A stretch of DNA of 64,000 bases. Source: Olivibacter sp. XZL3. Its GTDB lineage: Bacteria; Bacteroidota; Bacteroidia; Sphingobacteriales; Sphingobacteriaceae. Both the position numbers and the translations under genes were made by a program. How positions within the stretch are numbered: position 1 is the stretch's first letter; each line of letters opens with the position of its first letter. Where the stretch lies: the NCBI RefSeq assembly GCF_004368405.1, contig NZ_SBJH01000026.1:62001-126000 (forward strand). Direction: 5' to 3'. Shown piece by piece: positions 1-64,000 of the stretch. Under the pieces are notes generated by a model that was given only the letters and a program-made list of their open reading frames with translations, had not been told where the DNA came from and did no database searches.

Positions 1-2
1 CA

Positions 3-116
3 GACGAAGACGACTTAATTGCACAGAACTTTTTGTCTATTGCCGAGAAGGTTGCACAGCAACTGTCTTTACAACACCGCTTGTCCGCACAACACAAGCC
101 CGATTTTATACAATAA
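3..116 (+). CDS. Partial: C-terminal end of probable Mrp/NBP35-family ATPase
   Basis: Only the last 37 codons are inside the window; the gene begins upstream. The readable tail contains FLSIAEKVAQQL, an amphipathic helix like the one closing Bacteroidota Mrp/ApbC P-loop ATPases, which act as Fe-S cluster carriers. None of the diagnostic P-loop is visible, so the call rests on this tail and on the neighbour: an Mrp gene directly before a small NifU-like gene is a frequent pairing in this phylum. The downstream gene starts 45 bp after the stop. Confidence 0.5.
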   Translation, partial: DEDDLIAQNFLSIAEKVAQQLSLQHRLSAQHKPDFIQ

Positions 117-127
117 ATAATTTTTAG

Positions 128-135
128 TATCTTTA
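128..135 (+). promoter_or_regulatory. Possible -7 element (TATCTTTA) for the nifU-like gene
   Basis: TATCTTTA differs from the Bacteroidota -7 consensus TAnnTTTG at the last base and lies 26 bp before the start at 162. No clear TTG is seen at the expected upstream distance, so this is weak and readthrough from the upstream gene is equally possible. Confidence 0.3.
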
Positions 136-161
136 CATCTATTTTTAAACCCACAAAGGTT

Positions 162-440
162 ATGAGCTTACAGGAGAGAGTAGAAGAAGCACTGAACACC
201 CTAAGACCTTATCTTGAGGCAGACGGTGGCAATGTAACCATAGAAGAAATCACGCCGGACAATGTCGTTCGCTTGCGTTTGTTGGGGTCCTGTGCGTCGT
301 GTTCAATGAGTATTATGACCTTCAAAGCGGGATTGGAACAGGCCATTCAAAAAGCCGTTCCTGAGATTACCGCGGTAGAAGCCATTAACATTACCGACCC
401 GAATGACCCGAACGCCACCATGCCTCAACGCATTAACTAA
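162..440 (+). CDS. NifU-like C-terminal-domain Fe-S scaffold/carrier protein
   Basis: A 92-residue protein made only of the NifU C-terminal domain, which binds a transient Fe-S cluster and passes it to apo-proteins in the cytoplasm. The conserved LRPYLxxDGGN stretch is at residues 14-24 and the cluster-binding CxxC (C44, C47, in GSCASC) follows. Length is normal for stand-alone Nfu proteins. It follows a probable Mrp carrier, so the two may act in the same Fe-S trafficking step (inference). The ATG start is the only one that keeps the whole domain. Confidence 0.9.
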   Translation: MSLQERVEEALNTLRPYLEADGGNVTIEEITPDNVVRLRLLGSCASCSMSIMTFKAGLEQAIQKAVPEITAVEAINITDPNDPNATMPQRIN

Positions 441-505
441 ACCTGATCGTCCTTTAACATTATTTAACAGGTGGTTTTGTTGAGTTTTGGTAGTTTTACT
501 GCATT

Positions 506-1159
506 ATGAAAAACATCATCTTTGTAGCTTGCTTACTTATTTTTGGCGTACCTGCTTTGGCACTAGCCCAGCAGTCTACGGAAAGAAAGCTCGTGCAGTT
601 TAGTGGAGTTATACATAATGCCGATTCCAACATTGCTGTTCCTTATGTGACCTTAACAAACCTTTCTTATCAAAGGCAACTTTTTAACGCAAATCACCAA
701 GGGTTCTTTTCATTTGTGGCTCATGAAGGAGATACAATTAAACTAAGTGCCGTAGGCTACCGCTCGGAACAGCTCGTTATACCAAGAACAAATGACAATA
801 AAGTCACCGTTAACTTAACCATGAAGGCGCAGATTATTGATCTTCCTGTTGTTACCGTATACCCTTGGGCAAGTATCGACGAGTTCAACTACGCCTTTAT
901 GAACTTGCAGATTGCAGACGACGATTACTTGATCGCCCAAAGAAACCTCTCGTATGAGTCTTTGGTAGCAATGTCTAAAGTGGTTCCAAGAAATGCCGCG
1001 GAAATACAAAATCTAGATGCAACAGGCAGGCATATCGGATTGACGAACAAGGCTGTCAATCAACGTAATTCTAATGCTTTATTTAGTCCCTTAGCATGGG
1101 CAAACTTTATCAATCAGATTACCCAAGGAGATAAAAGCAGAGCGAGAGACCGGAATTGA
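506..1159 (+). CDS. Secreted protein with carboxypeptidase-regulatory-like (CarboxypepD_reg-like) domain
   Basis: A 217-residue protein with a clear signal peptide (hydrophobic core at about residues 4-20, likely cleavage after ALA at 19-21). Residues about 33-108 resemble the beta-sandwich carboxypeptidase regulatory-like domain found on the N-termini of TonB-dependent receptors and as short stand-alone proteins in Bacteroidota. The C-terminal half (110-217) is predicted soluble and matches nothing I recognise. Probably periplasmic or outer-membrane-associated; the role is unknown. It is a single gene, facing the nitroreductase tail-to-tail. Confidence 0.6.
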   Translation: MKNIIFVACLLIFGVPALALAQQSTERKLVQFSGVIHNADSNIAVPYVTLTNLSYQRQLFNANHQGFFSFVAHEGDTIKLSAVGYRSEQLVIPRTNDNKVTVNLTMKAQIIDLPVVTVYPWASIDEFNYAFMNLQIADDDYLIAQRNLSYESLVAMSKVVPRNAAEIQNLDATGRHIGLTNKAVNQRNSNALFSPLAWANFINQITQGDKSRARDRN

Positions 1160-1199
1160 TCGCTCGGAGATGATTTCATGCATTTGTGGCGAATAAGCT

Positions 1200-1772
1200 T
1201 TAACGCTTCACCCAGCGAATTTTTTCTTCGATAGGCTTTCGCAATCCGAGCCTTTCCTTTTCCTCATGATATCCTAAGTAGAAAAGACCCAAGCACTCTT
1301 CATGCGCTTCAAGTTGTAAAAATTCCTGCATATCGCCTAGCGTCCCGGGCGTACTCCAATAGCCCCCGATGCCTTTTGCGCGTGCAGCTAACCATAGATT
1401 TTGTGTTGCACATCCTACAGCCGCAATTTCCTCCCACCGAGGAACCACATCGCTATAGGCTATATTAATCGCAATTACCGCTGCGGATTTCAGAACCTTT
1501 TCGCGAATATTGTCGTACTTTTTTTGTAAAAACTGCTCTTCGTCTGTTTGCAAGCGATATAACTCAGCCATCTTATCTGCAAGCCCTAAGAGGCCCTCCC
1601 CGTTGAACACCGTAAAAAACCAAGGTTGCGTAAGTTTGTGACTTGGCGCGTAATTCGCATATGTCAGAAGTTCTTTAATTACCTCATCCGGAATATCCCG
1701 ATCAATATAACTTGCAGGGAAAATACTCCTTCTGTATTTTATATTATCCAAAATGATCTTCTCAGTAGACAT
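1200..1772 (-). CDS. Nitroreductase-family FMN-dependent oxidoreductase
   Basis: A 190-residue cytoplasmic flavoprotein of the nitroreductase superfamily, which typically binds FMN as a dimer and uses NAD(P)H to reduce quinones or nitro-compounds. Visible features: the N-terminal YRRS motif for FMN phosphate (residues 13-16), APSHKLTQPWFF at about 42-53, and the C-terminal GLRKP region. Length matches the short, HBN1/YdjA-like members. The physiological substrate cannot be read from the sequence. It is monocistronic, upstream of nothing on its strand. Confidence 0.85.
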   Translation of the reverse strand: MSTEKIILDNIKYRRSIFPASYIDRDIPDEVIKELLTYANYAPSHKLTQPWFFTVFNGEGLLGLADKMAELYRLQTDEEQFLQKKYDNIREKVLKSAAVIAINIAYSDVVPRWEEIAAVGCATQNLWLAARAKGIGGYWSTPGTLGDMQEFLQLEAHEECLGLFYLGYHEEKERLGLRKPIEEKIRWVKR

Positions 1773-1826
1773 AAGAAACTATTATAGGTAAACACTAACT
1801 CTTCTTATTTTTAAATGTAGAAAAAT

Positions 1827-1873
1827 CCTGTAAACAAAGATAGCCACTTCGAGTGGCTATCTTTGTTTACAGG
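1827..1873 (-). terminator. Very long perfect hairpin terminating the prc-like gene
   Basis: A perfect 22-bp inverted repeat (1827-1848 with 1852-1873) encloses a 3-nt loop. On the minus strand it lies 16 bp after the protease stop codon and is followed by ATTTTT, so it reads as an intrinsic terminator for that gene. The stem is much longer than typical terminators. Confidence 0.85.
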
Positions 1874-1889
1874 AGGCGCCCCCTAGGCA

Positions 1890-4076
1890 CTACCTTACCG
1901 CGGTGGCTGTCTTGCTATTAGCGGCCGGCTTCAACTCTATAAAATCAGCCATAATCTCCAGACTTTCGTCTTCAATAAAATCATTATCCATGCGTGGCAA
2001 CGCTTCCCCCTTGGCTATTGCAGGCAAGCCTTTTAGTTGCCGACGGGCATTTACCCGCTCTCGGTTTTTTGCCTCCTGCTCTTCTCGTTCTTTCTTTAAC
2101 TTCGCTTCCTGTAAAGATACCGCAGTTTCCCCTTCCCGCTTATTAAACGTCTCGATATCATCAAGGAGGTATTTATATTCCGTGGAGTTCTTCATACGCT
2201 CGTTGTGCTTTTCGATCAATGTAGGTTTAACAGCACTTAGATCGGCATAAGGCGTAAATGCAGACGATTTAATCTGATCCCAGGGCAGGGCCGCCTTTTC
2301 CGAACTCTCACCAAATTTATCGGCCGCATAAATCATTGGAAACTCAATATCCGGTGTAACTCCCTTATGCTGCGTGCTGCTCCCGTTTACTCGATAGAAT
2401 TTAAACGTAGTAAAGTTAATCTGACCAAATTTAGGTGCTCCTTGCGGCATACTTTCGTCTACATTAGTCGGCTCGCTTGCCTTATCTCTTGCACTCAGCA
2501 ACAACCTATCTGCTCTGCTAATAAATTGGTCCATTACTACCGCGCTTTGAACGGTTCCTTTACCGTACGACTGCGTTCCGATAATAATTCCCCGTCCATA
2601 ATCTTGAATAGCGGCCGCGAATATTTCCGACGCAGAAGCGCTAAACCGGTCGATCATAACGCCCAACGGTCCTTCCCAACTAATACTTTCGTCTTCATCG
2701 TTGTTGATCTCCACGCGGTCGTTCGGATCTCTTACCTGCACAACCGGGCCGGATTTAATAAAAAGTCCCGTTAATTCAACGGCCTCTATCAAAGATCCTC
2801 CTCCATTGGCTCTTAAATCCATCAACACCCCGTCTACCTTCTCTTGCTTTAAGGTATCTAAAATTCGCCTTACGTCTCGTGTGGTACTTTTGTAGTCCGG
2901 ATTCCCCGCTTGCATTTCTTTAAAGTTCAAATAAAAACCCGGCACCTTAATGACACCGATTCTATAAGTGCGTCCATCTGCTCCCTTTACTTCTTTTATC
3001 TCCTTTTTTGCAGACTGCTCTTCATCCACAATCTTGTCCCTCACCAGCGATATAATCTTCGGCTCCGAGGTCAGTTCTTGTCCGGCAGGAATCACTTTCA
3101 GCCGAACCGTAGTTCCTTTAGGTCCCTTTATTTTAGACACCACGTTGCCAAGTCGCCAACCAACTACATCCACAAATTCGCCATCGCCTTGCGCAACCGC
3201 GATAATCCGATCGTCTTGCTTGAGTGTCTTATCCCGAAACGCAGGGCCGCCGGGTACAATACGCATGACCTTTACCACCTCGTTGTCCATCATTAACTGA
3301 GCCCCAATCCCTTCGAATGAACGAGCCATGCTTTCATTGAATCGCTGCGCGTCTTCCGGTGTGAAATAGTTGGTATGCGGATCAATTGCACCTGTAAACG
3401 CGTTCATCATAATTTGAAAAGCATCGTAGTTATTAGACGTGTTTTCTTGTGAAAGCAAATTTTGATAGCGTTCCTTCAGCGTCTTTCTATTCTTTGCTTC
3501 TTCTCCCTCTTTTCCCGTGCTGCTCAATTTCAAGTTTAAGAGATCATACTTTATTCTCTTCTTCCAACTCTCTTTAGCCTCTGCCTCAGTTTTAAACCAG
3601 CCCAATTGCTCACGGTCGTAAACAAAGGACTCGTCCTTTGTAAAATCGTACTTATTATCGATCTGGGAGATAGCATACTTCAATTGCTCATTAAATCGCT
3701 TTCTATAAACGTTGTAAATATGAAACATCGCACTTAAATCGCCATTTTTCAAATCATTTAGCAACACTTTACGATAAGGCTCAAAACTATCAATATCTGA
3801 TTGGAGAAAGTAATTCTTCCCTTGGTCAAGTCCCTTCAAATACAGATCGAACACGGCCGAAGACAGAGAATCATTAAAAGGAACCTTCTTGTAGTGCGCC
3901 TTCTCCAATAGGGCCACTAAGTCCTTCGTTATAATCTCTTGCTTGGCATTGGGCCGCAGAACGCCTGCACCTTCATCCAATTTAACGCGTGGATTAGCAC
4001 TGCAAGCAACTGCTGCAGCAATAAACAACGCCAAAAACAATTTTTTCAACATCTCTTGGAATGATTTAATATCCAT
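1890..4076 (-). CDS. prc: Carboxy-terminal processing (tail-specific) protease, S41 family
   Basis: A 728-residue homologue of E. coli Prc/Tsp, a periplasmic protease that trims or degrades proteins from their C-termini. Order: leader and N-terminal helical domain, PDZ at about 250-335 (FEGIGAQL, PGGPAFRD), then the S41 core. The catalytic Ser/Lys dyad is S481 in RFSASASE and K506 in SYGKGT, 25 residues apart exactly as in the E. coli enzyme. LRANGGGSL at about 421-429 is the S41 substrate-strand motif. Starting at Met9 (4052) would give MLKKLFLALFIAAAVACS, a lipoprotein-like signal with cysteine, so that start is plausible; the longer one is listed because no evidence excludes it. Confidence 0.93.
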   Translation of the reverse strand: MDIKSFQEMLKKLFLALFIAAAVACSANPRVKLDEGAGVLRPNAKQEIITKDLVALLEKAHYKKVPFNDSLSSAVFDLYLKGLDQGKNYFLQSDIDSFEPYRKVLLNDLKNGDLSAMFHIYNVYRKRFNEQLKYAISQIDNKYDFTKDESFVYDREQLGWFKTEAEAKESWKKRIKYDLLNLKLSSTGKEGEEAKNRKTLKERYQNLLSQENTSNNYDAFQIMMNAFTGAIDPHTNYFTPEDAQRFNESMARSFEGIGAQLMMDNEVVKVMRIVPGGPAFRDKTLKQDDRIIAVAQGDGEFVDVVGWRLGNVVSKIKGPKGTTVRLKVIPAGQELTSEPKIISLVRDKIVDEEQSAKKEIKEVKGADGRTYRIGVIKVPGFYLNFKEMQAGNPDYKSTTRDVRRILDTLKQEKVDGVLMDLRANGGGSLIEAVELTGLFIKSGPVVQVRDPNDRVEINNDEDESISWEGPLGVMIDRFSASASEIFAAAIQDYGRGIIIGTQSYGKGTVQSAVVMDQFISRADRLLLSARDKASEPTNVDESMPQGAPKFGQINFTTFKFYRVNGSSTQHKGVTPDIEFPMIYAADKFGESSEKAALPWDQIKSSAFTPYADLSAVKPTLIEKHNERMKNSTEYKYLLDDIETFNKREGETAVSLQEAKLKKEREEQEAKNRERVNARRQLKGLPAIAKGEALPRMDNDFIEDESLEIMADFIELKPAANSKTATAVR

Positions 4077-4094
4077 TATTTAAATATATACTTT

Positions 4095-4116
4095 CTTGGA
4101 CGACGCCGTCGTCAAG
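4095..4116. repeat. Palindromic hairpin between the TPR gene and prc
   Basis: CTTG-G-ACGACG-C-CGTCGT-CAAG forms a 10-bp stem with one bulged G. A second perfect 6-bp stem (CGACAT, CGCT loop, ATGTCG) is at 4148-4163. Both are downstream of the minus-strand TPR gene and upstream of prc, so terminator or leader structure are both possible. No strong T-tract follows either. Confidence 0.45.
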
Positions 4117-4229
4117 GCTTTAAATTTATCAAAAAAAGAACCAAAAACGACATCGCTATGTCGCACAACGCTATTTCCCTTGTAAATCATATAATTTTTA
4201 CATTTGTGCGATGCTTGTTCTTTTACGGG

Positions 4230-5438
4230 TTACCTTTGCATAGAAAAATGCTGCATCACTGTCATGGCACTTCCTACCCTAGGTGCCGACGCAACATCCT
4301 TTACACTGGCAGGGGGGAATAACCGGTTTTTAATATGCTGATATTCAGCTAGGTATTCGGCGGCTTTTTCGTAGTCTTTTGTTTGCAAATACATATCGCC
4401 TAAGTCGTCATAAATACGCAGCGTTAACATTTCATCACCGGCCTGCAAAGCGTAGGTAGCAGCAGATGTATAGTCACTGATCGCTAGATCATACTCTTTC
4501 AATATCTTTTTCACGTTCCCAAGGTGATATAAACTGTATGACAGGTCGCGCTGTTTATCGTTTGCCATCGATGCGACTTTCACCGCTTGCAGATGAAACC
4601 ACCTAGATTCGGTATATCTTTCTTCCAACAAATAGACAGCCGCTAAACTATTGTAAGCACTCACGCGGCCGCTTATGTTTTTGTCCCGCTTATATAAGGG
4701 CAAAACTCGCTTTATAATATCGTGTTGCGCTTCTTTAAACTGCCCTTTTCTTGCCTTCAATAGTGCCAAATGCTCTAGAGCCACCGCTTCGTTATGAATA
4801 TTCTTTGCTTTTAACGCCGCTTTATTCATACGTTCATAATACAGCAACGCTTTGTCTGTACTGTCCAAAAACTCGTATAAAGCCCCCAGATTGTTTGCGA
4901 TAACCGCCTGTGCATTGAAATCGTCGATTTCGACTTTTATTGCCAGTGCCCTTTCGAAACTACCGATAGCCCTTTCGTATCCCTTATCCTCTACATACAG
5001 GACGGCTAGGCGATTTTGTAAATCAGACACCATCTCCATGTTTCCGAGCTGCAAATACGATTGTAAAGAGCGTTGAAGAGCTGCTTGTAAATCCGCCCTG
5101 TTGGCGGTGTTTATGGGGTTAGGAAGCGGTGGGGAATAGGGTCCTGTTTGCTGCAAAACCGATGCCAGCCCCCGTTCTTCTAAACTCTTCATGACAGACA
5201 CGGCTGCCCTATGTTTCCGCTCATACTCTTCTTCGAGCAGTTGCTCCTTTGTCTTTTCGGGAGGGAGCTCATAATAAAATGGCCCTATGCCTGTAAACTC
5301 TTGCTTTTTCGATACAGTGTCTGCCAACACCCCTCCATCATCACTTGTTTTATCGGACGACTTGCTTTTTACACTTAATGAAATACCTAGAAACAAACAA
5401 GAAGCCAATATATATTTAAGCGTCTTTTGCACGTACAC
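4230..5438 (-). CDS. Secreted TPR-repeat protein of unknown function
   Basis: About 400 residues: a hydrophobic leader (ILASCLFLGISLSV) followed by a charged linker and then tetratricopeptide-like helical pairs from about residue 125 to the end (for example AVIANNLGALYEFLDSTDKA and SYSLYHLGNVKKILKEYD). Such proteins act as protein-binding scaffolds, here probably in the periplasm. A longer frame opens with TTG at 5465, but that TTG is part of a perfect promoter -7 box (TAAGTTTG), so translation more likely begins at GTG 5438 or GTG 5432. No enzymatic domain is seen. Confidence 0.7.
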   Translation of the reverse strand: MYVQKTLKYILASCLFLGISLSVKSKSSDKTSDDGGVLADTVSKKQEFTGIGPFYYELPPEKTKEQLLEEEYERKHRAAVSVMKSLEERGLASVLQQTGPYSPPLPNPINTANRADLQAALQRSLQSYLQLGNMEMVSDLQNRLAVLYVEDKGYERAIGSFERALAIKVEIDDFNAQAVIANNLGALYEFLDSTDKALLYYERMNKAALKAKNIHNEAVALEHLALLKARKGQFKEAQHDIIKRVLPLYKRDKNISGRVSAYNSLAAVYLLEERYTESRWFHLQAVKVASMANDKQRDLSYSLYHLGNVKKILKEYDLAISDYTSAATYALQAGDEMLTLRIYDDLGDMYLQTKDYEKAAEYLAEYQHIKNRLFPPASVKDVASAPRVGSAMTVMQHFSMQR

Positions 5439-5462
5439 TGTTTTTATTTTTTTGCTATTATA

Positions 5463-5493
5463 CAAACTTATATAAAATTGATTTGATTTGCAA
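5463..5493 (-). promoter_or_regulatory. Promoter of the TPR gene: TTG-N20-TAAGTTTG
   Basis: On the minus strand TTG (5493-5491) is followed after 20 bp by TAAGTTTG (5470-5463), a full match to the Bacteroidota housekeeping promoter. It gives a leader of about 20 nt to the GTG start at 5438. Confidence 0.7.
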
Positions 5494-5590
5494 TTTTATG
5501 ATAACCAAGGATTAACTGAACGACCTGAAATCAACGCAAATAAATCGCTATTGCTTTTCGACAAAAATAACAGTAGGTTTGCTAAAAATC

Positions 5591-6871
5591 ATGGCAAATA
5601 TTCCTCCTTTGGCCGAGCGAATGCGGCCAGATAACATAGACGATTATGTCGGCCAATATCACTTGTTAGGCCCCGATGCTGTATTAAGAAAATCAATAGA
5701 GGCTAACAATCTGCCGTCAATGATTCTTTGGGGACCTCCCGGAGTGGGAAAGACGACCTTAGCCCATATCATATCCAAGCGGTTAAATCGTCCGTTTTTC
5801 AGTCTGAGTGCAATCAACGCTGGCGTCAAAGACGTGAGAGAGGTAATAGAGCAAGCGAATCGGAGCAAAGCGATGTTTCAGGAGCAGCCTATTCTCTTTA
5901 TTGACGAAATTCATCGTTTTTCCAAATCGCAACAAGACTCCTTATTAAATGCAGTAGAAAGAGGCTTGGTAACATTAATAGGAGCGACTACTGAAAATCC
6001 TTCTTTCGAAGTGATATCCGCATTGCTGTCGAGATGCCAGGTATATACCCTTAAGGCTTTAGCAGAAAATGATCTGCTAACCCTTCTGCAGAAAGCGATA
6101 GCCAACGACCCTGTGCTGAAAGAAAAAGAAATCATCATTGACGAGCATGAAGCCCTTTTTAGGATTTCGGGAGGGGACGCCAGAAAACTTCTCAATGTGT
6201 TAGAATTGGTCAGCAACGCACTTCCAAGTCACGCGCATCACATCAATAATGAATTTGTGCTCAAACAGGTTCAGCAAAATATGGCGCTGTACGATAAGGC
6301 CGGAGAGCAGCACTACGATATTATTTCTGCTTTTATAAAGTCGATTAGAGGGAGCGACCCAAATGCCGCCGTGTATTGGCTTGCACGGATGATTGAAGGA
6401 GGAGAGGATCCCTTGTTTATCGCGCGGCGATTGCTAATTTTGGCTTCCGAAGACATCGGCAATGCGAATCCGAACGCTTTATTACTTGCCAACAACTGTT
6501 TTCAAGCGGTTAATGTTATCGGATGGCCCGAGTCGAGAATTATCTTATCGCAGACCGTGACCTATATGGCTTCTTCGCCCAAAAGCAATGCCTCCTATGA
6601 AGCAATAAACCGTGCACAGGCCCTCGTTAAACAAACCGGCAACCTGTCTGTACCGCTGCATCTCCGAAATGCGCCGACAAAATTGATGAAAAATTTAGAT
6701 TACGGAAAGGACTATAAATACGCGCATGCCTACGAAGGAAATTTCGTCAACCAAGAGTTTATGCCAAAAGAATTAAGCGGTCAACAGTTGTATAACCCCG
6801 GAAGTAACCCGGCCGAACAAAAACTACGGGAACATTTAAGAAAATTGTGGAGAGATAAATATGGATATTGA
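5591..6871 (+). CDS. rarA: Replication-associated recombination protein A (AAA+ ATPase)
   Basis: A 426-residue RarA/MgsA/WRNIP1-family clamp-loader-like ATPase that acts at stalled replication forks. From ATG 5591 the Walker A motif GPPGVGKTT is at residues 48-56, Walker B DEIHRF follows near 106, and sensor 1 is GATTENPSFE. The C-terminal tetramerisation region contains GSDPNAAVYWLARM and DIGNANPNA, both typical. An in-frame TTG at 5579 adds only four residues; ATG 5591 matches the family start. Its 3' end meets rnc tail-to-tail with a 19-bp gap. Confidence 0.95.
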   Translation: MANIPPLAERMRPDNIDDYVGQYHLLGPDAVLRKSIEANNLPSMILWGPPGVGKTTLAHIISKRLNRPFFSLSAINAGVKDVREVIEQANRSKAMFQEQPILFIDEIHRFSKSQQDSLLNAVERGLVTLIGATTENPSFEVISALLSRCQVYTLKALAENDLLTLLQKAIANDPVLKEKEIIIDEHEALFRISGGDARKLLNVLELVSNALPSHAHHINNEFVLKQVQQNMALYDKAGEQHYDIISAFIKSIRGSDPNAAVYWLARMIEGGEDPLFIARRLLILASEDIGNANPNALLLANNCFQAVNVIGWPESRIILSQTVTYMASSPKSNASYEAINRAQALVKQTGNLSVPLHLRNAPTKLMKNLDYGKDYKYAHAYEGNFVNQEFMPKELSGQQLYNPGSNPAEQKLREHLRKLWRDKYGY

Positions 6872-6890
6872 AAACCTTTGCACGTATCCG

Positions 6891-7622
6891 TTAAACAATA
6901 CCAAGTGCTTCACAGGCTTTTTCTGCGGCTAACTTTTCTGCGTTCTTTTTATTGTAATCTCGCCCTGTGCCCCTAACTTCGCCAGAGATAATTGCCTCTA
7001 CCGTAAATAACTTAGCACTTTCCCCTTCGGCATTATTGGTAACTTCAAAGAGCACCTCATTTCCGGTAGATTGGCACCATTCAATCAATCTGCTCTTAAA
7101 GTTGGTTTCCGTCTGCTCCAGCAAATGAATATCAACATGCGGCTTAATGATGCGGCTCAAAAGAAAGTTCCGCGTAAACAGGTATCCCTTGTCTAAATAA
7201 ACCGCGCCGACTAGCGCCTCAAAAGCATCTCCTAATAAAGAGCTTGATTTGCCGGGATATCCCACCATCTTCGAATCGTATTGTATGAGTTCATCAAAAC
7301 CAAGTTTTCTGGCCAACTGGTTTAGATGCACCCGACTTACAATCTTGGATCTCATCTCCGTCAAAAAACCTTCGTCTTTGTACGGATACATCTTGAATAG
7401 AAGCTCCGCAATCACCGCTCCCAAAATGGCATCACCCAAAAACTCCAAGCGCTCATTACTGTTTTTGGTACCCTTTTTTACTTGTATCGCAACCGACTTA
7501 TGACGAAAGGCCATTTGGTAGAGATACAGATTTCCAGGTATAAATCCCAGTAAATTCTTTAACGCCCGGACGTATTTGCGTTTGGGCGAAAGATAGAGCT
7601 TATAAATGCTAAAAATAGACAT
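6891..7622 (-). CDS. rnc: Ribonuclease III
   Basis: A 243-residue double-strand-specific endoribonuclease that processes rRNA precursors and structured mRNAs. The nuclease signature NERLEFLGDAILG is at about residues 56-68 and the second acidic cluster is in LLGDAFEALVGAVYLDKG near 129-146. A C-terminal dsRNA-binding domain starts at NFKSRLIEW (about 174) and runs to the end with the KKNAEKLAAEKA helix. It is last in acpP-fabF-rnc, 82 bp after fabF, an order common in Bacteroidota. Confidence 0.96.
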   Translation of the reverse strand: MSIFSIYKLYLSPKRKYVRALKNLLGFIPGNLYLYQMAFRHKSVAIQVKKGTKNSNERLEFLGDAILGAVIAELLFKMYPYKDEGFLTEMRSKIVSRVHLNQLARKLGFDELIQYDSKMVGYPGKSSSLLGDAFEALVGAVYLDKGYLFTRNFLLSRIIKPHVDIHLLEQTETNFKSRLIEWCQSTGNEVLFEVTNNAEGESAKLFTVEAIISGEVRGTGRDYNKKNAEKLAAEKACEALGIV

Positions 7623-7704
7623 TATTCATTTGGAAATTTTCAGTATTCCACAGATACCATCAACGAAGCGTTCAAAGAAGATACGTTTCTTAAGAGAAAC
7701 GCAT

Positions 7705-8958
7705 CTATTCTTCGTACTTTTTGAATATTACTGAAGCATTATGTCCACCAAAACCAAATGTATTACTTAAAGCATAGTTAACCGTCCGACTTTGCGGTTT
7801 ATTAAACGTAAAGTTAAGTCGGCTATCTAAGTTCGGGTCATCGGTAAAGTGATTGATCGTTGGTGGTATAATACCATTGCGGATGGCCAAAATAGAGGCG
7901 ATCGACTCCACCGCGCCGGCCGCACCTAACAAGTGCCCTGTCATGGATTTGGTTGAGCTGATATTAAGCGCATAGGCATGCTCGCCGAAATGGTCGAGAA
8001 TTGCCTTCGATTCGCTTATATCTCCTACAGGTGTTGAAGTACCGTGTACATTAATATAATCGATATCTTCATTGGAAATATGTGCATCTCTTATCGCGTT
8101 GGTCATTGCTAAGCGCGCACCAAGACCCTCTGGATGAGAAGCCGTAATATGGTGTGCATCAGCACTCATGCCGCCTCCAATAAGTTCCGCATAAATTTTT
8201 GCTCCTCGCGCTTTTGCGTGCTCAAGGCTTTCCAGAACAATTGTTCCCGATCCTTCTCCAGCAACAAAGCCGTCCCGATCATTGTCAAACGGACGCGAGG
8301 CCGTTGAGGGGTCATCGTTGCGCGTGGAAAGCGCATGCATGGCATTGAATCCGCCAATACCCGCCTCATTGATAATCGCTTCCGACCCGCCGCTGATGAT
8401 CACATCGGCATATCCTGTACGGATATAATTAAGGGAATCGATCAAGGCATGGGTTGAAGAGGCACAGGCAGACACGGTAGAGAAGTTCAACCCATGCAAC
8501 CCATACTTCATAGATATATGTCCGGGACATATATCTAATATCATTTTCGGTATAAAAAAAGGATTGTATCTCGGTGTTCCGTCTCCCTTAGCAAAATTGC
8601 TTACTTCATCTAAAAAGGTTTTTAAACCTCCGATTCCCGACCCCCAAATTACACCGATACGATTTGTATTTAACTTGTCAAATTCTAACCCGGCGTCCCT
8701 TACAGCCTCTTCCGTAGAGGCTAGGGCGTAGTGAACAAATGGATCTAACTTACGAGCCTCCTTCCGATCCATAAATTGAGTAGGATCAAAGCCTTTTACT
8801 TCACACGCAAATCTCGTCTTGAATTTCTCTGCATCAAAATGCGTAATAGGAGCAGCTCCGCTTACCCCGTTGATCAAACCATTCCAATATTCAGAAACAG
8901 TATTACCAATAGGAGTAAGCGCACCTAATCCTGTTACTACTACTCTTTTAAGCTCCAT
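7705..8958 (-). CDS. fabF: 3-oxoacyl-[acyl-carrier-protein] synthase II
   Basis: A 417-residue condensing enzyme that elongates acyl-ACP with malonyl-ACP in type II fatty acid synthesis. The catalytic set is intact: Cys165 in VSACASSTHA, His305 in NVHGTSTPVGD, Lys337 and His342 in STKSMTGHLLGAAG. Length is normal. It starts 24 bp downstream of acpP and is almost certainly co-transcribed with it; rnc follows. Confidence 0.97.
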   Translation of the reverse strand: MELKRVVVTGLGALTPIGNTVSEYWNGLINGVSGAAPITHFDAEKFKTRFACEVKGFDPTQFMDRKEARKLDPFVHYALASTEEAVRDAGLEFDKLNTNRIGVIWGSGIGGLKTFLDEVSNFAKGDGTPRYNPFFIPKMILDICPGHISMKYGLHGLNFSTVSACASSTHALIDSLNYIRTGYADVIISGGSEAIINEAGIGGFNAMHALSTRNDDPSTASRPFDNDRDGFVAGEGSGTIVLESLEHAKARGAKIYAELIGGGMSADAHHITASHPEGLGARLAMTNAIRDAHISNEDIDYINVHGTSTPVGDISESKAILDHFGEHAYALNISSTKSMTGHLLGAAGAVESIASILAIRNGIIPPTINHFTDDPNLDSRLNFTFNKPQSRTVNYALSNTFGFGGHNASVIFKKYEE

Positions 8959-8982
8959 TTATTCGATTGGCCTAATTTTTAG

Positions 8983-9219
8983 TTAGTTAACGTTTTTTTC
9001 TAAGTAAGCTACAGCTTGTCCAACAGTGCTGATGGTTTCAGCTTGGTCATCAGGGATAGCTACGTTGAATTCCTTTTCAAACTCCATGATCAACTCTACG
9101 GTGTCTAGTGAATCAGCACCTAAATCATTGGTGAATGAAGCCTCTGGTGTAACTTCATTTTCGTCAACACCTAATTTCTCAACGATAATTGCTTTAACTC
9201 TTGAAGCGATATCAGACAT
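8983..9219 (-). CDS. acpP: Acyl carrier protein
   Basis: A 78-residue acidic four-helix carrier protein. Ser37 in [13 protein letters not shown] is the 4'-phosphopantetheine attachment site. It carries growing acyl chains for fabF (next gene) and fabD (46.9 kb). The ATG at 9219 is the canonical family start. A near-consensus promoter is 34 bp upstream. Confidence 0.98.
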
Positions 9220-9252
9220 GATTTTTATGGTTTAATGTTTAATAAATCAGTG

Positions 9253-9282
9253 CAAAGAAAAATAAAATTCAGCAAAAATCAA
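9253..9282 (-). promoter_or_regulatory. Probable acpP promoter: TTTGA-N19-TTTCTTTG
   Basis: Read on the minus strand, a TTG-type -33 (9282-9280) is followed after 19 bp by TTTCTTTG (9260-9253), one mismatch from TAnnTTTG. This would give acpP a leader of about 28 nt. Confidence 0.5.
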
Positions 9283-9439
9283 ACCTTTTTAAGTTTTAGC
9301 CCCAATTACTTTATATACCAGGTATTTTACCAACGGCAATTGCAGCCAACTTCAGCTAGAAAATTACTCCCTTTTGGCTCTTCGTGCCCTAAGTGTTCTT
9401 TATAACAATCGATTTTTCATTTTGTGTTAAGTATGTAGA

Positions 9440-9470
9440 TTGCAATAAAATAGCAATTTATCTAAGTTTG
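9440..9470 (+). promoter_or_regulatory. Promoter of the IPExxxVDY gene: TTG-N20-TAAGTTTG
   Basis: TTG at 9440-9442, 20-bp spacer, TAAGTTTG at 9463-9470: a full match to the phylum's promoter. The predicted leader before the TTG start codon at 9488 is only about 10-13 nt. Confidence 0.7.
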
Positions 9471-9487
9471 CAACAAAGTATAGAAAA

Positions 9488-9907
9488 TTGAACAAGCTGA
9501 CGTTAAAATACGAATTGGATATCGATTTCAATTTAGTGGCCATTACCTGCCCCCTAAAGGATTACCGCCTTTGCTATTATATTAATAAAGTTACAGGGCT
9601 CGACCTTCACAAGATCGATGATCATGAGATTTGGCAGGATCCGCAACAGATTTTTTATTTTGGAAGGTATAACCACGAGGACATCAATAATGAAACCTCC
9701 TATTACCTTTTAAATAATAAAGGCATAGAAGGCGGAACGCTGATTCCTGAAATGAAAGTTACCGATTTCTTTCTCTTGGTGAAGAATGCGATTGACGAAG
9801 AGCTTTTAGTCTGGCAGATCAATCAGATAAATAATCTTAAGGATGTGGTGGTTGCCTCCGAAATAGATCCACACAAGTTGAAATCGAGAGAAAATTTAGT
9901 ATTTTAG
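9488..9907 (+). CDS. IPExxxVDY-family small protein
   Basis: A 139-residue cytoplasmic protein of a Bacteroidota-specific family named after a conserved C-terminal motif; here the motif reads IPEMKVTDF at residues 86-94, with T and F in place of V and Y. The N-terminal LDIDFNLVAIT and KDYRLCYYINK stretches also fit. The function is unknown. It sits between the acpP operon and pyk, its usual place in this phylum. The start is TTG; no ATG exists before the conserved N-terminal strand, and a strong promoter ends 17 bp upstream. Confidence 0.8.
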   Translation: MNKLTLKYELDIDFNLVAITCPLKDYRLCYYINKVTGLDLHKIDDHEIWQDPQQIFYFGRYNHEDINNETSYYLLNNKGIEGGTLIPEMKVTDFFLLVKNAIDEELLVWQINQINNLKDVVVASEIDPHKLKSRENLVF

Positions 9908-9924
9908 CTTGAGAATGATTTTCT

Positions 9925-9932
9925 TACCTTTG
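9925..9932 (+). promoter_or_regulatory. -7 element (TACCTTTG) for pyk
   Basis: A perfect TAnnTTTG match 165 bp before the pyk start, with a T-rich stretch (TTTT at 9902-9905) at about the -33 distance. It implies a long leader of about 160 nt. Confidence 0.55.
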
Positions 9933-10030
9933 CCTGTGTAACTTTTACACTATTATAGAAAAAAGTAAGAAAAGTCTTCTCAGAGGGGAGAAATAACAAT
10001 TAAAAGAACAAGAAAATTAACAACCATAAA

Positions 10031-10074
10031 AGAGCTTCTACTTGCCCTACAATCAAGGGCTTATAGGATGCTCT
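10031..10074 (+). promoter_or_regulatory. Nested stem-loop in the pyk 5' leader
   Basis: Outer stem AGAGC (10031-10035) pairs with GCTCT (10070-10074); inner stem GCCCT (10044-10048) pairs with AGGGC (10056-10060). It ends 23 nt before the pyk start, a position where it could influence ribosome access. It matches no riboswitch class I recognise. Confidence 0.4.
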
Positions 10075-10097
10075 AAGCCATTAAAACTAGCAATAAA

Positions 10098-11528
10098 ATG
10101 AAGAAAGTTCATAAGAGAACTAAAATTGTGGCCACTTTAGGCCCTGCCTCGTCGCCGAAAGAAATATTAAGCAGCTTAATTGAAAAAGGTGTAGATGTAT
10201 GTCGTTTAAACTTTTCACATGGTAGCCAAGAAGACCATTTGAAGGTGATCAATACGATCAAAGAAATTAACGCTGAAAACAATCTGAATATTGGCATTTT
10301 AGCCGACTTACAGGGCCCCAAAATACGGATTGGAAAAATGAAAGAAGGCGGAGCTATTTTATTAAATGGTAAACAGCTACGTATTACGACAAAAGAAATG
10401 ATAGGAAATGAAGACGAAATCTATATTACCTATCAGGAATTTCCAAAGGACGTTACAGAGGGCGAGATTATTTTATTAGATGATGGAAAGATCCAATTAA
10501 GGGTGCTGAACACCAACGGTATTGATACCGTAGCTTGTGAGGTAGTTCACGGCGGCGTGTTAACCTCAAGAAAGGGCGTCAATCTTCCCAACACGAAAGT
10601 ATCCATCCCTAGTTTAACGGAAGAAGATTTAGACAACCTCCATTTCGTGCTCAATTATGATGTCGAATGGATCGGTATGTCCTTCGTTCGTACAGCTGAA
10701 GACATTCTTCTGTGCAAAAAAATAATCGCCGAACGAGGAAAAACGGCGCGGATTATCGCAAAAATAGAAAAGCCGGAAGCCATCGAGAATATAGACAGTA
10801 TTATTGCCGCTACTGATGGTGTTATGGTTGCCAGGGGAGATCTCGGTGTTGAGATACCCATGGAGCAGGTGCCGTTATTGCAAAAAATGATCGTTCAGAA
10901 ATGCCGCGATACTTCTAAGCCCGTTATTATTGCTACGCAGATGCTGGAAAGCATGATCACAACGCCTCGACCAACGCGAGCGGAAGTGAATGATGTGGCA
11001 AATTCCGTTTTGGATGGAGCAGACGCAGTCATGCTTAGTGGAGAAACGTCAGTAGGTGAGTTTCCTGAAATAGTGATCGAAACCATGACCAAGATTATTA
11101 AAAACGTAGAGAGCACCGCTTATCCCTACTCCTCTCCACGTAAGCCGGGCCACAATCCTTCTACCTCTATTCCGGATTCGATCTGCGCCTCATCTGTATA
11201 CCTCGCACAGCAAGTGAAGGCAAAGGCCATTGTTGCGATGACGTCATCGGGATATACAGCATTCGAAATTTCAAGTCATAGACCGGACTCTGATATCCAT
11301 ATTTTTACAGGGAACAAAGCGCTTTTAAATACCTTAAGTTTGCTTTGGGGAGTAAAAGGATTCTATTATGACGGAGAGGAAAGTACGGATTCTTCCATCG
11401 CCGATGTAAATTCTCAACTAAAGGAAACGGGCCTTATTTCTTCCGGCGACCTCGTTGTTAATACGGCATCTATTCCAATCAGCGAGAAAGGTCGAACCAA
11501 CATGATTAAGGTTTCAGAAATCAGATAA
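10098..11528 (+). CDS. pyk: Pyruvate kinase
   Basis: A 476-residue glycolytic enzyme that converts phosphoenolpyruvate and ADP to pyruvate and ATP. The N-terminus has TKIVATLGPAS; the catalytic barrel shows RIIAKIEKPEAIENID with the active-site Lys, then VMVARGDLGVEIP and the MLESM helix; DLQGPKIRIG is also standard. The C-terminal allosteric domain is present and full length, with TSSGYTA contacting effector phosphate in relatives. It is probably transcribed from its own promoter with a structured leader and ends at a hairpin shared with the convergent gene. Confidence 0.97.
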   Translation: MKKVHKRTKIVATLGPASSPKEILSSLIEKGVDVCRLNFSHGSQEDHLKVINTIKEINAENNLNIGILADLQGPKIRIGKMKEGGAILLNGKQLRITTKEMIGNEDEIYITYQEFPKDVTEGEIILLDDGKIQLRVLNTNGIDTVACEVVHGGVLTSRKGVNLPNTKVSIPSLTEEDLDNLHFVLNYDVEWIGMSFVRTAEDILLCKKIIAERGKTARIIAKIEKPEAIENIDSIIAATDGVMVARGDLGVEIPMEQVPLLQKMIVQKCRDTSKPVIIATQMLESMITTPRPTRAEVNDVANSVLDGADAVMLSGETSVGEFPEIVIETMTKIIKNVESTAYPYSSPRKPGHNPSTSIPDSICASSVYLAQQVKAKAIVAMTSSGYTAFEISSHRPDSDIHIFTGNKALLNTLSLLWGVKGFYYDGEESTDSSIADVNSQLKETGLISSGDLVVNTASIPISEKGRTNMIKVSEIR

Positions 11529-11536
11529 ATGGCAGC

Positions 11537-11576
11537 TGCTCATTATTAATGCGTATTTGTTAGCGTTAATAATGAG
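11537..11576. terminator. Hairpin between convergent pyk and the DUF4407 gene
   Basis: A perfect 12-bp inverted repeat (11537-11548 with 11565-11576), extendable by a wobble and two GC pairs, fills the whole gap between two stop codons. It probably ends transcription from both sides, although no long T-tract follows. Confidence 0.6.
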
Positions 11577-11578
11577 CG

Positions 11579-12664
11579 CTATCCTAATTCGGCCTGTATC
11601 TTTTTTAGGTAAGCGTCTACTTTGATCGCTTGTGCACGGTCTAATAATTCCATCTCTATAGCCCTGTCTTTATCGGATCGGTAGACAAGTACAAACTCCT
11701 CATTATTTATTAAAGCGTCATAAGGCCCTTTTGCACTCATCAGTTTAACCAGCACGGGCAAACATTCGAAAAAAACAAACAACAGACTGATAAATGTAAT
11801 TGCCCAGTAATTACTCTCATTTATTTCTCCCGTTTCACGATACTTTAATTGCTCGAGCGCCGCATTGCTGTCGGCAAACCCCGCAAGCTTTACCATACTG
11901 TCCAGCTGAATGGAAGTTAATAGCTTTTCATCATATAGGCCATCGGCCTGCTTCTTTCCATTTAGCGCACGTTCCTCCGCATCAATTCTCTTCTGCAAAT
12001 CGACAGCCCTATTTTCCTGCGCTATTAAAGATTCTTCTTTCCTCTTCGCATAGGGTCCGTATCCCATTATCCCGGAAGTTTCTGTTGTCTTATTGCCAAA
12101 TATCTCGAAGTTCAAATTTTTACGATCTTGCTTAATCGCTTCTGAGAGCACATTGAGTTCCAATTTGAGCTCCTGCAATTTGGCCAGCTCGTTCCCATAC
12201 TTTTCGCTGAAGGTGCGGTTTTGCTTATTTATGCGCTGTATTTGTCCGTTTAGGTAATTTATTTTGAGTTGTTCTTTTATTTCTTTATCAAAGATCTTTA
12301 ACTCTAAAGGCCTGGAAATTACAATTCCGATCAATATCGCCAATAGTAAGCGCGGCGTGGCCTGTAAAACTTGTTTGAAAGGAGAAGCGCTCTTATTGAT
12401 CGTCGAAACGATGTAGCGATCCAGATTAAAAATAGCTAAGCCCCAAAGCGCACCGAAAACCAAAGAAGCGGAAAACGCATAAGCACTTCCACTAAAAACA
12501 AAATAAAGCGCATAACTTGCCGCCAAAGCGGCAAACAGGCCCGTAAAGAAGATCGTTGCGCCGATGCTAACATATTTGTTATGTTCTGAAGGCGTTTTTA
12601 ACAAGGTAGGAATATGTGCCCCGCTACAAAACCAAAAAAGCTGCTTAATCCTCCTCATAATCAT
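11579..12664 (-). CDS. DUF4407 integral membrane protein
   Basis: A 361-residue protein of the DUF4407 family. Hydrophobic segments at about 33-55, 63-84 and 100-118 precede a long charged coiled-coil region (about 128-245, rich in K, E, Q and N), then another membrane segment at about 280-300 and a short cytoplasmic tail. The architecture suggests a membrane-anchored protein with a large coiled-coil domain. The function is not known to me. It lies 7 bp after murF and is probably co-transcribed. A second in-frame ATG is two codons downstream. Confidence 0.8.
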   Translation of the reverse strand: MIMRRIKQLFWFCSGAHIPTLLKTPSEHNKYVSIGATIFFTGLFAALAASYALYFVFSGSAYAFSASLVFGALWGLAIFNLDRYIVSTINKSASPFKQVLQATPRLLLAILIGIVISRPLELKIFDKEIKEQLKINYLNGQIQRINKQNRTFSEKYGNELAKLQELKLELNVLSEAIKQDRKNLNFEIFGNKTTETSGIMGYGPYAKRKEESLIAQENRAVDLQKRIDAEERALNGKKQADGLYDEKLLTSIQLDSMVKLAGFADSNAALEQLKYRETGEINESNYWAITFISLLFVFFECLPVLVKLMSAKGPYDALINNEEFVLVYRSDKDRAIEMELLDRAQAIKVDAYLKKIQAELG

Positions 12665-12671
12665 TTATTGC

Positions 12672-13988
12672 TTATAATAGTACTAACAAGCGCTCAAAGG
12701 CCATTCCTCTTGATGCTTTTAAAAGAACCGTACTGTTAACAAGTGGGTGCGACTGCAGGGCTTCTTTGGCAGCATCCAGGTTTTCATAATATTCCATATC
12801 GTCCCCGCCCGCCTGTTTCTGCTCAAAAAAGTTTTTGCCGACAAAAATTTTCCGATTAAGCGGCATCGCGTTAACCCGTTCAATGAGGCGTCGATGCTCT
12901 TGAGGCGCTTCTTCTCCCAACTCGAACATATCGCCCAATATAACTGCCTTTTCTCCGGCATCGAGGCTCTCTAAATTATCCAGAGCGGCCGACATACTGC
13001 TGGCGTTCGCGTTATAGTAATCACAAATGACCGTATTTTTTCCTGTTTCAGTTATTTGCGACCGGTTATTGCTTGGCTTATATGCCTCTATCCCCTTATT
13101 GATTTCGTCCGGCTTTAGTCCGAAATATAGACCCACCGCCACTGCCGCTAATACATTTTCAAGGTTATATGATCCTGTAAGATGGGTGAATACCGACTGG
13201 TTTTCGCACCCATAGGCCTTGAAACTGTCCCACCGTAGCGTTAACACCGGGTTGACGGCCAGCAACTCACCGCTCACACTGTTCGCTTTGTTCATGCCGT
13301 AGGTGATAATCTCCTTGAAGGTCTTGTTGTTAGCCATGGCTAATAAATGACTATTATCTCCCTGCAAAAACAAAACACCCTTATGCGCTTCTAACCAAAC
13401 ATACAATTCTCCCTTGGCTTGCTTCACCCCCTCGAAACTGCCGAATCCCTCTAAATGGGCTTTCCCGACATTCGTGATAAGTCCCAACCCGGGCTTTGCA
13501 ATGCTGCACAAAAAAGCTATTTCTCCGATATGGTTGGCACCCATTTCTATAATGGCTACCTCCACGTCGGGTTTAATTGACAAAATGCTTAAGGGCACAC
13601 CTATGTGATTATTTAGGTTGCCTTTTGTGGCGTATGTATTAAATTTTTGCGAGAGCACTGCGTGCAAAAGCTCTTTTGTTGTCGTCTTTCCGTTTGTCCC
13701 CGTAATGCCGATAAGAGGTATCCCTAACTGGTCACGATGGTATCTTGCTAAATTTTGTAAAGTTTCTAAAACGTCCGAAACCAATAGGACCTTGTCGTTT
13801 TCGGCCAACACCGGCTCATCTACAACAGCGAAGCTAGCCCCTAATGACAAAGCCTTTTCTGCAAACTGGTTCCCATTAAATGTAGTGCCCTTTAGTGCAA
13901 AAAAAATGGATCCCGGAAGAATATTTCGTGTATCGGTAGATATACTCGGATGTTTCTGAAAAAGCTGATAAAGTTTGGCAGTATCCAT
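12672..13988 (-). CDS. murF: UDP-N-acetylmuramoyl-tripeptide--D-alanyl-D-alanine ligase
   Basis: A 438-residue Mur ligase that adds D-Ala-D-Ala to UDP-MurNAc-tripeptide, the last cytoplasmic step of the peptidoglycan precursor. The ATP-binding GITGTNGKTTTKE is at residues 94-106, followed by IEMGANHIGEI and NVGKAHLEGFGS of the central domain, and DYYNANASSMSAAL of the C-terminal domain (the MurF-type NANP/S region). It stands apart from a dcw cluster, next to a DUF4407 gene. Confidence 0.96.
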   Translation of the reverse strand: MDTAKLYQLFQKHPSISTDTRNILPGSIFFALKGTTFNGNQFAEKALSLGASFAVVDEPVLAENDKVLLVSDVLETLQNLARYHRDQLGIPLIGITGTNGKTTTKELLHAVLSQKFNTYATKGNLNNHIGVPLSILSIKPDVEVAIIEMGANHIGEIAFLCSIAKPGLGLITNVGKAHLEGFGSFEGVKQAKGELYVWLEAHKGVLFLQGDNSHLLAMANNKTFKEIITYGMNKANSVSGELLAVNPVLTLRWDSFKAYGCENQSVFTHLTGSYNLENVLAAVAVGLYFGLKPDEINKGIEAYKPSNNRSQITETGKNTVICDYYNANASSMSAALDNLESLDAGEKAVILGDMFELGEEAPQEHRRLIERVNAMPLNRKIFVGKNFFEQKQAGGDDMEYYENLDAAKEALQSHPLVNSTVLLKASRGMAFERLLVLL

Positions 13989-14079
13989 AAGTCTGTTTTT
14001 GGCACTAATTTACATATTTATAACGCACAGAAAAGGATCTCGCTTGCATTCGTCGCATAATGTGTTGCCCAATTTCCTC

Positions 14080-15729
14080 TCAATTCCCAGTGCGAATTGA
14101 ATCCGCGGGAAGCGCATGCTCTTCTTCCGCCATTTCAGCAATACACTTGAGTCCTTCTTCGGTCATAATCCATTCCGTATAAGACGCCCGGTTCTCCTCC
14201 GAAAAATGCTCCCGGCATTGCCAAACGGGCAAATTTCGAATATGTCGGTCGGCGTCATTGCTTACGAATAATTTTGCACCTACCGGCAATAGCATCTTGA
14301 TGCTTACGCGTTGATCGCGCATGAGCTCTCCCTTGGGCAAGGTTGAATTGTTATCAAATACAACGTGCTGTGCTTGCTGCTGAACATTATAAATGATGCG
14401 CTCGGCTCTTTTAGCGGCTAAATCGAAATTCTTACCGCTAGCGTGAAATTCCTGCACCAATTTTGCGGGCCCTTTGCCTTCTCCTTTGATAATACTGATG
14501 TCTACTGCGTTCATATTCCGAAGATTCCCTCTCTTGCGATTAGACTTTATAATGGTTCCCAAAGAGTCTAACGAATTGCCATTTGTGTCGACCTTCTTGA
14601 TCACATTCACATCATTCACATCGAGGTAATAAGCGGGAAAAGGCGCCAACATACGCTCCTGCACGATGGAGGCGTCTTCCCGAAAGTCTTGCGTCGTTTG
14701 GATGGTATAATAAGAAAGGGTTCCTGCGGAGACCAACCAGAGGATGAGTAATCCAAAACCGACATAACTTCCTGCTATGCGCCTGTTAAACACAATGCGG
14801 ATGGCAAGGATGATAAGGGCTAAGAGAGGAATGGCTAAACTGAAAAATGCCGCGACAATAATCGTGTTTTTATAGGCTTCCGGGACAAGATATATCGGAA
14901 AATCCGGATCGTAAAACCCGCCGAAGCCGTCTCCCGTCCAATCTGGAATTGCAAGAACTAAGCAAATCAGTAAGCCGATAATACCGGCGCTCAAACCAAA
15001 GATGACAAGCGCCCCGATAACTTTTAATAGGACGACAAAGGCCTTGGCAATAAAATTGGCAGCACCCTCCAAAGAGTCGGCAGCTTTATTTAGGCCGGGT
15101 TTGATTCTTTCCCCGGCCATCGTAAAATTTCCTCGGAGGCCCTCCATTTCCTCTTCGAAATTCCTTTTGAAATTCTGTAAGTTAGGCGCCTCGCCACGCA
15201 TTGCCATGCGATCAGCACGCGTTTTGGCTATTGGCACCACAATCCAGAGTATGATGTACAGCAAAAACCCTGTTCCAGCAAAAACAAAAAGAAGAACCAT
15301 TGCCAACCTAACCCACAGCGTTTCGATATCTAAATAGTGCCCTAAGCCCGAACAGACACCGCCAAATACTTTGTCGTCGGGATCTCGGTATAATTTACGA
15401 GCACCAGAATAACTCGAACCGTAATAGGTCGATTGCGAATAGTCGTAGGCTTCACCGGTGCTTTCGCTTTCAAAATCGCTCACCTTTCCCATCTGCGCAC
15501 AAACCTCTTCCACGTCCTGCATAGTGATGACTTCTTTCTTTCCCGGAACAATCCGTTCGTTAAACATCTCTGCTATCCTATTTTCAATGTCGCCAACAAT
15601 CTCTTTACTGTCTTCTGTATAAGCAAAATGCTTCTTTACATCGATCATGTACGACCGCAGGGCGTCATAAGCATCCTCTTCAATGTGAAAAACTATGCCG
15701 TTTATATTTATTATTATCGTTTTATTCAT
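14080..15729 (-). CDS. PspC-domain membrane protein
   Basis: A 549-residue protein. Residues 1-95 are a soluble domain, a PspC domain with its membrane helix lies at about 111-170 (RDPDDKVFGGVCSGLGHYL), and three or four more membrane segments lie between about 225 and 345. A large C-terminal region (350-549) is likely extracytoplasmic. PspC domains are linked to envelope-stress (phage shock) responses. The gene starts 15 bp downstream of a PadR repressor gene, a standard Bacteroidota pair in which PadR controls the operon (inference by family). Confidence 0.85.
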   Translation of the reverse strand: MNKTIIININGIVFHIEEDAYDALRSYMIDVKKHFAYTEDSKEIVGDIENRIAEMFNERIVPGKKEVITMQDVEEVCAQMGKVSDFESESTGEAYDYSQSTYYGSSYSGARKLYRDPDDKVFGGVCSGLGHYLDIETLWVRLAMVLLFVFAGTGFLLYIILWIVVPIAKTRADRMAMRGEAPNLQNFKRNFEEEMEGLRGNFTMAGERIKPGLNKAADSLEGAANFIAKAFVVLLKVIGALVIFGLSAGIIGLLICLVLAIPDWTGDGFGGFYDPDFPIYLVPEAYKNTIIVAAFFSLAIPLLALIILAIRIVFNRRIAGSYVGFGLLILWLVSAGTLSYYTIQTTQDFREDASIVQERMLAPFPAYYLDVNDVNVIKKVDTNGNSLDSLGTIIKSNRKRGNLRNMNAVDISIIKGEGKGPAKLVQEFHASGKNFDLAAKRAERIIYNVQQQAQHVVFDNNSTLPKGELMRDQRVSIKMLLPVGAKLFVSNDADRHIRNLPVWQCREHFSEENRASYTEWIMTEEGLKCIAEMAEEEHALPADSIRTGN

Positions 15730-15744
15730 GGCTAATCAAATTTA

Positions 15745-16104
15745 TTAAAGGTTGGTGTCTCTTTTCTCTTCTATATTTCTCGGCGAAGTAGAGGTCTGTA
15801 CGGCAAACACGAGCTCGTTCCACGTTTCATCCAGGGCTTTCAGTACTTCCTCGCCAGCTGCAGTTATCTGGTAATATTTCCTTGGCGGCCCTGAATTGGA
15901 TTCCTTCCAGATATAACTTAACAGCTCATTGTTTTTTAACCTGGTCAACAGAGGATATAGCGTACCCTCTACCACCAACAAGCGAGCTGCCTTGAGCTCA
16001 TTGATGATATCTGAGGCGTATATTTCTCCCCGGGAAATAATCGACAGAATACAGTATTCGAGTATTCCCTTCCTCATTTGGGTTTGTGTATTTTCTACTA
16101 TCAT
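15745..16104 (-). CDS. PadR-family transcriptional regulator
   Basis: A 119-residue winged-helix regulator of the short PadR class. MRKGILEYCILSII and LVVEGTLYPLLTRLKN form the recognition-helix region at about 10-65; SGPPRKYYQITAAGEEVL is the wing and following helix. It is first in a two-gene operon with the PspC protein and probably represses its own promoter. The -7 box lies only 4 bp before the ATG. Confidence 0.92.
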   Translation of the reverse strand: MIVENTQTQMRKGILEYCILSIISRGEIYASDIINELKAARLLVVEGTLYPLLTRLKNNELLSYIWKESNSGPPRKYYQITAAGEEVLKALDETWNELVFAVQTSTSPRNIEEKRDTNL

Positions 16105-16108
16105 ATAA

Positions 16109-16140
16109 CAAAGATATATGTTTTAGTAGGTATTATGCAA
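16109..16140 (-). promoter_or_regulatory. padR-pspC promoter with overlapping palindrome
   Basis: On the minus strand TTG (16140-16138), 21-bp spacer, TATCTTTG (16116-16109), then only 4 bp to ATG 16104. GTATT-ATGC-AATAC, an inverted repeat at 16130-16143, overlaps the -33 region and is a candidate autoregulatory PadR operator. Confidence 0.6.
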
Positions 16141-16228
16141 TACATAGTAGCTTGCAAAAGCACAAATAGTACATAACAGACTGTAAATCAAAACAAAAAT
16201 ATTTTTTCCGTTTTTTGACCAACTAGCT

Positions 16229-16242
16229 TGTAACCGGTTTTT
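16229..16242 (+). promoter_or_regulatory. Possible LacI/GalR-type operator upstream of galK
   Basis: TGTAACCGGTTTTT contains the palindrome AACCGGTT and resembles the LacI-family pattern TGTAAnCGnTTACA, with a degenerate right half. It lies about 135 bp before galK. No LacI-family gene is in the window. Confidence 0.3.
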
Positions 16243-16318
16243 GTACATGCAATTTCACAGATTATACCCAATATATCCACGGAGAATAGGCAAACAGTGT
16301 ATTTTTAACACAATCCAT

Positions 16319-16349
16319 TTGCTTTTTAATGTTTCATCCAATACATTTA
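16319..16349 (+). promoter_or_regulatory. Probable gal operon promoter: TTG-N20-TACATTTA
   Basis: TTG at 16319-16321, 20-bp spacer, TACATTTA at 16342-16349 (last base off consensus), 26 bp before the galK ATG. Confidence 0.5.
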
Positions 16350-16375
16350 CAAACTAAATCTTTATAAACAAAAGC

Positions 16376-17539
16376 ATGATTAAAGCTGCCAACCTAAAAA
16401 GATCATTTATCGAAAATTTTAGTCAAGAACCCTTAATTGTCCGCTCGCCTGGAAGAATTAACCTTATCGGAGAACATACCGACTATAATGAAGGCCTCGT
16501 TCTACCGGCAGCTATCAATAAAAATGTATACTTAGCCATTGCAAAAAACGGCACCGATAAAGTTCGTCTTTATGCTATTGATCTCTCCGACTCTTTTGAA
16601 ACAACGCTGGATGCCATAAAAAAGACCGACAAATTGTGGCCCGACTATATTTTAGGAGTAATTGAACAATTGCAGTTAAACAATTACGCTATTACGGAAG
16701 GGATCGACATTGCATTTACAGGCGATATACCACAAGGAGCCGGCTTATCTTCCTCAGCAGCTCTTGAATGCGCTACCGCTTTTGCTTTAAGTACCGTTTT
16801 TAATCTTAATCTAGCGCAATTAGATATAGCGCTATTATCACAGGCCGCTGAAAACCAATTTGTCGGCGTAAACTGTGGTTTAATGGATCAATTCGCCAGC
16901 GTCTTTGGCAAAGAACAACATCTTATAAAATTAGACTGTGCAGACTACTCTTACGAGTATATACCTTTTAACACGACTGATATTAAAATTCTGCTGCTCG
17001 ATACACAGGTGAAACACTCCTTAGCGTCCTCCGCCTATAACGAACGCCGAGAACAATGCGAAAAAGGCGTAGAACTCATCGCTAAGCATGAGCCTTCCGT
17101 TACGAGCTTAAGACACGCTTCGGAAGAAATGCTTCTCAAATACGTTAAGCCGATTGACGAAATTGTTTACAAAAGATGCAGCTATGTAGTAAGCGAAATT
17201 AGCCGACTTCAGCTTGCCTGTGAAGACTTAAAAAAGGACGATTTTACTGCCTTTGGAAAACGCATGTTCGAAACACATGAAGGCTTGGAAAAACAATATG
17301 AAGTGAGCTGTAAGGAACTTGACCTGCTGGTGCAATTGGTAAAAAACAACCCTTACGTTTTAGGAGCCCGTATGATGGGAGGGGGCTTTGGCGGATGTAC
17401 GGTCAATCTTGTAAAAGCGGATCGGGCAGAGCAAGTTGCCGAGGAAGTTGCCGCAGCGTATAAGGAACAAACCGGAATAAATATTCCCTACTATATCGCT
17501 GAAATAAATTCTGGAACAACTGTCGTTCATTTAACTTAA
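16376..17539 (+). CDS. galK: Galactokinase
   Basis: A 387-residue GHMP kinase that phosphorylates alpha-D-galactose to galactose-1-phosphate with ATP. The galactokinase signature GRINLIGEHTDYNEG is at residues 26-40, the ATP-binding GAGLSSSAALE at 121-131, and the third GHMP motif GARMMGGGFGGCTV near the C-terminus. It is first in galK-galM-symporter. The next Leloir enzyme, galT, is not in this window. Confidence 0.96.
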   Translation: MIKAANLKRSFIENFSQEPLIVRSPGRINLIGEHTDYNEGLVLPAAINKNVYLAIAKNGTDKVRLYAIDLSDSFETTLDAIKKTDKLWPDYILGVIEQLQLNNYAITEGIDIAFTGDIPQGAGLSSSAALECATAFALSTVFNLNLAQLDIALLSQAAENQFVGVNCGLMDQFASVFGKEQHLIKLDCADYSYEYIPFNTTDIKILLLDTQVKHSLASSAYNERREQCEKGVELIAKHEPSVTSLRHASEEMLLKYVKPIDEIVYKRCSYVVSEISRLQLACEDLKKDDFTAFGKRMFETHEGLEKQYEVSCKELDLLVQLVKNNPYVLGARMMGGGFGGCTVNLVKADRAEQVAEEVAAAYKEQTGINIPYYIAEINSGTTVVHLT

Positions 17540-17547
17540 AATATAAC

Positions 17548-18621
17548 ATGGCCAAGTATCAGCTTCCCTTACTTAAAGATTTTAAAAAGAAAGAAGGAGA
17601 TAAGACCACTGCGCTTATTATATTAAAGAACAACCGGGGAATGCAGGTGGCACTAACGAACTATGGTGCCAGAATAGTCAGCCTCATCGTTCCGGATAAG
17701 GACGGTAACCTTGTCGACGTCGTTTTAGGCTTTAACACCATTAGCGATTACTTGCAAGCGGATGAGCCCTATCACGGCGCCACTATCGGACGCTATGCGA
17801 ACCGGATAAGTAGAGGAGCCTTTGCACTCGATGGACACGAATACCACGTTGCCCCGAACAACGGCCCTAATGCCTTGCATGGAGGGAATCAGGGCTTCCA
17901 TACGAAAATCTGGGATCGAAGACTCAACAATCCAAATCAGGTAACATTCTATTATACCTCTCCGGACGGCGAAGAAGGCTTTCCAGGCCAGTTAACGGTA
18001 TCCGTCGATTACATCCTTACAGACAACAACGAGCTTCAAATAAGCTATCGTGCCAAGAGTGATAAGGATACCATTATCAACCTGACCAACCATGCTTACT
18101 TTAACCTTAACGGAGAGGGAACAGGTACGATCGTTGATCATGTGGTTGAACTCGCTGCTGACGCTTTTCTTCCTATTGACGCTGTTCAGATCCCATTGGG
18201 AGAGGTCCGATCGGTAATCGGTACCCCTTTTGATTTTCGTGAGCCGAAACGAATATCGGCCGACATAGCGAAAGAGGATGAGCAACTTAAGAGGGGAGGA
18301 TATGGCTATGACCATACCTTCGTTTTGACTAAAAACAACGCAGATAAGAACCCTGTCGTGGCATCCGCTTATGCCGAGAAAAGTGGCATTAAGCTTCAGC
18401 TACTTACAACGGAGCCCGGTATACAGTTTTATACCGGAAACGCGCTTACGGGCAAAGACATAGGGAAAACGGGGAATCACTATTCACGACAAGACGCATT
18501 CTGTTTTGAAACGCAGCATTTTCCCGATGCGCCGAACCAACCGCAATTCCCTTCAACGCTGCTAAAAGCAGAGCAAGCGTTTCAGTCACAAACCATTTAT
18601 CGATTTAATGTGCTAAAATAA
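17548..18621 (+). CDS. galM: Aldose 1-epimerase (mutarotase)
   Basis: A 357-residue beta-sandwich enzyme that interconverts beta- and alpha-galactose, feeding galactokinase. Conserved motifs: GRYANRISRG at about 76-85 (Arg for substrate), NLTNHAYFNLNG near 180-191 (catalytic His), and TTEPGIQFYTGN near 290-301 (catalytic Glu). It starts 8 bp after galK, so the two are translated from one mRNA. Confidence 0.95.
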   Translation: MAKYQLPLLKDFKKKEGDKTTALIILKNNRGMQVALTNYGARIVSLIVPDKDGNLVDVVLGFNTISDYLQADEPYHGATIGRYANRISRGAFALDGHEYHVAPNNGPNALHGGNQGFHTKIWDRRLNNPNQVTFYYTSPDGEEGFPGQLTVSVDYILTDNNELQISYRAKSDKDTIINLTNHAYFNLNGEGTGTIVDHVVELAADAFLPIDAVQIPLGEVRSVIGTPFDFREPKRISADIAKEDEQLKRGGYGYDHTFVLTKNNADKNPVVASAYAEKSGIKLQLLTTEPGIQFYTGNALTGKDIGKTGNHYSRQDAFCFETQHFPDAPNQPQFPSTLLKAEQAFQSQTIYRFNVLK

Positions 18622-18642
18622 AATCACCATAAAAAAAGGCCA

Positions 18643-20313
18643 ATGAAAACCTTACACACAACCGATTATTTTGTCTTTCTTTTTTATTTTTTGATCGTAG
18701 CGCTCTACGGCTACTGGGTATACCAAAGAAAGAAGTCGCTCACTGCCGATTCCAAAGACTACTTCCTTGCAGAAGGCTCCTTAACTTGGTGGGCAATTGG
18801 AGCTTCTTTAATTGCTTCTAATATTTCCGCAGAACAGTTTATAGGAATGAGCGGCTCCGGATTTAAAATGGGCTTAGCGATTGCAGCTTATGAATGGATG
18901 GCCGCTATAACACTTATTATTGTGGGCATCTTCTTCATTCCGGTATATCTTAAAAACAAGATATACACGATGCCGCAATTTCTCAACCAGCGTTATAACA
19001 GTACCGTCAGTATCGTCATGGCTGTCTTTTGGCTATTGCTATACGTCGTTGTTAACCTGACTTCCATTTTGTATTTAGGGGCCTTGGCGGTATCCAGTAT
19101 TTCGGGGATAAATTTCACTGTTTGTATCTTCGCGCTTGCCATATTCGCTATTATCATTACGCTGGGCGGAATGAAAGTGATTGGTTTTACCGATGTCATC
19201 CAAGTGTTCTTCCTCATTCTCGGCGGATTGGCTACCACTTACATCGCGCTGAACTTAGTTGCCGATCATTTTGGCGTACAAGGGGCCTTGAACGGCTTAG
19301 GACTTATGTATGAGAAAGCTCCCGACCACTTTGAGATGATTTTCGGAAAAGACAATGAGAACTACCTTGATTTACCGGGTCTCTCCGTACTGATTGGTGG
19401 CCTGTGGATTGTAAACCTCAACTACTGGGGATGCAACCAGTATATCACGCAGCGCGCCTTAGGCGCCGATTTGAAAACGGCAAGGGGCGGTTTGTTGTTT
19501 GCGGCAGGACTGAAGCTGCTAATGCCCGTTATCGTGGTCCTTCCTGGAATAGCTGCTTATATATTATACAAAGAAGGATACTTTCAGGAGGAGATGATTC
19601 AAGATGGAAGCGTAAATCCCGACCACGCCTATCCTGTGCTATTAAACTTATTGCCAACAGGCTTGAAGGGATTGTCTTTCGCAGCACTCACAGCAGCAGT
19701 TGTGGCATCCCTTGCTGGTAAAGCCAATAGTATCGCTACCATATTTTCATTAGACGTTTACAAGAAAATCTTCAATACGGAAGCTTCTGAAAAAAAGTTG
19801 GTCAATGTTGGTAAAACAACCATTATTGTGTCCATGCTCTTGGCTATTGTGATTTCTCCTTACCTCGGGATAGATAAAAAGGGTGGCTTCCAGTACATTC
19901 AGGAGTATACCGGTTTTGTGTCGCCTGGCATTTTTGCCATGTTTATCCTCGGCTTCTTCTGGAAAAAAGCAACCTCCTCTGCGGCAATGTTTGCAACCGT
20001 TGGTGGTTTTATCCTCTCAGTTATTTTTAAATTTTTGCCGAATATAATGGATTTATCCTTTTTGGCTCCCCTTGGCTTTGCTGTCGAGAATGCGGAAGGC
20101 ATTTACGAAATTCCATTTCTTGATCGTATGGCTTTTGTTTTCGTCATCTGTATCGCCGCGATGTTCTTCATCAGTATTGCCGAAAATAAGCGTGGTGTGA
20201 AGCCGAAGGGCTTAGAAGTGGACACCACTATGTTCAAGGTACATACCGGCTTTGCCGTCGGATCCCTCCTAATAGTAGGGGTAGTTGCTGCCTTGTATCT
20301 ATTATTTTGGTAA
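18643..20313 (+). CDS. Sodium/solute symporter (SSS/SGLT family), probable galactose or sugar uptake
   Basis: A 556-residue inner-membrane protein with about 14 hydrophobic segments. The N-terminal GASLIASNISAEQFIGMSG is the SGLT signature (about 51-69); WGCNQYITQRALGA and LTAAVVASLAGKANSIATIFSLD are further family motifs. Placement 21 bp after galM suggests galactose as substrate, an inference from context. A perfect stem-loop just after the stop probably ends the operon. Confidence 0.9.
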   Translation: MKTLHTTDYFVFLFYFLIVALYGYWVYQRKKSLTADSKDYFLAEGSLTWWAIGASLIASNISAEQFIGMSGSGFKMGLAIAAYEWMAAITLIIVGIFFIPVYLKNKIYTMPQFLNQRYNSTVSIVMAVFWLLLYVVVNLTSILYLGALAVSSISGINFTVCIFALAIFAIIITLGGMKVIGFTDVIQVFFLILGGLATTYIALNLVADHFGVQGALNGLGLMYEKAPDHFEMIFGKDNENYLDLPGLSVLIGGLWIVNLNYWGCNQYITQRALGADLKTARGGLLFAAGLKLLMPVIVVLPGIAAYILYKEGYFQEEMIQDGSVNPDHAYPVLLNLLPTGLKGLSFAALTAAVVASLAGKANSIATIFSLDVYKKIFNTEASEKKLVNVGKTTIIVSMLLAIVISPYLGIDKKGGFQYIQEYTGFVSPGIFAMFILGFFWKKATSSAAMFATVGGFILSVIFKFLPNIMDLSFLAPLGFAVENAEGIYEIPFLDRMAFVFVICIAAMFFISIAENKRGVKPKGLEVDTTMFKVHTGFAVGSLLIVGVVAALYLLFW

Positions 20314-20322
20314 TTGCTTATC

Positions 20323-20350
20323 TTTGCTACGGGATGAATCCCGTAGCAAA
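20323..20350 (+). terminator. Stem-loop ending the gal operon
   Basis: A perfect 12-bp stem (20323-20334 with 20339-20350) with TGAA loop, 9 bp after the symporter stop codon. The tail is AACTTTT, a weak T-tract. Its position argues against the TTG start at 20307 for the next gene. Confidence 0.65.
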
Positions 20351-20363
20351 AACTTTTAGTGTA

Positions 20364-21035
20364 ATGCATATTTATCCGTCTACCTTCAATTTTTTAGCCA
20401 ACTTAAAGGAAAACAACAATAGAGAATGGTTCCAGGAAAACAGAGCGGAGTATGACTCGGCCCATCAAAACGTAAAAGACTTCGTAGCCGCATGTATTAC
20501 CGCCCTGTCGAAAATAGACCTTTATATTAGCGAAGACATTCCCGTTTCTAAATGCCTTTTCAGAATTTACCGGGATACGCGCTTTAGTAAAGACAAAACG
20601 CCTTACAAAAACTGGTTCGGTGCGGGTATTTCAGTTGCCGGACGAAAACTAAACGGCCCTGAATATTATTTGCATATAGAACCCGGCAACTCCTTTATTG
20701 CTGGTGGATATTGGCGCCCCGAGAAGGATCATCTCGCGTCTATCCGACAGGAAATTGATTATAATGGCGATCAATTTAGGCAGATTATCAGTTCGCCAAA
20801 TTTTACTGCTCTGTGCGTTTTAAACGACGATGATAAACTAAAAAAGGCTCCGGCCGGTTATGATCCGAGTCATCCGGATATCGAATTTCTTAAACTAAAA
20901 AGCTTCACGGCGAGTAGCGCTTTAAGTGATGCTGAGCTTTCCGCAGGCGACGAGGCAATCAAACGCTTATCAGACTTCGCCGAAGCCATGTACGACTTCA
21001 AATTATTTCTGCACCAAGCGTTGGGACACGAATAA
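20364..21035 (+). CDS. DUF2461 family protein
   Basis: About 223 residues. NFLANLKENNNREWFQENRAEY at the N-terminus and FRIYRDTRFSKDKTPYKNW further on define the DUF2461/TIGR02453 family, cytoplasmic proteins without an assigned role. An upstream frame extends to a TTG at 20307 inside the symporter gene, but the gal-operon hairpin lies within it and the family begins near MHIYPSTFNFL, so ATG 20364 was chosen. It ends 1 bp before the convergent FMN reductase gene. Confidence 0.85.
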   Translation: MHIYPSTFNFLANLKENNNREWFQENRAEYDSAHQNVKDFVAACITALSKIDLYISEDIPVSKCLFRIYRDTRFSKDKTPYKNWFGAGISVAGRKLNGPEYYLHIEPGNSFIAGGYWRPEKDHLASIRQEIDYNGDQFRQIISSPNFTALCVLNDDDKLKKAPAGYDPSHPDIEFLKLKSFTASSALSDAELSAGDEAIKRLSDFAEAMYDFKLFLHQALGHE

Positions 21036-21036
21036 A

Positions 21037-21597
21037 TTACTGACGGAATTCCTTTAGCGTCTCATGTAGCTTCTGAAGTTGAACAAACATCGCTTCCGCC
21101 GCTTTTTCATTGGCTTCGGTTGCAGCAAATCCACCTCCCTCATTTAGCTGTTTTGTAAAATTGGCTAATAATAGGCCATCAAAGGCGAACATCTGCAACG
21201 TATTTGTAACCTGTTTGAGCTGTTGTATTGCCCGGGTACCGCCAGCAACCCCACCGTAGCCCACCATGGCGACTGGCTTATACGCCCATTCTTTAAACAG
21301 GAAATCTAAGGCATTCTTTAGCGGTGCAGGCATGCCATGATTGTATTCTGGTGTAACAAATATAAAGGCGTCCGCAGCGCTGATTTTTGCGCTCCAATCT
21401 TTGGTATGTTGATGTGTATATTGCTGCATCCTGGGATGAACAGGCTCATCCATAAAAGGTAAATTGACCTGCTTAAGGTCTATTAGCTCGGTCTCGAACG
21501 CGGTATACTTTTTTGCTACCTCAAACACCCAATTAGCTACGGCCGGCCCTTTTCTGCCTTCTCTTGTACTTCCTAAAATAATCTTTAACTGAATCAT
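21037..21597 (-). CDS. NADPH-dependent FMN reductase family oxidoreductase
   Basis: A 186-residue flavodoxin-like protein. GSTREGRKG at residues 9-17 is the FMN phosphate loop, and TPEYNHGMPAPLKNALDFL around 80-100 is the signature of the ArsH/WrbA-related NAD(P)H:FMN/quinone reductases. Substrate not deducible. It is the last gene of the cluster MBL-permease-mfd-DUF3820, 38 bp after DUF3820. Confidence 0.88.
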   Translation of the reverse strand: MIQLKIILGSTREGRKGPAVANWVFEVAKKYTAFETELIDLKQVNLPFMDEPVHPRMQQYTHQHTKDWSAKISAADAFIFVTPEYNHGMPAPLKNALDFLFKEWAYKPVAMVGYGGVAGGTRAIQQLKQVTNTLQMFAFDGLLLANFTKQLNEGGGFAATEANEKAAEAMFVQLQKLHETLKEFRQ

Positions 21598-21635
21598 ACG
21601 CTTGTTATATATTTAATCTATAACAACCCGAGAAG

Positions 21636-21866
21636 TTATTTGTTGAACTTTTCGTTTTCCAGAGGAGACAGTAAACCTTCCAGTCCATTTAATTTAATCT
21701 CATACATCGTGGCTAGTAATATACCCAGCTTTCCTTTCGGAAAGCCTTGGTTTCGAAACCAGATGAGATAGCTTTCCGGCAAGCGCGATATAGGCCAATC
21801 CTTATATTTTCCATAAGGCATCTTATAAACGACTAGTTCTTTAAGGATTTCTTTATTGGGCTCCAT
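21636..21866 (-). CDS. DUF3820 small protein
   Basis: A 76-residue protein of the DUF3820 family: MPYGKYKDWPISRLPESYLIWF at residues 15-36 is its hallmark (stretch also found at the ends of some exonuclease-like proteins). It begins 4 bp after the mfd stop, so it is translationally close-coupled to mfd. Function unknown; a nucleic-acid role would fit the neighbour and family but is only inference. Confidence 0.8.
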   Translation of the reverse strand: MEPNKEILKELVVYKMPYGKYKDWPISRLPESYLIWFRNQGFPKGKLGILLATMYEIKLNGLEGLLSPLENEKFNK

Positions 21867-21870
21867 TCTC

Positions 21871-24800
21871 TTAATTAACTAGTTCCTGAAGAAGCGTAAC
21901 GGCCTCGTCAACACTCTGGATCCTTTCAAAACCGATGCGCAAACTTCCTTTCACTTCTTTTAAATTACAGATAGAAGGATTCGCCTGAACGAACTGCAAA
22001 ATCTTTCCAAAACGTTCGCTTTCGAAATAGGGCGACTTTTTATTACTGATAAAGTATCCCCGTAATACGTTTTTCTTATAGGAGATTTTCTCAAAGCCGA
22101 TCTCTTTTCCTAACCATTGTAAGCGAAGGGTATTCAATAGTTCTTTTACCGGATGCGGCACAGGGCCGAACCGATCAGCCAGTTCCTGCTCAAAAGAAGC
22201 GATCTCTTCTTCCGTCTTCAAAGACGCCATCTGATTATATAAATTATAGCGCTCGCCAACATTGGTAACGTAAGAATCTGGAATATACACCTCTAAGTCG
22301 GTATCGATTTGCGTAAAGTTAACGTATACGCGGGATTTCTCCTCCTTAAACAGGCCTTCAAATTCATCATCTTTCAATTCCTGAATAGCTTCGTCTAAAA
22401 TCTTATGATACATTTCGAAACCGATCTCGGCAATAAATCCGCTTTGCTCGGCACCCAACAAATTGCCACTTCCACGAATATCCAAATCCCTCATCGCCAC
22501 GTTGAAGCCACTTCCTAACTCACTAAACTCTTCGATGGCACTAAGCCGTTTGCGGGCCTCCGGCGTAAGGGTAGACAGGGGGGGCGACAATAGATAACAA
22601 AAAGCTTTTTTATTGGACCGACCAACTCTTCCCCGCATTTGGTGTAAATCGCTCAGACCGAACATATGGGCATGGTTTATAATAATGGTATTCGCATTTG
22701 GGATATCTAAGCCTGCCTCAATAATTGTAGTTGCAACCAATACATCAAACTCGTGATTTATAAATTTGAGCATCACATCCTCTAATGCGTCCCCTTCTAA
22801 TTGTCCATGAGCAATCCCGCACCGCGCTTGGGGCACCAGCCTCGCAATCATTCCTCCCAACTGAGGAAGATCCTGCACGCGGTTATGAATAAAGAAAATC
22901 TGCCCGCCTCTATTGATTTCATAAGCAACCGCTTCCTGTATCAATTTCTCGTTAAATACATGCAATTCTGTTTGTACGGGTTGACGATTAGGCGGCGGGG
23001 TACTGATGATACTCAAGTCGCGCGCCCCCATAAGTGAAAAGTGAAGAGTCCGAGGAATGGGCGTCGCGGTGAGCGTCAATGTATCCACATTAACCCGCAA
23101 TTGCTTGAGCTTTTCTTTCACACCGACGCCGAATTTCTGTTCCTCATCAATAATCAGTAAGCCAAGATCTTTAAACTTTACGTCTTTACTTACTAATCGA
23201 TGCGTTCCGATAACGATATCTATCTCGCCTTCGGAAAGCCTTTTCAGTGTATCTTTAATTTGTTTGGCGGTTTTGAATCGATTGATATAATCGATATTGC
23301 AAGGGAAACCCTTTAACCGTTCGGAGAATGTACGGTGATGTTGTAAAGCCAAAATGGTTGTGGGAACAAGGACGGCCACTTGCTTACTATCGGCAACCGC
23401 TTTAAAGGCCGCTCTTACGGCCACTTCTGTTTTACCGAAGCCAACATCGCCGCAAACCAGTCTATCCATCGGATGAGGGGCCTCCATATCACGTTTTACG
23501 TCACCGGTGGCCTTCTCTTGATCCGGCGTATCTTCATAAATAAAAGAGGCCTCCAATTCGTTTTGTAAATAGGTATCGGGACTAAAGGCATTACCGGTTT
23601 GTGCCTTTCGCTGCGCATAAAGCTTAATCAGATCCCGGGCAATATCCTTAACTTTTTTTTTAGTGGTCTTCTTAAGTTTATCCCAGGTATCGGTTCCCAG
23701 CTTGTTCATTTTGGGAGCAGTTCCCTCTTTGCCTGAATATTTACTAATCCGGTTTAAGGAGTTTATATTGACATACAGTAAATCATTGTCCGCATAAACT
23801 AACCGAATCATCTCTTGCATTTTGCCATTAACTTCTACTTTCTCCAAGCCGGCATACTTTCCTATTCCATGGTCAATATGCGTAATATAATCTCCGGGTT
23901 TAAGATCCCGTAGCTCTTTTAATGTAATGGCCTGTGATTTAGCATAACCCTTTTTATGCTTGTATTTGTAATAACGATCAAAGATTTGATGGTCGGTATA
24001 GCATGCCAATTTAAGCTCCTCGTCGCTGAAGCCTTCCCGTAAAGCAATACTGATAGGAACGAACTTGGCGGTCTTGTCTAAATCTTCCAGAATAGCAAAA
24101 AGACGTTCGATCTGTTTAGAAGAATCGCTAAAAATGTAATTAGCGATTTTTTTGCCCTCATTTTCTTTGATATTATGGATGAGCAAACCAAAATCTTTAT
24201 TGAAAGACGGTTGGGGCCGCTGTGCGAAATGTATTTGATGGTCAGAATTGTAGAAGAATTGCTTACCAAATTCTATTAAGGGAAAGTCCTGAAACAGGTT
24301 GGCAAGCATCTTCTCATCACTGAAGCTGAACCGGGGGTCGATCCATTCCGGATTGTGCTCTTTATCCTGCGCAGAAAGTGCCGACCACAACTTAGTAGCG
24401 TTTTTGTATCCGTTCTGGACAATGTCCAACGTAAACTGAACGTCTTTCAGCCAAATCACTGCATCGTCATCAATATACTCTAATAGGGAAATATTGTTTT
24501 CTGTAAGAAACTTGGCCTGCACATTGGGAACAATGGTTACCGTATGCATTTTATTAACCGAAAGCTGATTTTCAATATCAAAAGTCCGAATACTTTCTAC
24601 CAGATTCCCGAAGAACTCGATCCGATAGGGCAAATCATTTGAAAATGAAAAGATATCAACAATGCCCCCGCGCACCGCGAACTGTCCTGGCTCATAAACG
24701 AAGTCGACCCGTTCAAAGTCATACTCAATTAAAAACTCATTAATGAAATCAATATCCAGCTTCGCATTGACAGCAATCTCCAAGGTATTCTTGCTCAGCT

Positions 24801-25209
24801 CGTCTCTGTTGATCACCTTTTCGGCCAACGCTTCCGGGTAGGTAACCACCAGCTTAGGCAGTTCGGAGATGTGATTGAGTGTGTTCAGCGTTTCCGCTCG
24901 TTGCAGGACATGCGCACTATCCGCTTGGGTGAAATCAAAGGGCTTTCTATAAGATGAGGGAAAGAAAAGCACCTGCTTATCCAACAGCCCCTCCAAGTCG
25001 CTTAAAAAAAAGGCTGCTTCCTCATAGTCGGGCAGTACAAAAACAAAAGGCCTTTCTTGAAGTTGGTAGCTGGCAACAGCCACAAAAGCGTCTGCCGATC
25101 CGATCAACCCTTTTAACTGAACCTTAGGCTTGCCTTCCTGAATCGCCTTCGTCAGCGATACCACTCCTTTATGTTCTTGATATTGTTGTAAAATTTCCTT
25201 TGTTGTCAC
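21871..25209 (-). CDS. mfd: Transcription-repair coupling factor
   Basis: A 1112-residue SF2 translocase that removes stalled RNA polymerase at DNA lesions and recruits UvrA. Order: UvrB-like N-terminal domains (1-340), the RNA-polymerase-interacting CarD-like domain around 435-500 (GDYITHIDHGIGKYAGLEK), helicase with Walker A GFGKT near 589-593 and DEEQ near 687-690, the TRG region with GRVGRS, and the C-terminal domain. Length is typical. It lies between a LolE-like permease (32 bp upstream) and DUF3820. Confidence 0.97.
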   Translation of the reverse strand: MTTKEILQQYQEHKGVVSLTKAIQEGKPKVQLKGLIGSADAFVAVASYQLQERPFVFVLPDYEEAAFFLSDLEGLLDKQVLFFPSSYRKPFDFTQADSAHVLQRAETLNTLNHISELPKLVVTYPEALAEKVINRDELSKNTLEIAVNAKLDIDFINEFLIEYDFERVDFVYEPGQFAVRGGIVDIFSFSNDLPYRIEFFGNLVESIRTFDIENQLSVNKMHTVTIVPNVQAKFLTENNISLLEYIDDDAVIWLKDVQFTLDIVQNGYKNATKLWSALSAQDKEHNPEWIDPRFSFSDEKMLANLFQDFPLIEFGKQFFYNSDHQIHFAQRPQPSFNKDFGLLIHNIKENEGKKIANYIFSDSSKQIERLFAILEDLDKTAKFVPISIALREGFSDEELKLACYTDHQIFDRYYKYKHKKGYAKSQAITLKELRDLKPGDYITHIDHGIGKYAGLEKVEVNGKMQEMIRLVYADNDLLYVNINSLNRISKYSGKEGTAPKMNKLGTDTWDKLKKTTKKKVKDIARDLIKLYAQRKAQTGNAFSPDTYLQNELEASFIYEDTPDQEKATGDVKRDMEAPHPMDRLVCGDVGFGKTEVAVRAAFKAVADSKQVAVLVPTTILALQHHRTFSERLKGFPCNIDYINRFKTAKQIKDTLKRLSEGEIDIVIGTHRLVSKDVKFKDLGLLIIDEEQKFGVGVKEKLKQLRVNVDTLTLTATPIPRTLHFSLMGARDLSIISTPPPNRQPVQTELHVFNEKLIQEAVAYEINRGGQIFFIHNRVQDLPQLGGMIARLVPQARCGIAHGQLEGDALEDVMLKFINHEFDVLVATTIIEAGLDIPNANTIIINHAHMFGLSDLHQMRGRVGRSNKKAFCYLLSPPLSTLTPEARKRLSAIEEFSELGSGFNVAMRDLDIRGSGNLLGAEQSGFIAEIGFEMYHKILDEAIQELKDDEFEGLFKEEKSRVYVNFTQIDTDLEVYIPDSYVTNVGERYNLYNQMASLKTEEEIASFEQELADRFGPVPHPVKELLNTLRLQWLGKEIGFEKISYKKNVLRGYFISNKKSPYFESERFGKILQFVQANPSICNLKEVKGSLRIGFERIQSVDEAVTLLQELVN

Positions 25210-25241
25210 CGTAATAAATTAAGAATAAGCATTCAGAATTC

Positions 25242-26468
25242 CTACTCTGACGCTTTTAATTGCTCCATATTTCTAACACTCAAACGCGATGATATCGCCG
25301 ATGCTGTCCCGGAAACCAACAATACCGTTAGAAAGACCAGCAGAAAATCTCCCCAACGCATCGCTACGGGATAGACATCAGAGGCAATCGTACTTGTGCC
25401 CATTCGGACTAACCCGAACTTTTCCTGTATCATACAAAAAACCGCCCCTAGTACTAAGCCACCTATACAGCCTATCATCGAAATAAAAATTCCCTCTAAA
25501 AAGAAAATCCGTTTTATTAATGAATTGGGCGCTCCTAAGCTATTCAACACCGCCACGTCCTTCTGCTTATCAATCACCAACATAGTCAACGATCCGACAA
25601 TATTGAATGCGGCAATCACCAACACAAAAGCTAAGATGAAAAAAACCATCCACTTCTCGCTATTCAGCAATTTATAAAGGCCGGGATTCTGTTCGACCCT
25701 GTTTTTTACAACGAACCTATCGCCTAACAGCTTTTGAATATCTTGTTGAACCCTGGCTAATCCTATTCCTTTTTTAAGGTTGATTTCGATCGCCGAAACC
25801 TCCTCGTATTCGCCCAACACTTCGCGGGCAAAATCCAAGGGAACAATCAACAAATCGTCCAGCTCCTGCTGTGCCTTAAAAACACCCACCGGAGCGATAT
25901 TCCGGACATTGAATTCATCGGCCGGATTAAGCGCCGATCGGACGCCTTTTTTTGGCGAGAATACCTCGACCTCCGCTAATATATTGTTTAGGCTTACCCC
26001 TAAATTCGAATATGCCCCCGCGCCCAATACAGCATAATCTATTCCATTTTGCTGTAGTACGAATTCCCCGTCCCATAGCAGGCTCGCCGACGGTTTATTC
26101 AGCTCATATGATGAATCGACGCCCTTCATGCTCGCTATATACTGGTAGTCTTTATATCTTAATAAAACTTTCTCCTGTAAAACACAACTATAGTTAAGGA
26201 TCCGCGGATCTTTTTTTATCTGTTGGAAAACGGCGACGTCTTCCTTAAAGACCTTTCCGGATGCTGGCTCGATACGCAATTCCGACGAGAAGGAGCTGTA
26301 CATACTCAATACAAGTCCTTCTAAACCATTGTAAACCGAGAGTATGACAATTAAAGCACCGCTTGCCACCAGCACACCGATCATACTGATGGCTGATATG
26401 ACATTAATTGCATTGACAGATTTTTTGGAAAAAAGGTACCGCTTGGCAATAAAGTTAGCCGTGTTCAT
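25242..26468 (-). CDS. FtsX/LolE-like ABC transporter permease
   Basis: A 408-residue protein with the FtsX/LolCE layout: one membrane segment at about 20-45, a periplasmic domain of about 200 residues, and three membrane segments between about 270 and 400. The N-terminal NFIAKRYLFSKKSVNAINVIS is typical of LolC/E relatives, so lipoprotein release is a plausible role. No ATPase partner is nearby. It starts 11 bp after the MBL gene and precedes mfd. Confidence 0.85.
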   Translation of the reverse strand: MNTANFIAKRYLFSKKSVNAINVISAISMIGVLVASGALIVILSVYNGLEGLVLSMYSSFSSELRIEPASGKVFKEDVAVFQQIKKDPRILNYSCVLQEKVLLRYKDYQYIASMKGVDSSYELNKPSASLLWDGEFVLQQNGIDYAVLGAGAYSNLGVSLNNILAEVEVFSPKKGVRSALNPADEFNVRNIAPVGVFKAQQELDDLLIVPLDFAREVLGEYEEVSAIEINLKKGIGLARVQQDIQKLLGDRFVVKNRVEQNPGLYKLLNSEKWMVFFILAFVLVIAAFNIVGSLTMLVIDKQKDVAVLNSLGAPNSLIKRIFFLEGIFISMIGCIGGLVLGAVFCMIQEKFGLVRMGTSTIASDVYPVAMRWGDFLLVFLTVLLVSGTASAISSRLSVRNMEQLKASE

Positions 26469-26479
26469 ATTAACTTTCT

Positions 26480-27121
26480 TTACGCCCTGACAAAAGGATT
26501 ACTAGCCTTTTCCTCACCAATACGCGTTTCAGGTCCGTGCCCCGGATACACAATCGTCTCATCTGGTAAACGGTAAAGCTTTTCACGTATGTTTTTCAGC
26601 AACAGCTGATGATCTCCTCCCGGAAGATCGGTTCTTCCAATACTTCCTCTAAACAAAACGTCTCCGCCGATTAGTAGTTTTTCCCCTGCATGATAAAAAC
26701 AAAGATGACCCGGAGAATGGCCTGGCGCGAAGATAAGATCTAAGGTGGTGTTGCCAAAGTTTATATTTCCTTCTGCTGGTAAAAATTCCATTGGTATGGG
26801 CGACTGCTCATAGCGCAATCCAAACATCGGTGCCCGTACCTGAACATCTGACATAACCGCCGCTTCCAGTTCGTGAAATTGAGGAAGGAGGCCAAATTCG
26901 TCGTAAATGAGCTTATTTCCTAAAACGTGATCTATATGACAATGGGTATTCAATAACAGCGCGGGCTGCAAATTATTGCCTTTAATAAATTGAAGCACCA
27001 CGCTCTCCTCTGCTTCCGTATACATACCCGGATCAACGATGGCGCAAGCACGCGTCTCATCATACAGAATATAAGTGTTTTCCGCAAAGGGATTATTTTC
27101 AAACCTTTTTACGTATATCAT
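26480..27121 (-). CDS. MBL-fold metallo-hydrolase (glyoxalase II-like)
   Basis: A 213-residue metallo-beta-lactamase-fold enzyme. The di-metal motif THCHIDH is at residues 59-65, with GHSPGHL and VYPGHGPETRIGEEK supplying the later ligands. This subgroup hydrolyses thioesters such as S-lactoylglutathione or similar compounds; the substrate here is unknown. The ATG at 27121 is preferred over TTG 27130 because that TTG belongs to a perfect -7 box. Confidence 0.88.
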   Translation of the reverse strand: MIYVKRFENNPFAENTYILYDETRACAIVDPGMYTEAEESVVLQFIKGNNLQPALLLNTHCHIDHVLGNKLIYDEFGLLPQFHELEAAVMSDVQVRAPMFGLRYEQSPIPMEFLPAEGNINFGNTTLDLIFAPGHSPGHLCFYHAGEKLLIGGDVLFRGSIGRTDLPGGDHQLLLKNIREKLYRLPDETIVYPGHGPETRIGEEKASNPFVRA

Positions 27122-27127
27122 AATAAG

Positions 27128-27135
27128 CAAACTTA
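27128..27135 (-). promoter_or_regulatory. -7 element TAAGTTTG six bases before the MBL gene
   Basis: A perfect TAnnTTTG on the minus strand, 6 bp before ATG 27121. A transcript from it would have almost no leader. No clear TTG is found 19-21 bp upstream. The rest of the gap to aroE (27136-27328) holds nothing I can assign. Confidence 0.5.
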
Positions 27136-27328
27136 GGTAAAATGCTTGTGATTCGCGACACCGACCCTATAAATTTGCCTAAGTTCCTGGCAACCCCCAA
27201 GCTCCTGAAGTAGCCCTTTGGTTAAATAGGATCGTCGCTTAATATAATGCCGTGTTATACTTTAAAGAGATATAGGGGATTGTTACATGAACGTGTAGCC
27301 GCATTGGGAAGACGGTTTCAGAGAATGG

Positions 27329-27358
27329 CGCTAAGTAATTCGTACGGTTTCCTTAGCG
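27329..27358 (-). terminator. Possible terminator hairpin after aroE
   Basis: CGCTAAG (27329-27335) pairs perfectly with CTTAGCG (27352-27358) around a 16-nt loop, 32 bp after the aroE stop. There is no T-tract, so confidence is low. Confidence 0.35.
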
Positions 27359-27389
27359 GGCCCCTTGCTAAAATCGGCGATTCGCCTGT

Positions 27390-28169
27390 TTAAGCGTTCC
27401 AGATTTCCCAATTTTTCTCCGCTTGCAGGTGCAGCATTTCTAAGCCATTCTTTATGGTGGCCCCGCGTTCTTTTCCTTCCTTTAAAAAGGCCGTTTCCTC
27501 CGGGTTGTAAACCAAATCGTATAAAAGATGGCGTTCACCCACAAATTCATAGGGAATTTCCGGCTTTTCATCCACTTTTGGGAAAGTTCCTAGGGGCGTA
27601 GTATTGATAATGAGTGAATGCCCCTCAATGATTTCCTTATTCAATTGCTCATATGAAAATTGCTTAGCATTTGCCCTTCTCGAAACAACCTCATAATCTA
27701 TTCCCAACTTTTTCAGAACGTAAAATACCGCTCGCGCGGCACCTCCATTCCCCAGTACCAGCGCTTTGGTGTGCTGTCTTTTCAATAAAGGCTTTAATGA
27801 TTCTTCAAAGCCATAAACGTCCGTATTATATCCTTCTAACTGCACCTTTTTCATACACATCTCGCCGCTAAAAAAAGACTCCACAGGATTGGATTTTACG
27901 ATTTTAATGCAATTAACCGCATCGATTTCTTTGGCCTCAGGGGATATTTTATCTAGGTAAAACATCACGCCGATTTTATGTGGGATCGTTACATTCAGTC
28001 CACAAAGCTCGGGCTGTTGCTTTAATAAATCAGGTAGATCGCTGATGTTTGGAAGGGGTAATAATTCATAATGATAATCTTTAAGACCTTCTCTTTCAAA
28101 CTTTTCGTTAAAATATTGCTTAGAAAATGAATGCTTAAGCGGATATCCAATCAATCCAAATTTCTTCAT
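27390..28169 (-). CDS. aroE: Shikimate dehydrogenase
   Basis: A 259-residue NADPH-dependent enzyme converting 3-dehydroshikimate to shikimate in aromatic amino acid synthesis. Shikimate-binding YPLKHSFSKQYF is at 9-20, the catalytic Lys65 lies in NVTIPHK, Asp117 in NTDVYGF, and the cofactor loop GNGGAARAV at 140-148. A longer frame opens at 28205, but residues before MKKFGLIGYPL are not part of the family, so ATG 28169 was chosen. No other shikimate gene is nearby. Confidence 0.94.
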   Translation of the reverse strand: MKKFGLIGYPLKHSFSKQYFNEKFEREGLKDYHYELLPLPNISDLPDLLKQQPELCGLNVTIPHKIGVMFYLDKISPEAKEIDAVNCIKIVKSNPVESFFSGEMCMKKVQLEGYNTDVYGFEESLKPLLKRQHTKALVLGNGGAARAVFYVLKKLGIDYEVVSRRANAKQFSYEQLNKEIIEGHSLIINTTPLGTFPKVDEKPEIPYEFVGERHLLYDLVYNPEETAFLKEGKERGATIKNGLEMLHLQAEKNWEIWNA

Positions 28170-28260
28170 CACTATTATAATAATCCGGGAATTGCATCTT
28201 CCCATCTTTCATTAGAAACTTAACAAACACAAATTCACGATGTTTTTCCCCTAAGAGAAA

Positions 28261-29022
28261 CTACATGGAAATAAAGTGATCGAAGGTATCGCCGCGAAGG
28301 CCTAAGCGTATCGTCTCTAAAGGAATGACCTCTTGCGGAGCGATGTTGCCCAAATTGACATTGCTACCGATCAATTTGATAAACCATACTTGCTGGGCTT
28401 TAATAGGAGCTTCCCAAATAATACATTCCTGCGGAATTTGCGTTAATATTTCGTCAATGAGTCCTTGCCGCACTTCCCCTGTCTCACGATAAATTCCCAC
28501 ATTACCACTTTCTCTTGCCTCTGCAATAACCTTCCATGACCCGGCAGCCAACTCCGCTTTTATAAGCTCGATCCAACGATAGGGCGCTATGATTTTTTTA
28601 TCGTCCTTGGATCCAACTTCCGATATAACGGTCACCTGCTTACTTAAAAGCTCAATGTATTTGCATTTCTCTTCATGAGGCAAGGTGATTGATCCGTCAG
28701 ATATCTCTGCGTATTCCATTTTGTACTTATCCAGCACTTTCCGGTATGCATCAAATTGATTCCTTATTAAGAATGCCTCGAACAAGGTGCCACCAAAATA
28801 AAAAGGCATCTTTGCGTCGCGATAGATCTGTAATTTCTCCTCAAGCTTTGGAGTAACCATGGATGTTGCCCATCCCAATTTTACGATATCAGTATGAGGT
28901 GCTGCAACTTCAATGAAATCCTGAGCTTGCCTGGTGCTCATACCTTTATCCATCACCATCGTTATCCCATTATTCCGAGGCTTGAGCGTCCGTATTGGGA
29001 TATTGTTTAACTCAAAGTTCAT
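28261..29022 (-). CDS. Phosphosulfolactate synthase-like protein (ComA family)
   Basis: A 253-residue TIM-barrel protein of the ComA family, which adds sulfite to phosphoenolpyruvate to form (2R)-phospho-3-sulfolactate, known from methanogen coenzyme M synthesis and from sulfolactate formation in some bacteria. Motifs: DIVKLGWATS at about 50-59, FYFGGTLFEAFLIRNQ near 74-90, EISDGSITLP near 106-115, and EVGSKD near 138-143. Length matches. No phosphatase (ComB) or dehydrogenase (ComC) is adjacent. A sulfonate or sulfonolipid role is possible but unproven. Confidence 0.85.
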   Translation of the reverse strand: MNFELNNIPIRTLKPRNNGITMVMDKGMSTRQAQDFIEVAAPHTDIVKLGWATSMVTPKLEEKLQIYRDAKMPFYFGGTLFEAFLIRNQFDAYRKVLDKYKMEYAEISDGSITLPHEEKCKYIELLSKQVTVISEVGSKDDKKIIAPYRWIELIKAELAAGSWKVIAEARESGNVGIYRETGEVRQGLIDEILTQIPQECIIWEAPIKAQQVWFIKLIGSNVNLGNIAPQEVIPLETIRLGLRGDTFDHFISM

Positions 29023-29086
29023 AGGAATGCAAAGGTGAAAAAAAAAATCAACACTGCTATACTTTCGTGTTGATAAAATGTAATAG

Positions 29087-30490
29087 TTAACGGGTAAACT
29101 TATTGATAATTTCCATAATAACCTTGTTATCTTGCAGTTGGGGAAGATACTCGAAAAGAATATGATATTTCTCTGGATCCGCGGTAAGCGCGAGTTCCAG
29201 AAAATTCAACGCTTCTGTGTATTTTCCGGCCGCAAACATATACGCCACCATCCTATAATACAATTCCGGTGCATCTGGATTATTCTTAATAGCCTCTGAG
29301 ATCACTTCTATTGCACTGGTAAGCTTTTCTTGTTCATACAAAATAGAAGAATAGTCAAGCCAGGCTTCAATATCAAGCGGATTTAGCTCGACAACTTTCT
29401 CGTACGCCGCCTCTGCTTCCACTATTTGCTTTAACTTGTAACGGGCATCGGCAATTGCGAACCAGTATTCGGGATTTTGATCGTCAATACCCAAGGCCTT
29501 CTTGTAAAAATGTAAAGACTCAAAATACCGCTCTTCATAATCTAACGTCACCCCGATCCCAAACCAGCCATCGCCAAGTTTTGGGTCGATTTTAACGGCT
29601 TTTTTATAATAAGACCTGGCCTCATCCATTTGTTCCAACTTTTCGTAGCATTCACCAATGGCACAATAGGTTTCAGCACTTGGCGGCTCGTACTCGAACG
29701 TCTCCTTATAAACATCAATCGCTTCGGCATATCGATCCAGGTTTACCAAAGCGTTTCCCTTATTGAAATATGCAGATGCAAAATTTTCCTTTATAAGAAT
29801 AGCGTAATCATATGCATCGATTGCTTTCTCATATAAACTGAGTTTATGATAAGCGTTTCCAAGGTTATACCAAGCAGCATAAGAATAGGGCTCATTGTCA
29901 ATGTATTGGAGATAAAAGCCGATGCTTTCCTCTTGTCTATCCAACACATCGTAGCAGAAAGCCAGCTCGTATAAGGCTTCTTGGTTTTCCATATTGTGCT
30001 CGAGGCTCTTCTTCAAGTACCTTATCGCCTGGTCATAATCGCCTTTATTCTGAAAAAGCATAGCCATCTGCAAAAATATCTCGTCGGGGTTTTCTGCTAG
30101 AGCCAACGCCTTTTCCAAATTTGCGATCGCTTCTTCATAACGGTCAATCGTTCCTAAAATTCCTCCTCTAATAAGATATATGTCGGCCTCAGAAGCCTCC
30201 AGCAACTCGGCTTTATCCAACGCCTTTAACGCTAAATCCAACTGATTGGTAATAGAATATAGCTGCGCTCTTTTGATGTGAAAAACGGCAGCAAAGGGGT
30301 GTTGACTAACGGCATAATCGACTACTTGAAGGGCTTTTACAGGATCATTTTTCTCCATATAATAGTCAATGATCCCTTCAAATGCTTGGGCGTCAAAAAA
30401 GTACTGATCCTCATTGCGGATCATCTCCTCATAACGTTCTACCGAAAATTTTGGATCTTCGGAGAATTCAAAATCAAAATCGTCTTCCAT
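29087..30490 (-). CDS. Tetratricopeptide-repeat protein
   Basis: A 467-residue soluble protein built almost wholly of about eleven TPR units of 34 residues from about residue 35 (for example AWYNLGNAYHKLSLYEKAID and GWFGIGVTLDYEERYFESLH). The N-terminus is acidic (EDDFDFEFSEDP) and there is no signal peptide, so it is probably a cytoplasmic scaffold. Partners unknown. It stands alone, head-to-head with bestrophin across a 463-bp gap. Confidence 0.85.
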   Translation of the reverse strand: MEDDFDFEFSEDPKFSVERYEEMIRNEDQYFFDAQAFEGIIDYYMEKNDPVKALQVVDYAVSQHPFAAVFHIKRAQLYSITNQLDLALKALDKAELLEASEADIYLIRGGILGTIDRYEEAIANLEKALALAENPDEIFLQMAMLFQNKGDYDQAIRYLKKSLEHNMENQEALYELAFCYDVLDRQEESIGFYLQYIDNEPYSYAAWYNLGNAYHKLSLYEKAIDAYDYAILIKENFASAYFNKGNALVNLDRYAEAIDVYKETFEYEPPSAETYCAIGECYEKLEQMDEARSYYKKAVKIDPKLGDGWFGIGVTLDYEERYFESLHFYKKALGIDDQNPEYWFAIADARYKLKQIVEAEAAYEKVVELNPLDIEAWLDYSSILYEQEKLTSAIEVISEAIKNNPDAPELYYRMVAYMFAAGKYTEALNFLELALTADPEKYHILFEYLPQLQDNKVIMEIINKFTR

Positions 30491-30953
30491 CGCAATTAAA
30501 ATAATTAGTAGTTCAGTTATCGATTACCCTCCACATACTATATAAACAGAACTAGATTCCAATAGAATCTTCATTAACGTTCAACCATAATGCCAATATG
30601 TACAAAAACGAACAGCTTAGCTAATGCACTTGCTGATGAAATATGCCTTCAAATTACTCTTAAAACTGTTATTCTAAGAATTTAGTTTTCCACATACAAA
30701 CACCCGCAAAAGCAACAAACTCTTTTACAGCCTTTTATCTCGTCCTTTTTTTGAATGGTTTGTTAACAACGTTCACCAGCAGTAATCTTTCGGGAAAAAA
30801 CACCATCTCTACTAACCTTTGTGTATATACAAATATACATATTTTTCACGAAACTTTCGCTTGTGTAGTAGCTTGTACATAAACACTTACGCATTTCTGC
30901 TCGTATTATATTCTTCTTTTCTTTAGATTTACACCCAAATCCATGTACTACCT
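30491..30953. other. 463-bp divergent intergenic region
   Basis: No ORF above about 31 codons and no RNA gene is recognised. It holds two small inverted repeats: AGATTC-CAATA-GAATCT at 30553-30569 and TGTATAT-ACAA-ATATACA at 30822-30839. AACCTTTG at 30814-30821, directly before the second, is one base from the -7 consensus. It must carry the promoters of both flanking genes, but I could not place them firmly. Confidence 0.5.
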
Positions 30954-31835
30954 ATGATCGTTTACAATCCAAAAGACTGGCTGCAAGCTGTGTTATCTTT
31001 TCGCCGCTCAGAAACAATAAAAAAGCTGTATCCCTATATCATTTTGATGGCACTATACAGCTGGTTAGTTGCTTATATAGAAATGGAGTATCTAAACCTG
31101 TCCGAAAAAAGCTGGTTACGAAACATTCCCTCGATGCACAGCCTGTTGGGCTTCGTTTTATCTATCTTACTCGTATTCAGAACAAACACCGCGTACGACC
31201 GATGGTGGGAGGCGCGCAAGCTATGGGGACAGCTAACCAATAATAGCAGAAATCTGGCTTTGAGAATAGCGAGTTTGTTGCCCGCTGCAGATAAAGCAAA
31301 TCGTAGCTTTTATCGAAAAAGTATTCCCCTTTTTGCCAGCACGCTGAAAGAACATCTGCAGTCCAATGAAACGCGCTTTATGCTAGATGAAAAAGATCAT
31401 CCTGAATTCACCTCCCTGGACGAAAATAAGCATGGCCCTAACCAAGTCGCGGCCATGATCTTTAAAAGAACGGACACCCTGTATAAAGAAGGGCTAATTA
31501 CTGGCGACCAGCTTATTATTTTAAACCAGGAGCTTCTCTCTTTTACCGATATTTGTGGTGCCTGCGAAAGGATAAAAAACACGCCAATTCCTTTTACCTA
31601 TACCTCTTTCATCAAAAAGTTCATCTCCGTTTATGTTCTCACATTACCTTACGGCTTTGTTTTCTCGCTCGGCTATTTTGTAATTCCTGCGGTCGCCTTC
31701 GCTTTCTATATACTAACCTCGCTGGAACTTATCGCCGAAGAAATAGAAGATCCTTTTGGAAGGGACGAGAACGACTTACCATTGGGAAAGCTGGTGGAAA
31801 ACATCCGAAAACATGTGGGGGAGCTGATTCACTAG
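30954..31835 (+). CDS. Bestrophin-family membrane channel protein
   Basis: A 293-residue member of the bacterial bestrophin/UPF0187 family, ion channels in the inner membrane. FRTNTAYDRWWEARKLWGQLTNNSRNLA at about 77-104 is the family signature; hydrophobic segments lie at about 22-45, 62-76, 215-235 and 238-258; the acidic EEIEDPFGRDENDLPL near the C-terminus is the conserved gate-proximal stretch. Its stop codon overlaps that of the convergent response-regulator gene in the palindrome CTAG. Confidence 0.92.
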   Translation: MIVYNPKDWLQAVLSFRRSETIKKLYPYIILMALYSWLVAYIEMEYLNLSEKSWLRNIPSMHSLLGFVLSILLVFRTNTAYDRWWEARKLWGQLTNNSRNLALRIASLLPAADKANRSFYRKSIPLFASTLKEHLQSNETRFMLDEKDHPEFTSLDENKHGPNQVAAMIFKRTDTLYKEGLITGDQLIILNQELLSFTDICGACERIKNTPIPFTYTSFIKKFISVYVLTLPYGFVFSLGYFVIPAVAFAFYILTSLELIAEEIEDPFGRDENDLPLGKLVENIRKHVGELIH

Positions 31836-32527
31836 CCCACTAAAAGCTTATATCCTTTCCCGTGCACATTTACGATTTCCACCCTGGGATCTTCCTTCAG
31901 GTATTTCCTCAGCTTACTTAAAAAGACGTCCATGCTGCGTCCATTAAAGTAGTTGTCGTCATGCCAAATCTTTATCAAGGCCTCTTCTCGGGTCAGGACG
32001 TCATTTTTCTTTAAACATAGCATCCGTAAAAGCTCCGCTTCTTTGGTAGAGAGTTTCTGCTGCTGCCCATTGCGGGTAATCGTTTGGGCCGTATAATCGA
32101 AACTATAAGCGCCAAGATTAAATTTTACGGGCAATTCCTCTTCGGTGCCTCTTTCTTGAAGAGAACTCCGTTTTAAGAGGGCGTTGATTCTTAACAACAA
32201 CTCTTCCACCCGAAAAGGCTTCGTAATATAATCATCACCTCCCAAATTGAACGCCTCGGTTTTGTCTTCCATCATTCCTTTTGCAGTAGCAAATATAATC
32301 GGTATGTTTTCGTTCAGTTTTCGAATTTCCTTTCCGAGAGAAAAGCCATCCTTTTTTGGCATCATCACATCCAAGATACACAAATCGAATTCTTCCTTGC
32401 CGAAGCTGCGCAAAGCCTCTTCGCCATCCTGACACAGCCTAACATCGAACTTCCCCTTGAGCTCCAAATAGTCTTTCAGTATTTCGCCCAAATTTGGGTC
32501 GTCTTCTGCTAATAAAATTTTCCGCAT
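31832..32527 (-). CDS. OmpR-family DNA-binding response regulator
   Basis: A 231-residue two-domain regulator. Receiver domain 1-120 with phosphoacceptor Asp53 in LCILDVMMPKKDG and the ITKPF Lys; winged-helix effector domain at about 130-231 (KLSTKEAELLRML, SMDVFLSKLRKYL, VHGKGYKL). It follows its histidine kinase gene by 11 bp. The pair resembles the RprX/RprY systems of Bacteroides, but orthology was not tested. Confidence 0.94.
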   Translation of the reverse strand: MRKILLAEDDPNLGEILKDYLELKGKFDVRLCQDGEEALRSFGKEEFDLCILDVMMPKKDGFSLGKEIRKLNENIPIIFATAKGMMEDKTEAFNLGGDDYITKPFRVEELLLRINALLKRSSLQERGTEEELPVKFNLGAYSFDYTAQTITRNGQQQKLSTKEAELLRMLCLKKNDVLTREEALIKIWHDDNYFNGRSMDVFLSKLRKYLKEDPRVEIVNVHGKGYKLLVG

Positions 32528-32538
32528 ACCTTACGTGA

Positions 32539-34341
32539 TTAGTTCTTCATAATAGGCAAAATCAGTTCGAATTCTGTGCCTTTATTTTTCTCACTTTTAA
32601 CCTTTACCGTTCCTTTCATCCGTTTAATAATATCATGCACATAACTCAATCCAAGGCCAAAACCTTTAACATCGTGCAAATTTCCGGTAGATACTCTATA
32701 AAATTGTTCAAATATTTTAGACAACTGATCTCTGGTCATGCCAATCCCTTTATCAGCAACTGTGATATGGATATGATTCCCCACATTTTTTGTCTTGATG
32801 GTGATTTCCGGAGCACCCTTACTATACTTGATCGCATTGTCGATAAGATTGAAAACGACATTGGAGAGATGAAATTCATCTCCATAAAGAACCGGGTTCG
32901 ATGCCTTTATCTGCAGGTCAACCCTCGCCTCCCGCTTCTTTAGCTGTAAGTCCATGCTGTCAATAACCGCCGTCACCAAATCATTCAGGTTCAGTTCCTG
33001 CCTGTCGAGCTTCAAATCTCCTTTATCGATTTTAGCGATATTTAGCACCCGCTCAATATGGTTTCCCAATCGGACGTTTTCATCATAAATAATGCTAGCA
33101 AGCTTATCTACGCGCTTGGCATCCGCTACGATCTCCGGATCCTTCAACGATTCGCTCGCAATCATAATTGTTGCTACCGGCGTTTTGAATTCGTGAGTCA
33201 TATTGTTTATAAAATCGGTTTTCATCTCCGATATTTTCTTTTGCCTTAGGATGATGAAAATTGTGTATGTAAAACAACCGATTAGCACCAATAGCAAGGC
33301 CGCAGAGGAGCCCAACATCACACCCATACTGCCCAACAGTAAAGAAGTCCGACTAGGAAAGTTGATAGCCAATTTACCGGAAGATTTAATCATACTGTTC
33401 GGAAACAGAAGGGTTGCATACGAATTCTTCGTATTAAAGTGCCCGTTAAACGATGCCATCTGGAACAGTACCGAATCGTCGCTGCCTTCTGTGATCACCA
33501 TATTGAAAGGAAGATTTATCTTTCGATGCAACAGCTCTTCCCTTAATTCTCGCTCTATATAGGAAGGATTCACCCGCTTCTTCAGCGGCTGTTTTGCCAG
33601 CTCAAAATCATTGGCCAGATTCTCTATCACGGACGTAGCGGATTTCTGCGCATTGGACATATACGAATCGAAAAACTGCGTGGCCTGCTTAATCTTCTCC
33701 TGCTCCTCATAGCGTTTAATCTGCTCGTCCAACTGCCGGTCGCGCGGAGGAGGTAATACCACGACGGCAAATTCATTCATGTAATCGTCCAGAATCACAT
33801 ACCGCACGCTGTCATCCTTCGCCTTTTTGGGATTGGTTACAGACCGCTCGGCATATATTTCCATGCTATTATTCTGATAAATGCCAGAAGGACTTTGCTT
33901 AATCGACACCTTTACCAATTTTTTCAGCTTTGGATCTCGCATATAGGTCTCATAAAACCAGTTAGGTATCAGCGTAGCACTCGGAAACTGACGCTTCAGC
34001 TCCGACTCCAGTTCCCGGTATTCAATCTCCGTTTGCCGCTGCTTCTTGCGGATACGCTCGATAAAAGCCTTGGCCTGCCACTCTTCTTCCAATTCCCGCT
34101 GTTGCTTCTCCCGAAGTTGCTTATTCCGGATGTTTTTTACCTCTTGTGCCTCAATAAAATCGATGGCTTCCTTCTTCTCCGCTTTAAGCACAACGGTGTT
34201 TAACGCCGCATTAACCGCTTCGTCAAACAATTGTGCTTTCAAATTATAGGATTGATGAATAAAATAATATTGCATAGCTATCACGCCCAAAAGAGCAAAC
34301 AGCATTAATCCGATAATCAGCCCTATACTTTTACGCCTCAT
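32539..34341 (-). CDS. Two-component sensor histidine kinase
   Basis: A 600-residue membrane kinase (from ATG 34341). A membrane helix at about 6-28, a long extracytoplasmic region rich in coiled coil (50-290), a second membrane helix near 330-355, then HisKA with His383 in NMTHEFKTPVATIM and an HATPase domain with N-box NLIDNAIKYS and G-box GFGLGLSYV. A frame extension to 34398 is unlikely: a perfect -7 promoter box lies inside it at 34347-34354. Confidence 0.92.
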   Translation of the reverse strand: MRRKSIGLIIGLMLFALLGVIAMQYYFIHQSYNLKAQLFDEAVNAALNTVVLKAEKKEAIDFIEAQEVKNIRNKQLREKQQRELEEEWQAKAFIERIRKKQRQTEIEYRELESELKRQFPSATLIPNWFYETYMRDPKLKKLVKVSIKQSPSGIYQNNSMEIYAERSVTNPKKAKDDSVRYVILDDYMNEFAVVVLPPPRDRQLDEQIKRYEEQEKIKQATQFFDSYMSNAQKSATSVIENLANDFELAKQPLKKRVNPSYIERELREELLHRKINLPFNMVITEGSDDSVLFQMASFNGHFNTKNSYATLLFPNSMIKSSGKLAINFPSRTSLLLGSMGVMLGSSAALLLVLIGCFTYTIFIILRQKKISEMKTDFINNMTHEFKTPVATIMIASESLKDPEIVADAKRVDKLASIIYDENVRLGNHIERVLNIAKIDKGDLKLDRQELNLNDLVTAVIDSMDLQLKKREARVDLQIKASNPVLYGDEFHLSNVVFNLIDNAIKYSKGAPEITIKTKNVGNHIHITVADKGIGMTRDQLSKIFEQFYRVSTGNLHDVKGFGLGLSYVHDIIKRMKGTVKVKSEKNKGTEFELILPIMKN

Positions 34342-34346
34342 ATACA

Positions 34347-34354
34347 CAAAAATA
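34347..34354 (-). promoter_or_regulatory. -7 element TATTTTTG five bases before the sensor kinase gene
   Basis: Perfect TAnnTTTG on the minus strand, 5 bp before ATG 34341; no convincing -33. It supports the shorter start and suggests a very short or absent mRNA leader. Confidence 0.45.
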
Positions 34355-34500
34355 CGCAAGCAGTTGCTTTTCAGACGTCTTTTAACAAATTTTAACACAC
34401 GAAAGCACGGGAATAATGGAGATAAAGCGCTTAAGGGAGACTAAGCTGTCGCTCCCTAAATTGCCAATATCGGTCTTTCGCTAAATCATAATCGGTTGCT

Positions 34501-34539
34501 CAAAAACAAAAAAGCAAGCTAGTTCCTTCACTAGCTTGC
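34501..34539 (-). terminator. Terminator of the DUF3127 gene
   Basis: A perfect 10-bp stem (34514-34523 with 34530-34539) with 6-nt loop, followed on the minus strand by TTTTTTGTTTTTG. It lies 24 bp after the gene's stop. A textbook intrinsic terminator. Confidence 0.9.
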
Positions 34540-34562
34540 CTCTTATTTTGAGTAAATATCTT

Positions 34563-34928
34563 TTAAAAAGGTAAATCATCATCATCCCCGGGCGCGGAAG
34601 AAATGTCTACCGGCGGAACATACTGAGGTGCAGCACCCGCTCCTTCAGGGGCTACCTTATTTACACGCCATGCCACTAACGAATTAAAGTAGGTAGTAAC
34701 GCCCTCCTTATTTGTCCACGGCCTTCCCCTCAAATTAAAAGAAACCTCTATATCCTCTCCGGGGACCAGGTTGTCGAAAAGATTAACCCGATCTTGCGTT
34801 GCTTCAAATCTAATGTATTCTACAAATTGTGGGTTCTCAGCATACTGAACGATCAAATCCCTTTTTTTAAAAGAATCTGTAACTTGCTGTACCGCACCGA
34901 CTTCGTGTACCTTGCCTTTTATCTCCAT
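34563..34928 (-). CDS. DUF3127 protein with SSB-like acidic C-terminal tip
   Basis: A 121-residue protein of the Bacteroidota DUF3127 family; residues 1-95 look like a small beta-barrel (MEIKGKVHEV, DLIVQYAEN, EDIEVSFNLRGRPW). After a Pro/Gly/Ala-rich linker (about 95-113) it ends in GDDDDLPF, closely resembling the DDDIPF tip by which single-stranded DNA-binding protein recruits repair proteins. This suggests an OB-fold, nucleic-acid-related role; that is inference. Monocistronic, with its own strong terminator. Confidence 0.82.
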   Translation of the reverse strand: MEIKGKVHEVGAVQQVTDSFKKRDLIVQYAENPQFVEYIRFEATQDRVNLFDNLVPGEDIEVSFNLRGRPWTNKEGVTTYFNSLVAWRVNKVAPEGAGAAPQYVPPVDISSAPGDDDDLPF

Positions 34929-35001
34929 AACATTAAAACGATATAAATTGTAAAATTAAGGATTTTTGGCGACAATAATCAGTAACTTCGCACAATAAGC
35001 T

Positions 35002-36186
35002 ATGCAAGTTTTCAACACCCCACAAAAAGTTATTATTACCTGCAATAAACGACTATCTCCTTATTTGCAGCAAGAAGTTAAAGCGCTCGGTTTCGTAATT
35101 AAAAGAGCTTTTGGCACTGGCGTAGAAATCAGTGCAACCCTAAATGATTGCATCACACTTAACCTCAATTTGTATTGTGCAAGTCAGGTTCTATATGCCA
35201 TCAACAGCTTCAACGCCAACGATGCGGCGCAGCTTTACACTGAAGTAAAAAAAATAGCCTGGGAGGATCTAATTGATTTCAATGGCTATTTTTCGGTTAC
35301 ATCAACGGTTAACAATGAAACGATTAGCACGCCGCTATTTGCCAATTTAAAGGTTAAAGATGCGATTGTAGATCGCATTAAAGAGAAAAAAGGAATCCGG
35401 CCGAACTCCGGGCCCGACCTTAATAAAGCAGTCGTTCATCTTTTTTGGCAGGAAAACCAAGCCGATTTGTATTTAGACACTTCCGGTGAAACCTTAGCCA
35501 AACACGGCTATCGAAAGCATCCCGGGAAGGCCCCTATGCTCGAAGCCTTGGCCAGCGGCGTATTATTTGCTACAGAGTGGGATAAAAAGTCGGCCTTCAT
35601 TAACCCGATGTGCGGATCTGGGACACTCGCAATCGAAGCGGCCCTCCACGCCACAAACAGAAGACCAGGCCTCTATCGCATGAACTATGCTTTTATGCAT
35701 TTTTTAGGCTATGATGAGCAGGTGTTTTTTGCCGCAAGAAGAAAATTGAAGGAACAAATCGTTAAAAATAGCGACCTGAAAATCATTGCTTCTGACATCT
35801 CTCAGGAAGCCGTCGAAATCGCTAAAGCGAACGCTAAAACAGCGGGCGTTGACCAACTGATAACGTTCGAAGCCTGCGATTTTTCGCAAACAACCGTACC
35901 GCCGTCTCCGGGATGCATTATTTTTAATCCGGAGTATGGAGAACGCTTGGGCATCCACACAAAACTAGAGCTCACTTACAAACGAATCGGCGATTTTATG
36001 AAGCAGTCGTGTAAGGGCTATAAGGGTTTTGTCTTTACAGGCAATCCGGATTTAGCTAAAAAAATAGGTCTTCACACCTATAAACGAGTTGAGTTCTATA
36101 ATGGTAAACTAGACTGTCGCCTTTTAGCTTACGAATTGTATGACGGCAGCAGAAGAAAAGACGCACAAGATGATCAAAGCATTTAA
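35002..36186 (+). CDS. THUMP-domain class I RNA methyltransferase (RlmL-N/YpsC-like)
   Basis: A 394-residue SAM-dependent methyltransferase. N-terminal ferredoxin-like and THUMP domains at about 1-160 (RNA binding), then a Rossmann core with SAM motif NPMCGSGTLAIEAA near 201-214, an acidic loop at IIASDIS (about 262-268), and catalytic motif IV NPEYGERLG (about 311-319), where most relatives have NPPYGER. The likely target is guanine-N2 in 23S rRNA, by family. The last 17 bp overlap the next gene if that starts at ATG 36170. Confidence 0.9.
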   Translation: MQVFNTPQKVIITCNKRLSPYLQQEVKALGFVIKRAFGTGVEISATLNDCITLNLNLYCASQVLYAINSFNANDAAQLYTEVKKIAWEDLIDFNGYFSVTSTVNNETISTPLFANLKVKDAIVDRIKEKKGIRPNSGPDLNKAVVHLFWQENQADLYLDTSGETLAKHGYRKHPGKAPMLEALASGVLFATEWDKKSAFINPMCGSGTLAIEAALHATNRRPGLYRMNYAFMHFLGYDEQVFFAARRKLKEQIVKNSDLKIIASDISQEAVEIAKANAKTAGVDQLITFEACDFSQTTVPPSPGCIIFNPEYGERLGIHTKLELTYKRIGDFMKQSCKGYKGFVFTGNPDLAKKIGLHTYKRVEFYNGKLDCRLLAYELYDGSRRKDAQDDQSI

Positions 36187-36544
36187 GCTTTATACGCAAG
36201 AAGACGGACACTCCGATTTTAAAGAAGGCTTCATCACAAATGATCTTATAACGGAAGTCAAACACCTACATTTCAAAGAAACGCCCGCCAAATCGTCCTA
36301 CGATTGGCATACAGCACCAAGAACGCAGTATGTAATTTCCCTCAAGGGTATTTTGGAGTTTACAACCTCGCGAGGCAGGGTGTTTACACTCCATACCGGA
36401 CAGGTTTTAATTGCAGCCGACGTCACCGGTAAAGGCCATAAGTGGAAGTTGATAGGAGAGGAGCCTTGGCTCCGTGCTTATGTTGCTTTTGAAGAGGAGG
36501 AAGCGATCAATTTCCAAGAACATCAAGAACAAGCGGAACGGTAA
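36170..36544 (+). CDS. Cupin-like small protein
   Basis: About 124 residues, predicted mainly beta-strand and lacking a signal peptide. KSSYDWHTAPRTQYVISLKGILEF followed by GRVFTLHTGQVLIAADVTGKGHKWK resembles the two cupin motifs, with His residues that could bind a metal. Substrate unknown. It overlaps the methyltransferase gene by 17 bp and is 5 bp from the HD gene, so the three are one operon. An earlier in-frame ATG at 36140 would lengthen the overlap. Confidence 0.7.
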   Translation: MIKAFKLYTQEDGHSDFKEGFITNDLITEVKHLHFKETPAKSSYDWHTAPRTQYVISLKGILEFTTSRGRVFTLHTGQVLIAADVTGKGHKWKLIGEEPWLRAYVAFEEEEAINFQEHQEQAER

Positions 36545-36549
36545 TATCA

Positions 36550-37200
36550 ATGACAAGCGAAACGATAAAGCTTACAAAAGACTTTGTACAGTTAAAACTG
36601 CAAAAAGCGGAGGCCGGACACGACTGGTTTCATGTGGAACGTGTCTGGAAAAACGCGAAGCTGATTTTAGAAAAAGAAACAGCGGACGCTCACATTGTTG
36701 AGTTAGCAGCCTTACTCCATGATATCGCCGACAGTAAATTCCATGACGGCGATGAGGAACTTGGCCCTCAAATAGCCAGATCTTTTCTTCAATCTATTCA
36801 GGTATCAGAGGAAACCATCACCCACGTATGCAAGATTATCAAGAACATGTCCTTCAAGGCAAGCTTGGGGAAAATCGACTTTTGGTCTAAAGAACTGGAA
36901 ATCGTTCAGGATGCCGATCGTTTAGATGCTATCGGGGCGATAGGCATTGCAAGAGCTTTCAATTATGGCGGATTTAAGAATAGAAGCCTTTACGATCCAT
37001 CCATAAAACCGAAAGAACATCAAAGCAAAGAAGAATACAAGCAGACTACTGCTCCGACGATAAATCATTTCTATGAAAAACTCCTTTTGCTTAAAGCCCG
37101 GATGAATACCACAACCGGAAAGCAGTTAGCCGAAGCACGACACCGGTACATGGAAGATTTTCTTGTTCAGTTTTTTGACGAATGGGAGGGAAGGAAATAA
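36550..37200 (+). CDS. HD-domain phosphohydrolase
   Basis: A 216-residue cytoplasmic protein of the HD superfamily (YedJ-like). The metal-binding set is visible: HDWFHVERVW at about 24-33, LLHDIADSKF with the HD pair at 57-58, and DADRLDAIG at about 124-132. Such enzymes hydrolyse nucleotides or other phosphate esters; the substrate here is unknown. It is last in the methyltransferase-cupin-HD operon and ends at a bidirectional terminator. Confidence 0.9.
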   Translation: MTSETIKLTKDFVQLKLQKAEAGHDWFHVERVWKNAKLILEKETADAHIVELAALLHDIADSKFHDGDEELGPQIARSFLQSIQVSEETITHVCKIIKNMSFKASLGKIDFWSKELEIVQDADRLDAIGAIGIARAFNYGGFKNRSLYDPSIKPKEHQSKEEYKQTTAPTINHFYEKLLLLKARMNTTTGKQLAEARHRYMEDFLVQFFDEWEGRK

Positions 37201-37238
37201 AAAAAAGCCCTTTGTTTTTCCAAAAGGCTTTTTTTTAT
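37200..37238. terminator. Bidirectional terminator between the HD gene and rplS
   Basis: AAAAAGCC ... GGCTTTTTTT forms a GC-capped stem (with a small bulge) flanked by A-run and T-run, so it has a T-tract on both strands. It sits directly after one stop codon and 26 bp from the other. Confidence 0.85.
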
Positions 37239-37264
37239 TTTATTCAGTTGGAACTGACCGTTCC

Positions 37265-37612
37265 TTATACTCTTTTTGATTTGATACGAGCAGCTTTACC
37301 CGTTAAGCTACGCAAATAAAACAGTTTCGCTCTACGTACCTTACCGTAGGTATCAACTACTATTTTATCGATGTTTGGAGAGTTCACAGGAAAAATACGC
37401 TCAACACCAATGCCGTTTGACATCTTACGGACGGTAAATGTTTCGCTTGATCCAGCTCCGTTTCTTTGAATAACTACCCCTTTATATACCTGTATACGCT
37501 CTTTGTTACCTTCGCGAATTTTATAGTGAACGCTAACGGTATCACCAGCTTTAAATGCAGGAACTTCATTTTTTGCTACCGCCTGCTCTTCTACAAATTT
37601 TACTAAATCCAT
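37265..37612 (-). CDS. rplS: 50S ribosomal protein L19
   Basis: A 115-residue ribosomal protein at the 30S-50S interface. [26 protein letters not shown] and [15 protein letters not shown] are unmistakable L19 segments, with the basic C-terminal [10 protein letters not shown]. It is last in rpsP-rimM-trmD-rplS, separated from trmD by 118 bp containing a stem-loop that may allow separate control. Confidence 0.98.
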
Positions 37613-37631
37613 GATTTTAAGTAATTAACAA

Positions 37632-37654
37632 CGATTTTTAACCCGTAAAAATCG
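37632..37654 (-). promoter_or_regulatory. Stem-loop in the rplS leader
   Basis: CGATTTTTA (37632-37640) pairs perfectly with TAAAAATCG (37646-37654) around ACCCG, 20 bp upstream of the rplS start. It could be a leader element or a weak terminator after trmD. Confidence 0.45.
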
Positions 37655-37730
37655 GACTGCAATATTAGCTATTTTATTTTAAAATTAAAAACCTATTTTA
37701 TTTTTTATTTTTACTATAAGCGCTTGGCTT

Positions 37731-38408
37731 CTATTCGTCTAACAGATCAGGTCTCCGCTCGCGGGTTCTAAGCAAAGATTGTTCATATCGCCAATTGTCA
37801 ATCATCGCTTGATTGCCACTTAATAAGACGTATGGCACTTTATGGCCATTCCAATCTGCCGGCCGCGTATAAACCGGCGCGTCCAGTAAATCCCCTTGAA
37901 AAGAATCGGACAAAGCCGAGGTTTCATCAGACAAAACGCCCGGGATAAGTCGGACAACCGCATCCACCAAGACGGCAGCTGGCAACTCCCCTCCGGATAA
38001 CACATAGTCGCCAATGGAAATCTCCTTGGTAACGTAAATATCCCTTATGCGCTGATCAATTCCTTTATAATGTCCGCAAAGAACTATAACATTCTTTTTT
38101 AAGGCCAAACCGTTCGCCATGGACTGGTTTAATTGACAGCCGTCCGGACTCATGAATATGATTTCGTCGTACTCCCTTTCGCTTTTCAGCTTCTCTATGC
38201 ATGCAGCAAAAGGTGCTATCTGCATAACCATCCCACTGCCACCTCCGTAAGGATAGTCGTCCACACTCTTATGTTTGTTAGTGGCATAAGAACGTAAATT
38301 ATGAACAACGATCTCTGTTAGCCCCTTCTTTTGTGCCCGCTGTAATATGGAGTGGGCAAATGGACTTTCTAAAAGTCCCGGAAGCACCGTTATGATGTCA
38401 AAGCGCAT
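37731..38408 (-). CDS. trmD: tRNA (guanine-N1)-methyltransferase
   Basis: A 225-residue SPOUT-class enzyme that methylates G37 in tRNAs with G36. The knot motifs are clear: [18 protein letters not shown] near 51-68, [11 protein letters not shown] near 111-121, and [20 protein letters not shown] near 132-151. Normal length. It follows rimM by 12 bp. Confidence 0.98.
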
Positions 38409-38420
38409 ACATTAGCTTTT

Positions 38421-38942
38421 TTAGTTATACACAGCCACCAAGCCTTCTGGTAAATCAACATGTAAAATATGACGCTCTTCGTCTATTTTCACAATGAAAT
38501 CATCGTTTATCGGAAACATCAGCTCTTTAAACCCATGCTGAACTACGGCGATGTCCTGCTGCGGATATTCATTTATTGCTATAATTTCCCCCAATTCCCC
38601 ATGATGTTCATCATGAACCAGGTAACCAATGAGGTCGGAAATGTAAAAACTTTCTTCATCTCGTTCCGGCATTTTGGCTTTCGGCAAATACACAGACTTC
38701 CGCAAAAGTGTTTTTGCTCGGTCTATATCCTCCACATCTTCGAAAAAGAAATACCCTGTTCGATTAGCCTGTATTTTTAAGGCTTCTACAAAGAATGGCA
38801 CGAGCTTTTTGTCAATCTCTAAAAAAACAGAATCGAAGTCTAATAACTCATAATCATCAAACTCAAAATATACCTGAACCTCTCCTTTTAAGCCCCGGGT
38901 TTTGCTGATGTAACCAATATAAAAACACTCATCAATCTGCAT
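38421..38942 (-). CDS. rimM: 16S rRNA-processing protein RimM
   Basis: A 173-residue 30S maturation factor that binds S19. The N-terminal beta-barrel shows YIGYISKTRGLKGEVQVYFE; the C-terminal PRC-barrel contains SFYISDLIGYLVHDEHHGELGEI. ATG 38942 is preferred to an in-frame TTG at 38954. It is second in the rpsP operon, after a strong internal stem-loop. Confidence 0.95.
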   Translation of the reverse strand: MQIDECFYIGYISKTRGLKGEVQVYFEFDDYELLDFDSVFLEIDKKLVPFFVEALKIQANRTGYFFFEDVEDIDRAKTLLRKSVYLPKAKMPERDEESFYISDLIGYLVHDEHHGELGEIIAINEYPQQDIAVVQHGFKELMFPINDDFIVKIDEERHILHVDLPEGLVAVYN

Positions 38943-39013
38943 AACAAAACTCAATATTCTAGATGATCCTTATTAAACCTCAATTGCTTCCTGGAATAAG
39001 CACAAGAAATTAA

Positions 39014-39050
39014 AATGCCATTCTTAGAGAGAGCTCTAAAGAATGGCATT
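39014..39050 (-). terminator. Strong stem-loop between rpsP and rimM
   Basis: A perfect 12-bp stem (39014-39025 with 39039-39050) continues past one bulged base for four more pairs to a short loop. It lies 23 bp after the rpsP stop on the minus strand. The tail (TTAATTTC) is only modestly T-rich, so it may act as a partial terminator or RNA-stability element. Confidence 0.65.
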
Positions 39051-39072
39051 CAATATAACACGCTATTTGTTA

Positions 39073-39603
39073 TTATTCTGCGCTTGTAGTTTCTTCTCCC
39101 TCAGAAGCGGCCTCTGGAGCTTCCTCAGAAGCAGGCTCTTCTACCGGAGCGTTCTTTGCTGCAATAGCTGCCGCCCGGTCCTCTTTCTTCTTAGCCTCTG
39201 CTGCTAAAGCCGCTTTCTTAATTTCTTCTTTTGATTTAGAAAGCGTATCTTTCTTTCCTTCTATTTTATCTTCTTTCCCTTTCAACCAATCTTGAAAACG
39301 GTTCTCAGCAGTTGTCTCGTCAAAAGCACCTTTCTGCACACCACCTAATAAATGCTTTTTATAAAGCACACCTTTGTAAGACAAAATAGCACGTGCAGTA
39401 TCCGTTGGTTGCGCACCTTTAGTTAACCAATCCAATGCTTTGTCGAAATTCAATTCGATCGTTGCCGGATTCGTATTCGGATTGTACGAACCTAAACGCT
39501 CAATAAACTTACCGTCGCGGGGAGCGCGTGAATCTGCCACTACTACATGATAAAAAGGCTTACCCTTTTTACCGAATCTTTGCAATCTTATTTTAGTTGC
39601 CAT
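39073..39603 (-). CDS. rpsP: 30S ribosomal protein S16 with long C-terminal extension
   Basis: A 176-residue protein: the S16 core is residues 1-85 ([33 protein letters not shown]-like [20 protein letters not shown]). The remaining 90 residues are a highly charged Lys/Glu/Ala tail ending in a Glu-rich stretch. Such extensions occur in Bacteroidota S16; most bacteria have only 80-90 residues. First gene of the rpsP-rimM-trmD-rplS operon. Confidence 0.97.
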
Positions 39604-39657
39604 TTGTGTTAATTTATGTATTCAACATATTTCCCGGAGCTCTATACTGCGGGGCTG

Positions 39658-39665
39658 CAAAGATA
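39658..39665 (-). promoter_or_regulatory. -7 element TATCTTTG for rpsP
   Basis: Perfect TAnnTTTG on the minus strand, 54 bp before the rpsP start, giving a leader of about 50 nt. No obvious TTG -33. Confidence 0.55.
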
Positions 39666-39721
39666 AAAATTTTTCCGCTAAAAAAATAATAATTGTTAGT
39701 ATTTCTTTGGAACTCTTGGCA

Positions 39722-39877
39722 CTATACATACTTTAACAACAAGTACACCCATAATACAACGATTATAATCGCCAATATCCTACCAAAACCCTTCTTTATT
39801 CTTTCAGGCATCGCCTTGTAATAAAACGAAAAAAGGGCAATAAAAAATATCAGCAAAAACGGTAAAAGCTTTCTCAT
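39722..39877 (-). CDS. Small (51-residue) membrane protein, unannotated type
   Basis: An ATG-initiated frame of 51 codons. Residues 4-20 (LLPFLLIFFIALFSFYY) and 34-48 (ILAIIIVVLWVYLLL) are two hydrophobic helices, joined by a basic loop KAMPERIKKGFGR, ending in KYV. This fits a two-pass inner-membrane microprotein. A perfect promoter -7 box, TAGGTTTG, lies 8 bp upstream of the ATG. It occupies most of an otherwise empty gap between rpsP and the trehalose gene. No family recognised. Confidence 0.5.
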   Translation of the reverse strand: MRKLLPFLLIFFIALFSFYYKAMPERIKKGFGRILAIIIVVLWVYLLLKYV

Positions 39878-39885
39878 CAATTGCT

Positions 39886-39893
39886 CAAACCTA
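39886..39893 (-). promoter_or_regulatory. -7 element TAGGTTTG before the microprotein
   Basis: Perfect TAnnTTTG on the minus strand, 8 bp before ATG 39877. No clear -33 TTG. Confidence 0.4.
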
Positions 39894-40009
39894 CGGTTTT
39901 ATTCGCTATTTGTTTCTATTATTTTTGTACACGCCTAGGTCGCAGACTTCTTCGGTCTTAGGTAAATTTTTACTATATTTAGAAACTTCTTAAAAAACGC
40001 CTAAAAATT

Positions 40010-40027
40010 GACAGTTTTCAAACTGTC
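40010..40027 (+). repeat. Palindrome GACAGTT-TTCA-AACTGTC upstream of the trehalose gene
   Basis: A perfect 7-bp inverted repeat with 4-nt centre, 42 bp before the GTG start of the trehalose synthase gene. It could be an operator or a leader hairpin. The remainder of 39894-40069 shows nothing else that I can assign. Confidence 0.4.
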
Positions 40028-40069
40028 CGTCATTTTTTGGGTTTATAATCATAAAAAATTAAAAATACT

Positions 40070-42247
40070 GTGAATAAGACAATCATCGTTTCCAATAGAT
40101 TACCAGTAAAAATCGTCGAAGAGAATAATGGGTTAAGTTTCACTCCCAGCGAAGGAGGACTAGCCACCGGCTTAGGTTCCATTTATAAAGAGGGCAATAA
40201 TATTTGGATCGGTTGGCCGGGTGTAGATATTCAGAAAGAGGAAGAACAACAATTCGTTACCGATGAACTAAAATCGCTCAATTTAATTCCTGTTTTCCTC
40301 AGTAAAGAAGAAATCAAACGCTATTACGAAGGGTTCAGTAACGAGGTTTTGTGGCCTATCTTTCATTACCTTTCTACCTATGCAAATTATAACTATCAAA
40401 ATTGGCTCTCTTACGTGCAGGTAAACCAAAAGTTTGCTGATATTATTCTCAGGGAGTTAAATCCCGGTGATACGGTATGGGTCCATGATTATCAGCTTTT
40501 ACTTGTCCCGGGCTTAATCCGCCTGCAACAACCGGAAGTATCGATTGCCTTCTTTAACCATATACCATTCCCTTCCCAAGAGCTATTCCGATTAATTCCT
40601 TGGCGAAAGGAACTGTTAAGGGGTATGCTGGGTGCCGATTTGCTTGGCTTCCATACCTTTGACGATGTTCGCCATTTTCTGAGCGCGGCCACGCACTTGC
40701 TACCTGTTCACGCAGATGCTAATCGCTTACGTGTTGACAACCGCATCGTTTTGGCCGAACCGTTCCCAATGGGAATGGACAGTGAAAAGTTTTCTAAACT
40801 GGGAAGCGATCCCGAAGTGTTAGCGCATATCCAGAATTTCAAACAGAACTTCGATGGAAAGAAGATCATCCTCTCAATCGATCGCCTGGATTACAGCAAA
40901 GGCATTATCCAAAGGCTCAATGCTTTTGAGCTCTTGCTTTCTAAAAACCCGGAATATATTGAACAGATCATTCTCTATATGATTGTCGTACCTTCCCGCG
41001 ATACGGTACCTCAATATAGAAAGCTGAAAGATGAGATCGACAGGCTTGTTGGACGCATCAACGCACGGTTCAGAACCTTTGAATGGCATCCCATCGCCTA
41101 TTTCTATCACGGGTACCCAATCGAAATTATTTCTGCATTATATAACGTTGCTGACGTCTGCTTGGTTACCCCGATGCGCGACGGCATGAACTTAGTGAGT
41201 AAGGAGTATGTAGCCAGTCGAAATGATAACACCGGCGTGTTGGTCCTAAGCGAAATGGCAGGGGCATCCAAAGAACTTAATGATGCGCTATTGGTAAATC
41301 CTAACAATATTTCCGAGATCCGAAAAGCTTTAGTGACCGCCTTAAATATGCCTAGACCCGAAATGGAAGAGCGGATGAAAGCCATGCGTGCGGTCGTTTT
41401 TAAATTCAATATCAAGCACTGGGTAAAGATTTTCATGAATCGTTTGCAACATGTCAAGCAGATGCAAAAGGATTCGATGGCCAACTTAGTGAAATCTTCA
41501 ATACGAGCAGCCATACAAGAACGGTATAAAGCAGCCCAAAATCGCTTACTGCTGTTCGATTATGACGGTACCCTTGTAGGCTTTAAGAAAGAAATAGACG
41601 AGGCTTCGCCGGATGCAGCGCTTTATGATCTGTTAGACAGCTTTGTCGCGGACGAAAAAAACACCCTCGTTATTATCAGCGGCAGGAAGCACATAACGCT
41701 CGAACAATGGTTCGGCACAAAAAGCTATGCACTCATTGCCGAACATGGCGCTTGGAAGAAAGACCGCGGTGGCGAATGGGAACAACTTCCAGGCTTATCA
41801 ACCAATTGGAAAAGTGAAGTGCAAAAACTGATGGAGGACTACACCGATAAAACACCGGGATCCTTTATCGAGGAAAAAAGCTATTCTTTAGCCTGGCATT
41901 ACCGAAAGGTGCAAAAAGGACTGGGATCTTTGCGTGCAAACGAGTTGATGGATAACTTGCAGTACCACCTAAACACGTATGGACTCAAAATGCTCGATGG
42001 AGATAAGGTGGTAGAGGTTAAAAACGCCGATGTAAATAAAGGCAGGGCAACCCTCAACCTTCTGCATGACACCGACTACGACTTTATTCTCGCAATAGGC
42101 GATGACAGAACAGATGAGGATACCTTCAAGGCTCTTCCGGAAAAAGCCATCAGCATCAAGGTCGGCAGTAACGTATCCGCTGCAAAGTATTATTTGGAAG
42201 ATCAGGAAGAAGTACGGGACTTACTCTCCTCTTTAGTGGAAAAGTAA
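40070..42247 (+). CDS. Bifunctional trehalose-6-phosphate synthase/phosphatase
   Basis: A 725-residue fusion. Residues 1-465 form a GT20 glucosyltransferase (OtsA) joining UDP-glucose and glucose-6-phosphate: SNRLPV and GGLATGLGS at the N-terminus, VWVHDYQLLLVPGLIR in the middle, MRDGMNLVSKEY near 365-376. Residues about 490-725 form a HAD phosphatase (OtsB): DYDGT with Asp497 and Asp499, and GDDRTDED at 677-684. It therefore makes trehalose in two coupled steps, probably for osmotic or desiccation protection. The start is GTG, immediately before the family N-terminus. Convergent with a GH15 gene 8 bp away. Confidence 0.95.
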   Translation: MNKTIIVSNRLPVKIVEENNGLSFTPSEGGLATGLGSIYKEGNNIWIGWPGVDIQKEEEQQFVTDELKSLNLIPVFLSKEEIKRYYEGFSNEVLWPIFHYLSTYANYNYQNWLSYVQVNQKFADIILRELNPGDTVWVHDYQLLLVPGLIRLQQPEVSIAFFNHIPFPSQELFRLIPWRKELLRGMLGADLLGFHTFDDVRHFLSAATHLLPVHADANRLRVDNRIVLAEPFPMGMDSEKFSKLGSDPEVLAHIQNFKQNFDGKKIILSIDRLDYSKGIIQRLNAFELLLSKNPEYIEQIILYMIVVPSRDTVPQYRKLKDEIDRLVGRINARFRTFEWHPIAYFYHGYPIEIISALYNVADVCLVTPMRDGMNLVSKEYVASRNDNTGVLVLSEMAGASKELNDALLVNPNNISEIRKALVTALNMPRPEMEERMKAMRAVVFKFNIKHWVKIFMNRLQHVKQMQKDSMANLVKSSIRAAIQERYKAAQNRLLLFDYDGTLVGFKKEIDEASPDAALYDLLDSFVADEKNTLVIISGRKHITLEQWFGTKSYALIAEHGAWKKDRGGEWEQLPGLSTNWKSEVQKLMEDYTDKTPGSFIEEKSYSLAWHYRKVQKGLGSLRANELMDNLQYHLNTYGLKMLDGDKVVEVKNADVNKGRATLNLLHDTDYDFILAIGDDRTDEDTFKALPEKAISIKVGSNVSAAKYYLEDQEEVRDLLSSLVEK

Positions 42248-42255
42248 CTCCCTTA

Positions 42256-44046
42256 TCAATCCCTTACCAAGAATCTCGGGGTCCCTAGTTTTACGGCAAT
42301 CCGATTGACGGCATTAATAAGGCCGACATGACTATAGGCCTGTGGGAAATTTCCCCACTGGTCGCCGTTATCCGCATCAATGTCTTCACTAAATAATAAA
42401 AGATGGTTTGCGTAGGGCAGTAAATTCTCAAAGGTGTCAATAGCATCTTGGGTTCTGCCTACGCAAGCCAAAGCTTCTACATACCAAAAGGCACAGATCA
42501 GGAAAGTCGACTTCGGTTTACCGAAATCGTCGGCATGAAGATATCTGTAAAAAAGTCCATTGTCAGCGCGAAGTTCCTTTTCCAACGCACTTAAATGGTT
42601 CAAGGCCCGCTCACTGGATGGATCAAGGTAATTCATAATAATGAGCTGCAAGGTGCTGGCATCCAGATGTGGACTACCTACCGCGTGTGTATACACCTTC
42701 CTTTCCGGATCATAGCAATCTTCAATATGCTTGGCTGCCCGCGTAATCAACACGTCGGCACGATGCTCCAACTCGGGCTCCCGAATCTCGCGCGCTATTT
42801 TGGCTGCAGCCTTGGCTCCTGCCCACTGAAAAAGGTTCGTATAGCAATGATGGTTGGCAAAATTCCGAAATTCCCAGATCCCGGCATCTTTTTCTTCGAT
42901 GGTCTGTTCAATTTTACGGATGATTTTCTCTAGCCAAACGGCAGAATGACTTCTTTCTTTATCTGCAAAACGTTTGTCCGTATAAAGCGGCAATATCGAT
43001 AATAATACCTGCCCATACACATCGTTCTGCACGTGTTCATAGGCCTGGTTGCCGAGACGCACGGGCTTGTTGTCCAAATAGCCGGATAGATGGCTCAATT
43101 CCTCTTCAATCAGTTCCTTCCGACCGGTAATACTATAAAGCGGCTGATATCGGCCTTCTTCATTCGCCGATATATTGGCAATAAATTCGGCATAATGTTC
43201 CATTTCTTCAAACTGCCCGATTCGAAGCAAGGAAGCTAATACGTAATAACTATCCCGTATCCAGCAATATCGATAATCCCAGTTCCGTCCACTTCCCATG
43301 GCCTCCGGTAAACTGGAAGTGCTGGCAGCAATAAATGCTCCCGTATCTTCGTATTGATGAAGTTTTAAAGCGAGGGCCGATCGAATAACAGCCTCCTGGT
43401 AGAAGGGAGAGATCGTCGTATGTTTAATCCACGTTCGCCAATAATTAATCGTTTGCCTTAAAAAACGTTCTGCGGTCTCTTCCAAAGGTGCTTCCAAAGG
43501 CTCTCCATACGTCAATATTAGGTATTTCGTTTCGTGGAGGACGAAGGTACCGGGTTCAAAAAAATGACTTATCGGGACGTTTGTAGTTAACCGCATATGA
43601 TCGCCGCTACCCGTAAACTCCACATGATTGCTCCCGCGGTGCCGATCCTGGGCTACCCGACCGTAATCGGTAACCGGATAACAACGCATACGGACCCGAG
43701 GCTCTCCACTTATGCGCTCCACCTTTCTAATTAACATTAAGGGCTTAAAATAGCGATCATATTGGCTAAATCTAGGAGCAAAATCGGTAACCTTAAAGAC
43801 TCCTTCTTTATTGGAGATGGTTGTTTCCAAAATATTCGTGTTTGGAATATACCGCTGTTCGGACTCGAATTCACCGTCGGGAAGAATCGAAAACTCTCCC
43901 CCTTTGTCCTTATCAAGCTTACTGCCAAATACAAATGTACTATCGAAGGCCGGCCAACATAACCAAGAAATATTTGTATCTGTTTGCACGTGCGCGATGT
44001 AGGCACAGTTTCCTATTATTCCACTTTGATAGGTGTGTCTATTCAT
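42256..44046 (-). CDS. Glycoside hydrolase family 15 protein (glucoamylase/trehalase-like)
   Basis: A 596-residue protein without signal peptide, so cytoplasmic. N-terminal beta-sandwich (1-220) begins with IGNCAYIAHVQTDTNISWLCWPAFDS; the (alpha/alpha)6 barrel contains NWDYRYCWIRDSYYVLASLLRIG near 260-282, the conserved GH15 substrate region, and DGDQWGNFPQAYSHVGLINAV near the C-terminus. GH15 includes glucoamylases and bacterial trehalases; next to a trehalose-synthesis gene, trehalose breakdown or a related alpha-glucoside activity is reasonable but inferred. Confidence 0.9.
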   Translation of the reverse strand: MNRHTYQSGIIGNCAYIAHVQTDTNISWLCWPAFDSTFVFGSKLDKDKGGEFSILPDGEFESEQRYIPNTNILETTISNKEGVFKVTDFAPRFSQYDRYFKPLMLIRKVERISGEPRVRMRCYPVTDYGRVAQDRHRGSNHVEFTGSGDHMRLTTNVPISHFFEPGTFVLHETKYLILTYGEPLEAPLEETAERFLRQTINYWRTWIKHTTISPFYQEAVIRSALALKLHQYEDTGAFIAASTSSLPEAMGSGRNWDYRYCWIRDSYYVLASLLRIGQFEEMEHYAEFIANISANEEGRYQPLYSITGRKELIEEELSHLSGYLDNKPVRLGNQAYEHVQNDVYGQVLLSILPLYTDKRFADKERSHSAVWLEKIIRKIEQTIEEKDAGIWEFRNFANHHCYTNLFQWAGAKAAAKIAREIREPELEHRADVLITRAAKHIEDCYDPERKVYTHAVGSPHLDASTLQLIIMNYLDPSSERALNHLSALEKELRADNGLFYRYLHADDFGKPKSTFLICAFWYVEALACVGRTQDAIDTFENLLPYANHLLLFSEDIDADNGDQWGNFPQAYSHVGLINAVNRIAVKLGTPRFLVRD

Positions 44047-44112
44047 TCTATAAGTATTTCAGTGTTACAACAAGCAAATTTGCTGTCTGTTTAAAAAGAA
44101 GATCGTTTCTCA

Positions 44113-44970
44113 TTAATTTAAGAACAGCGGCTTCTCCATTTGCGGGATCAAATTCAATTGCAGCGCTTTCTCAAACATCACCTGCACAGCCTTCCTTCCT
44201 TCTTCTCCTAAATCAAGCGAATACTTGTTAACATATAAGTCGATATGCTTATATATCACTTCTTCGCTCATTTCCTGTGCATGTTGACGAATAAAGTCGA
44301 ATCCTGCATCCGGATGTGCAAAAGCGTACGCTACGCTTCTTTTGAGAATCCGATTCACTTTCGTTTTAATATCATCAGGAATATCTCTTTTTATAACGAT
44401 TCCTCCCAACGGAATGGGGCATCCCGTTTCCTTTTCCCAGAAATCACCTAAGTCGATTACTTTATGTAGCCCTTTATCCTGATAAGTAAACCTGTTTTCG
44501 TGGATAATCAGTCCGAGATCAACTTGTTCCTTTAATAGGGCAGCTTCAATGTCAGAAAACAACAAGATTTCTTTGTTCTGTAGTTGGGGAAAAGCCAATC
44601 CCAACAAAAAGTTTGCCGTTGTATACTTTCCCGGTATAGCAACTCTTAAATCCGAAACCAGCGCCTCATCTCTTTCCCGAAGGATATGATCCACCAGTTC
44701 CGGTTTCTTGCAGATCAGGAGAGGCCCCACCCCAAAGCCCAAAGCACTGCCTGCGTCTAATAAAGTGTATTTATTGAGTGCGTATGCATAGGCATGAAAA
44801 CTAAGTTTGCTTATATCGAGGGAACCTGTAAAAGTCTTTTGATTTAACGATTCTACATCCTCATATCGCACATCGAAAGTTAGGCCCTCGGTATCAATTT
44901 TATGATGGATCATTGCATCAAAAATAAACGTATCGTTAGGGCAAGGGGAAAATCCAAGTGTTAATTTCAT
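44113..44970 (-). CDS. mqnD: 1,4-dihydroxy-6-naphthoate synthase (futalosine pathway)
   Basis: A 285-residue MqnD-family enzyme that forms 1,4-dihydroxy-6-naphthoate from cyclic dehypoxanthine futalosine in menaquinone synthesis. LGFSPCPNDTFIFDAMIH at residues 4-21 is the family hallmark; DVESLNQKTFTG, SALGFGVGPLLICK and IHENRFTY follow as expected. With futalosine hydrolase next door on the same strand it indicates the futalosine rather than the Men route. Confidence 0.95.
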   Translation of the reverse strand: MKLTLGFSPCPNDTFIFDAMIHHKIDTEGLTFDVRYEDVESLNQKTFTGSLDISKLSFHAYAYALNKYTLLDAGSALGFGVGPLLICKKPELVDHILRERDEALVSDLRVAIPGKYTTANFLLGLAFPQLQNKEILLFSDIEAALLKEQVDLGLIIHENRFTYQDKGLHKVIDLGDFWEKETGCPIPLGGIVIKRDIPDDIKTKVNRILKRSVAYAFAHPDAGFDFIRQHAQEMSEEVIYKHIDLYVNKYSLDLGEEGRKAVQVMFEKALQLNLIPQMEKPLFLN

Positions 44971-45014
44971 TATTATTCTCTTTGCATACTTCTGTAAGAC
45001 GAAGACATTCCCAA

Positions 45015-45022
45015 CAAATGTA
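45015..45022 (-). promoter_or_regulatory. -7 element TACATTTG for mqnD
   Basis: Perfect TAnnTTTG on the minus strand, 44 bp before the mqnD start, so mqnD may be transcribed separately from mqnB. No TTG -33 found. Confidence 0.4.
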
Positions 45023-45071
45023 GCAGAACGAACAGTTTCTTTTTTGGGCAGAATGTCATTTTATCCAAAAA

Positions 45072-45692
45072 TTAATCCGAACCAAAATAAGAGATAAGCC
45101 ATTCGTTTAGGTTGGCCACAGCAAGGCCGATCTTCCATTTATTCCGATCTCTCCTTTCTACATAATTGGAAACACTCCGTATCTGGGCGCAAGGCAGCCC
45201 CGCCTGTTCGCAGGCATAATAAAAAGCGGCTCCTTCCATACTTTCTACATCTGCTCCCGTCCTTGCTACCGCCAGCGCGATACTCGCCTCATTCCCATGA
45301 ACACTGTTTACTGTTAAGCCGGTTGCCTTCCTCAGCGCACTTATCTCTTTACTCGGAAAACCACTTATTGCTTGATAGCTTGCTTTGCCAAAACCCAAAT
45401 CCTCTATTGATAAAAACTGCTGGTCGTCTTCCGCGCCCAACTCATAAAAGGTGTCGCGTTCAACAAATGTAAGTGCTCCGAGCGGTAGCTCTTTCGAAAA
45501 GGCTCCGCAAATTCCGACATTGATAGCATAGTCGTAGGTTTTCCTGCCCAATACGCTCCCTAAAGAGAAGGCCGTCGCCACCATTCCTACACCGGTTATT
45601 AAAACATCTGCTTTTTTTTGCTGCCCTTCCATTGCGCGGACGAAAGGCTCGATCTCTGCAGCGGTAGCCGCTACTACTAAACATGTACCCAT
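45072..45692 (-). CDS. mqnB: Futalosine hydrolase
   Basis: A 206-residue nucleoside-phosphorylase-fold enzyme that removes hypoxanthine from futalosine. LVVAATAAEIEPF at the N-terminus, TGVGMVATAFSLG near 33-45, INVGICGAFSKELPLG near 57-72 and VESMEGAAFYYACEQAG near 153-169 (catalytic Glu and Asp/Glu region) fit MqnB rather than MTA/SAH nucleosidase. It is 101 bp upstream of mqnD. Confidence 0.92.
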   Translation of the reverse strand: MGTCLVVAATAAEIEPFVRAMEGQQKKADVLITGVGMVATAFSLGSVLGRKTYDYAINVGICGAFSKELPLGALTFVERDTFYELGAEDDQQFLSIEDLGFGKASYQAISGFPSKEISALRKATGLTVNSVHGNEASIALAVARTGADVESMEGAAFYYACEQAGLPCAQIRSVSNYVERRDRNKWKIGLAVANLNEWLISYFGSD

Positions 45693-45759
45693 AAGTAATA
45701 GAAAGGCAATATAATGATTTTCGTGGAGCTAAATCCTAAAATGTTAAAATTATTAAGCT

Positions 45760-45767
45760 TATCTTTG
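45760..45767 (+). promoter_or_regulatory. -7 element TATCTTTG for queD-folE
   Basis: Perfect TAnnTTTG, 18 bp before ATG 45786. Because it lies inside a possible upstream extension of the queD frame, it supports the shorter start. Confidence 0.6.
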
Positions 45768-45785
45768 CGGGCTAATAAATTGATT

Positions 45786-46199
45786 ATGATTTATATCACA
45801 CGTAGAGAGCGTTTTAGTGCGGCCCATAAACTATACCGTGACGATTGGAGCTTGGAAGAAAACGAAGCTACCTTTGGTAAATGCAGCAACCCCAACTGGC
45901 ATGGTCATAATTATGAACTCTTTGTTACTATAAAAGGAGATATCGATGCCAGCACAGGTTTTGTAATGGATTTACGCGTACTTAAAACCATCATTTTACA
46001 AAACGTTATTGAGAAGTTAGACCACCGCAACGTTAACTTAGACGTGGATTTTATGCAAGGCAAAATGGCCTCCACCGAGATTCTCGCCGTAGAAATATTC
46101 AATCAGCTTAAAGGGCCCATCGAAGCCGCAGGTGCACAACTTCATAGCATTAAACTTCAAGAAACCGAAAACAATTCGGTTGAATATTTTGGAAACTAG
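45786..46199 (+). CDS. queD: 6-carboxytetrahydropterin/6-pyruvoyl-tetrahydropterin synthase family
   Basis: About 137 residues. The zinc ligands are visible: His14 in FSAAHKL, His39 and His41 in NWHGHNYEL; the catalytic Cys33 is in FGKCSNP. QueD converts dihydroneopterin triphosphate to carboxytetrahydropterin for queuosine; a PTPS function is possible because folE, which makes the substrate, starts 20 bp downstream. A frame extension to 45714 lacks homology and contains the promoter. Confidence 0.9.
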
Positions 46200-46219
46200 T
46201 ATTAACAAGAAACCATTCG

Positions 46220-46861
46220 ATGAATATTAACCATAACGAGGCCCCCTTGGACGACGAGCAGTTAGATGGCTACGTAAAAATCGATCGCTATAACGCTGAT
46301 AAAGTTGGAAGCATAGCTGGTCATTATGAAGATATTCTTTCACAGCTCGGCGAAAATCCGAAGCGTCAGGGCCTGCTAAAAACACCGGAAAGGGTTGCTA
46401 AAGCGCTCCAATATCTAACACATGGCTACGATATTAACCCTGCTGCTATTTTAAAGAGCGCCATGTTCGAAGAGGACTACAGTCAAATGGTCGTCGTAAA
46501 GGATATCGAAGTTTATTCGATGTGCGAACACCATTTATTACCTTTTTTCGGAAAAGCACACGTGGCTTATATCCCCAAAGGGCATATCGTCGGACTTAGC
46601 AAGATCCCACGCGTAGTTGACGCTTTTGCGCGCCGCCTACAAGTACAGGAAAGACTTACAAACGAAATAAGGGATTGCATTCAAGAAACACTTAACCCGG
46701 CAGGAGTCGCTGTCGTGATCGAATGCAAGCACCTTTGCATGGCCATGCGTGGTATTCAAAAGCAGAATTCTGTTACAACGACCTCCGCTTTCACGGGCGA
46801 GTTTGCGCACGAACGGACACGCGCAGAATTCCTTCGGCTAATAACGGCTAGCCTGGACTAG
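46220..46861 (+). CDS. folE: GTP cyclohydrolase I
   Basis: A 213-residue enzyme converting GTP to 7,8-dihydroneopterin triphosphate, shared by folate and pterin/queuosine pathways. Zinc and active-site motif [20 protein letters not shown] and the C-terminal [16 protein letters not shown] are complete. The first 30 residues are a variable extension. Co-transcription with queD is likely (20-bp gap). Confidence 0.96.
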
Positions 46862-46914
46862 CCTTTGTTCAATCATATACGCTGCTAATTTATAATCAAA
46901 ACAATCATAAACGA

Positions 46915-47802
46915 ATGAAGAAGGCCTATTTATTTCCTGGGCAAGGAGCCCAATTCGTAGGAATGGGAAGGGATCTTTACGAATACAAAGAGACTACCCG
47001 CGATCTATTTGAACAGGCAAATGAAATTTTGGGGTTCCGTATAACCGATGTTATGTTTGAAGGAACGGAAGACGATCTTAAAAAAACAAACGTCACTCAA
47101 CCCGCTATTTTTTTACATTCCGTCATTCTGGCAAAAGCCCTCGGCGACGAATTCAATCCACAAATGGTGGCGGGCCATTCGCTGGGCGAGTTTTCTGCTT
47201 TAGTGGCAGCCCAGGCTTTAACCTTTGAAGATGGTCTCGTCCTTGTCTCTAAACGAGCCAATGCGATGCAAAAAGCTTGCGAAATTCAGCCCTCAACCAT
47301 GGCGGCGATCCTCGGCCTTGATGATTTTACAGTAGAAGATATTTGTCAACGAGTAAGCGATGTTGTGGTACCCGCAAACTACAATTGTCCCGGACAATTG
47401 GTTATTTCAGGAACCATCGAAGGCGTTGACAAAGCCTGCGAATTGATGCTGCAGGCCGGCGCTAAAAGAGCGCTGAAACTAAACGTCGGAGGAGCCTTCC
47501 ATTCGCCGCTCATGGAAACTGCTCGTGCAGAGCTTCAAGAGGCTATCGAAAAAGTCGCTATCGATGCGCCTATTTGTCCGATATATCAAAATGTGGACGC
47601 CAAAGCTTATACAGACCCTTCGAAAATCAAAGAAAATCTCATCTCGCAACTAACAGGCGCGGTGAAGTGGACACAAACGATAGAAAATATGCTGGCCGAC
47701 GGCGCAAACACTTTTATCGAAGTCGGACCTGGCAATGTATTACAAGGACTCGTAAAAAAAGTAAATAGGCAAGCAGCAACTTCAGCTGCTCAATTGCCTT
47801 AA
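46915..47802 (+). CDS. fabD: Malonyl-CoA:ACP transacylase
   Basis: A 295-residue enzyme that loads malonyl units onto ACP. N-terminal FPGQGAQFVGMG, nucleophile Ser89 in GHSLGEFSAL, and His196 in GAFHSPLM are intact; VGPGNVLQGLVK closes the fold. It follows folE by 53 bp, and two hairpin terminators end the unit. Confidence 0.96.
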   Translation: MKKAYLFPGQGAQFVGMGRDLYEYKETTRDLFEQANEILGFRITDVMFEGTEDDLKKTNVTQPAIFLHSVILAKALGDEFNPQMVAGHSLGEFSALVAAQALTFEDGLVLVSKRANAMQKACEIQPSTMAAILGLDDFTVEDICQRVSDVVVPANYNCPGQLVISGTIEGVDKACELMLQAGAKRALKLNVGGAFHSPLMETARAELQEAIEKVAIDAPICPIYQNVDAKAYTDPSKIKENLISQLTGAVKWTQTIENMLADGANTFIEVGPGNVLQGLVKKVNRQAATSAAQLP

Positions 47803-47832
47803 ACCCGGAATCCGCACTAGCTCACGAACTGC

Positions 47833-47867
47833 AATGAAATGGATGTTTTCGATCATTCCATTTCGTT
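47833..47867 (+). terminator. First terminator after fabD
   Basis: GAAATGGA (47836-47843) pairs perfectly with TCCATTTC (47857-47864), extended by wobble and A-T pairs, followed by a moderately T-rich GTTTTAATT. It starts 30 bp after the stop codon. Confidence 0.65.
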
Positions 47868-47923
47868 TTAATTCCTAACGCGTAATTTAGGGTAAACTAT
47901 ATTGAAGCGGTATTGTTTTTAAG

Positions 47924-47959
47924 CCTCATACGTTTTCTTTATACGTATGAGGTTTTTTT
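47924..47959 (+). terminator. Second, strong intrinsic terminator before the NtrY-like kinase
   Basis: CCTCATACG (47924-47932) pairs perfectly with CGTATGAGG (47944-47952), followed directly by TTTTTTTA. It isolates the downstream kinase gene, whose promoter must lie in the 30 bp that follow (TATTTTTA at about 47961). Confidence 0.85.
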
Positions 47960-47989
47960 ATATTTTTACCAAATGCAACACTTTTTACC

Positions 47990-50900
47990 TTGAATAACTC
48001 TTTAAAAATACGGGTACTACTTTTGGTGTTAACGCTTTGTTTCATCGGCACAGCGCTAACCATCCATATGACCTTTAGGAAAGAGGAAATTTTGCGCATA
48101 GAGGCCAAAAGGATTGAGCAGAACCTCCATAAGAAAGAACTTTTTGTTAAGGATTTTCTTAAAGATACCGCCAGCTTTAATGCCCTGAGAGACATACAGA
48201 ATAATGAAAAGCTGACGGCATATGTTGTCGAGCATCTTGGCCAGGAAAAAAAAGTTTTTGTATATACTTATTCGAATAGCGAACTGAGCTTTTGGGGTTC
48301 TAATAAAATCGTTCCACAATCGGATGCCGGATTGCCGGAGGGCAGCTCCCTCATTGTAGCAAGCAACGGCTGGTATGAAGCCATTAAACGATCGAAAGGA
48401 GGCTTCTCCGTCGTTTGCTTAATTCCCATTAAAGCAAAGTACGCCCTTAAAAACGACTACCTCAGCGAACAATTCTCATCAGACCTGATCCGGTCGCAAA
48501 ACCTGACTATTGCCAACTATGACGATAATCCCGTTTATAACATAAGAAGCAGCGATGGCAAATACCTGTTTTCCGTTAAATTAAAGCAACAAACCTATAA
48601 CACACTTTTCTCTAAACTGGAGCTGGCCATGTGGCTCGCTGCGATGTTTTTTGCAACGGTGCTGATGAACAGCGTTTCCACATGGATAGCCGGTAAAGGA
48701 AAGGTGAAGCTGTCCACGCTGGTCTTCCTTGCCTTCTTTGTTCTCACCAGGTACCTTGATTTATCCAATGGTTTACTCGCCAATCACTTTTTCAATGAAA
48801 TATTTGACCCCAAATATTATGCGTCCAGTTTCGTTTTCCCGTCTTTAGGTGCCTTTTTACTCAATGTAATTGCCGGTGCCTGGTTCATGTGTTATGTGTA
48901 TAACTATCGATTTAAACTCTTCATAAAAAGATCCGCCACCAATACCTTCCTCAAAGTATTGTTTTTTGTCTTATCCTCTTTGCTGGTGTATATAATCGTT
49001 TCACAGGTTGTACAGGTTTTTGGCGGACTGATTGTTAATTCCAATATACAATTCGACGTCACCAATATTTTAAACCTCAATATTTTTAGCTGGCTCGGCA
49101 TTTTCGCTTTATGCCTGGTGATACTCATTCTTTATTTACTTTTAGAAATTCTCCTTGCCGTCGCTTCCAGTTTTAATATAGACCGACGGCAATGGTTCAC
49201 GCTCTTTTTTTTAGTCTTTCCTTTATATGCGGTAATCCTGTTCTTCTTTAACGCGCTAACCGTTGCATTCTTTCTCTTTAGCAGTGTCATACTGGTAAGG
49301 GCACTCACCTTTTTCAGTAATAAAGACTTTAACTTAGTTATCTTTATCACGACCCTGCTGCTTTTTGCCTGGATTGCTTCCCTGAAGCAAACTAAGTTTA
49401 TTAACGACAAAGAACTTGAGTCGCAGAAACTGATTCTCCAACGCCTTGAGGCCTCTGATGATCCGGATGCCGTATTTATTTTTTATAGTATAGAAAACGC
49501 CGTCGCAAAAGACCAATATCTCATCAACTACTTTTCAAATCCGAAAAAATACAACCTGCTGGTTCTAAATGACTACATTAAGCAGACTTACTTTAGTGGC
49601 TACTTGTCGCGCTACGAGTTCAATATCTATGAGTTGAATAAAAATTTTAAAGGCGATGTTAACAGCATTGAGAAACTGGCTCACTATAAGGAAAAAGTAG
49701 AATCTGGTTCCATTAAAGTTTCGGAGTACTTTTACCGCGTTAATAACAATTTTGGCAGCCTTCTTTACTTTGGTCTGATCCCGGTTATGGTCGACGGAAA
49801 AGAAATCGGTACGGCCTTAATAGAACTCACTAGCAAGGCTTTTGAACGCTACGCTTCTTTTCCCGAAATACTGAGTAACGGCCGGCTCAATAAACAGGAA
49901 AACTTAGAGCAATATTCTTTTGCTCTCTACAGAAATGGAAAACTAATCAACCAATTCGGCGACCATCTGTTCCCCATTACCGATCGAAATTATCCCAAAA
50001 AGCGCCTTCAATTCATACAACTAGACAGTCCGAATGGGGGAGAAGAGCTTATGTTCCGTCCAAACGAACATATTTTACTGGTATTGAGCAAAGACCGGCG
50101 AGGTTTCTGGGTACAACTGGCGTCCCTATCTTTCCTGTTTTTGGTACTTCTGGTCTTTGCCGTCACCGTTTATGCTTCTCAATGGCTGGTGTTAACCTTT
50201 AAAAATTACGACTTCAGTTTCCGAACGGTAAGACGTTCCTTTTGGATAACACAGAACAAAATCCTCTACAGAACCCGTATTCAGGCCTTCGTGGTATCCG
50301 CCGTGGTGATTACGTTAATTATAGCAGGCGTTATCACGTTTTTCAGTGTGAGCAATCAATACGTACGTCAACAAGAAAAAAACACCGTTAAACAAATCAA
50401 TCAAATGGCTTCCGGATTGGAAGCGATCACCTCCGGACTCGAATCCTACGCCCACAAAGACATAAACGATAAGAATCCGGAAATTGAGAGAGATATATAC
50501 AATACTGCTATTTCTAACGCAACCGATTTATGTCTTTATAATACCGAAGGCGTTTTATTTTACACCACACAAAGTAAGATTTACGATTTAGGCCTAAGCT
50601 CAAAACATATGGATGCAAAGGCCTGGCTGCACATGTCTAAATATCATCGATCCGAGTATCTTAACAAGGAAGCTATCGGTGATTTAGAATATCCCGTCGC
50701 TTATGCTCCTATAAAAAACGATGCGGATGAAACCATTGCTTACCTCAGCCTCCCTTATTTTTCAAATGAAAAAGACTTCGCAGACCGTATCGGCATGTTA
50801 TTGAGTACACTTATCAACGTGTACGCACTGGTAATTGTTGCGCTAGGGCTTTTTGCTGTATTCATTGCAAACCGCATAACCTCGCCGTTGAGCTTAGTTC

Positions 50901-51712
50901 AAAGAAGCTTAGCCAAAACATCCATCGGAAAAACAAATGAGCCCATATTTTGGAAGAGAAATGACGAAATCGGTTCTTTAATAAGAGAATATAACAATAT
51001 GATTGCGGCCTTAGAGATAAGCGCCAACAAAATAGCCCAATCCGAAAGGGAAACTGCCTGGAGAGAAATGGCTAAACAAGTAGCCCATGAAATAAAAAAC
51101 CCTTTAACCCCTTTAAAACTCGGCGTACAACTACTCGAACGCTCGTGGAAAGAAAATGACCCTAATTTCGATCAGAAATTTAAGCGTTTCAGTAAATCGT
51201 TCATCGAACAAATTGATAGTTTATCAACAATCGCCTCTGAGTTTTCAAATTTCGCGAAGATGCCGGATACGCAACTGGAAGACGTTGATATTATTGATAT
51301 CATCGAAAAGGTCATTCCCATATATAGCAATACCGCTGCCGTTGAGATCTTTTTCACTTATCGAGGTAAGGGTCCAATAATGGTAAGAGGGGATAAAGAT
51401 CAGCTCAGACGCTCCTTCAGCAACCTCATCAAAAACGCTATTGAGGCAAAAGCCGGCAGAGGAAAATGTATAATACATATCACGGCAAAAACAGCGGCTC
51501 ATTCGCTTATTGTCACCATCAGAGATAATGGGAACGGGATAGATGAGCGGGTGAGAGACCGTATATTCCAACCCAACTTTACGACAAAAAGTTCGGGTAC
51601 GGGTTTAGGACTAGCCTTCGTAAAGCAGACCATTGAAAGTATGCATGGCTCCATCCGCTATACCACCGAAATAGGCAAAGGAACGACGTTTTTCATCGAA
51701 ATACCCCTATAG
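47990..51712 (+). CDS. Very large NtrY-like membrane sensor histidine kinase
   Basis: A 1240-residue protein. A leader membrane helix (8-27), a first extracytoplasmic domain (28-205), then about seven membrane helices between 215 and 455, a second sensory region (460-705), a membrane helix near 708-730 and another near 765-788, a further sensor domain, a membrane helix near 940-960, HAMP, and the kinase core: HisKA His1033 in VAHEIKNPLTPLKLG, N-box NLIKNAIEA and G-box SGTGLGLAFVKQ. The kinase core is NtrY-like. TTG is the only start before the first helix. No response regulator is adjacent. Confidence 0.88.
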   Translation: MNNSLKIRVLLLVLTLCFIGTALTIHMTFRKEEILRIEAKRIEQNLHKKELFVKDFLKDTASFNALRDIQNNEKLTAYVVEHLGQEKKVFVYTYSNSELSFWGSNKIVPQSDAGLPEGSSLIVASNGWYEAIKRSKGGFSVVCLIPIKAKYALKNDYLSEQFSSDLIRSQNLTIANYDDNPVYNIRSSDGKYLFSVKLKQQTYNTLFSKLELAMWLAAMFFATVLMNSVSTWIAGKGKVKLSTLVFLAFFVLTRYLDLSNGLLANHFFNEIFDPKYYASSFVFPSLGAFLLNVIAGAWFMCYVYNYRFKLFIKRSATNTFLKVLFFVLSSLLVYIIVSQVVQVFGGLIVNSNIQFDVTNILNLNIFSWLGIFALCLVILILYLLLEILLAVASSFNIDRRQWFTLFFLVFPLYAVILFFFNALTVAFFLFSSVILVRALTFFSNKDFNLVIFITTLLLFAWIASLKQTKFINDKELESQKLILQRLEASDDPDAVFIFYSIENAVAKDQYLINYFSNPKKYNLLVLNDYIKQTYFSGYLSRYEFNIYELNKNFKGDVNSIEKLAHYKEKVESGSIKVSEYFYRVNNNFGSLLYFGLIPVMVDGKEIGTALIELTSKAFERYASFPEILSNGRLNKQENLEQYSFALYRNGKLINQFGDHLFPITDRNYPKKRLQFIQLDSPNGGEELMFRPNEHILLVLSKDRRGFWVQLASLSFLFLVLLVFAVTVYASQWLVLTFKNYDFSFRTVRRSFWITQNKILYRTRIQAFVVSAVVITLIIAGVITFFSVSNQYVRQQEKNTVKQINQMASGLEAITSGLESYAHKDINDKNPEIERDIYNTAISNATDLCLYNTEGVLFYTTQSKIYDLGLSSKHMDAKAWLHMSKYHRSEYLNKEAIGDLEYPVAYAPIKNDADETIAYLSLPYFSNEKDFADRIGMLLSTLINVYALVIVALGLFAVFIANRITSPLSLVQRSLAKTSIGKTNEPIFWKRNDEIGSLIREYNNMIAALEISANKIAQSERETAWREMAKQVAHEIKNPLTPLKLGVQLLERSWKENDPNFDQKFKRFSKSFIEQIDSLSTIASEFSNFAKMPDTQLEDVDIIDIIEKVIPIYSNTAAVEIFFTYRGKGPIMVRGDKDQLRRSFSNLIKNAIEAKAGRGKCIIHITAKTAAHSLIVTIRDNGNGIDERVRDRIFQPNFTTKSSGTGLGLAFVKQTIESMHGSIRYTTEIGKGTTFFIEIPL

Positions 51713-51789
51713 ACCTTCAGAAATCAACGGAATGCATTTTGGGCTATTTTTGAAGAGCCATTGACGACTAAATTAACCTGTTTGCAAAA

Positions 51790-51817
51790 AAAGCCATGCT
51801 TTGTTCTGCATGGCTTT
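51790..51817 (-). terminator. Terminator of the coiled-coil gene
   Basis: AAAGCCATGC (51790-51799) pairs perfectly with GCATGGCTTT (51808-51817). On the minus strand it is followed by TTTTTGCAAA, 22 bp after the stop codon. Confidence 0.85.
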
Positions 51818-51839
51818 CAAAAAGAATCTATTTAAACGG

Positions 51840-52814
51840 TTAAATTAACCTTATCGTCCCTTTTCCCATAGTTCCTTTGTTTGTATACAAGACAACGGTA
51901 TAAGTCCCTGGTTTAAAGTTTTCCACTCCTTTCCATTCAATGGTATAAAACTTCCCATCGTTTGAAAACTCGATGCCTGCTTTATCTGTATATTGCATTT
52001 CTACGCCGTCCACTGCGAAAATGTTATTCTCTGTGATTAAGAGATTACCATTTGGCTCGATAACCCTGATATATACGTCGTAAATAGCCGTTTTTGCAAG
52101 CGGATTATCGGCAATAGTGAACTCGATCTTAAGCTTATCTGTATGCTTAGCCTTGCTCTCAACACTTTCGTTACCATTTTTCCGCTCCTTTATCGCGTTC
52201 ACGTTGATGGAGGAAAGCTTTAACGCAGATGCGATAGCCACTTTCTGTTCCAGCTCGCTATTGATCGTTTCTAACTCGCTTGCTTTTTCTGTTACCGTAT
52301 TAACGCTTGCCTTCAAGCGATCCCGTTCTGAAAGTAACAGTGCGTTCTCACTTTTCAACTGCTCAATGTCTTTTGTGTACCGGGAAACCGCTCCTCTCAG
52401 CTCACTGATTTCTTCCTGCGCATCTAACAGCTCCGTCCGATTTAATTCATTTTGGGTCAGTTTTGCTCTAAGCTCTTCTATTTTCGTTCGTGCATTCCCT
52501 TGCGCTGTTTTCAGCGCTTCTGTCAGCTCTACATTCTCTCTCGTAACCCGATCCAGTTCTACTTCTATACGATCCAGCTCCGTTTCCATTTGAATTTTTT
52601 CACTTAAGATCGTCGTTTGCTGCTCGCTTGAATTCTTATACTTCACATAAAAATAAACGTTCGTGGCTAACAAAGCCAAAATAGCAAAGATGAAAAAATA
52701 AATTTTCGGGGTGTCTTTTTCCCCTTCGTTTAGACTGTTTATCTGTGACGAAGCTTCAACACTGTTGCCATCTAAAAGAACCGATGGCCTATATACTATA
52801 TCATTTTCTTCCAT
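51840..52814 (-). CDS. Single-pass membrane protein with long coiled coil
   Basis: About 324 residues: a 33-residue cytoplasmic head, one membrane helix (IYFFIFAILALLATNVYFYV), a continuous coiled coil of about 130 residues rich in Glu, Leu and Arg (for example IEVELDRVTRENVELTEALK), and a C-terminal beta-rich domain of about 120 residues (KLKIEFTIADNPLAKTAIYDVY to the end) that is probably periplasmic. No known family recognised with confidence. ATG 52814 is preferred over a TTG-type extension to 52871. Confidence 0.75.
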   Translation of the reverse strand: MEENDIVYRPSVLLDGNSVEASSQINSLNEGEKDTPKIYFFIFAILALLATNVYFYVKYKNSSEQQTTILSEKIQMETELDRIEVELDRVTRENVELTEALKTAQGNARTKIEELRAKLTQNELNRTELLDAQEEISELRGAVSRYTKDIEQLKSENALLLSERDRLKASVNTVTEKASELETINSELEQKVAIASALKLSSINVNAIKERKNGNESVESKAKHTDKLKIEFTIADNPLAKTAIYDVYIRVIEPNGNLLITENNIFAVDGVEMQYTDKAGIEFSNDGKFYTIEWKGVENFKPGTYTVVLYTNKGTMGKGTIRLI

Positions 52815-53060
52815 TTTTTTGTCACGTTTAAGTGGCTGGCTAAAAAGGATTAGCAAAAATTGTTCCAACAACAGTTATTCAGTAAACAGCCGCCTTTTTA
52901 TTAAAATACGATCGAATAGGACGTGCCCTGTACTGATATCCATACACAGCACCTCACGTATTAATACTTTTACCCGATTTTTTTTCTCATCCTCAATGCT
53001 ATACTTATCTTTACAACTTTTTATAAGAAAAAACTACTGAGGCAAACAACAATAGTGTAT

Positions 53061-54617
53061 ATGTTAAAGAACATTCCTTCTCTTAATAAATCATTAAGTT
53101 CCTTTTTTTATTTCTTTTTATTATGCTGTTTTAGCGCCGGAGCAAATAATGTCGAATCTATCCCTAAACGGGAACTAAGAGGGGCTTGGGTATCAACGGT
53201 CGTTAATATTGATTGGCCAAGCAAGGCAGGTCTTTCCTCCGAAATCCAAAAACAAGAACTTTTACGCCTGCTGGATGCCCACCAACGTGCCGGAATAAAT
53301 GCGATATTTTTACAGGTTAGGCCTTCTGCGGATGCCATATATGCCAGAGGCAAGGAACTGTGGTCGCGCTTCCTAACGGGTCGACAAGGCCAGGCACCAA
53401 GCCCTGTGTACGATCCTTTAGACTTCGCGATACAAGAGGCTCACAATCGAGGAATGGAATTACATGCTTGGTTTAATCCTTACCGTGCTACTTTCGATTT
53501 AAACGAATCTAATGTCAGTGCCAATCACATCACAAAACAACATCCCGAGTGGTTCTTCGTCTATGCCGGAAAAAAACTTTTTAATCCCGGTATTCCTGAG
53601 GTTCAACAATATATCGTAGATGTAATCATGTCGGTGGTTAAAAATTACGATATCGACGGCGTACATTTTGACGACTATTTCTATCCGTACCCGGCAGGCG
53701 GACAAAGCATACCGGACGAGCAGACCTTCCGGCGATATGGCCGAGGCTTTTCAAAAATTGATGATTGGCGAAGAAACAATGTCAACCAGTTAATAAAAAC
53801 ATTAGCCGATAGCATCCATCAGGAAAAAAAGTATGTGAAGTTTGGTATCAGTCCTTTTGGTATCTGGCAGAATAAAAAACAACATCCGGAGGGATCCGAA
53901 ACTTCGGGACTAAGCGGCTACGCACAGTTATATGCCGACGCACGCGCTTGGCTTCAAAATGGATGGGTAGACTATATCAATCCGCAGATTTATTTCCCTT
54001 TTAAGAACCGTGCCGCAGCTTACGAAACGCTGATTGATTGGTGGAGCGCCAACACCTACGGAAAACATTTGTACATCGGCCAAGCGGCCTACCGAGCAGC
54101 CGATAACACCACGGGATGGAGGGATAGAAACCAACTTCCAAATCAAATCCGCTACCTCCGAAAATTTCCCAATATACACGGAAGTGTGTACTTTAGCTCC
54201 AAGTCGCTCGTAAACAATTTAGGCGGTTTTAGGGATTCCTTACAATACAATTTTTACCGTTACAAATCGCTTCAGCCAAGTATGCCATGGATCGATAGTA
54301 TAGCGCCATTGCCTCCGCAAAACCTCATTTATCACAACTTAAACCGGGGAGGAATTTCACTGCGTTGGGACCAGCCGCCTGTCGCTTCCGATGGCGAAAC
54401 CGCATACGGTTATGTGATATACCGATTTAACGAAGGCGAAGAAATCGATCTGAATAATGCGCAAAACATCCTTGAAATCATCTTCGATGCGAGCCGCACC
54501 TACTACACTGATCAATCGGTAAGGAGCGGGGCGAGATACACGTATATTGTAACAGCCATTGATCGAATGAAAAATGAAAGTATCCCTTCAAATACACAAA
54601 TAACGATACCGAATTAA
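53061..54617 (+). CDS. Secreted GHL10-family glycoside hydrolase-like protein with C-terminal fibronectin III-like domain
   Basis: About 518 residues. A hydrophobic signal peptide (FFYFFLLCCFSAGA, with a possible lipobox Cys) precedes a TIM-barrel GHL10/DUF187 domain (about 30-400): ELRGAWVSTVVNIDWPS, VRPSADAIY, HAWFNPYRAT, DGVHFDDYFYPYP and YINPQIYF are characteristic, with acidic residues in HFDDYF. The last 110 residues look like a fibronectin type III module. YngK-like relatives are thought to act on cell-wall or envelope glycans; the substrate is not established. Confidence 0.88.
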   Translation: MLKNIPSLNKSLSSFFYFFLLCCFSAGANNVESIPKRELRGAWVSTVVNIDWPSKAGLSSEIQKQELLRLLDAHQRAGINAIFLQVRPSADAIYARGKELWSRFLTGRQGQAPSPVYDPLDFAIQEAHNRGMELHAWFNPYRATFDLNESNVSANHITKQHPEWFFVYAGKKLFNPGIPEVQQYIVDVIMSVVKNYDIDGVHFDDYFYPYPAGGQSIPDEQTFRRYGRGFSKIDDWRRNNVNQLIKTLADSIHQEKKYVKFGISPFGIWQNKKQHPEGSETSGLSGYAQLYADARAWLQNGWVDYINPQIYFPFKNRAAAYETLIDWWSANTYGKHLYIGQAAYRAADNTTGWRDRNQLPNQIRYLRKFPNIHGSVYFSSKSLVNNLGGFRDSLQYNFYRYKSLQPSMPWIDSIAPLPPQNLIYHNLNRGGISLRWDQPPVASDGETAYGYVIYRFNEGEEIDLNNAQNILEIIFDASRTYYTDQSVRSGARYTYIVTAIDRMKNESIPSNTQITIPN

Positions 54618-54789
54618 ATACTAATTTCCTTCAGCTGCATTGACCCAAGCCGCTTACTCCTTGTAATGGGCCCTTTCTTCATGAGCTGTGCCGAGATCGG
54701 AAAAACAGAAACATTAAAACACCGATTTTTACCAAAGATTTTTATTCATCGCTCTGAATAAATTTACGTACTTTACGAAGTAAAGCGTT
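54618..54789. other. Gap before the helicase gene with small hairpin
   Basis: 172 bp without a gene. CTTTAC-GAA-GTAAAG at 54771-54785 forms a 6-bp stem 13 bp before the helicase start. No promoter matching TAnnTTTG was located. Confidence 0.35.
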
Positions 54790-54798
54790 TTGTTCAAT

Positions 54799-57700
54799 AT
54801 GTCCAATATCCCACCTGTTAAGATTTTAAAGGCTTCCGCCGGTTCCGGAAAGACATTCAGCTTAACCGCACATTACATCTGTCTATTGTTCGGAAGCAAA
54901 GTGCATTTCTCAGAAATTCTTGCGGTAACTTTTACCAATAAGGCAACCGCAGAAATGAAAGACCGTATCTTGAATGTCATCGAGGGTTTAGCATTATCGA
55001 GTCCTGCGGTAGAATCCTACCGAACTATTATCCGAGACACCTATCCGGCCTTGTCTGCTCAAGATATACAGTCAAAAGCACAAGAAGTTTACAGACAAAT
55101 CCTACACAACTATAGCAGATTTGCCGTCAGCACCATCGACGGCTTTTACCAAAAAATCATCCGCAGCTTCAGCTTCGAACTCGGTTTAAACGCATCCTAT
55201 CGCTTAGAAATGAATAGCGAAAAAGTTAAAAGCGACCTCGTGGCGCGGCTCAATAAGTTGCTTGGTGATAGACCCGACCTGCTACAGTGGATAATAGACT
55301 ACGCACGTAAACAGATAGAAAAAGACAGAAGTTGGAATTATACCACCGTCCTAAAAAGATTAGCCGACGAACTTTTCAAAGAACGTTTTCAGCCTTTTAA
55401 TGAAGCGATCTCCCGATTAAACGAGGAGGATCGACAAAAAACCTTTACAACCATTAGTGCTTTGTCGGAAGAACTCGTTACCGGTTTTGAAAAAGAGATT
55501 GAGCGTCTGCTAAGAATTGCCGCGGATATCGTAACTGCGTCAGGCGTATCGGCCGATCTCTTTTTACGGAAATCGCAAAACCTGATTCCGAAAATTCCGT
55601 CAATGAGTGCCGACAGTATAGACACTATTGATAAATTCAGCGAATATGTCGATAACCCCGAAAAGTGGCAAAAAAACGGCGTTAGCGGTATCGTTTCCGA
55701 TTTATATGATAAACTGAATCCCATATTACAGCAGCTTTTAAGCTATAAACAAGAACATAGCCGTACTTACTATTTGGCCAAAGCCGTTCAGGCCAACTTC
55801 TACTTTTTGCGACTGCTAAAGGAAATGAGTGTTTTACTGGCGGATTATAGAGACGAAAATGCGGTTTCCCTTATTAGTGACGCACAAAACCTCTTAAGAG
55901 AAATCAACCGCCATCAGGAGCAGAACGTTTCGTTCATTTACGAAAAGGTGGGAAACCGCTATAAATATTTCCTTTTTGACGAATTTCAGGACACTTCGTC
56001 CAATCAGTGGTATAACTTTCTTCCCTTGCTGAGCAACGCCTTGGCGGGCACTCCGGGAAATCGATCGACGGCTCATCATCTCATTGTCGGCGACGTAAAA
56101 CAAAGTATCTATCGTTGGAGAAATGGCGACTGGCGCATTCTTCAACATCATTCGATCAAAGATTTAGGAAACCATCATGTCAGTCTCCATACACTTCAAG
56201 AAAATTATCGAAGCCTTCCGGCAATCATCAAGTTCAATAATTTTCTGTTTGACAAAGCCCCCAAGATTCTGCAACAAAAACTCAACGATAAAATTTATAA
56301 AGAAATAGGGGACGAATTGTACGACTCCTGGTGGCAAGCATCCGGATATGCGCAAATATTGCCGGAAGCTTATGCGGAAACTGCTCAGAAAATTCCGTTA
56401 GCGGAAAATGCAGAAGGAGGGAAGGTAACCGTCTCTTTCTTTCCTGTTACCAGTGCCTTTGCCAAAACGAGGGGTAAAGAATCAAAACCAGATGCCTTGC
56501 GAGCACTTTCTGATACCCTTATCGCTTGGTTAGCAAGCGGAAAATACCGGGCCAACCAAATCGGGATTCTGGTCCGCAATAATATAGAAGCGCGCGAAAT
56601 AATTGAATATCTGCTTCAAATACAAAAGGGCCTCGATGAGCATAAGAGATTCGAAGTTATCTCTGGAGATGCCTTGCTTTTGCAAAACAATCCGGGCATC
56701 AGATTGCTCATTAATACGCTTAGAGCAATGATCACCCCGCCGGAAGAGGCTTCTCTTTACCGCGCAAATACACGCTATCTCTATCAGCAGATCCGGCATC
56801 TGCCGCAAGGCGAAACCGGAGATCTTTGGTTGGATGCCGCCCAGCACGATATAAAAATCTGGGGAGACACCTTGCCAGAAGTTATTCGTAAGAACTGGTT
56901 TGGTTGGCAACAGCTTCCCCTGGCCGAGCTGGCTGAATCGCTCATCAATGGATTTGGACTAACAGAGGACGAAACCGCCATTCCCTATTTAATGGCCTTT
57001 AGGGATATTGTTGCAGAATTTAGCGCACAAGGGGAAAGGGGCATTGCTTCTTTCTTAACTTACTGGGACGAAGACGGAAACAAAAAGGCACTACCGGCCA
57101 GCGACGGCGGCAATGCCGTGGAAATCATGACAATTCACAAATCCAAGGGCTTAGCTTTCGATGTCGTGATGATTCCTTTTTGTTCCTGGGAGCTCGATGG
57201 ATTGATTAATAGCCATTTCTGGGTGGATACCAAAGGTACATCGTATGAAATTCTCAGAAGTGTCCCTGTTAAATACAACAGTATGTTGGTCAAGTCGTCG
57301 CTCTATCAAGCCTATCTTGAAGAAATGCTTTTTAATTACATGGATGCATTGAATCTCTTGTATGTGGCCGCCACACGTGCGCGTAAGGAGCTTTACATAA
57401 GCGCGCCGGGTATTAAGGATGGAAAAGAAAGCGACTCGCTCATTGCAGATTTACTCCGACAGGTATTGGAAATCCATAGCGACGAATTAGGTATTCAATA
57501 TAATAATGGTATTGTATATCCTATGAACGAGCCTCCAAGTGACGTAGCACCGGATATGCAAACGCCTACTTTGCACCAAGCTGGAAGTATCAGTTACTGG
57601 GGGCATTCGCCCCAATACAATTGGAGTTTTAACCGGTTTCCAATCTCCGAGCTGTTGAAGGAAGCCTTAGATAACCGAAAAATTAAACGAGAACTCCTCT

Positions 57701-58143
57701 CTTTGGGCGAACAGGATACCGCCATTCGACAAGGTTTACTCCTCCATGAACTATTGTCCTTAACAACGGACATCGACGCGTTTCCAAAGCAGCTCCGTTC
57801 TATGCAAAGCGAAGGTCTAATTACAAATGAAGAGTTTTCACAACTGCTCAATGAGGCAATACATGTTCGTCAAAACCAACAATTGTCAGCACTTTTAGAC
57901 AAACCTTACCAAAGCCTTAATGAACAGCGCATCATCACAAAAGACGGAAAGGTGCTACGTCCCGATAAAGTGCTAATTGGCGATAAAGAAACCATCATCA
58001 TTGATTTTAAATTTACAGGTATGGAGACGGCGCAACATGTTAAGCAGGTGAAAGCATATCAACAGAATTTACAGGACATGGGTTATCCACACGTCCGCGC
58101 TTTCTTATTTTACGCATCTACTGATAAATTAGTAGAGGTATAA
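54799..58143 (+). CDS. AddA-like UvrD-family helicase/nuclease
   Basis: About 1114 residues. SF1A helicase with Walker A ASAGSGKT (12-19) at the very N-terminus, AVTFTNKATAEMK, Walker B DEFQDTS near 394-400, VGDVKQSIYRWRNGDW, and the late motif VEIMTIHKSKGLAFDVV. The C-terminus carries a RecB-type nuclease: GLLLHELL, RPDKVLIGD, and IIIDFKF with Asp1069 and Lys1071. Together with the next gene it should resect double-strand DNA ends for RecA-dependent repair. ATG 54799 is preferred over TTG 54790. Confidence 0.92.
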   Translation: MSNIPPVKILKASAGSGKTFSLTAHYICLLFGSKVHFSEILAVTFTNKATAEMKDRILNVIEGLALSSPAVESYRTIIRDTYPALSAQDIQSKAQEVYRQILHNYSRFAVSTIDGFYQKIIRSFSFELGLNASYRLEMNSEKVKSDLVARLNKLLGDRPDLLQWIIDYARKQIEKDRSWNYTTVLKRLADELFKERFQPFNEAISRLNEEDRQKTFTTISALSEELVTGFEKEIERLLRIAADIVTASGVSADLFLRKSQNLIPKIPSMSADSIDTIDKFSEYVDNPEKWQKNGVSGIVSDLYDKLNPILQQLLSYKQEHSRTYYLAKAVQANFYFLRLLKEMSVLLADYRDENAVSLISDAQNLLREINRHQEQNVSFIYEKVGNRYKYFLFDEFQDTSSNQWYNFLPLLSNALAGTPGNRSTAHHLIVGDVKQSIYRWRNGDWRILQHHSIKDLGNHHVSLHTLQENYRSLPAIIKFNNFLFDKAPKILQQKLNDKIYKEIGDELYDSWWQASGYAQILPEAYAETAQKIPLAENAEGGKVTVSFFPVTSAFAKTRGKESKPDALRALSDTLIAWLASGKYRANQIGILVRNNIEAREIIEYLLQIQKGLDEHKRFEVISGDALLLQNNPGIRLLINTLRAMITPPEEASLYRANTRYLYQQIRHLPQGETGDLWLDAAQHDIKIWGDTLPEVIRKNWFGWQQLPLAELAESLINGFGLTEDETAIPYLMAFRDIVAEFSAQGERGIASFLTYWDEDGNKKALPASDGGNAVEIMTIHKSKGLAFDVVMIPFCSWELDGLINSHFWVDTKGTSYEILRSVPVKYNSMLVKSSLYQAYLEEMLFNYMDALNLLYVAATRARKELYISAPGIKDGKESDSLIADLLRQVLEIHSDELGIQYNNGIVYPMNEPPSDVAPDMQTPTLHQAGSISYWGHSPQYNWSFNRFPISELLKEALDNRKIKRELLSLGEQDTAIRQGLLLHELLSLTTDIDAFPKQLRSMQSEGLITNEEFSQLLNEAIHVRQNQQLSALLDKPYQSLNEQRIITKDGKVLRPDKVLIGDKETIIIDFKFTGMETAQHVKQVKAYQQNLQDMGYPHVRAFLFYASTDKLVEV

Positions 58144-58171
58144 CACATTTATTTCAGTTAATTCTTATACG

Positions 58172-61084
58172 ATGACGCCTTTTTTAAAAGAAGTTTCGGC
58201 CGATCTGATCTCCCGTTTCGGATCAGATTTAAAAAATATCGCTATTATTTTCAATAATAAACGTCCCGAGGTTTATATGAAAAAACATGTAGCGGACCTC
58301 ATCGGAAAACCGATTTGGAGCCCCTCTTTTTTTACAATCCAACAGTTCATCAAAAATGCCTTCGAAGAACAGGAAGCGGACAAACTGACACAGATCATAA
58401 CACTTTTTCAATGTTATAATTCCATTCAAGCGCAGAGGGAGGGAAAATTAGCGAGTATCGATCAGTTCTACCCTATGGCAGAGGTCATCTTGAACGACTT
58501 TGCGCAACTGGATTATGACTTGGTTGATCCGGATGATGTCTATGCTGAACTTTACGATATTGCAATCATAGAAAAGCGATTTCCCAATTTTTCAGAAGAG
58601 CAATTAACGTTCATCAACCAATTCTGGTCGACATTCAGCAAGGAAAAGCAAAGTTTTATACAAGATCGATTTATCGAGTTATGGCAGCTCCTTCCTTCAC
58701 TTTACACCGATTTCCACAGCGCACTGAAGCAAAAGGGCTTAGCGACCACTCCACAGCTGTATAAAGCGTTTGCAAATGGTTTGGAAACCTATCCTTCTTA
58801 TGTTGATCAATACCAACAATTAATTTTTGTGGGATTTAATGCCTTAAACAGGGCGGAAGCTACGCTTTTCAAAAAATGGCAACAACAAAATCTCGCCCTT
58901 TTTTACTTTGATGCCGATGAGCATTACCTAAGCGATACACTACAGGAAGCTGGAACTTTTTTGCGTCGAAATTTATATACGCACGGACTGGCAAACGCAC
59001 TAGGTAGCCCGTCGAATTATTTGGCCACTCAAAAGCAGCCCATTAAAATAGTAGAAACGACCAGCTATACTGCGCAAGCGAAATTGCTAGACAGCCTGTT
59101 AACGGATAAAGCGGACAGCGATGAAATAAATAAAGGCCTTGCCGCAGTCTTATTAGCGGACGAGCGACTATTGATTCCGGCCCTCCAAAGTATCCCATCT
59201 GTGATAGAAACCAACATAACAATGGGCTTTCCTATTTCGCAATCCCCTATTTATGGCATTGTAGACTTATGGTTAAGAGTGCAAGAACAGTATCTTTTAC
59301 AGAAACGGGACTTTATCCATTACAAGGACATCGAGATTTTTCTTTCTCATCCGCTGATACAGACAAGCGATGATATAAAAGAGCGGGTAAGAGCGCTTAT
59401 ATATATAAACCACTATATTAATGTGCCGCTTGCAGCGCTAGAGGCCGTTGCACCGGTTCCATTCTTTGAGCGGCAAACCCAAGGAAAAGATTTAATTAAA
59501 AGCTTGCAAACAATCGTTAAAAATATCTTTAACGAAAGGAAAGAGCAACAGTTATTAACTTATCCTGATGCTGCCATCTTTACTGAAGTCTTTCGCATCC
59601 TCAACCAGCTACATGACGCCTTAAGCATACTCGACGATCTCCGTATCGAGTTTGCAATATCTTTAATAAAGAAGTCGCTACAAGGAATAACGGCAGCAAT
59701 CGAAGGAGACCCACTTTCAGGACTCCAAATTATGGGATTATTGGAAACCAGAAATCTAGATTTTAAAGAGATCTATTTATTAGGCGTAAATGATGGCGTT
59801 TTACCTAAGACAAGTTCCGCTGCAACTTTTATTCCCGATTCCATACGTCGAGCCCACGGTTTGCCCGTATTGGAAAATCAAGAAGCCCTGTCCGCCTATC
59901 TGTTCTATCGCCTCATACAGCGAGCCGAGAAAATCACGCTTGTTTATAATGGACAGGTTGACGAAAACAGCTCTGGAGAAATCAGTCGCTTTGTAAAACA
60001 AATCCAATTTGAGACTAACCGTCCTTTTGTCCATTTCAAGCAACAACAAGCGGTACAGACGCATGACGTTCCCCTTAACATGGAAGTGAGCAAGAAAAAT
60101 AAAGTGCAACAGATTTTAGCCCTTTACCTCGACCAAAATAATCCGGCGCGTCCGGGAATATCTGCCACTGGTTTCACCACCTACCTTCAATCTCCTTTAC
60201 TTTTCTTTCTAAAATATATAGCGAAGATAAGAGAACCTCAACTGTTAACAGAGGACTTCGAAGCGAATCGAATCGGTTCGATTATTCATGAAATTATGCA
60301 ATGGTTCTACGAAGAACTGAAGCAAGAAAGTCCTTATATCACTGCGCAACGCATAAAAGACCATTTAAGACGTCTCCCTAATTTATGTTTACAGGCAACT
60401 GCAAAGGATTTCTATGGAAATACGGCTCACTTTGAAACAAACGCCCTCTCTAGTATGGAGAAAATCGTGCTGGAAATTGCGAAAGAATATGCCTTAATAT
60501 TTATTAATCACGATATAAACGTCGCCCCCTTTACGATTATCGAGTTAGAGAATAAAAAAGACTATGTTGTTGACTTTCCTATCCAGATTGATGGCGTAGA
60601 ATCAACGGTTAAGCTCTATGGTATTATCGACAGAATAGACGAAAAGGATGGAAAAACGCGTATTGTCGATTATAAAACGGGCGCTGATGCGCTTGATTAC
60701 ACAGATATTGATAGCCTTTTTGATCCCACTTCCGGAAAGTTCAATAAAGCACTGCTGCAAACTTTGTTTTATACCTACATTTATGAAAAAAAGACCGGTA
60801 AGAAAGAGGTAGAGCCCAATCTATATGTCGCGCGAAAATTAAGACAAGAGGGTAGCCTCTTTTATACCAAAATGAGGGGCAATAAATCCCCTTTAGCTGG
60901 TCAAGGCCTAGCGAGCTTCAAAGACGCTTTTGAGCAACGTATGCGAGAGACACTCGAAGCGCTTTTTAATCGGAACATTGCCTTTAAACATGATCCAAAC
61001 GTAGATTTGCCCTACAATGATCACTACCAGGAATTCTTTCAGTCAGGCACAGATCATGATATCGAAATCGAGAATGAATATTAA
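58172..61084 (+). CDS. AddB-like PD-(D/E)XK nuclease, partner of the upstream helicase
   Basis: A 970-residue protein. The N-terminal two-thirds resemble an inactivated helicase: no Walker A, but GLLETRNLDFKEIYLLGVNDGVLP fits helicase motif V/VI regions of AddB. The C-terminus has an intact RecB-type nuclease: GSIIHEIMQWF with His706, Asp820 in GIIDRID, and Asp833/Lys835 in VDYKTG. It lacks the four-cysteine Fe-S cluster seen in Bacillus AddB. It starts 28 bp after the helicase gene. Confidence 0.88.
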   Translation: MTPFLKEVSADLISRFGSDLKNIAIIFNNKRPEVYMKKHVADLIGKPIWSPSFFTIQQFIKNAFEEQEADKLTQIITLFQCYNSIQAQREGKLASIDQFYPMAEVILNDFAQLDYDLVDPDDVYAELYDIAIIEKRFPNFSEEQLTFINQFWSTFSKEKQSFIQDRFIELWQLLPSLYTDFHSALKQKGLATTPQLYKAFANGLETYPSYVDQYQQLIFVGFNALNRAEATLFKKWQQQNLALFYFDADEHYLSDTLQEAGTFLRRNLYTHGLANALGSPSNYLATQKQPIKIVETTSYTAQAKLLDSLLTDKADSDEINKGLAAVLLADERLLIPALQSIPSVIETNITMGFPISQSPIYGIVDLWLRVQEQYLLQKRDFIHYKDIEIFLSHPLIQTSDDIKERVRALIYINHYINVPLAALEAVAPVPFFERQTQGKDLIKSLQTIVKNIFNERKEQQLLTYPDAAIFTEVFRILNQLHDALSILDDLRIEFAISLIKKSLQGITAAIEGDPLSGLQIMGLLETRNLDFKEIYLLGVNDGVLPKTSSAATFIPDSIRRAHGLPVLENQEALSAYLFYRLIQRAEKITLVYNGQVDENSSGEISRFVKQIQFETNRPFVHFKQQQAVQTHDVPLNMEVSKKNKVQQILALYLDQNNPARPGISATGFTTYLQSPLLFFLKYIAKIREPQLLTEDFEANRIGSIIHEIMQWFYEELKQESPYITAQRIKDHLRRLPNLCLQATAKDFYGNTAHFETNALSSMEKIVLEIAKEYALIFINHDINVAPFTIIELENKKDYVVDFPIQIDGVESTVKLYGIIDRIDEKDGKTRIVDYKTGADALDYTDIDSLFDPTSGKFNKALLQTLFYTYIYEKKTGKKEVEPNLYVARKLRQEGSLFYTKMRGNKSPLAGQGLASFKDAFEQRMRETLEALFNRNIAFKHDPNVDLPYNDHYQEFFQSGTDHDIEIENEY

Positions 61085-61126
61085 CGAATTAGCGATCATT
61101 TACTTCATATTTTCAGTTTTTTAAAC

Positions 61127-61134
61127 TACTTTTG
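61127..61134 (+). promoter_or_regulatory. -7 element TACTTTTG for pdhB
   Basis: Perfect TAnnTTTG, 38 bp before the pdhB ATG. A TTC triplet lies at the -33 distance. Confidence 0.5.
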
Positions 61135-61172
61135 CGTACAAAATTTGATTTAAACTACATTACTTATATCTA

Positions 61173-62156
61173 ATGAGAGAAATACAGTTCAGAGAAGCAC
61201 TTCGTGAGGCTATGGTCGAAGAAATGCGCAAAGACGACAAAATTTTCTTGATGGGCGAAGAAGTTGCCGAATACAATGGTGCCTACAAAGTGAGCCAAGG
61301 CATGCTTGACGAGTTCGGGGCTAAACGTGTTATCGACACTCCAATTGCTGAATTAGGCTTTGCTGGTATTGGTATTGGAGCAGCGATGAAAGGATTAAAA
61401 CCAATCATTGAATTCATGACTTTCAACTTTTCGTTGGTAGCTATCGACCAAATTATCAATGGCGCCGCGAAAATCCATTCGATGAGTGGTGGCCAGTATT
61501 CCTGCCCCATTGTGTTTAGAGGGCCAACAGGAAATGCAGGCCAATTAGGCGCTCAGCACTCACAGAACTTTGAAAACTGGTACGCGAACACCCCTGGATT
61601 GAAAGTTGTCGTTCCTTCCAATCCGCACGATGCAAAAGGTCTGTTAAAGCAATCTATTTTAGATCCTGATCCCGTTATTTTCATGGAATCAGAAGTAATG
61701 TATGGCGACAAAGGAGAAGTTCCTGAAGAAGAGTATTACTTGGAACTTGGAAAAGCACATAAAATTCAAGAGGGTACAGATGTGACCATCGTTTCTTTCG
61801 GTAAAATGATTCCTCGCGTAGTTAAACCTGCTGTGGAAGAACTGGAAAAGGATGGTATCTCGGTGGATTTATTAGACTTAAGAACGGTTCGCCCAATTGA
61901 TTACGCCGCTATTATCGAATCGGTTAAAAAGACCAATCGCCTTGTTATCGTTGAAGAAGCATGGCCTTTGGCTTCCATTTCCTCGGAAATAGCTTTCAAT
62001 GTTCAGAAAAACGCTTTTGACTATTTGGATGCTCCGGTAATCCGGGTTACTTCAGCAGACGTACCCCTTCCATATGCACCAACACTCATAGAATCCGCTT
62101 TACCTAGCATCAAAAAGATTGTTAATGCGGTAAAAGAAGTCTCTTACGTAAAGTAA
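61173..62156 (+). CDS. pdhB: Pyruvate dehydrogenase E1 component, beta subunit
   Basis: A 327-residue thiamine-diphosphate enzyme subunit of the pyruvate dehydrogenase complex, feeding acetyl-CoA. MGEEVAEYNGAYKVSQGM (Glu for TPP activation), DTPIAELGFAGIGIGAAM, FRGPTGNAGQLGAQHSQ and VVIVEEAWP-like VIVEEAWP are conserved E1-beta segments. The alpha subunit is not adjacent, so the two subunits are encoded separately. A terminator follows. Confidence 0.94.
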   Translation: MREIQFREALREAMVEEMRKDDKIFLMGEEVAEYNGAYKVSQGMLDEFGAKRVIDTPIAELGFAGIGIGAAMKGLKPIIEFMTFNFSLVAIDQIINGAAKIHSMSGGQYSCPIVFRGPTGNAGQLGAQHSQNFENWYANTPGLKVVVPSNPHDAKGLLKQSILDPDPVIFMESEVMYGDKGEVPEEEYYLELGKAHKIQEGTDVTIVSFGKMIPRVVKPAVEELEKDGISVDLLDLRTVRPIDYAAIIESVKKTNRLVIVEEAWPLASISSEIAFNVQKNAFDYLDAPVIRVTSADVPLPYAPTLIESALPSIKKIVNAVKEVSYVK

Positions 62157-62177
62157 AAAGATCCAAAATGTAGATAA

Positions 62178-62207
62178 AGCCTGTCATAAAATATGATAGG
62201 CTTTTTT
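62178..62207 (+). terminator. Intrinsic terminator of pdhB
   Basis: AGCCTGTCAT (62178-62187) pairs with ATGATAGGCT (62193-62202), one wobble pair, followed by TTTTT. It starts 22 bp after the stop. Confidence 0.9.
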
Positions 62208-62391
62208 ATTGTCCGTTACCTCAGTTTCAACTGAAATAAATTCAAGTCTTTGCTCGTTGTCGAAACAGACAACCCGGGTTGCGAGAGAGCCGCTGTTCAA
62301 CTGGGTGCACATGAAAAGTAGTACCTCCTGGAAGTAAAAAGTCCGTACTTCCTAGACGCAGTTTACGCTTACTTTATCGCAAAAAAACAGG
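62208..62391. other. Convergent gap with perfect 12-bp palindrome
   Basis: No gene. CAACCCGGGTTG at 62270-62281 is a perfect palindrome and CAGTT-TC-AACTG lies at 62222-62233. The two may be remnants of a repeat or a site for a dimeric protein; nothing more can be said from sequence. Confidence 0.35.
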
Positions 62392-62865
62392 TTACAATAA
62401 GGAAATCTGACGCTTAATACTCTCTTCAAGCGAAATAATGGTTTCTGTTCTGGCAATTCCTTTAATAGCCTGTATGTCTTCATTCAAAACATGACGCAAA
62501 TGATTCGTATCTCTACATATAATTTTAGCAAACATGCTATATTGACCCGTACAATAGTGCAATTCTACCACTTCTTTTACCTCTTTTAATTGTTCTACCG
62601 CATTTTTATACTGCGAACCCTTCTCTAAATAGATACCTAGGAAGGCACATATATCAAATCCGATAGATTGCGGGTTTATAATTAGATTAGAACCACGAAT
62701 TATCCCCAATTCTTCCATTTTTTTCATGCGAACATGAATAGTTCCGCCAGAAACTACCAACTTTTTCGCTATTTCTGTATAAGGAACCGAGGCATCATTC
62801 ATTAAAATAGACAAAATCTGTGTATCGAGGTTATCAAGTTCTAAAAATTGAGACTTTTTTTCCAT
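62392..62865 (-). CDS. Lrp/AsnC-family transcriptional regulator
   Basis: A 157-residue regulator. N-terminal helix-turn-helix at about 10-60 (LDNLDTQILSILMNDASVPY, TEIAKKLVVSGGTIHVRMKKM) and a C-terminal RAM ligand-binding domain (about 70-150, VVELHYCTGQYSMFAKI). Members respond to amino acids and control metabolism, sometimes globally. No obvious target adjacent; it faces pdhB tail-to-tail. Confidence 0.93.
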   Translation of the reverse strand: MEKKSQFLELDNLDTQILSILMNDASVPYTEIAKKLVVSGGTIHVRMKKMEELGIIRGSNLIINPQSIGFDICAFLGIYLEKGSQYKNAVEQLKEVKEVVELHYCTGQYSMFAKIICRDTNHLRHVLNEDIQAIKGIARTETIISLEESIKRQISLL

Positions 62866-62939
62866 TTTTTTTGACGTTTTATAAATTATAGACTGATTAT
62901 TTTAATATTTTAACAAAAATGAACTTTTTTAATAAAAAT

Positions 62940-62971
62940 TTGACAACTATTATGAAGTTTTATTATGTTTG
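62940..62971 (+). promoter_or_regulatory. Orphan promoter: TTG-N21-TATGTTTG
   Basis: TTG at 62940-62942 (inside TTTGACA), 21-bp spacer, TATGTTTG at 62964-62971. Both boxes fit the phylum consensus, yet no credible coding gene follows before a terminator 110 bp downstream. Confidence 0.6.
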
Positions 62972-62975
62972 TATT

Positions 62976-63116
62976 AACAAAAGGCGGAAGTTATTGAAGA
63001 ATCAAAATTTCAAAAACCGGCAAACTTTTGTTTTGGATTTGCCCCTCAGTTTAATATAGGTTTATAATTGGTTAGCGTTGAAGCTCCTCTCCCAAAGGAG
63101 CTTCTTCTTTTTTTTT
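62976..63116 (+). ncRNA. Candidate small RNA of about 140 nt
   Basis: A promoter directly upstream and a strong intrinsic terminator at the end (GAAGCTCCT 63080-63088 with AGGAGCTTC 63096-63104, then a T-rich tract to 63116) delimit a short transcript. Internally GGCAAA (63019-63024) can pair with TTTGCC. A 35-codon frame (62952-63059) overlaps, but its ATG precedes the predicted transcription start. The length and form suggest a regulatory RNA; it matches no family I know. Confidence 0.45.
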
Positions 63117-63251
63117 AAAATTAACATCCTATCCCGAAATATCACCATACTAAATATCTAATTCTTAATTGAATGCCTATATTTTAAAAATTTTTTCAAA
63201 AATAGCGAGTTTTTTTCTCATTCCCAGAAATTTTTTAACCTTTTATTTGCT
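63105..63251. other. AT-rich gap with no recognisable feature
   Basis: Apart from the terminator T-tract at its left end, this stretch shows only A/T runs and no frame of note. Confidence 0.5.
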
Positions 63252-63442
63252 ATTAGGCCGTAAGCGGTATGGTTTAAGCCTTAGGCTGAAAGCAAGATGC
63301 CATAAGCTTTAGGCCGTTAACTGGTAAGGGGATAGAAAATAATAGGGAGTAGGGAGTAGGTTTTAGGCTGTATGTATGCTGTAAGCCTTAAGCTGGAAGC
63401 ACGATGCTATAAGCTTTAGGCTTTAAGCCGTAGGCAGTAAGC
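63252..63442. repeat. Cluster of degenerate short repeats (TTAGGC / GTAAGC type)
   Basis: About ten variants of a 12-14-base unit built from TTAGGC(C/T) and GTAAGC occur, for example TTAGGCCGTAAGC at 63254-63266 and CTGTAAGCCTTAAGC at about 63379-63393. A longer segment of about 37 bases recurs: 63280-63316 and 63387-63423 differ at a few positions. The same units appear at 63700-63732 and again at the window edge. Confidence 0.7.
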
Positions 63443-63694
63443 ACTGTTCATGAAGCAGAACCGTTCCAAAGAACAAAACGGCCTAGGCTTGCGGACGCTG
63501 CAATCGGCAGCCGGGCTGTTCCATGAGGCATTTCCGGCGAAGCCTGCGAGGAATCAGCAAAAGAGAAACGAAGCGAGGGCCACCGCCAAAGAGTGGCTTC
63601 TTTTGCGTCCGGACAGCCGGCAACGAATTGCAAGGGAGTAAGCCAGCCAAGCACCTTGCTCCACTTGGGTGCGTCCAAGTGGAAATGAGTTTTA
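63427..63694. repeat. Structured repeat element, copy 1
   Basis: First of two near-identical copies, offset 290-293 bp. It contains nested inverted repeats: CCGGGCTGTTCC (63511-63522) against GGACAGCCGG (63611-63620), GCAAAAGA (63557-63564) against TCTTTTGC (63599-63606), GCCAC against GTGGC (63579-63597), and an independent hairpin CCACTTGG-GTGCGT-CCAAGTGG at 63661-63682. It is GC-richer than its surroundings. Frames on the minus strand are not credible proteins. Confidence 0.8.
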
Positions 63695-63716
63695 CGTTAT
63701 AGGCTGTAAGCATTAG

Positions 63717-63987
63717 GCCGTAGGCAGTAAGCTCCGTTCGATCAAGCAGAACCGTTCCGAAGCACAAAAAACGGCCTAGGCTTGCGGACGCAGCAATCGG
63801 CAGCCGGGCTGTCCTAATACGTATTTCCGGCGAAGCCTGCGAGAAATCAGCAAAAGAGAAACAAAGCGAGGGCAACCGCCAAAGAGCGGCTTCTTTTGCG
63901 TCCGGACAGCCGGCAACGAATTGCAAGGGAGTAAGCCAGCCAAGCACCTTGCTCCACTTGGGTGCGTCCAAGTGGAAATGAGTTTTA
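63717..63987. repeat. Structured repeat element, copy 2
   Basis: Second tandem copy, starting with the same GCCGTAGGCAGTAAGC and ending with the same hairpin (63954-63975) and GAGTTTTA. Small indels and about twenty substitutions separate the copies; the large stem and the CCACTTGG hairpin are kept. The window ends 13 bp later inside another short repeat, so further copies may follow. Confidence 0.8.
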
Positions 63988-64000
63988 AGCTTTAGGCTGT

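Follow-up and report, generated by a model that had tools for sequence, protein, structure and literature searches.

Truncated tandem copies of a dispersed, folded and probably mobile repeat element in Olivibacter sp. XZL3

What kind of sequence is the tandem, apparently foldable repeat near position 64,000 of the 64,000-nt stretch of Olivibacter sp. XZL3 DNA analysed here (the window): a local duplication, a structured RNA or a mobile element? A sequence-only reading of the window had described two copies offset by 290-293 bp, and this description holds, with units of 233 nt (63475-63707 and 63768-64000) that are 94% identical and 293 bp apart. Copy 1 begins with a 5' remnant upstream of its core (63450-63479, + strand; the GAACCGTTCC region) that repeats at 63741-63769, its 63450-63478 stub recurring at a spacing of 291 with 90% identity; in longer copies it corresponds, by alignment, to AGAACGGAGAG...CGTTCCGAAG, and the remnant of copy 2, placed by comparison of the repeats, spans 63741-63772 (+). 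Next come the core rods captured by our covariance models R1 and R2 (63480-63648 and 63773-63941, both +), which match R2 over its full length (1-170) with 161 bits (E 8.4e-44) and 164.1 bits (E 1.2e-44), scores that are self-matches, as both copies belong to the R2 training set. The terminal hairpin singled out by the same reading (TCCACTTGGGTGCGTCCAAGTGGA) is identical in the two copies, with arms CCACTTGG/CCAAGTGG at 63660-63683 and 63953-63976 (+); other copies carry different stems here, with letters that match on both sides in an alignment judged by eye and uncounted. A little beyond position 64,000 comes a third copy, itself truncated (G000:C99:126093-126145, G000 being the window's own genome). 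The minus-strand frame expected to mislead gene finders (MDAPKWSKVLGWLTP) also opens in both copies from a TTG start (76 and 162 aa), the longer version running through both (63483-63971, -). We regard it as spurious, and a protein gene at the repeat was rejected because a Pfam scan of the 162-aa frame returned no match. In our view the two copies are probably truncated representatives of a non-autonomous mobile element that is dispersed, has terminal repeats and keeps its core as a folded + strand.

The suggested search of the whole genome for further copies bears directly on the simplest answer, a simple local duplication, which the sequence-only reading would have accepted for a unit unique to this locus with unconserved stems. 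Neither property was found. Blastn gave 12 matches in the window's own genome, short pieces included, and matches in 6 of 80 genomes, the own genome among them, two of the six being pieces of 23-24 bp. With R1, built from 17 copies (alignment A1), we found at E up to 1 eight matches in G000, of which three are degraded, 13 in G004, one of them with E 0.63, and five in G001, G001 and G004 being Olivibacter genomes as well; the same search gave no match in Olivibacter G002 and G003, the latter having fragments. Across 201 genomes of the family, R1 matched only G000, G001, G004 and G117, and R2, built from 25 copies (alignment A3), found four copies in G117 (Parapedobacter) and none elsewhere among 40 genomes of its family. 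Local duplication is therefore rejected, as copies occur elsewhere in the own genome and in other genomes. At the level of the phylum, R2 matched the own genome alone (1 of 395), in a search that could miss relatives because its filters were stricter and only about seven candidates were scored per genome, as against 14 in the 201-genome search. A core pattern allowing up to two mismatches occurs in 7 of 399 family genomes (G000, G001, G003, G004, G157, G319 and G403), and the single two-mismatch matches in G157, G319 and G403 are taken as chance. A wider contig scan returned 10 stretches, of which the six from Olivibacter and Parapedobacter have an R2 match; the carriers it names are Olivibacter jilunii and O. 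domesticus, of the same genus as the window's species, and Parapedobacter koreensis. The other four, outside Bacteroidota (a Verrucomicrobiales MAG, Parasphingorhabdus and two Methanoperedens-group records), have no R2 match and are likewise taken as chance. Blastn against phage and plasmid collections gave no match in either, nor did two patterns searched in IMG/VR, and cargo of a phage or plasmid was rejected on these grounds. Weak reverse-strand R2 matches to a B-type 5' module were also seen at four loci (E 0.014-0.028).

Longer copies show what the window copies lack. Both ends are present in 13 core-bearing copies, which measure 406-617 bp. Inverted repeats of some 13 bp, of the form GAA...TTC, mark their boundaries, and the predicted fold runs from a terminal stem through a 5' hairpin, a rod module (M1), a small hairpin, the core rod and a 3' hairpin back to the terminal stem. 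The end hairpins are 17-24 nt long and the rest consists of larger rods in a row. The terminal repeat of L066 and L069 is GAACCTTTAATTT...AAATTAAAGGTTC, and matched variants of the ends occur in longer copies (GAACG...CGTTC, GAACA...TGTTC, GAAGG...CCTTC). For the terminal repeats we used 22 elements, chosen for recognisable ends on both sides: the 13 with a core, one of 308 bp without the core interior, and eight siblings of 365-439 bp that combine M1 with another centre. In this set, positions 1-3 (GAA/TTC) are paired in all 22 elements and positions 4 and 5 in 20 of 22 each, with several pair types, and positions 6, 9, 10, 13 and 14 are paired in only 14-17. The 308-bp element (L136, in G004:C3) appears to have lost its core interior between two GGCATG repeats. 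When folded, L066 (454 nt) is predicted to form a single closed multibranched structure with the terminal repeats at its base; none of 100 shuffles folds as well (z -3.91). The foldability claimed for the repeat is thus borne out by this longer copy and by covariation among the dispersed copies; a lone window core only moderately beats its shuffles, with z -1.69 on the + strand (13 of 200 shuffles as good) and -0.89 on the - strand when folded as RNA, and -1.25 (+) and -1.02 (-) when folded as DNA.

Compensatory changes in the stems, for which the sequence-only reading had proposed to look, are present in the core. Across 26 copies, 94.5% of 977 cells are paired, both partners have changed in 26 of 38 pairs, and the alignment reaches a covariation score of 0.422, compared with 0.182 for shuffled alignments and 0.049-0.074 when the partners are slid. 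This 26-copy alignment was fitted to the structure, and unfitted data were therefore used as well. G.T pairs outnumber A.C pairs by 44 to 5 among 945 cells of the fitted alignment (25 of 26 rows) and by 31 to 1 among 543 cells of an unfitted MAFFT alignment, a count that omits one misregistered helix (37-42/139-144). The degraded copy L076 was excluded from A3, R2 and the G.T counts, and the copies on C93 and C111 and the match with E 0.63 are absent from alignments A1-A3. The excess of G.T over A.C shows that folding takes place on the window's + strand. Single-stranded DNA, in which G.T is likewise the milder mismatch, is also compatible with this polarity, which favours RNA. Covariation and polarity of the core together support the suggestion that the repeat is a structured RNA.

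Could the copies then be independent, functional noncoding RNA genes that spread as passengers of genome rearrangement and do not transpose? The strong covariation and the polarity of the core speak for such a reading, as do unpaired letters, AACGAAG for example, that are nearly invariant in divergent copies (window copy 2 and L083 are exceptions). However, terminal inverted repeats and several divergent copies per genome are not what it predicts, there is no model match in G002 or G003 (which has fragments), and degraded or truncated copies and the exchange of modules suit a needed RNA gene badly; we therefore regard it as unlikely. Known RNA families (HEARO and others in Rfam 15) were rejected, as no match came near a gathering score: window positions 62900-64000 (E up to 5) gave only sub-threshold matches, and at five full-length loci, searched with E up to 1, the only finding besides such matches was a TPP riboswitch that lies outside the core. 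This riboswitch (L100 1078-1181) lies near the fourth Parapedobacter koreensis copy.

The 5' module behaves differently from the core. M1, a hairpin plus a rod, is 92.3% paired in an alignment made from sequence only (n=18), with changes on both sides in 14 of 23 pairs and a covariation score of 0.394 (0.142 shuffled, 0.020-0.144 slid). Strand polarity is absent from it (G.T 5, A.C 10), and so the argument for folding as RNA is drawn from the core only. M1 and the 5' hairpin vary almost solely by Watson-Crick swaps, the pattern expected if these were mobile DNA palindromes only, whose paired changes arise through hairpin-templated correction or concerted evolution without any RNA role. That the whole element is of this nature is nevertheless improbable in our view, since the G.T excess of the core, in the unfitted as in the fitted alignment, would be unexpected if the two strands were equivalent.

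M1 is joined either to the core or to another central domain, named type II, that spans some 150 nt, is represented by 11 sequences and is itself conserved (CCTTGGAGGATACC...GTAGCCTACA). Type II elements (L174, L182, L188, L193, L197, L200, L175, L201, L126, L131 and L177) occur in three Olivibacter genomes (G000, G001 and G004) and in G089, which belongs to the genus of G117, and the 5' end of the core-bearing L084 closely resembles, in reverse complement, that of the type II element L126 at the 3' side. The element recombines as exchangeable modules. A pattern for the M1 hairpin has 8, 16, 0, 3 and 20 matches in G000-G004, respectively, where a reversed control has 0-1, and matches in 9 of the 15 genomes given; among the hairpin loci listed (27 of 28), good end pairs lie 335-422 bp apart. 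Because at least three matches (L172, L179 and L194) are not followed by M1, these counts include lone or chance hairpins. When M1 joined to a type II-like 3' half served as query, 42 of 399 relatives matched, and these belong to 20 of 127 genera; many of the matches are confined to some 25-50 nt at the T-rich hairpin of the 3' end, so the deeper spread of the end modules, and with it the link between them and the family, is tentative. An M1-type module also forms a three-copy tandem array with a 206-bp period (L148/L186, G099:C19:237808-238344) in another genome of the genus of G117, in parallel to the array of the window.

We examined the surroundings of 23 loci, with tandem copies merged and degraded copies omitted. 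The copies are intergenic, with the 3' end of L073 extending to the 3' end of a neighbouring ORF, and show no bias in orientation relative to the flanking ORFs (-- 8, ++ 7, +- 5, -+ 3). No recurring neighbour gene was noticed as a rule in the neighbourhoods inspected; L061 and L068 lie between what appear, from translations read by eye, to be ECF-sigma-like and FecR-like genes. The intergenic position, and the A-rich and T-rich flanks of many terminal stems, would suit a cis-acting terminator or UTR element of the adjoining genes, but with all four gene orientations found and no common neighbour noticed this is extremely unlikely. Of the 23 loci, two have promoter-like matches on the + strand and three on the - strand. 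At 11 of them the core is overlapped by ORFs of 100-169 aa, which are taken as by-products of the repeat, the Pfam scan covering that of the window only; the repeat accounts for false protein calls in such intergenic regions.

Two orthologous spacers are empty in related genomes. The spacer between panD and an acyl-CoA dehydrogenase gene measures about 90 bp in G003 and about 600 bp in G004, G003 being the only comparable genome, as the genes are apart in G001 and were not matched together in G000 and G002. The window spacer, in the AsnC-hisS neighbourhood, is about 950 bp in the window's genome, compared with about 130 bp in G001 and 200 bp in G004; the insert is absent, less clearly, from G003 too, and G002 has other gene content at this site. 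The flanks are too diverged to give an exact insertion junction. The proposed check for target-site duplications found none beyond chance (mean 2.36 nt for 22 elements, 2.41 nt with shuffled partners, with ends that may be a few A/T off). Dispersal, terminal inverted repeats and the two empty spacers support the earlier suggestion of a non-autonomous mobile element, and we infer that it moves. Together with quantified covariation and an identified folding strand, the terminal repeats and the two empty spacers mark out a family of large folded repeats.

How might the element move? Together with a REP-like dispersed repeat, the sequence-only reading had raised a linked REP-type transposase, and an element of REP/RAYT or IS200/IS605 type, which a hairpin-recognising Y1 transposase would move in the form of single-stranded DNA, would fit the hairpins near both ends, the single folding strand of the core and the lack of a detected target-site duplication. 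However, a search for Y1_Tnp gave no match in any of the four core carriers (G000, G001, G004 and G117), nor in G003; of the six genomes searched, only G002, where no core copy was found, gave a single match, and most of these genomes are drafts. Terminal inverted repeats are also not known as a feature of IS200/IS605 elements. This reading is refuted for the most part, although a Y1 enzyme could be unusual or missing from the assemblies, and we hold it to be very unlikely. No autonomous partner or linked transposase was noticed among the ORF translations beside 25 loci, read by eye. We favour instead a non-autonomous element that would be moved in trans by a putative recombinase recognising the GAA...TTC ends, perhaps with the end hairpins, its core being additionally retained as a folded single strand, most likely RNA of the + strand. 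The elements offer testable substrates for finding the mobilising enzyme.

The family is apparently undescribed and of a familiar kind: a literature search, including four element sequences entered as text, gave no description of it among the matches listed, with subscription journals and preprints thinly covered. It is MITE- or BIME-like in its behaviour, which is a likeness and not a tested membership of either class. BrickBuilt is reportedly a MITE of Porphyromonas gingivalis that contains tandem short repeats. It is named in PMC10969869 and shares with our element a host in Bacteroidota, an intergenic position and tandem short repeats; here, however, heptamer arrays flank a truncated folded core, and we set the two apart by description, not by sequence. 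Prokaryotic MITEs in general are short, protein-less and intergenic, with terminal inverted repeats and transcripts predicted to fold (PMC10969869). Our elements resemble them in being small and non-coding (308-617 bp in 22 elements, with a 162-aa window frame that lacks a Pfam match) and in the terminal inverted repeats of 22 relatives chosen for their ends, 13 of them core-bearing. They differ in the lack of a detected target-site duplication, in that no parent IS was found (translations beside 25 loci, Y1 search), and in having several exchangeable folded modules and a core with polarised covariation. BIMEs and REPs associated with RAYTs are likewise mosaics of palindromic units, intergenic and found in tandem clusters, according to PMC3733652, where REPs are palindromes of 20-40 bp tagged GTAG or CGTC and CGTC REPs occur in Bacteroidetes without a dedicated transposase. 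Our element is far larger, its main units being rods of about 100-170 nt, and no Y1 transposase of the kind that RAYT hosts have was found in its carriers. A broader idea, to which we give little credence, is a modular mobile superfamily across Bacteroidota in which the core strand is part of the mobility machinery (in cis or trans, with a recombinase or reverse transcriptase) and modules are swapped between families.

Against this background the window copies can be read as remnants. They have neither the terminal inverted repeat nor M1, and the M1 hairpin pattern (up to two mismatches) has four matches in the window where 2.65 are expected, none near the repeat. The period of about 290 bp noted earlier is present, but its unit, which consists of a truncated core and an array of the heptamer GCNNTA[AG], is not the natural one; this truncation and the recombination of modules lay outside the view of the sequence-only reading. 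One array lies upstream of copy 1 (63299-63442, with degenerate units back to about 63252) and one between copies 1 and 2 (63703-63732). The window holds nine array matches where 0.07 are expected, all within 63299-63732. Tandem Repeats Finder at a score of 40 did not report the 63299-63442 stretch; it reports another array, outside the window, that separates copies 2 and 3 (L001 2125-2184). Truncated cores on C53 and C113 likewise sit in a heptamer array, with the same 5' junction as in the window, and GTTATCA/ACTGGCA-type heptamers flank other copies (L002, L004). One lineage in the window's species may have lost its 5' half and outermost 3' end and become embedded in heptamer arrays, after which slippage or unequal recombination from array to array would have multiplied it in tandem; the 293-bp period is most simply explained by tandem growth via the arrays. 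The locus hints at how a broken element can be carried and multiplied by arrays of short heptamers. TAACTGA repeats, described in PMC4679880 from Beggiatoaceae, Cyanobacteria and five Bacteroidetes, are likewise intergenic arrays of 7-nt direct repeats, with a unit different from the GCNNTA[AG] of the window. Elsewhere in the own genome, a heptamer array contains two copies of another unit, about 140 bp long (L009, G000:C91, 1590-1890).

Apart from the repeat, a sequence adjoining the AsnC-type gene (63026-63115, GCCCCTCAGTTTAATATAGGTTTATAATTGGTTAGCGTTGAAGCTCC...GGAGCTTCTTCTTTTT) is near-identical in G002 and also matches G001:C8:189, G000:C57:7175 and G004:C18:73160; it is likely a multicopy small RNA with a terminator.
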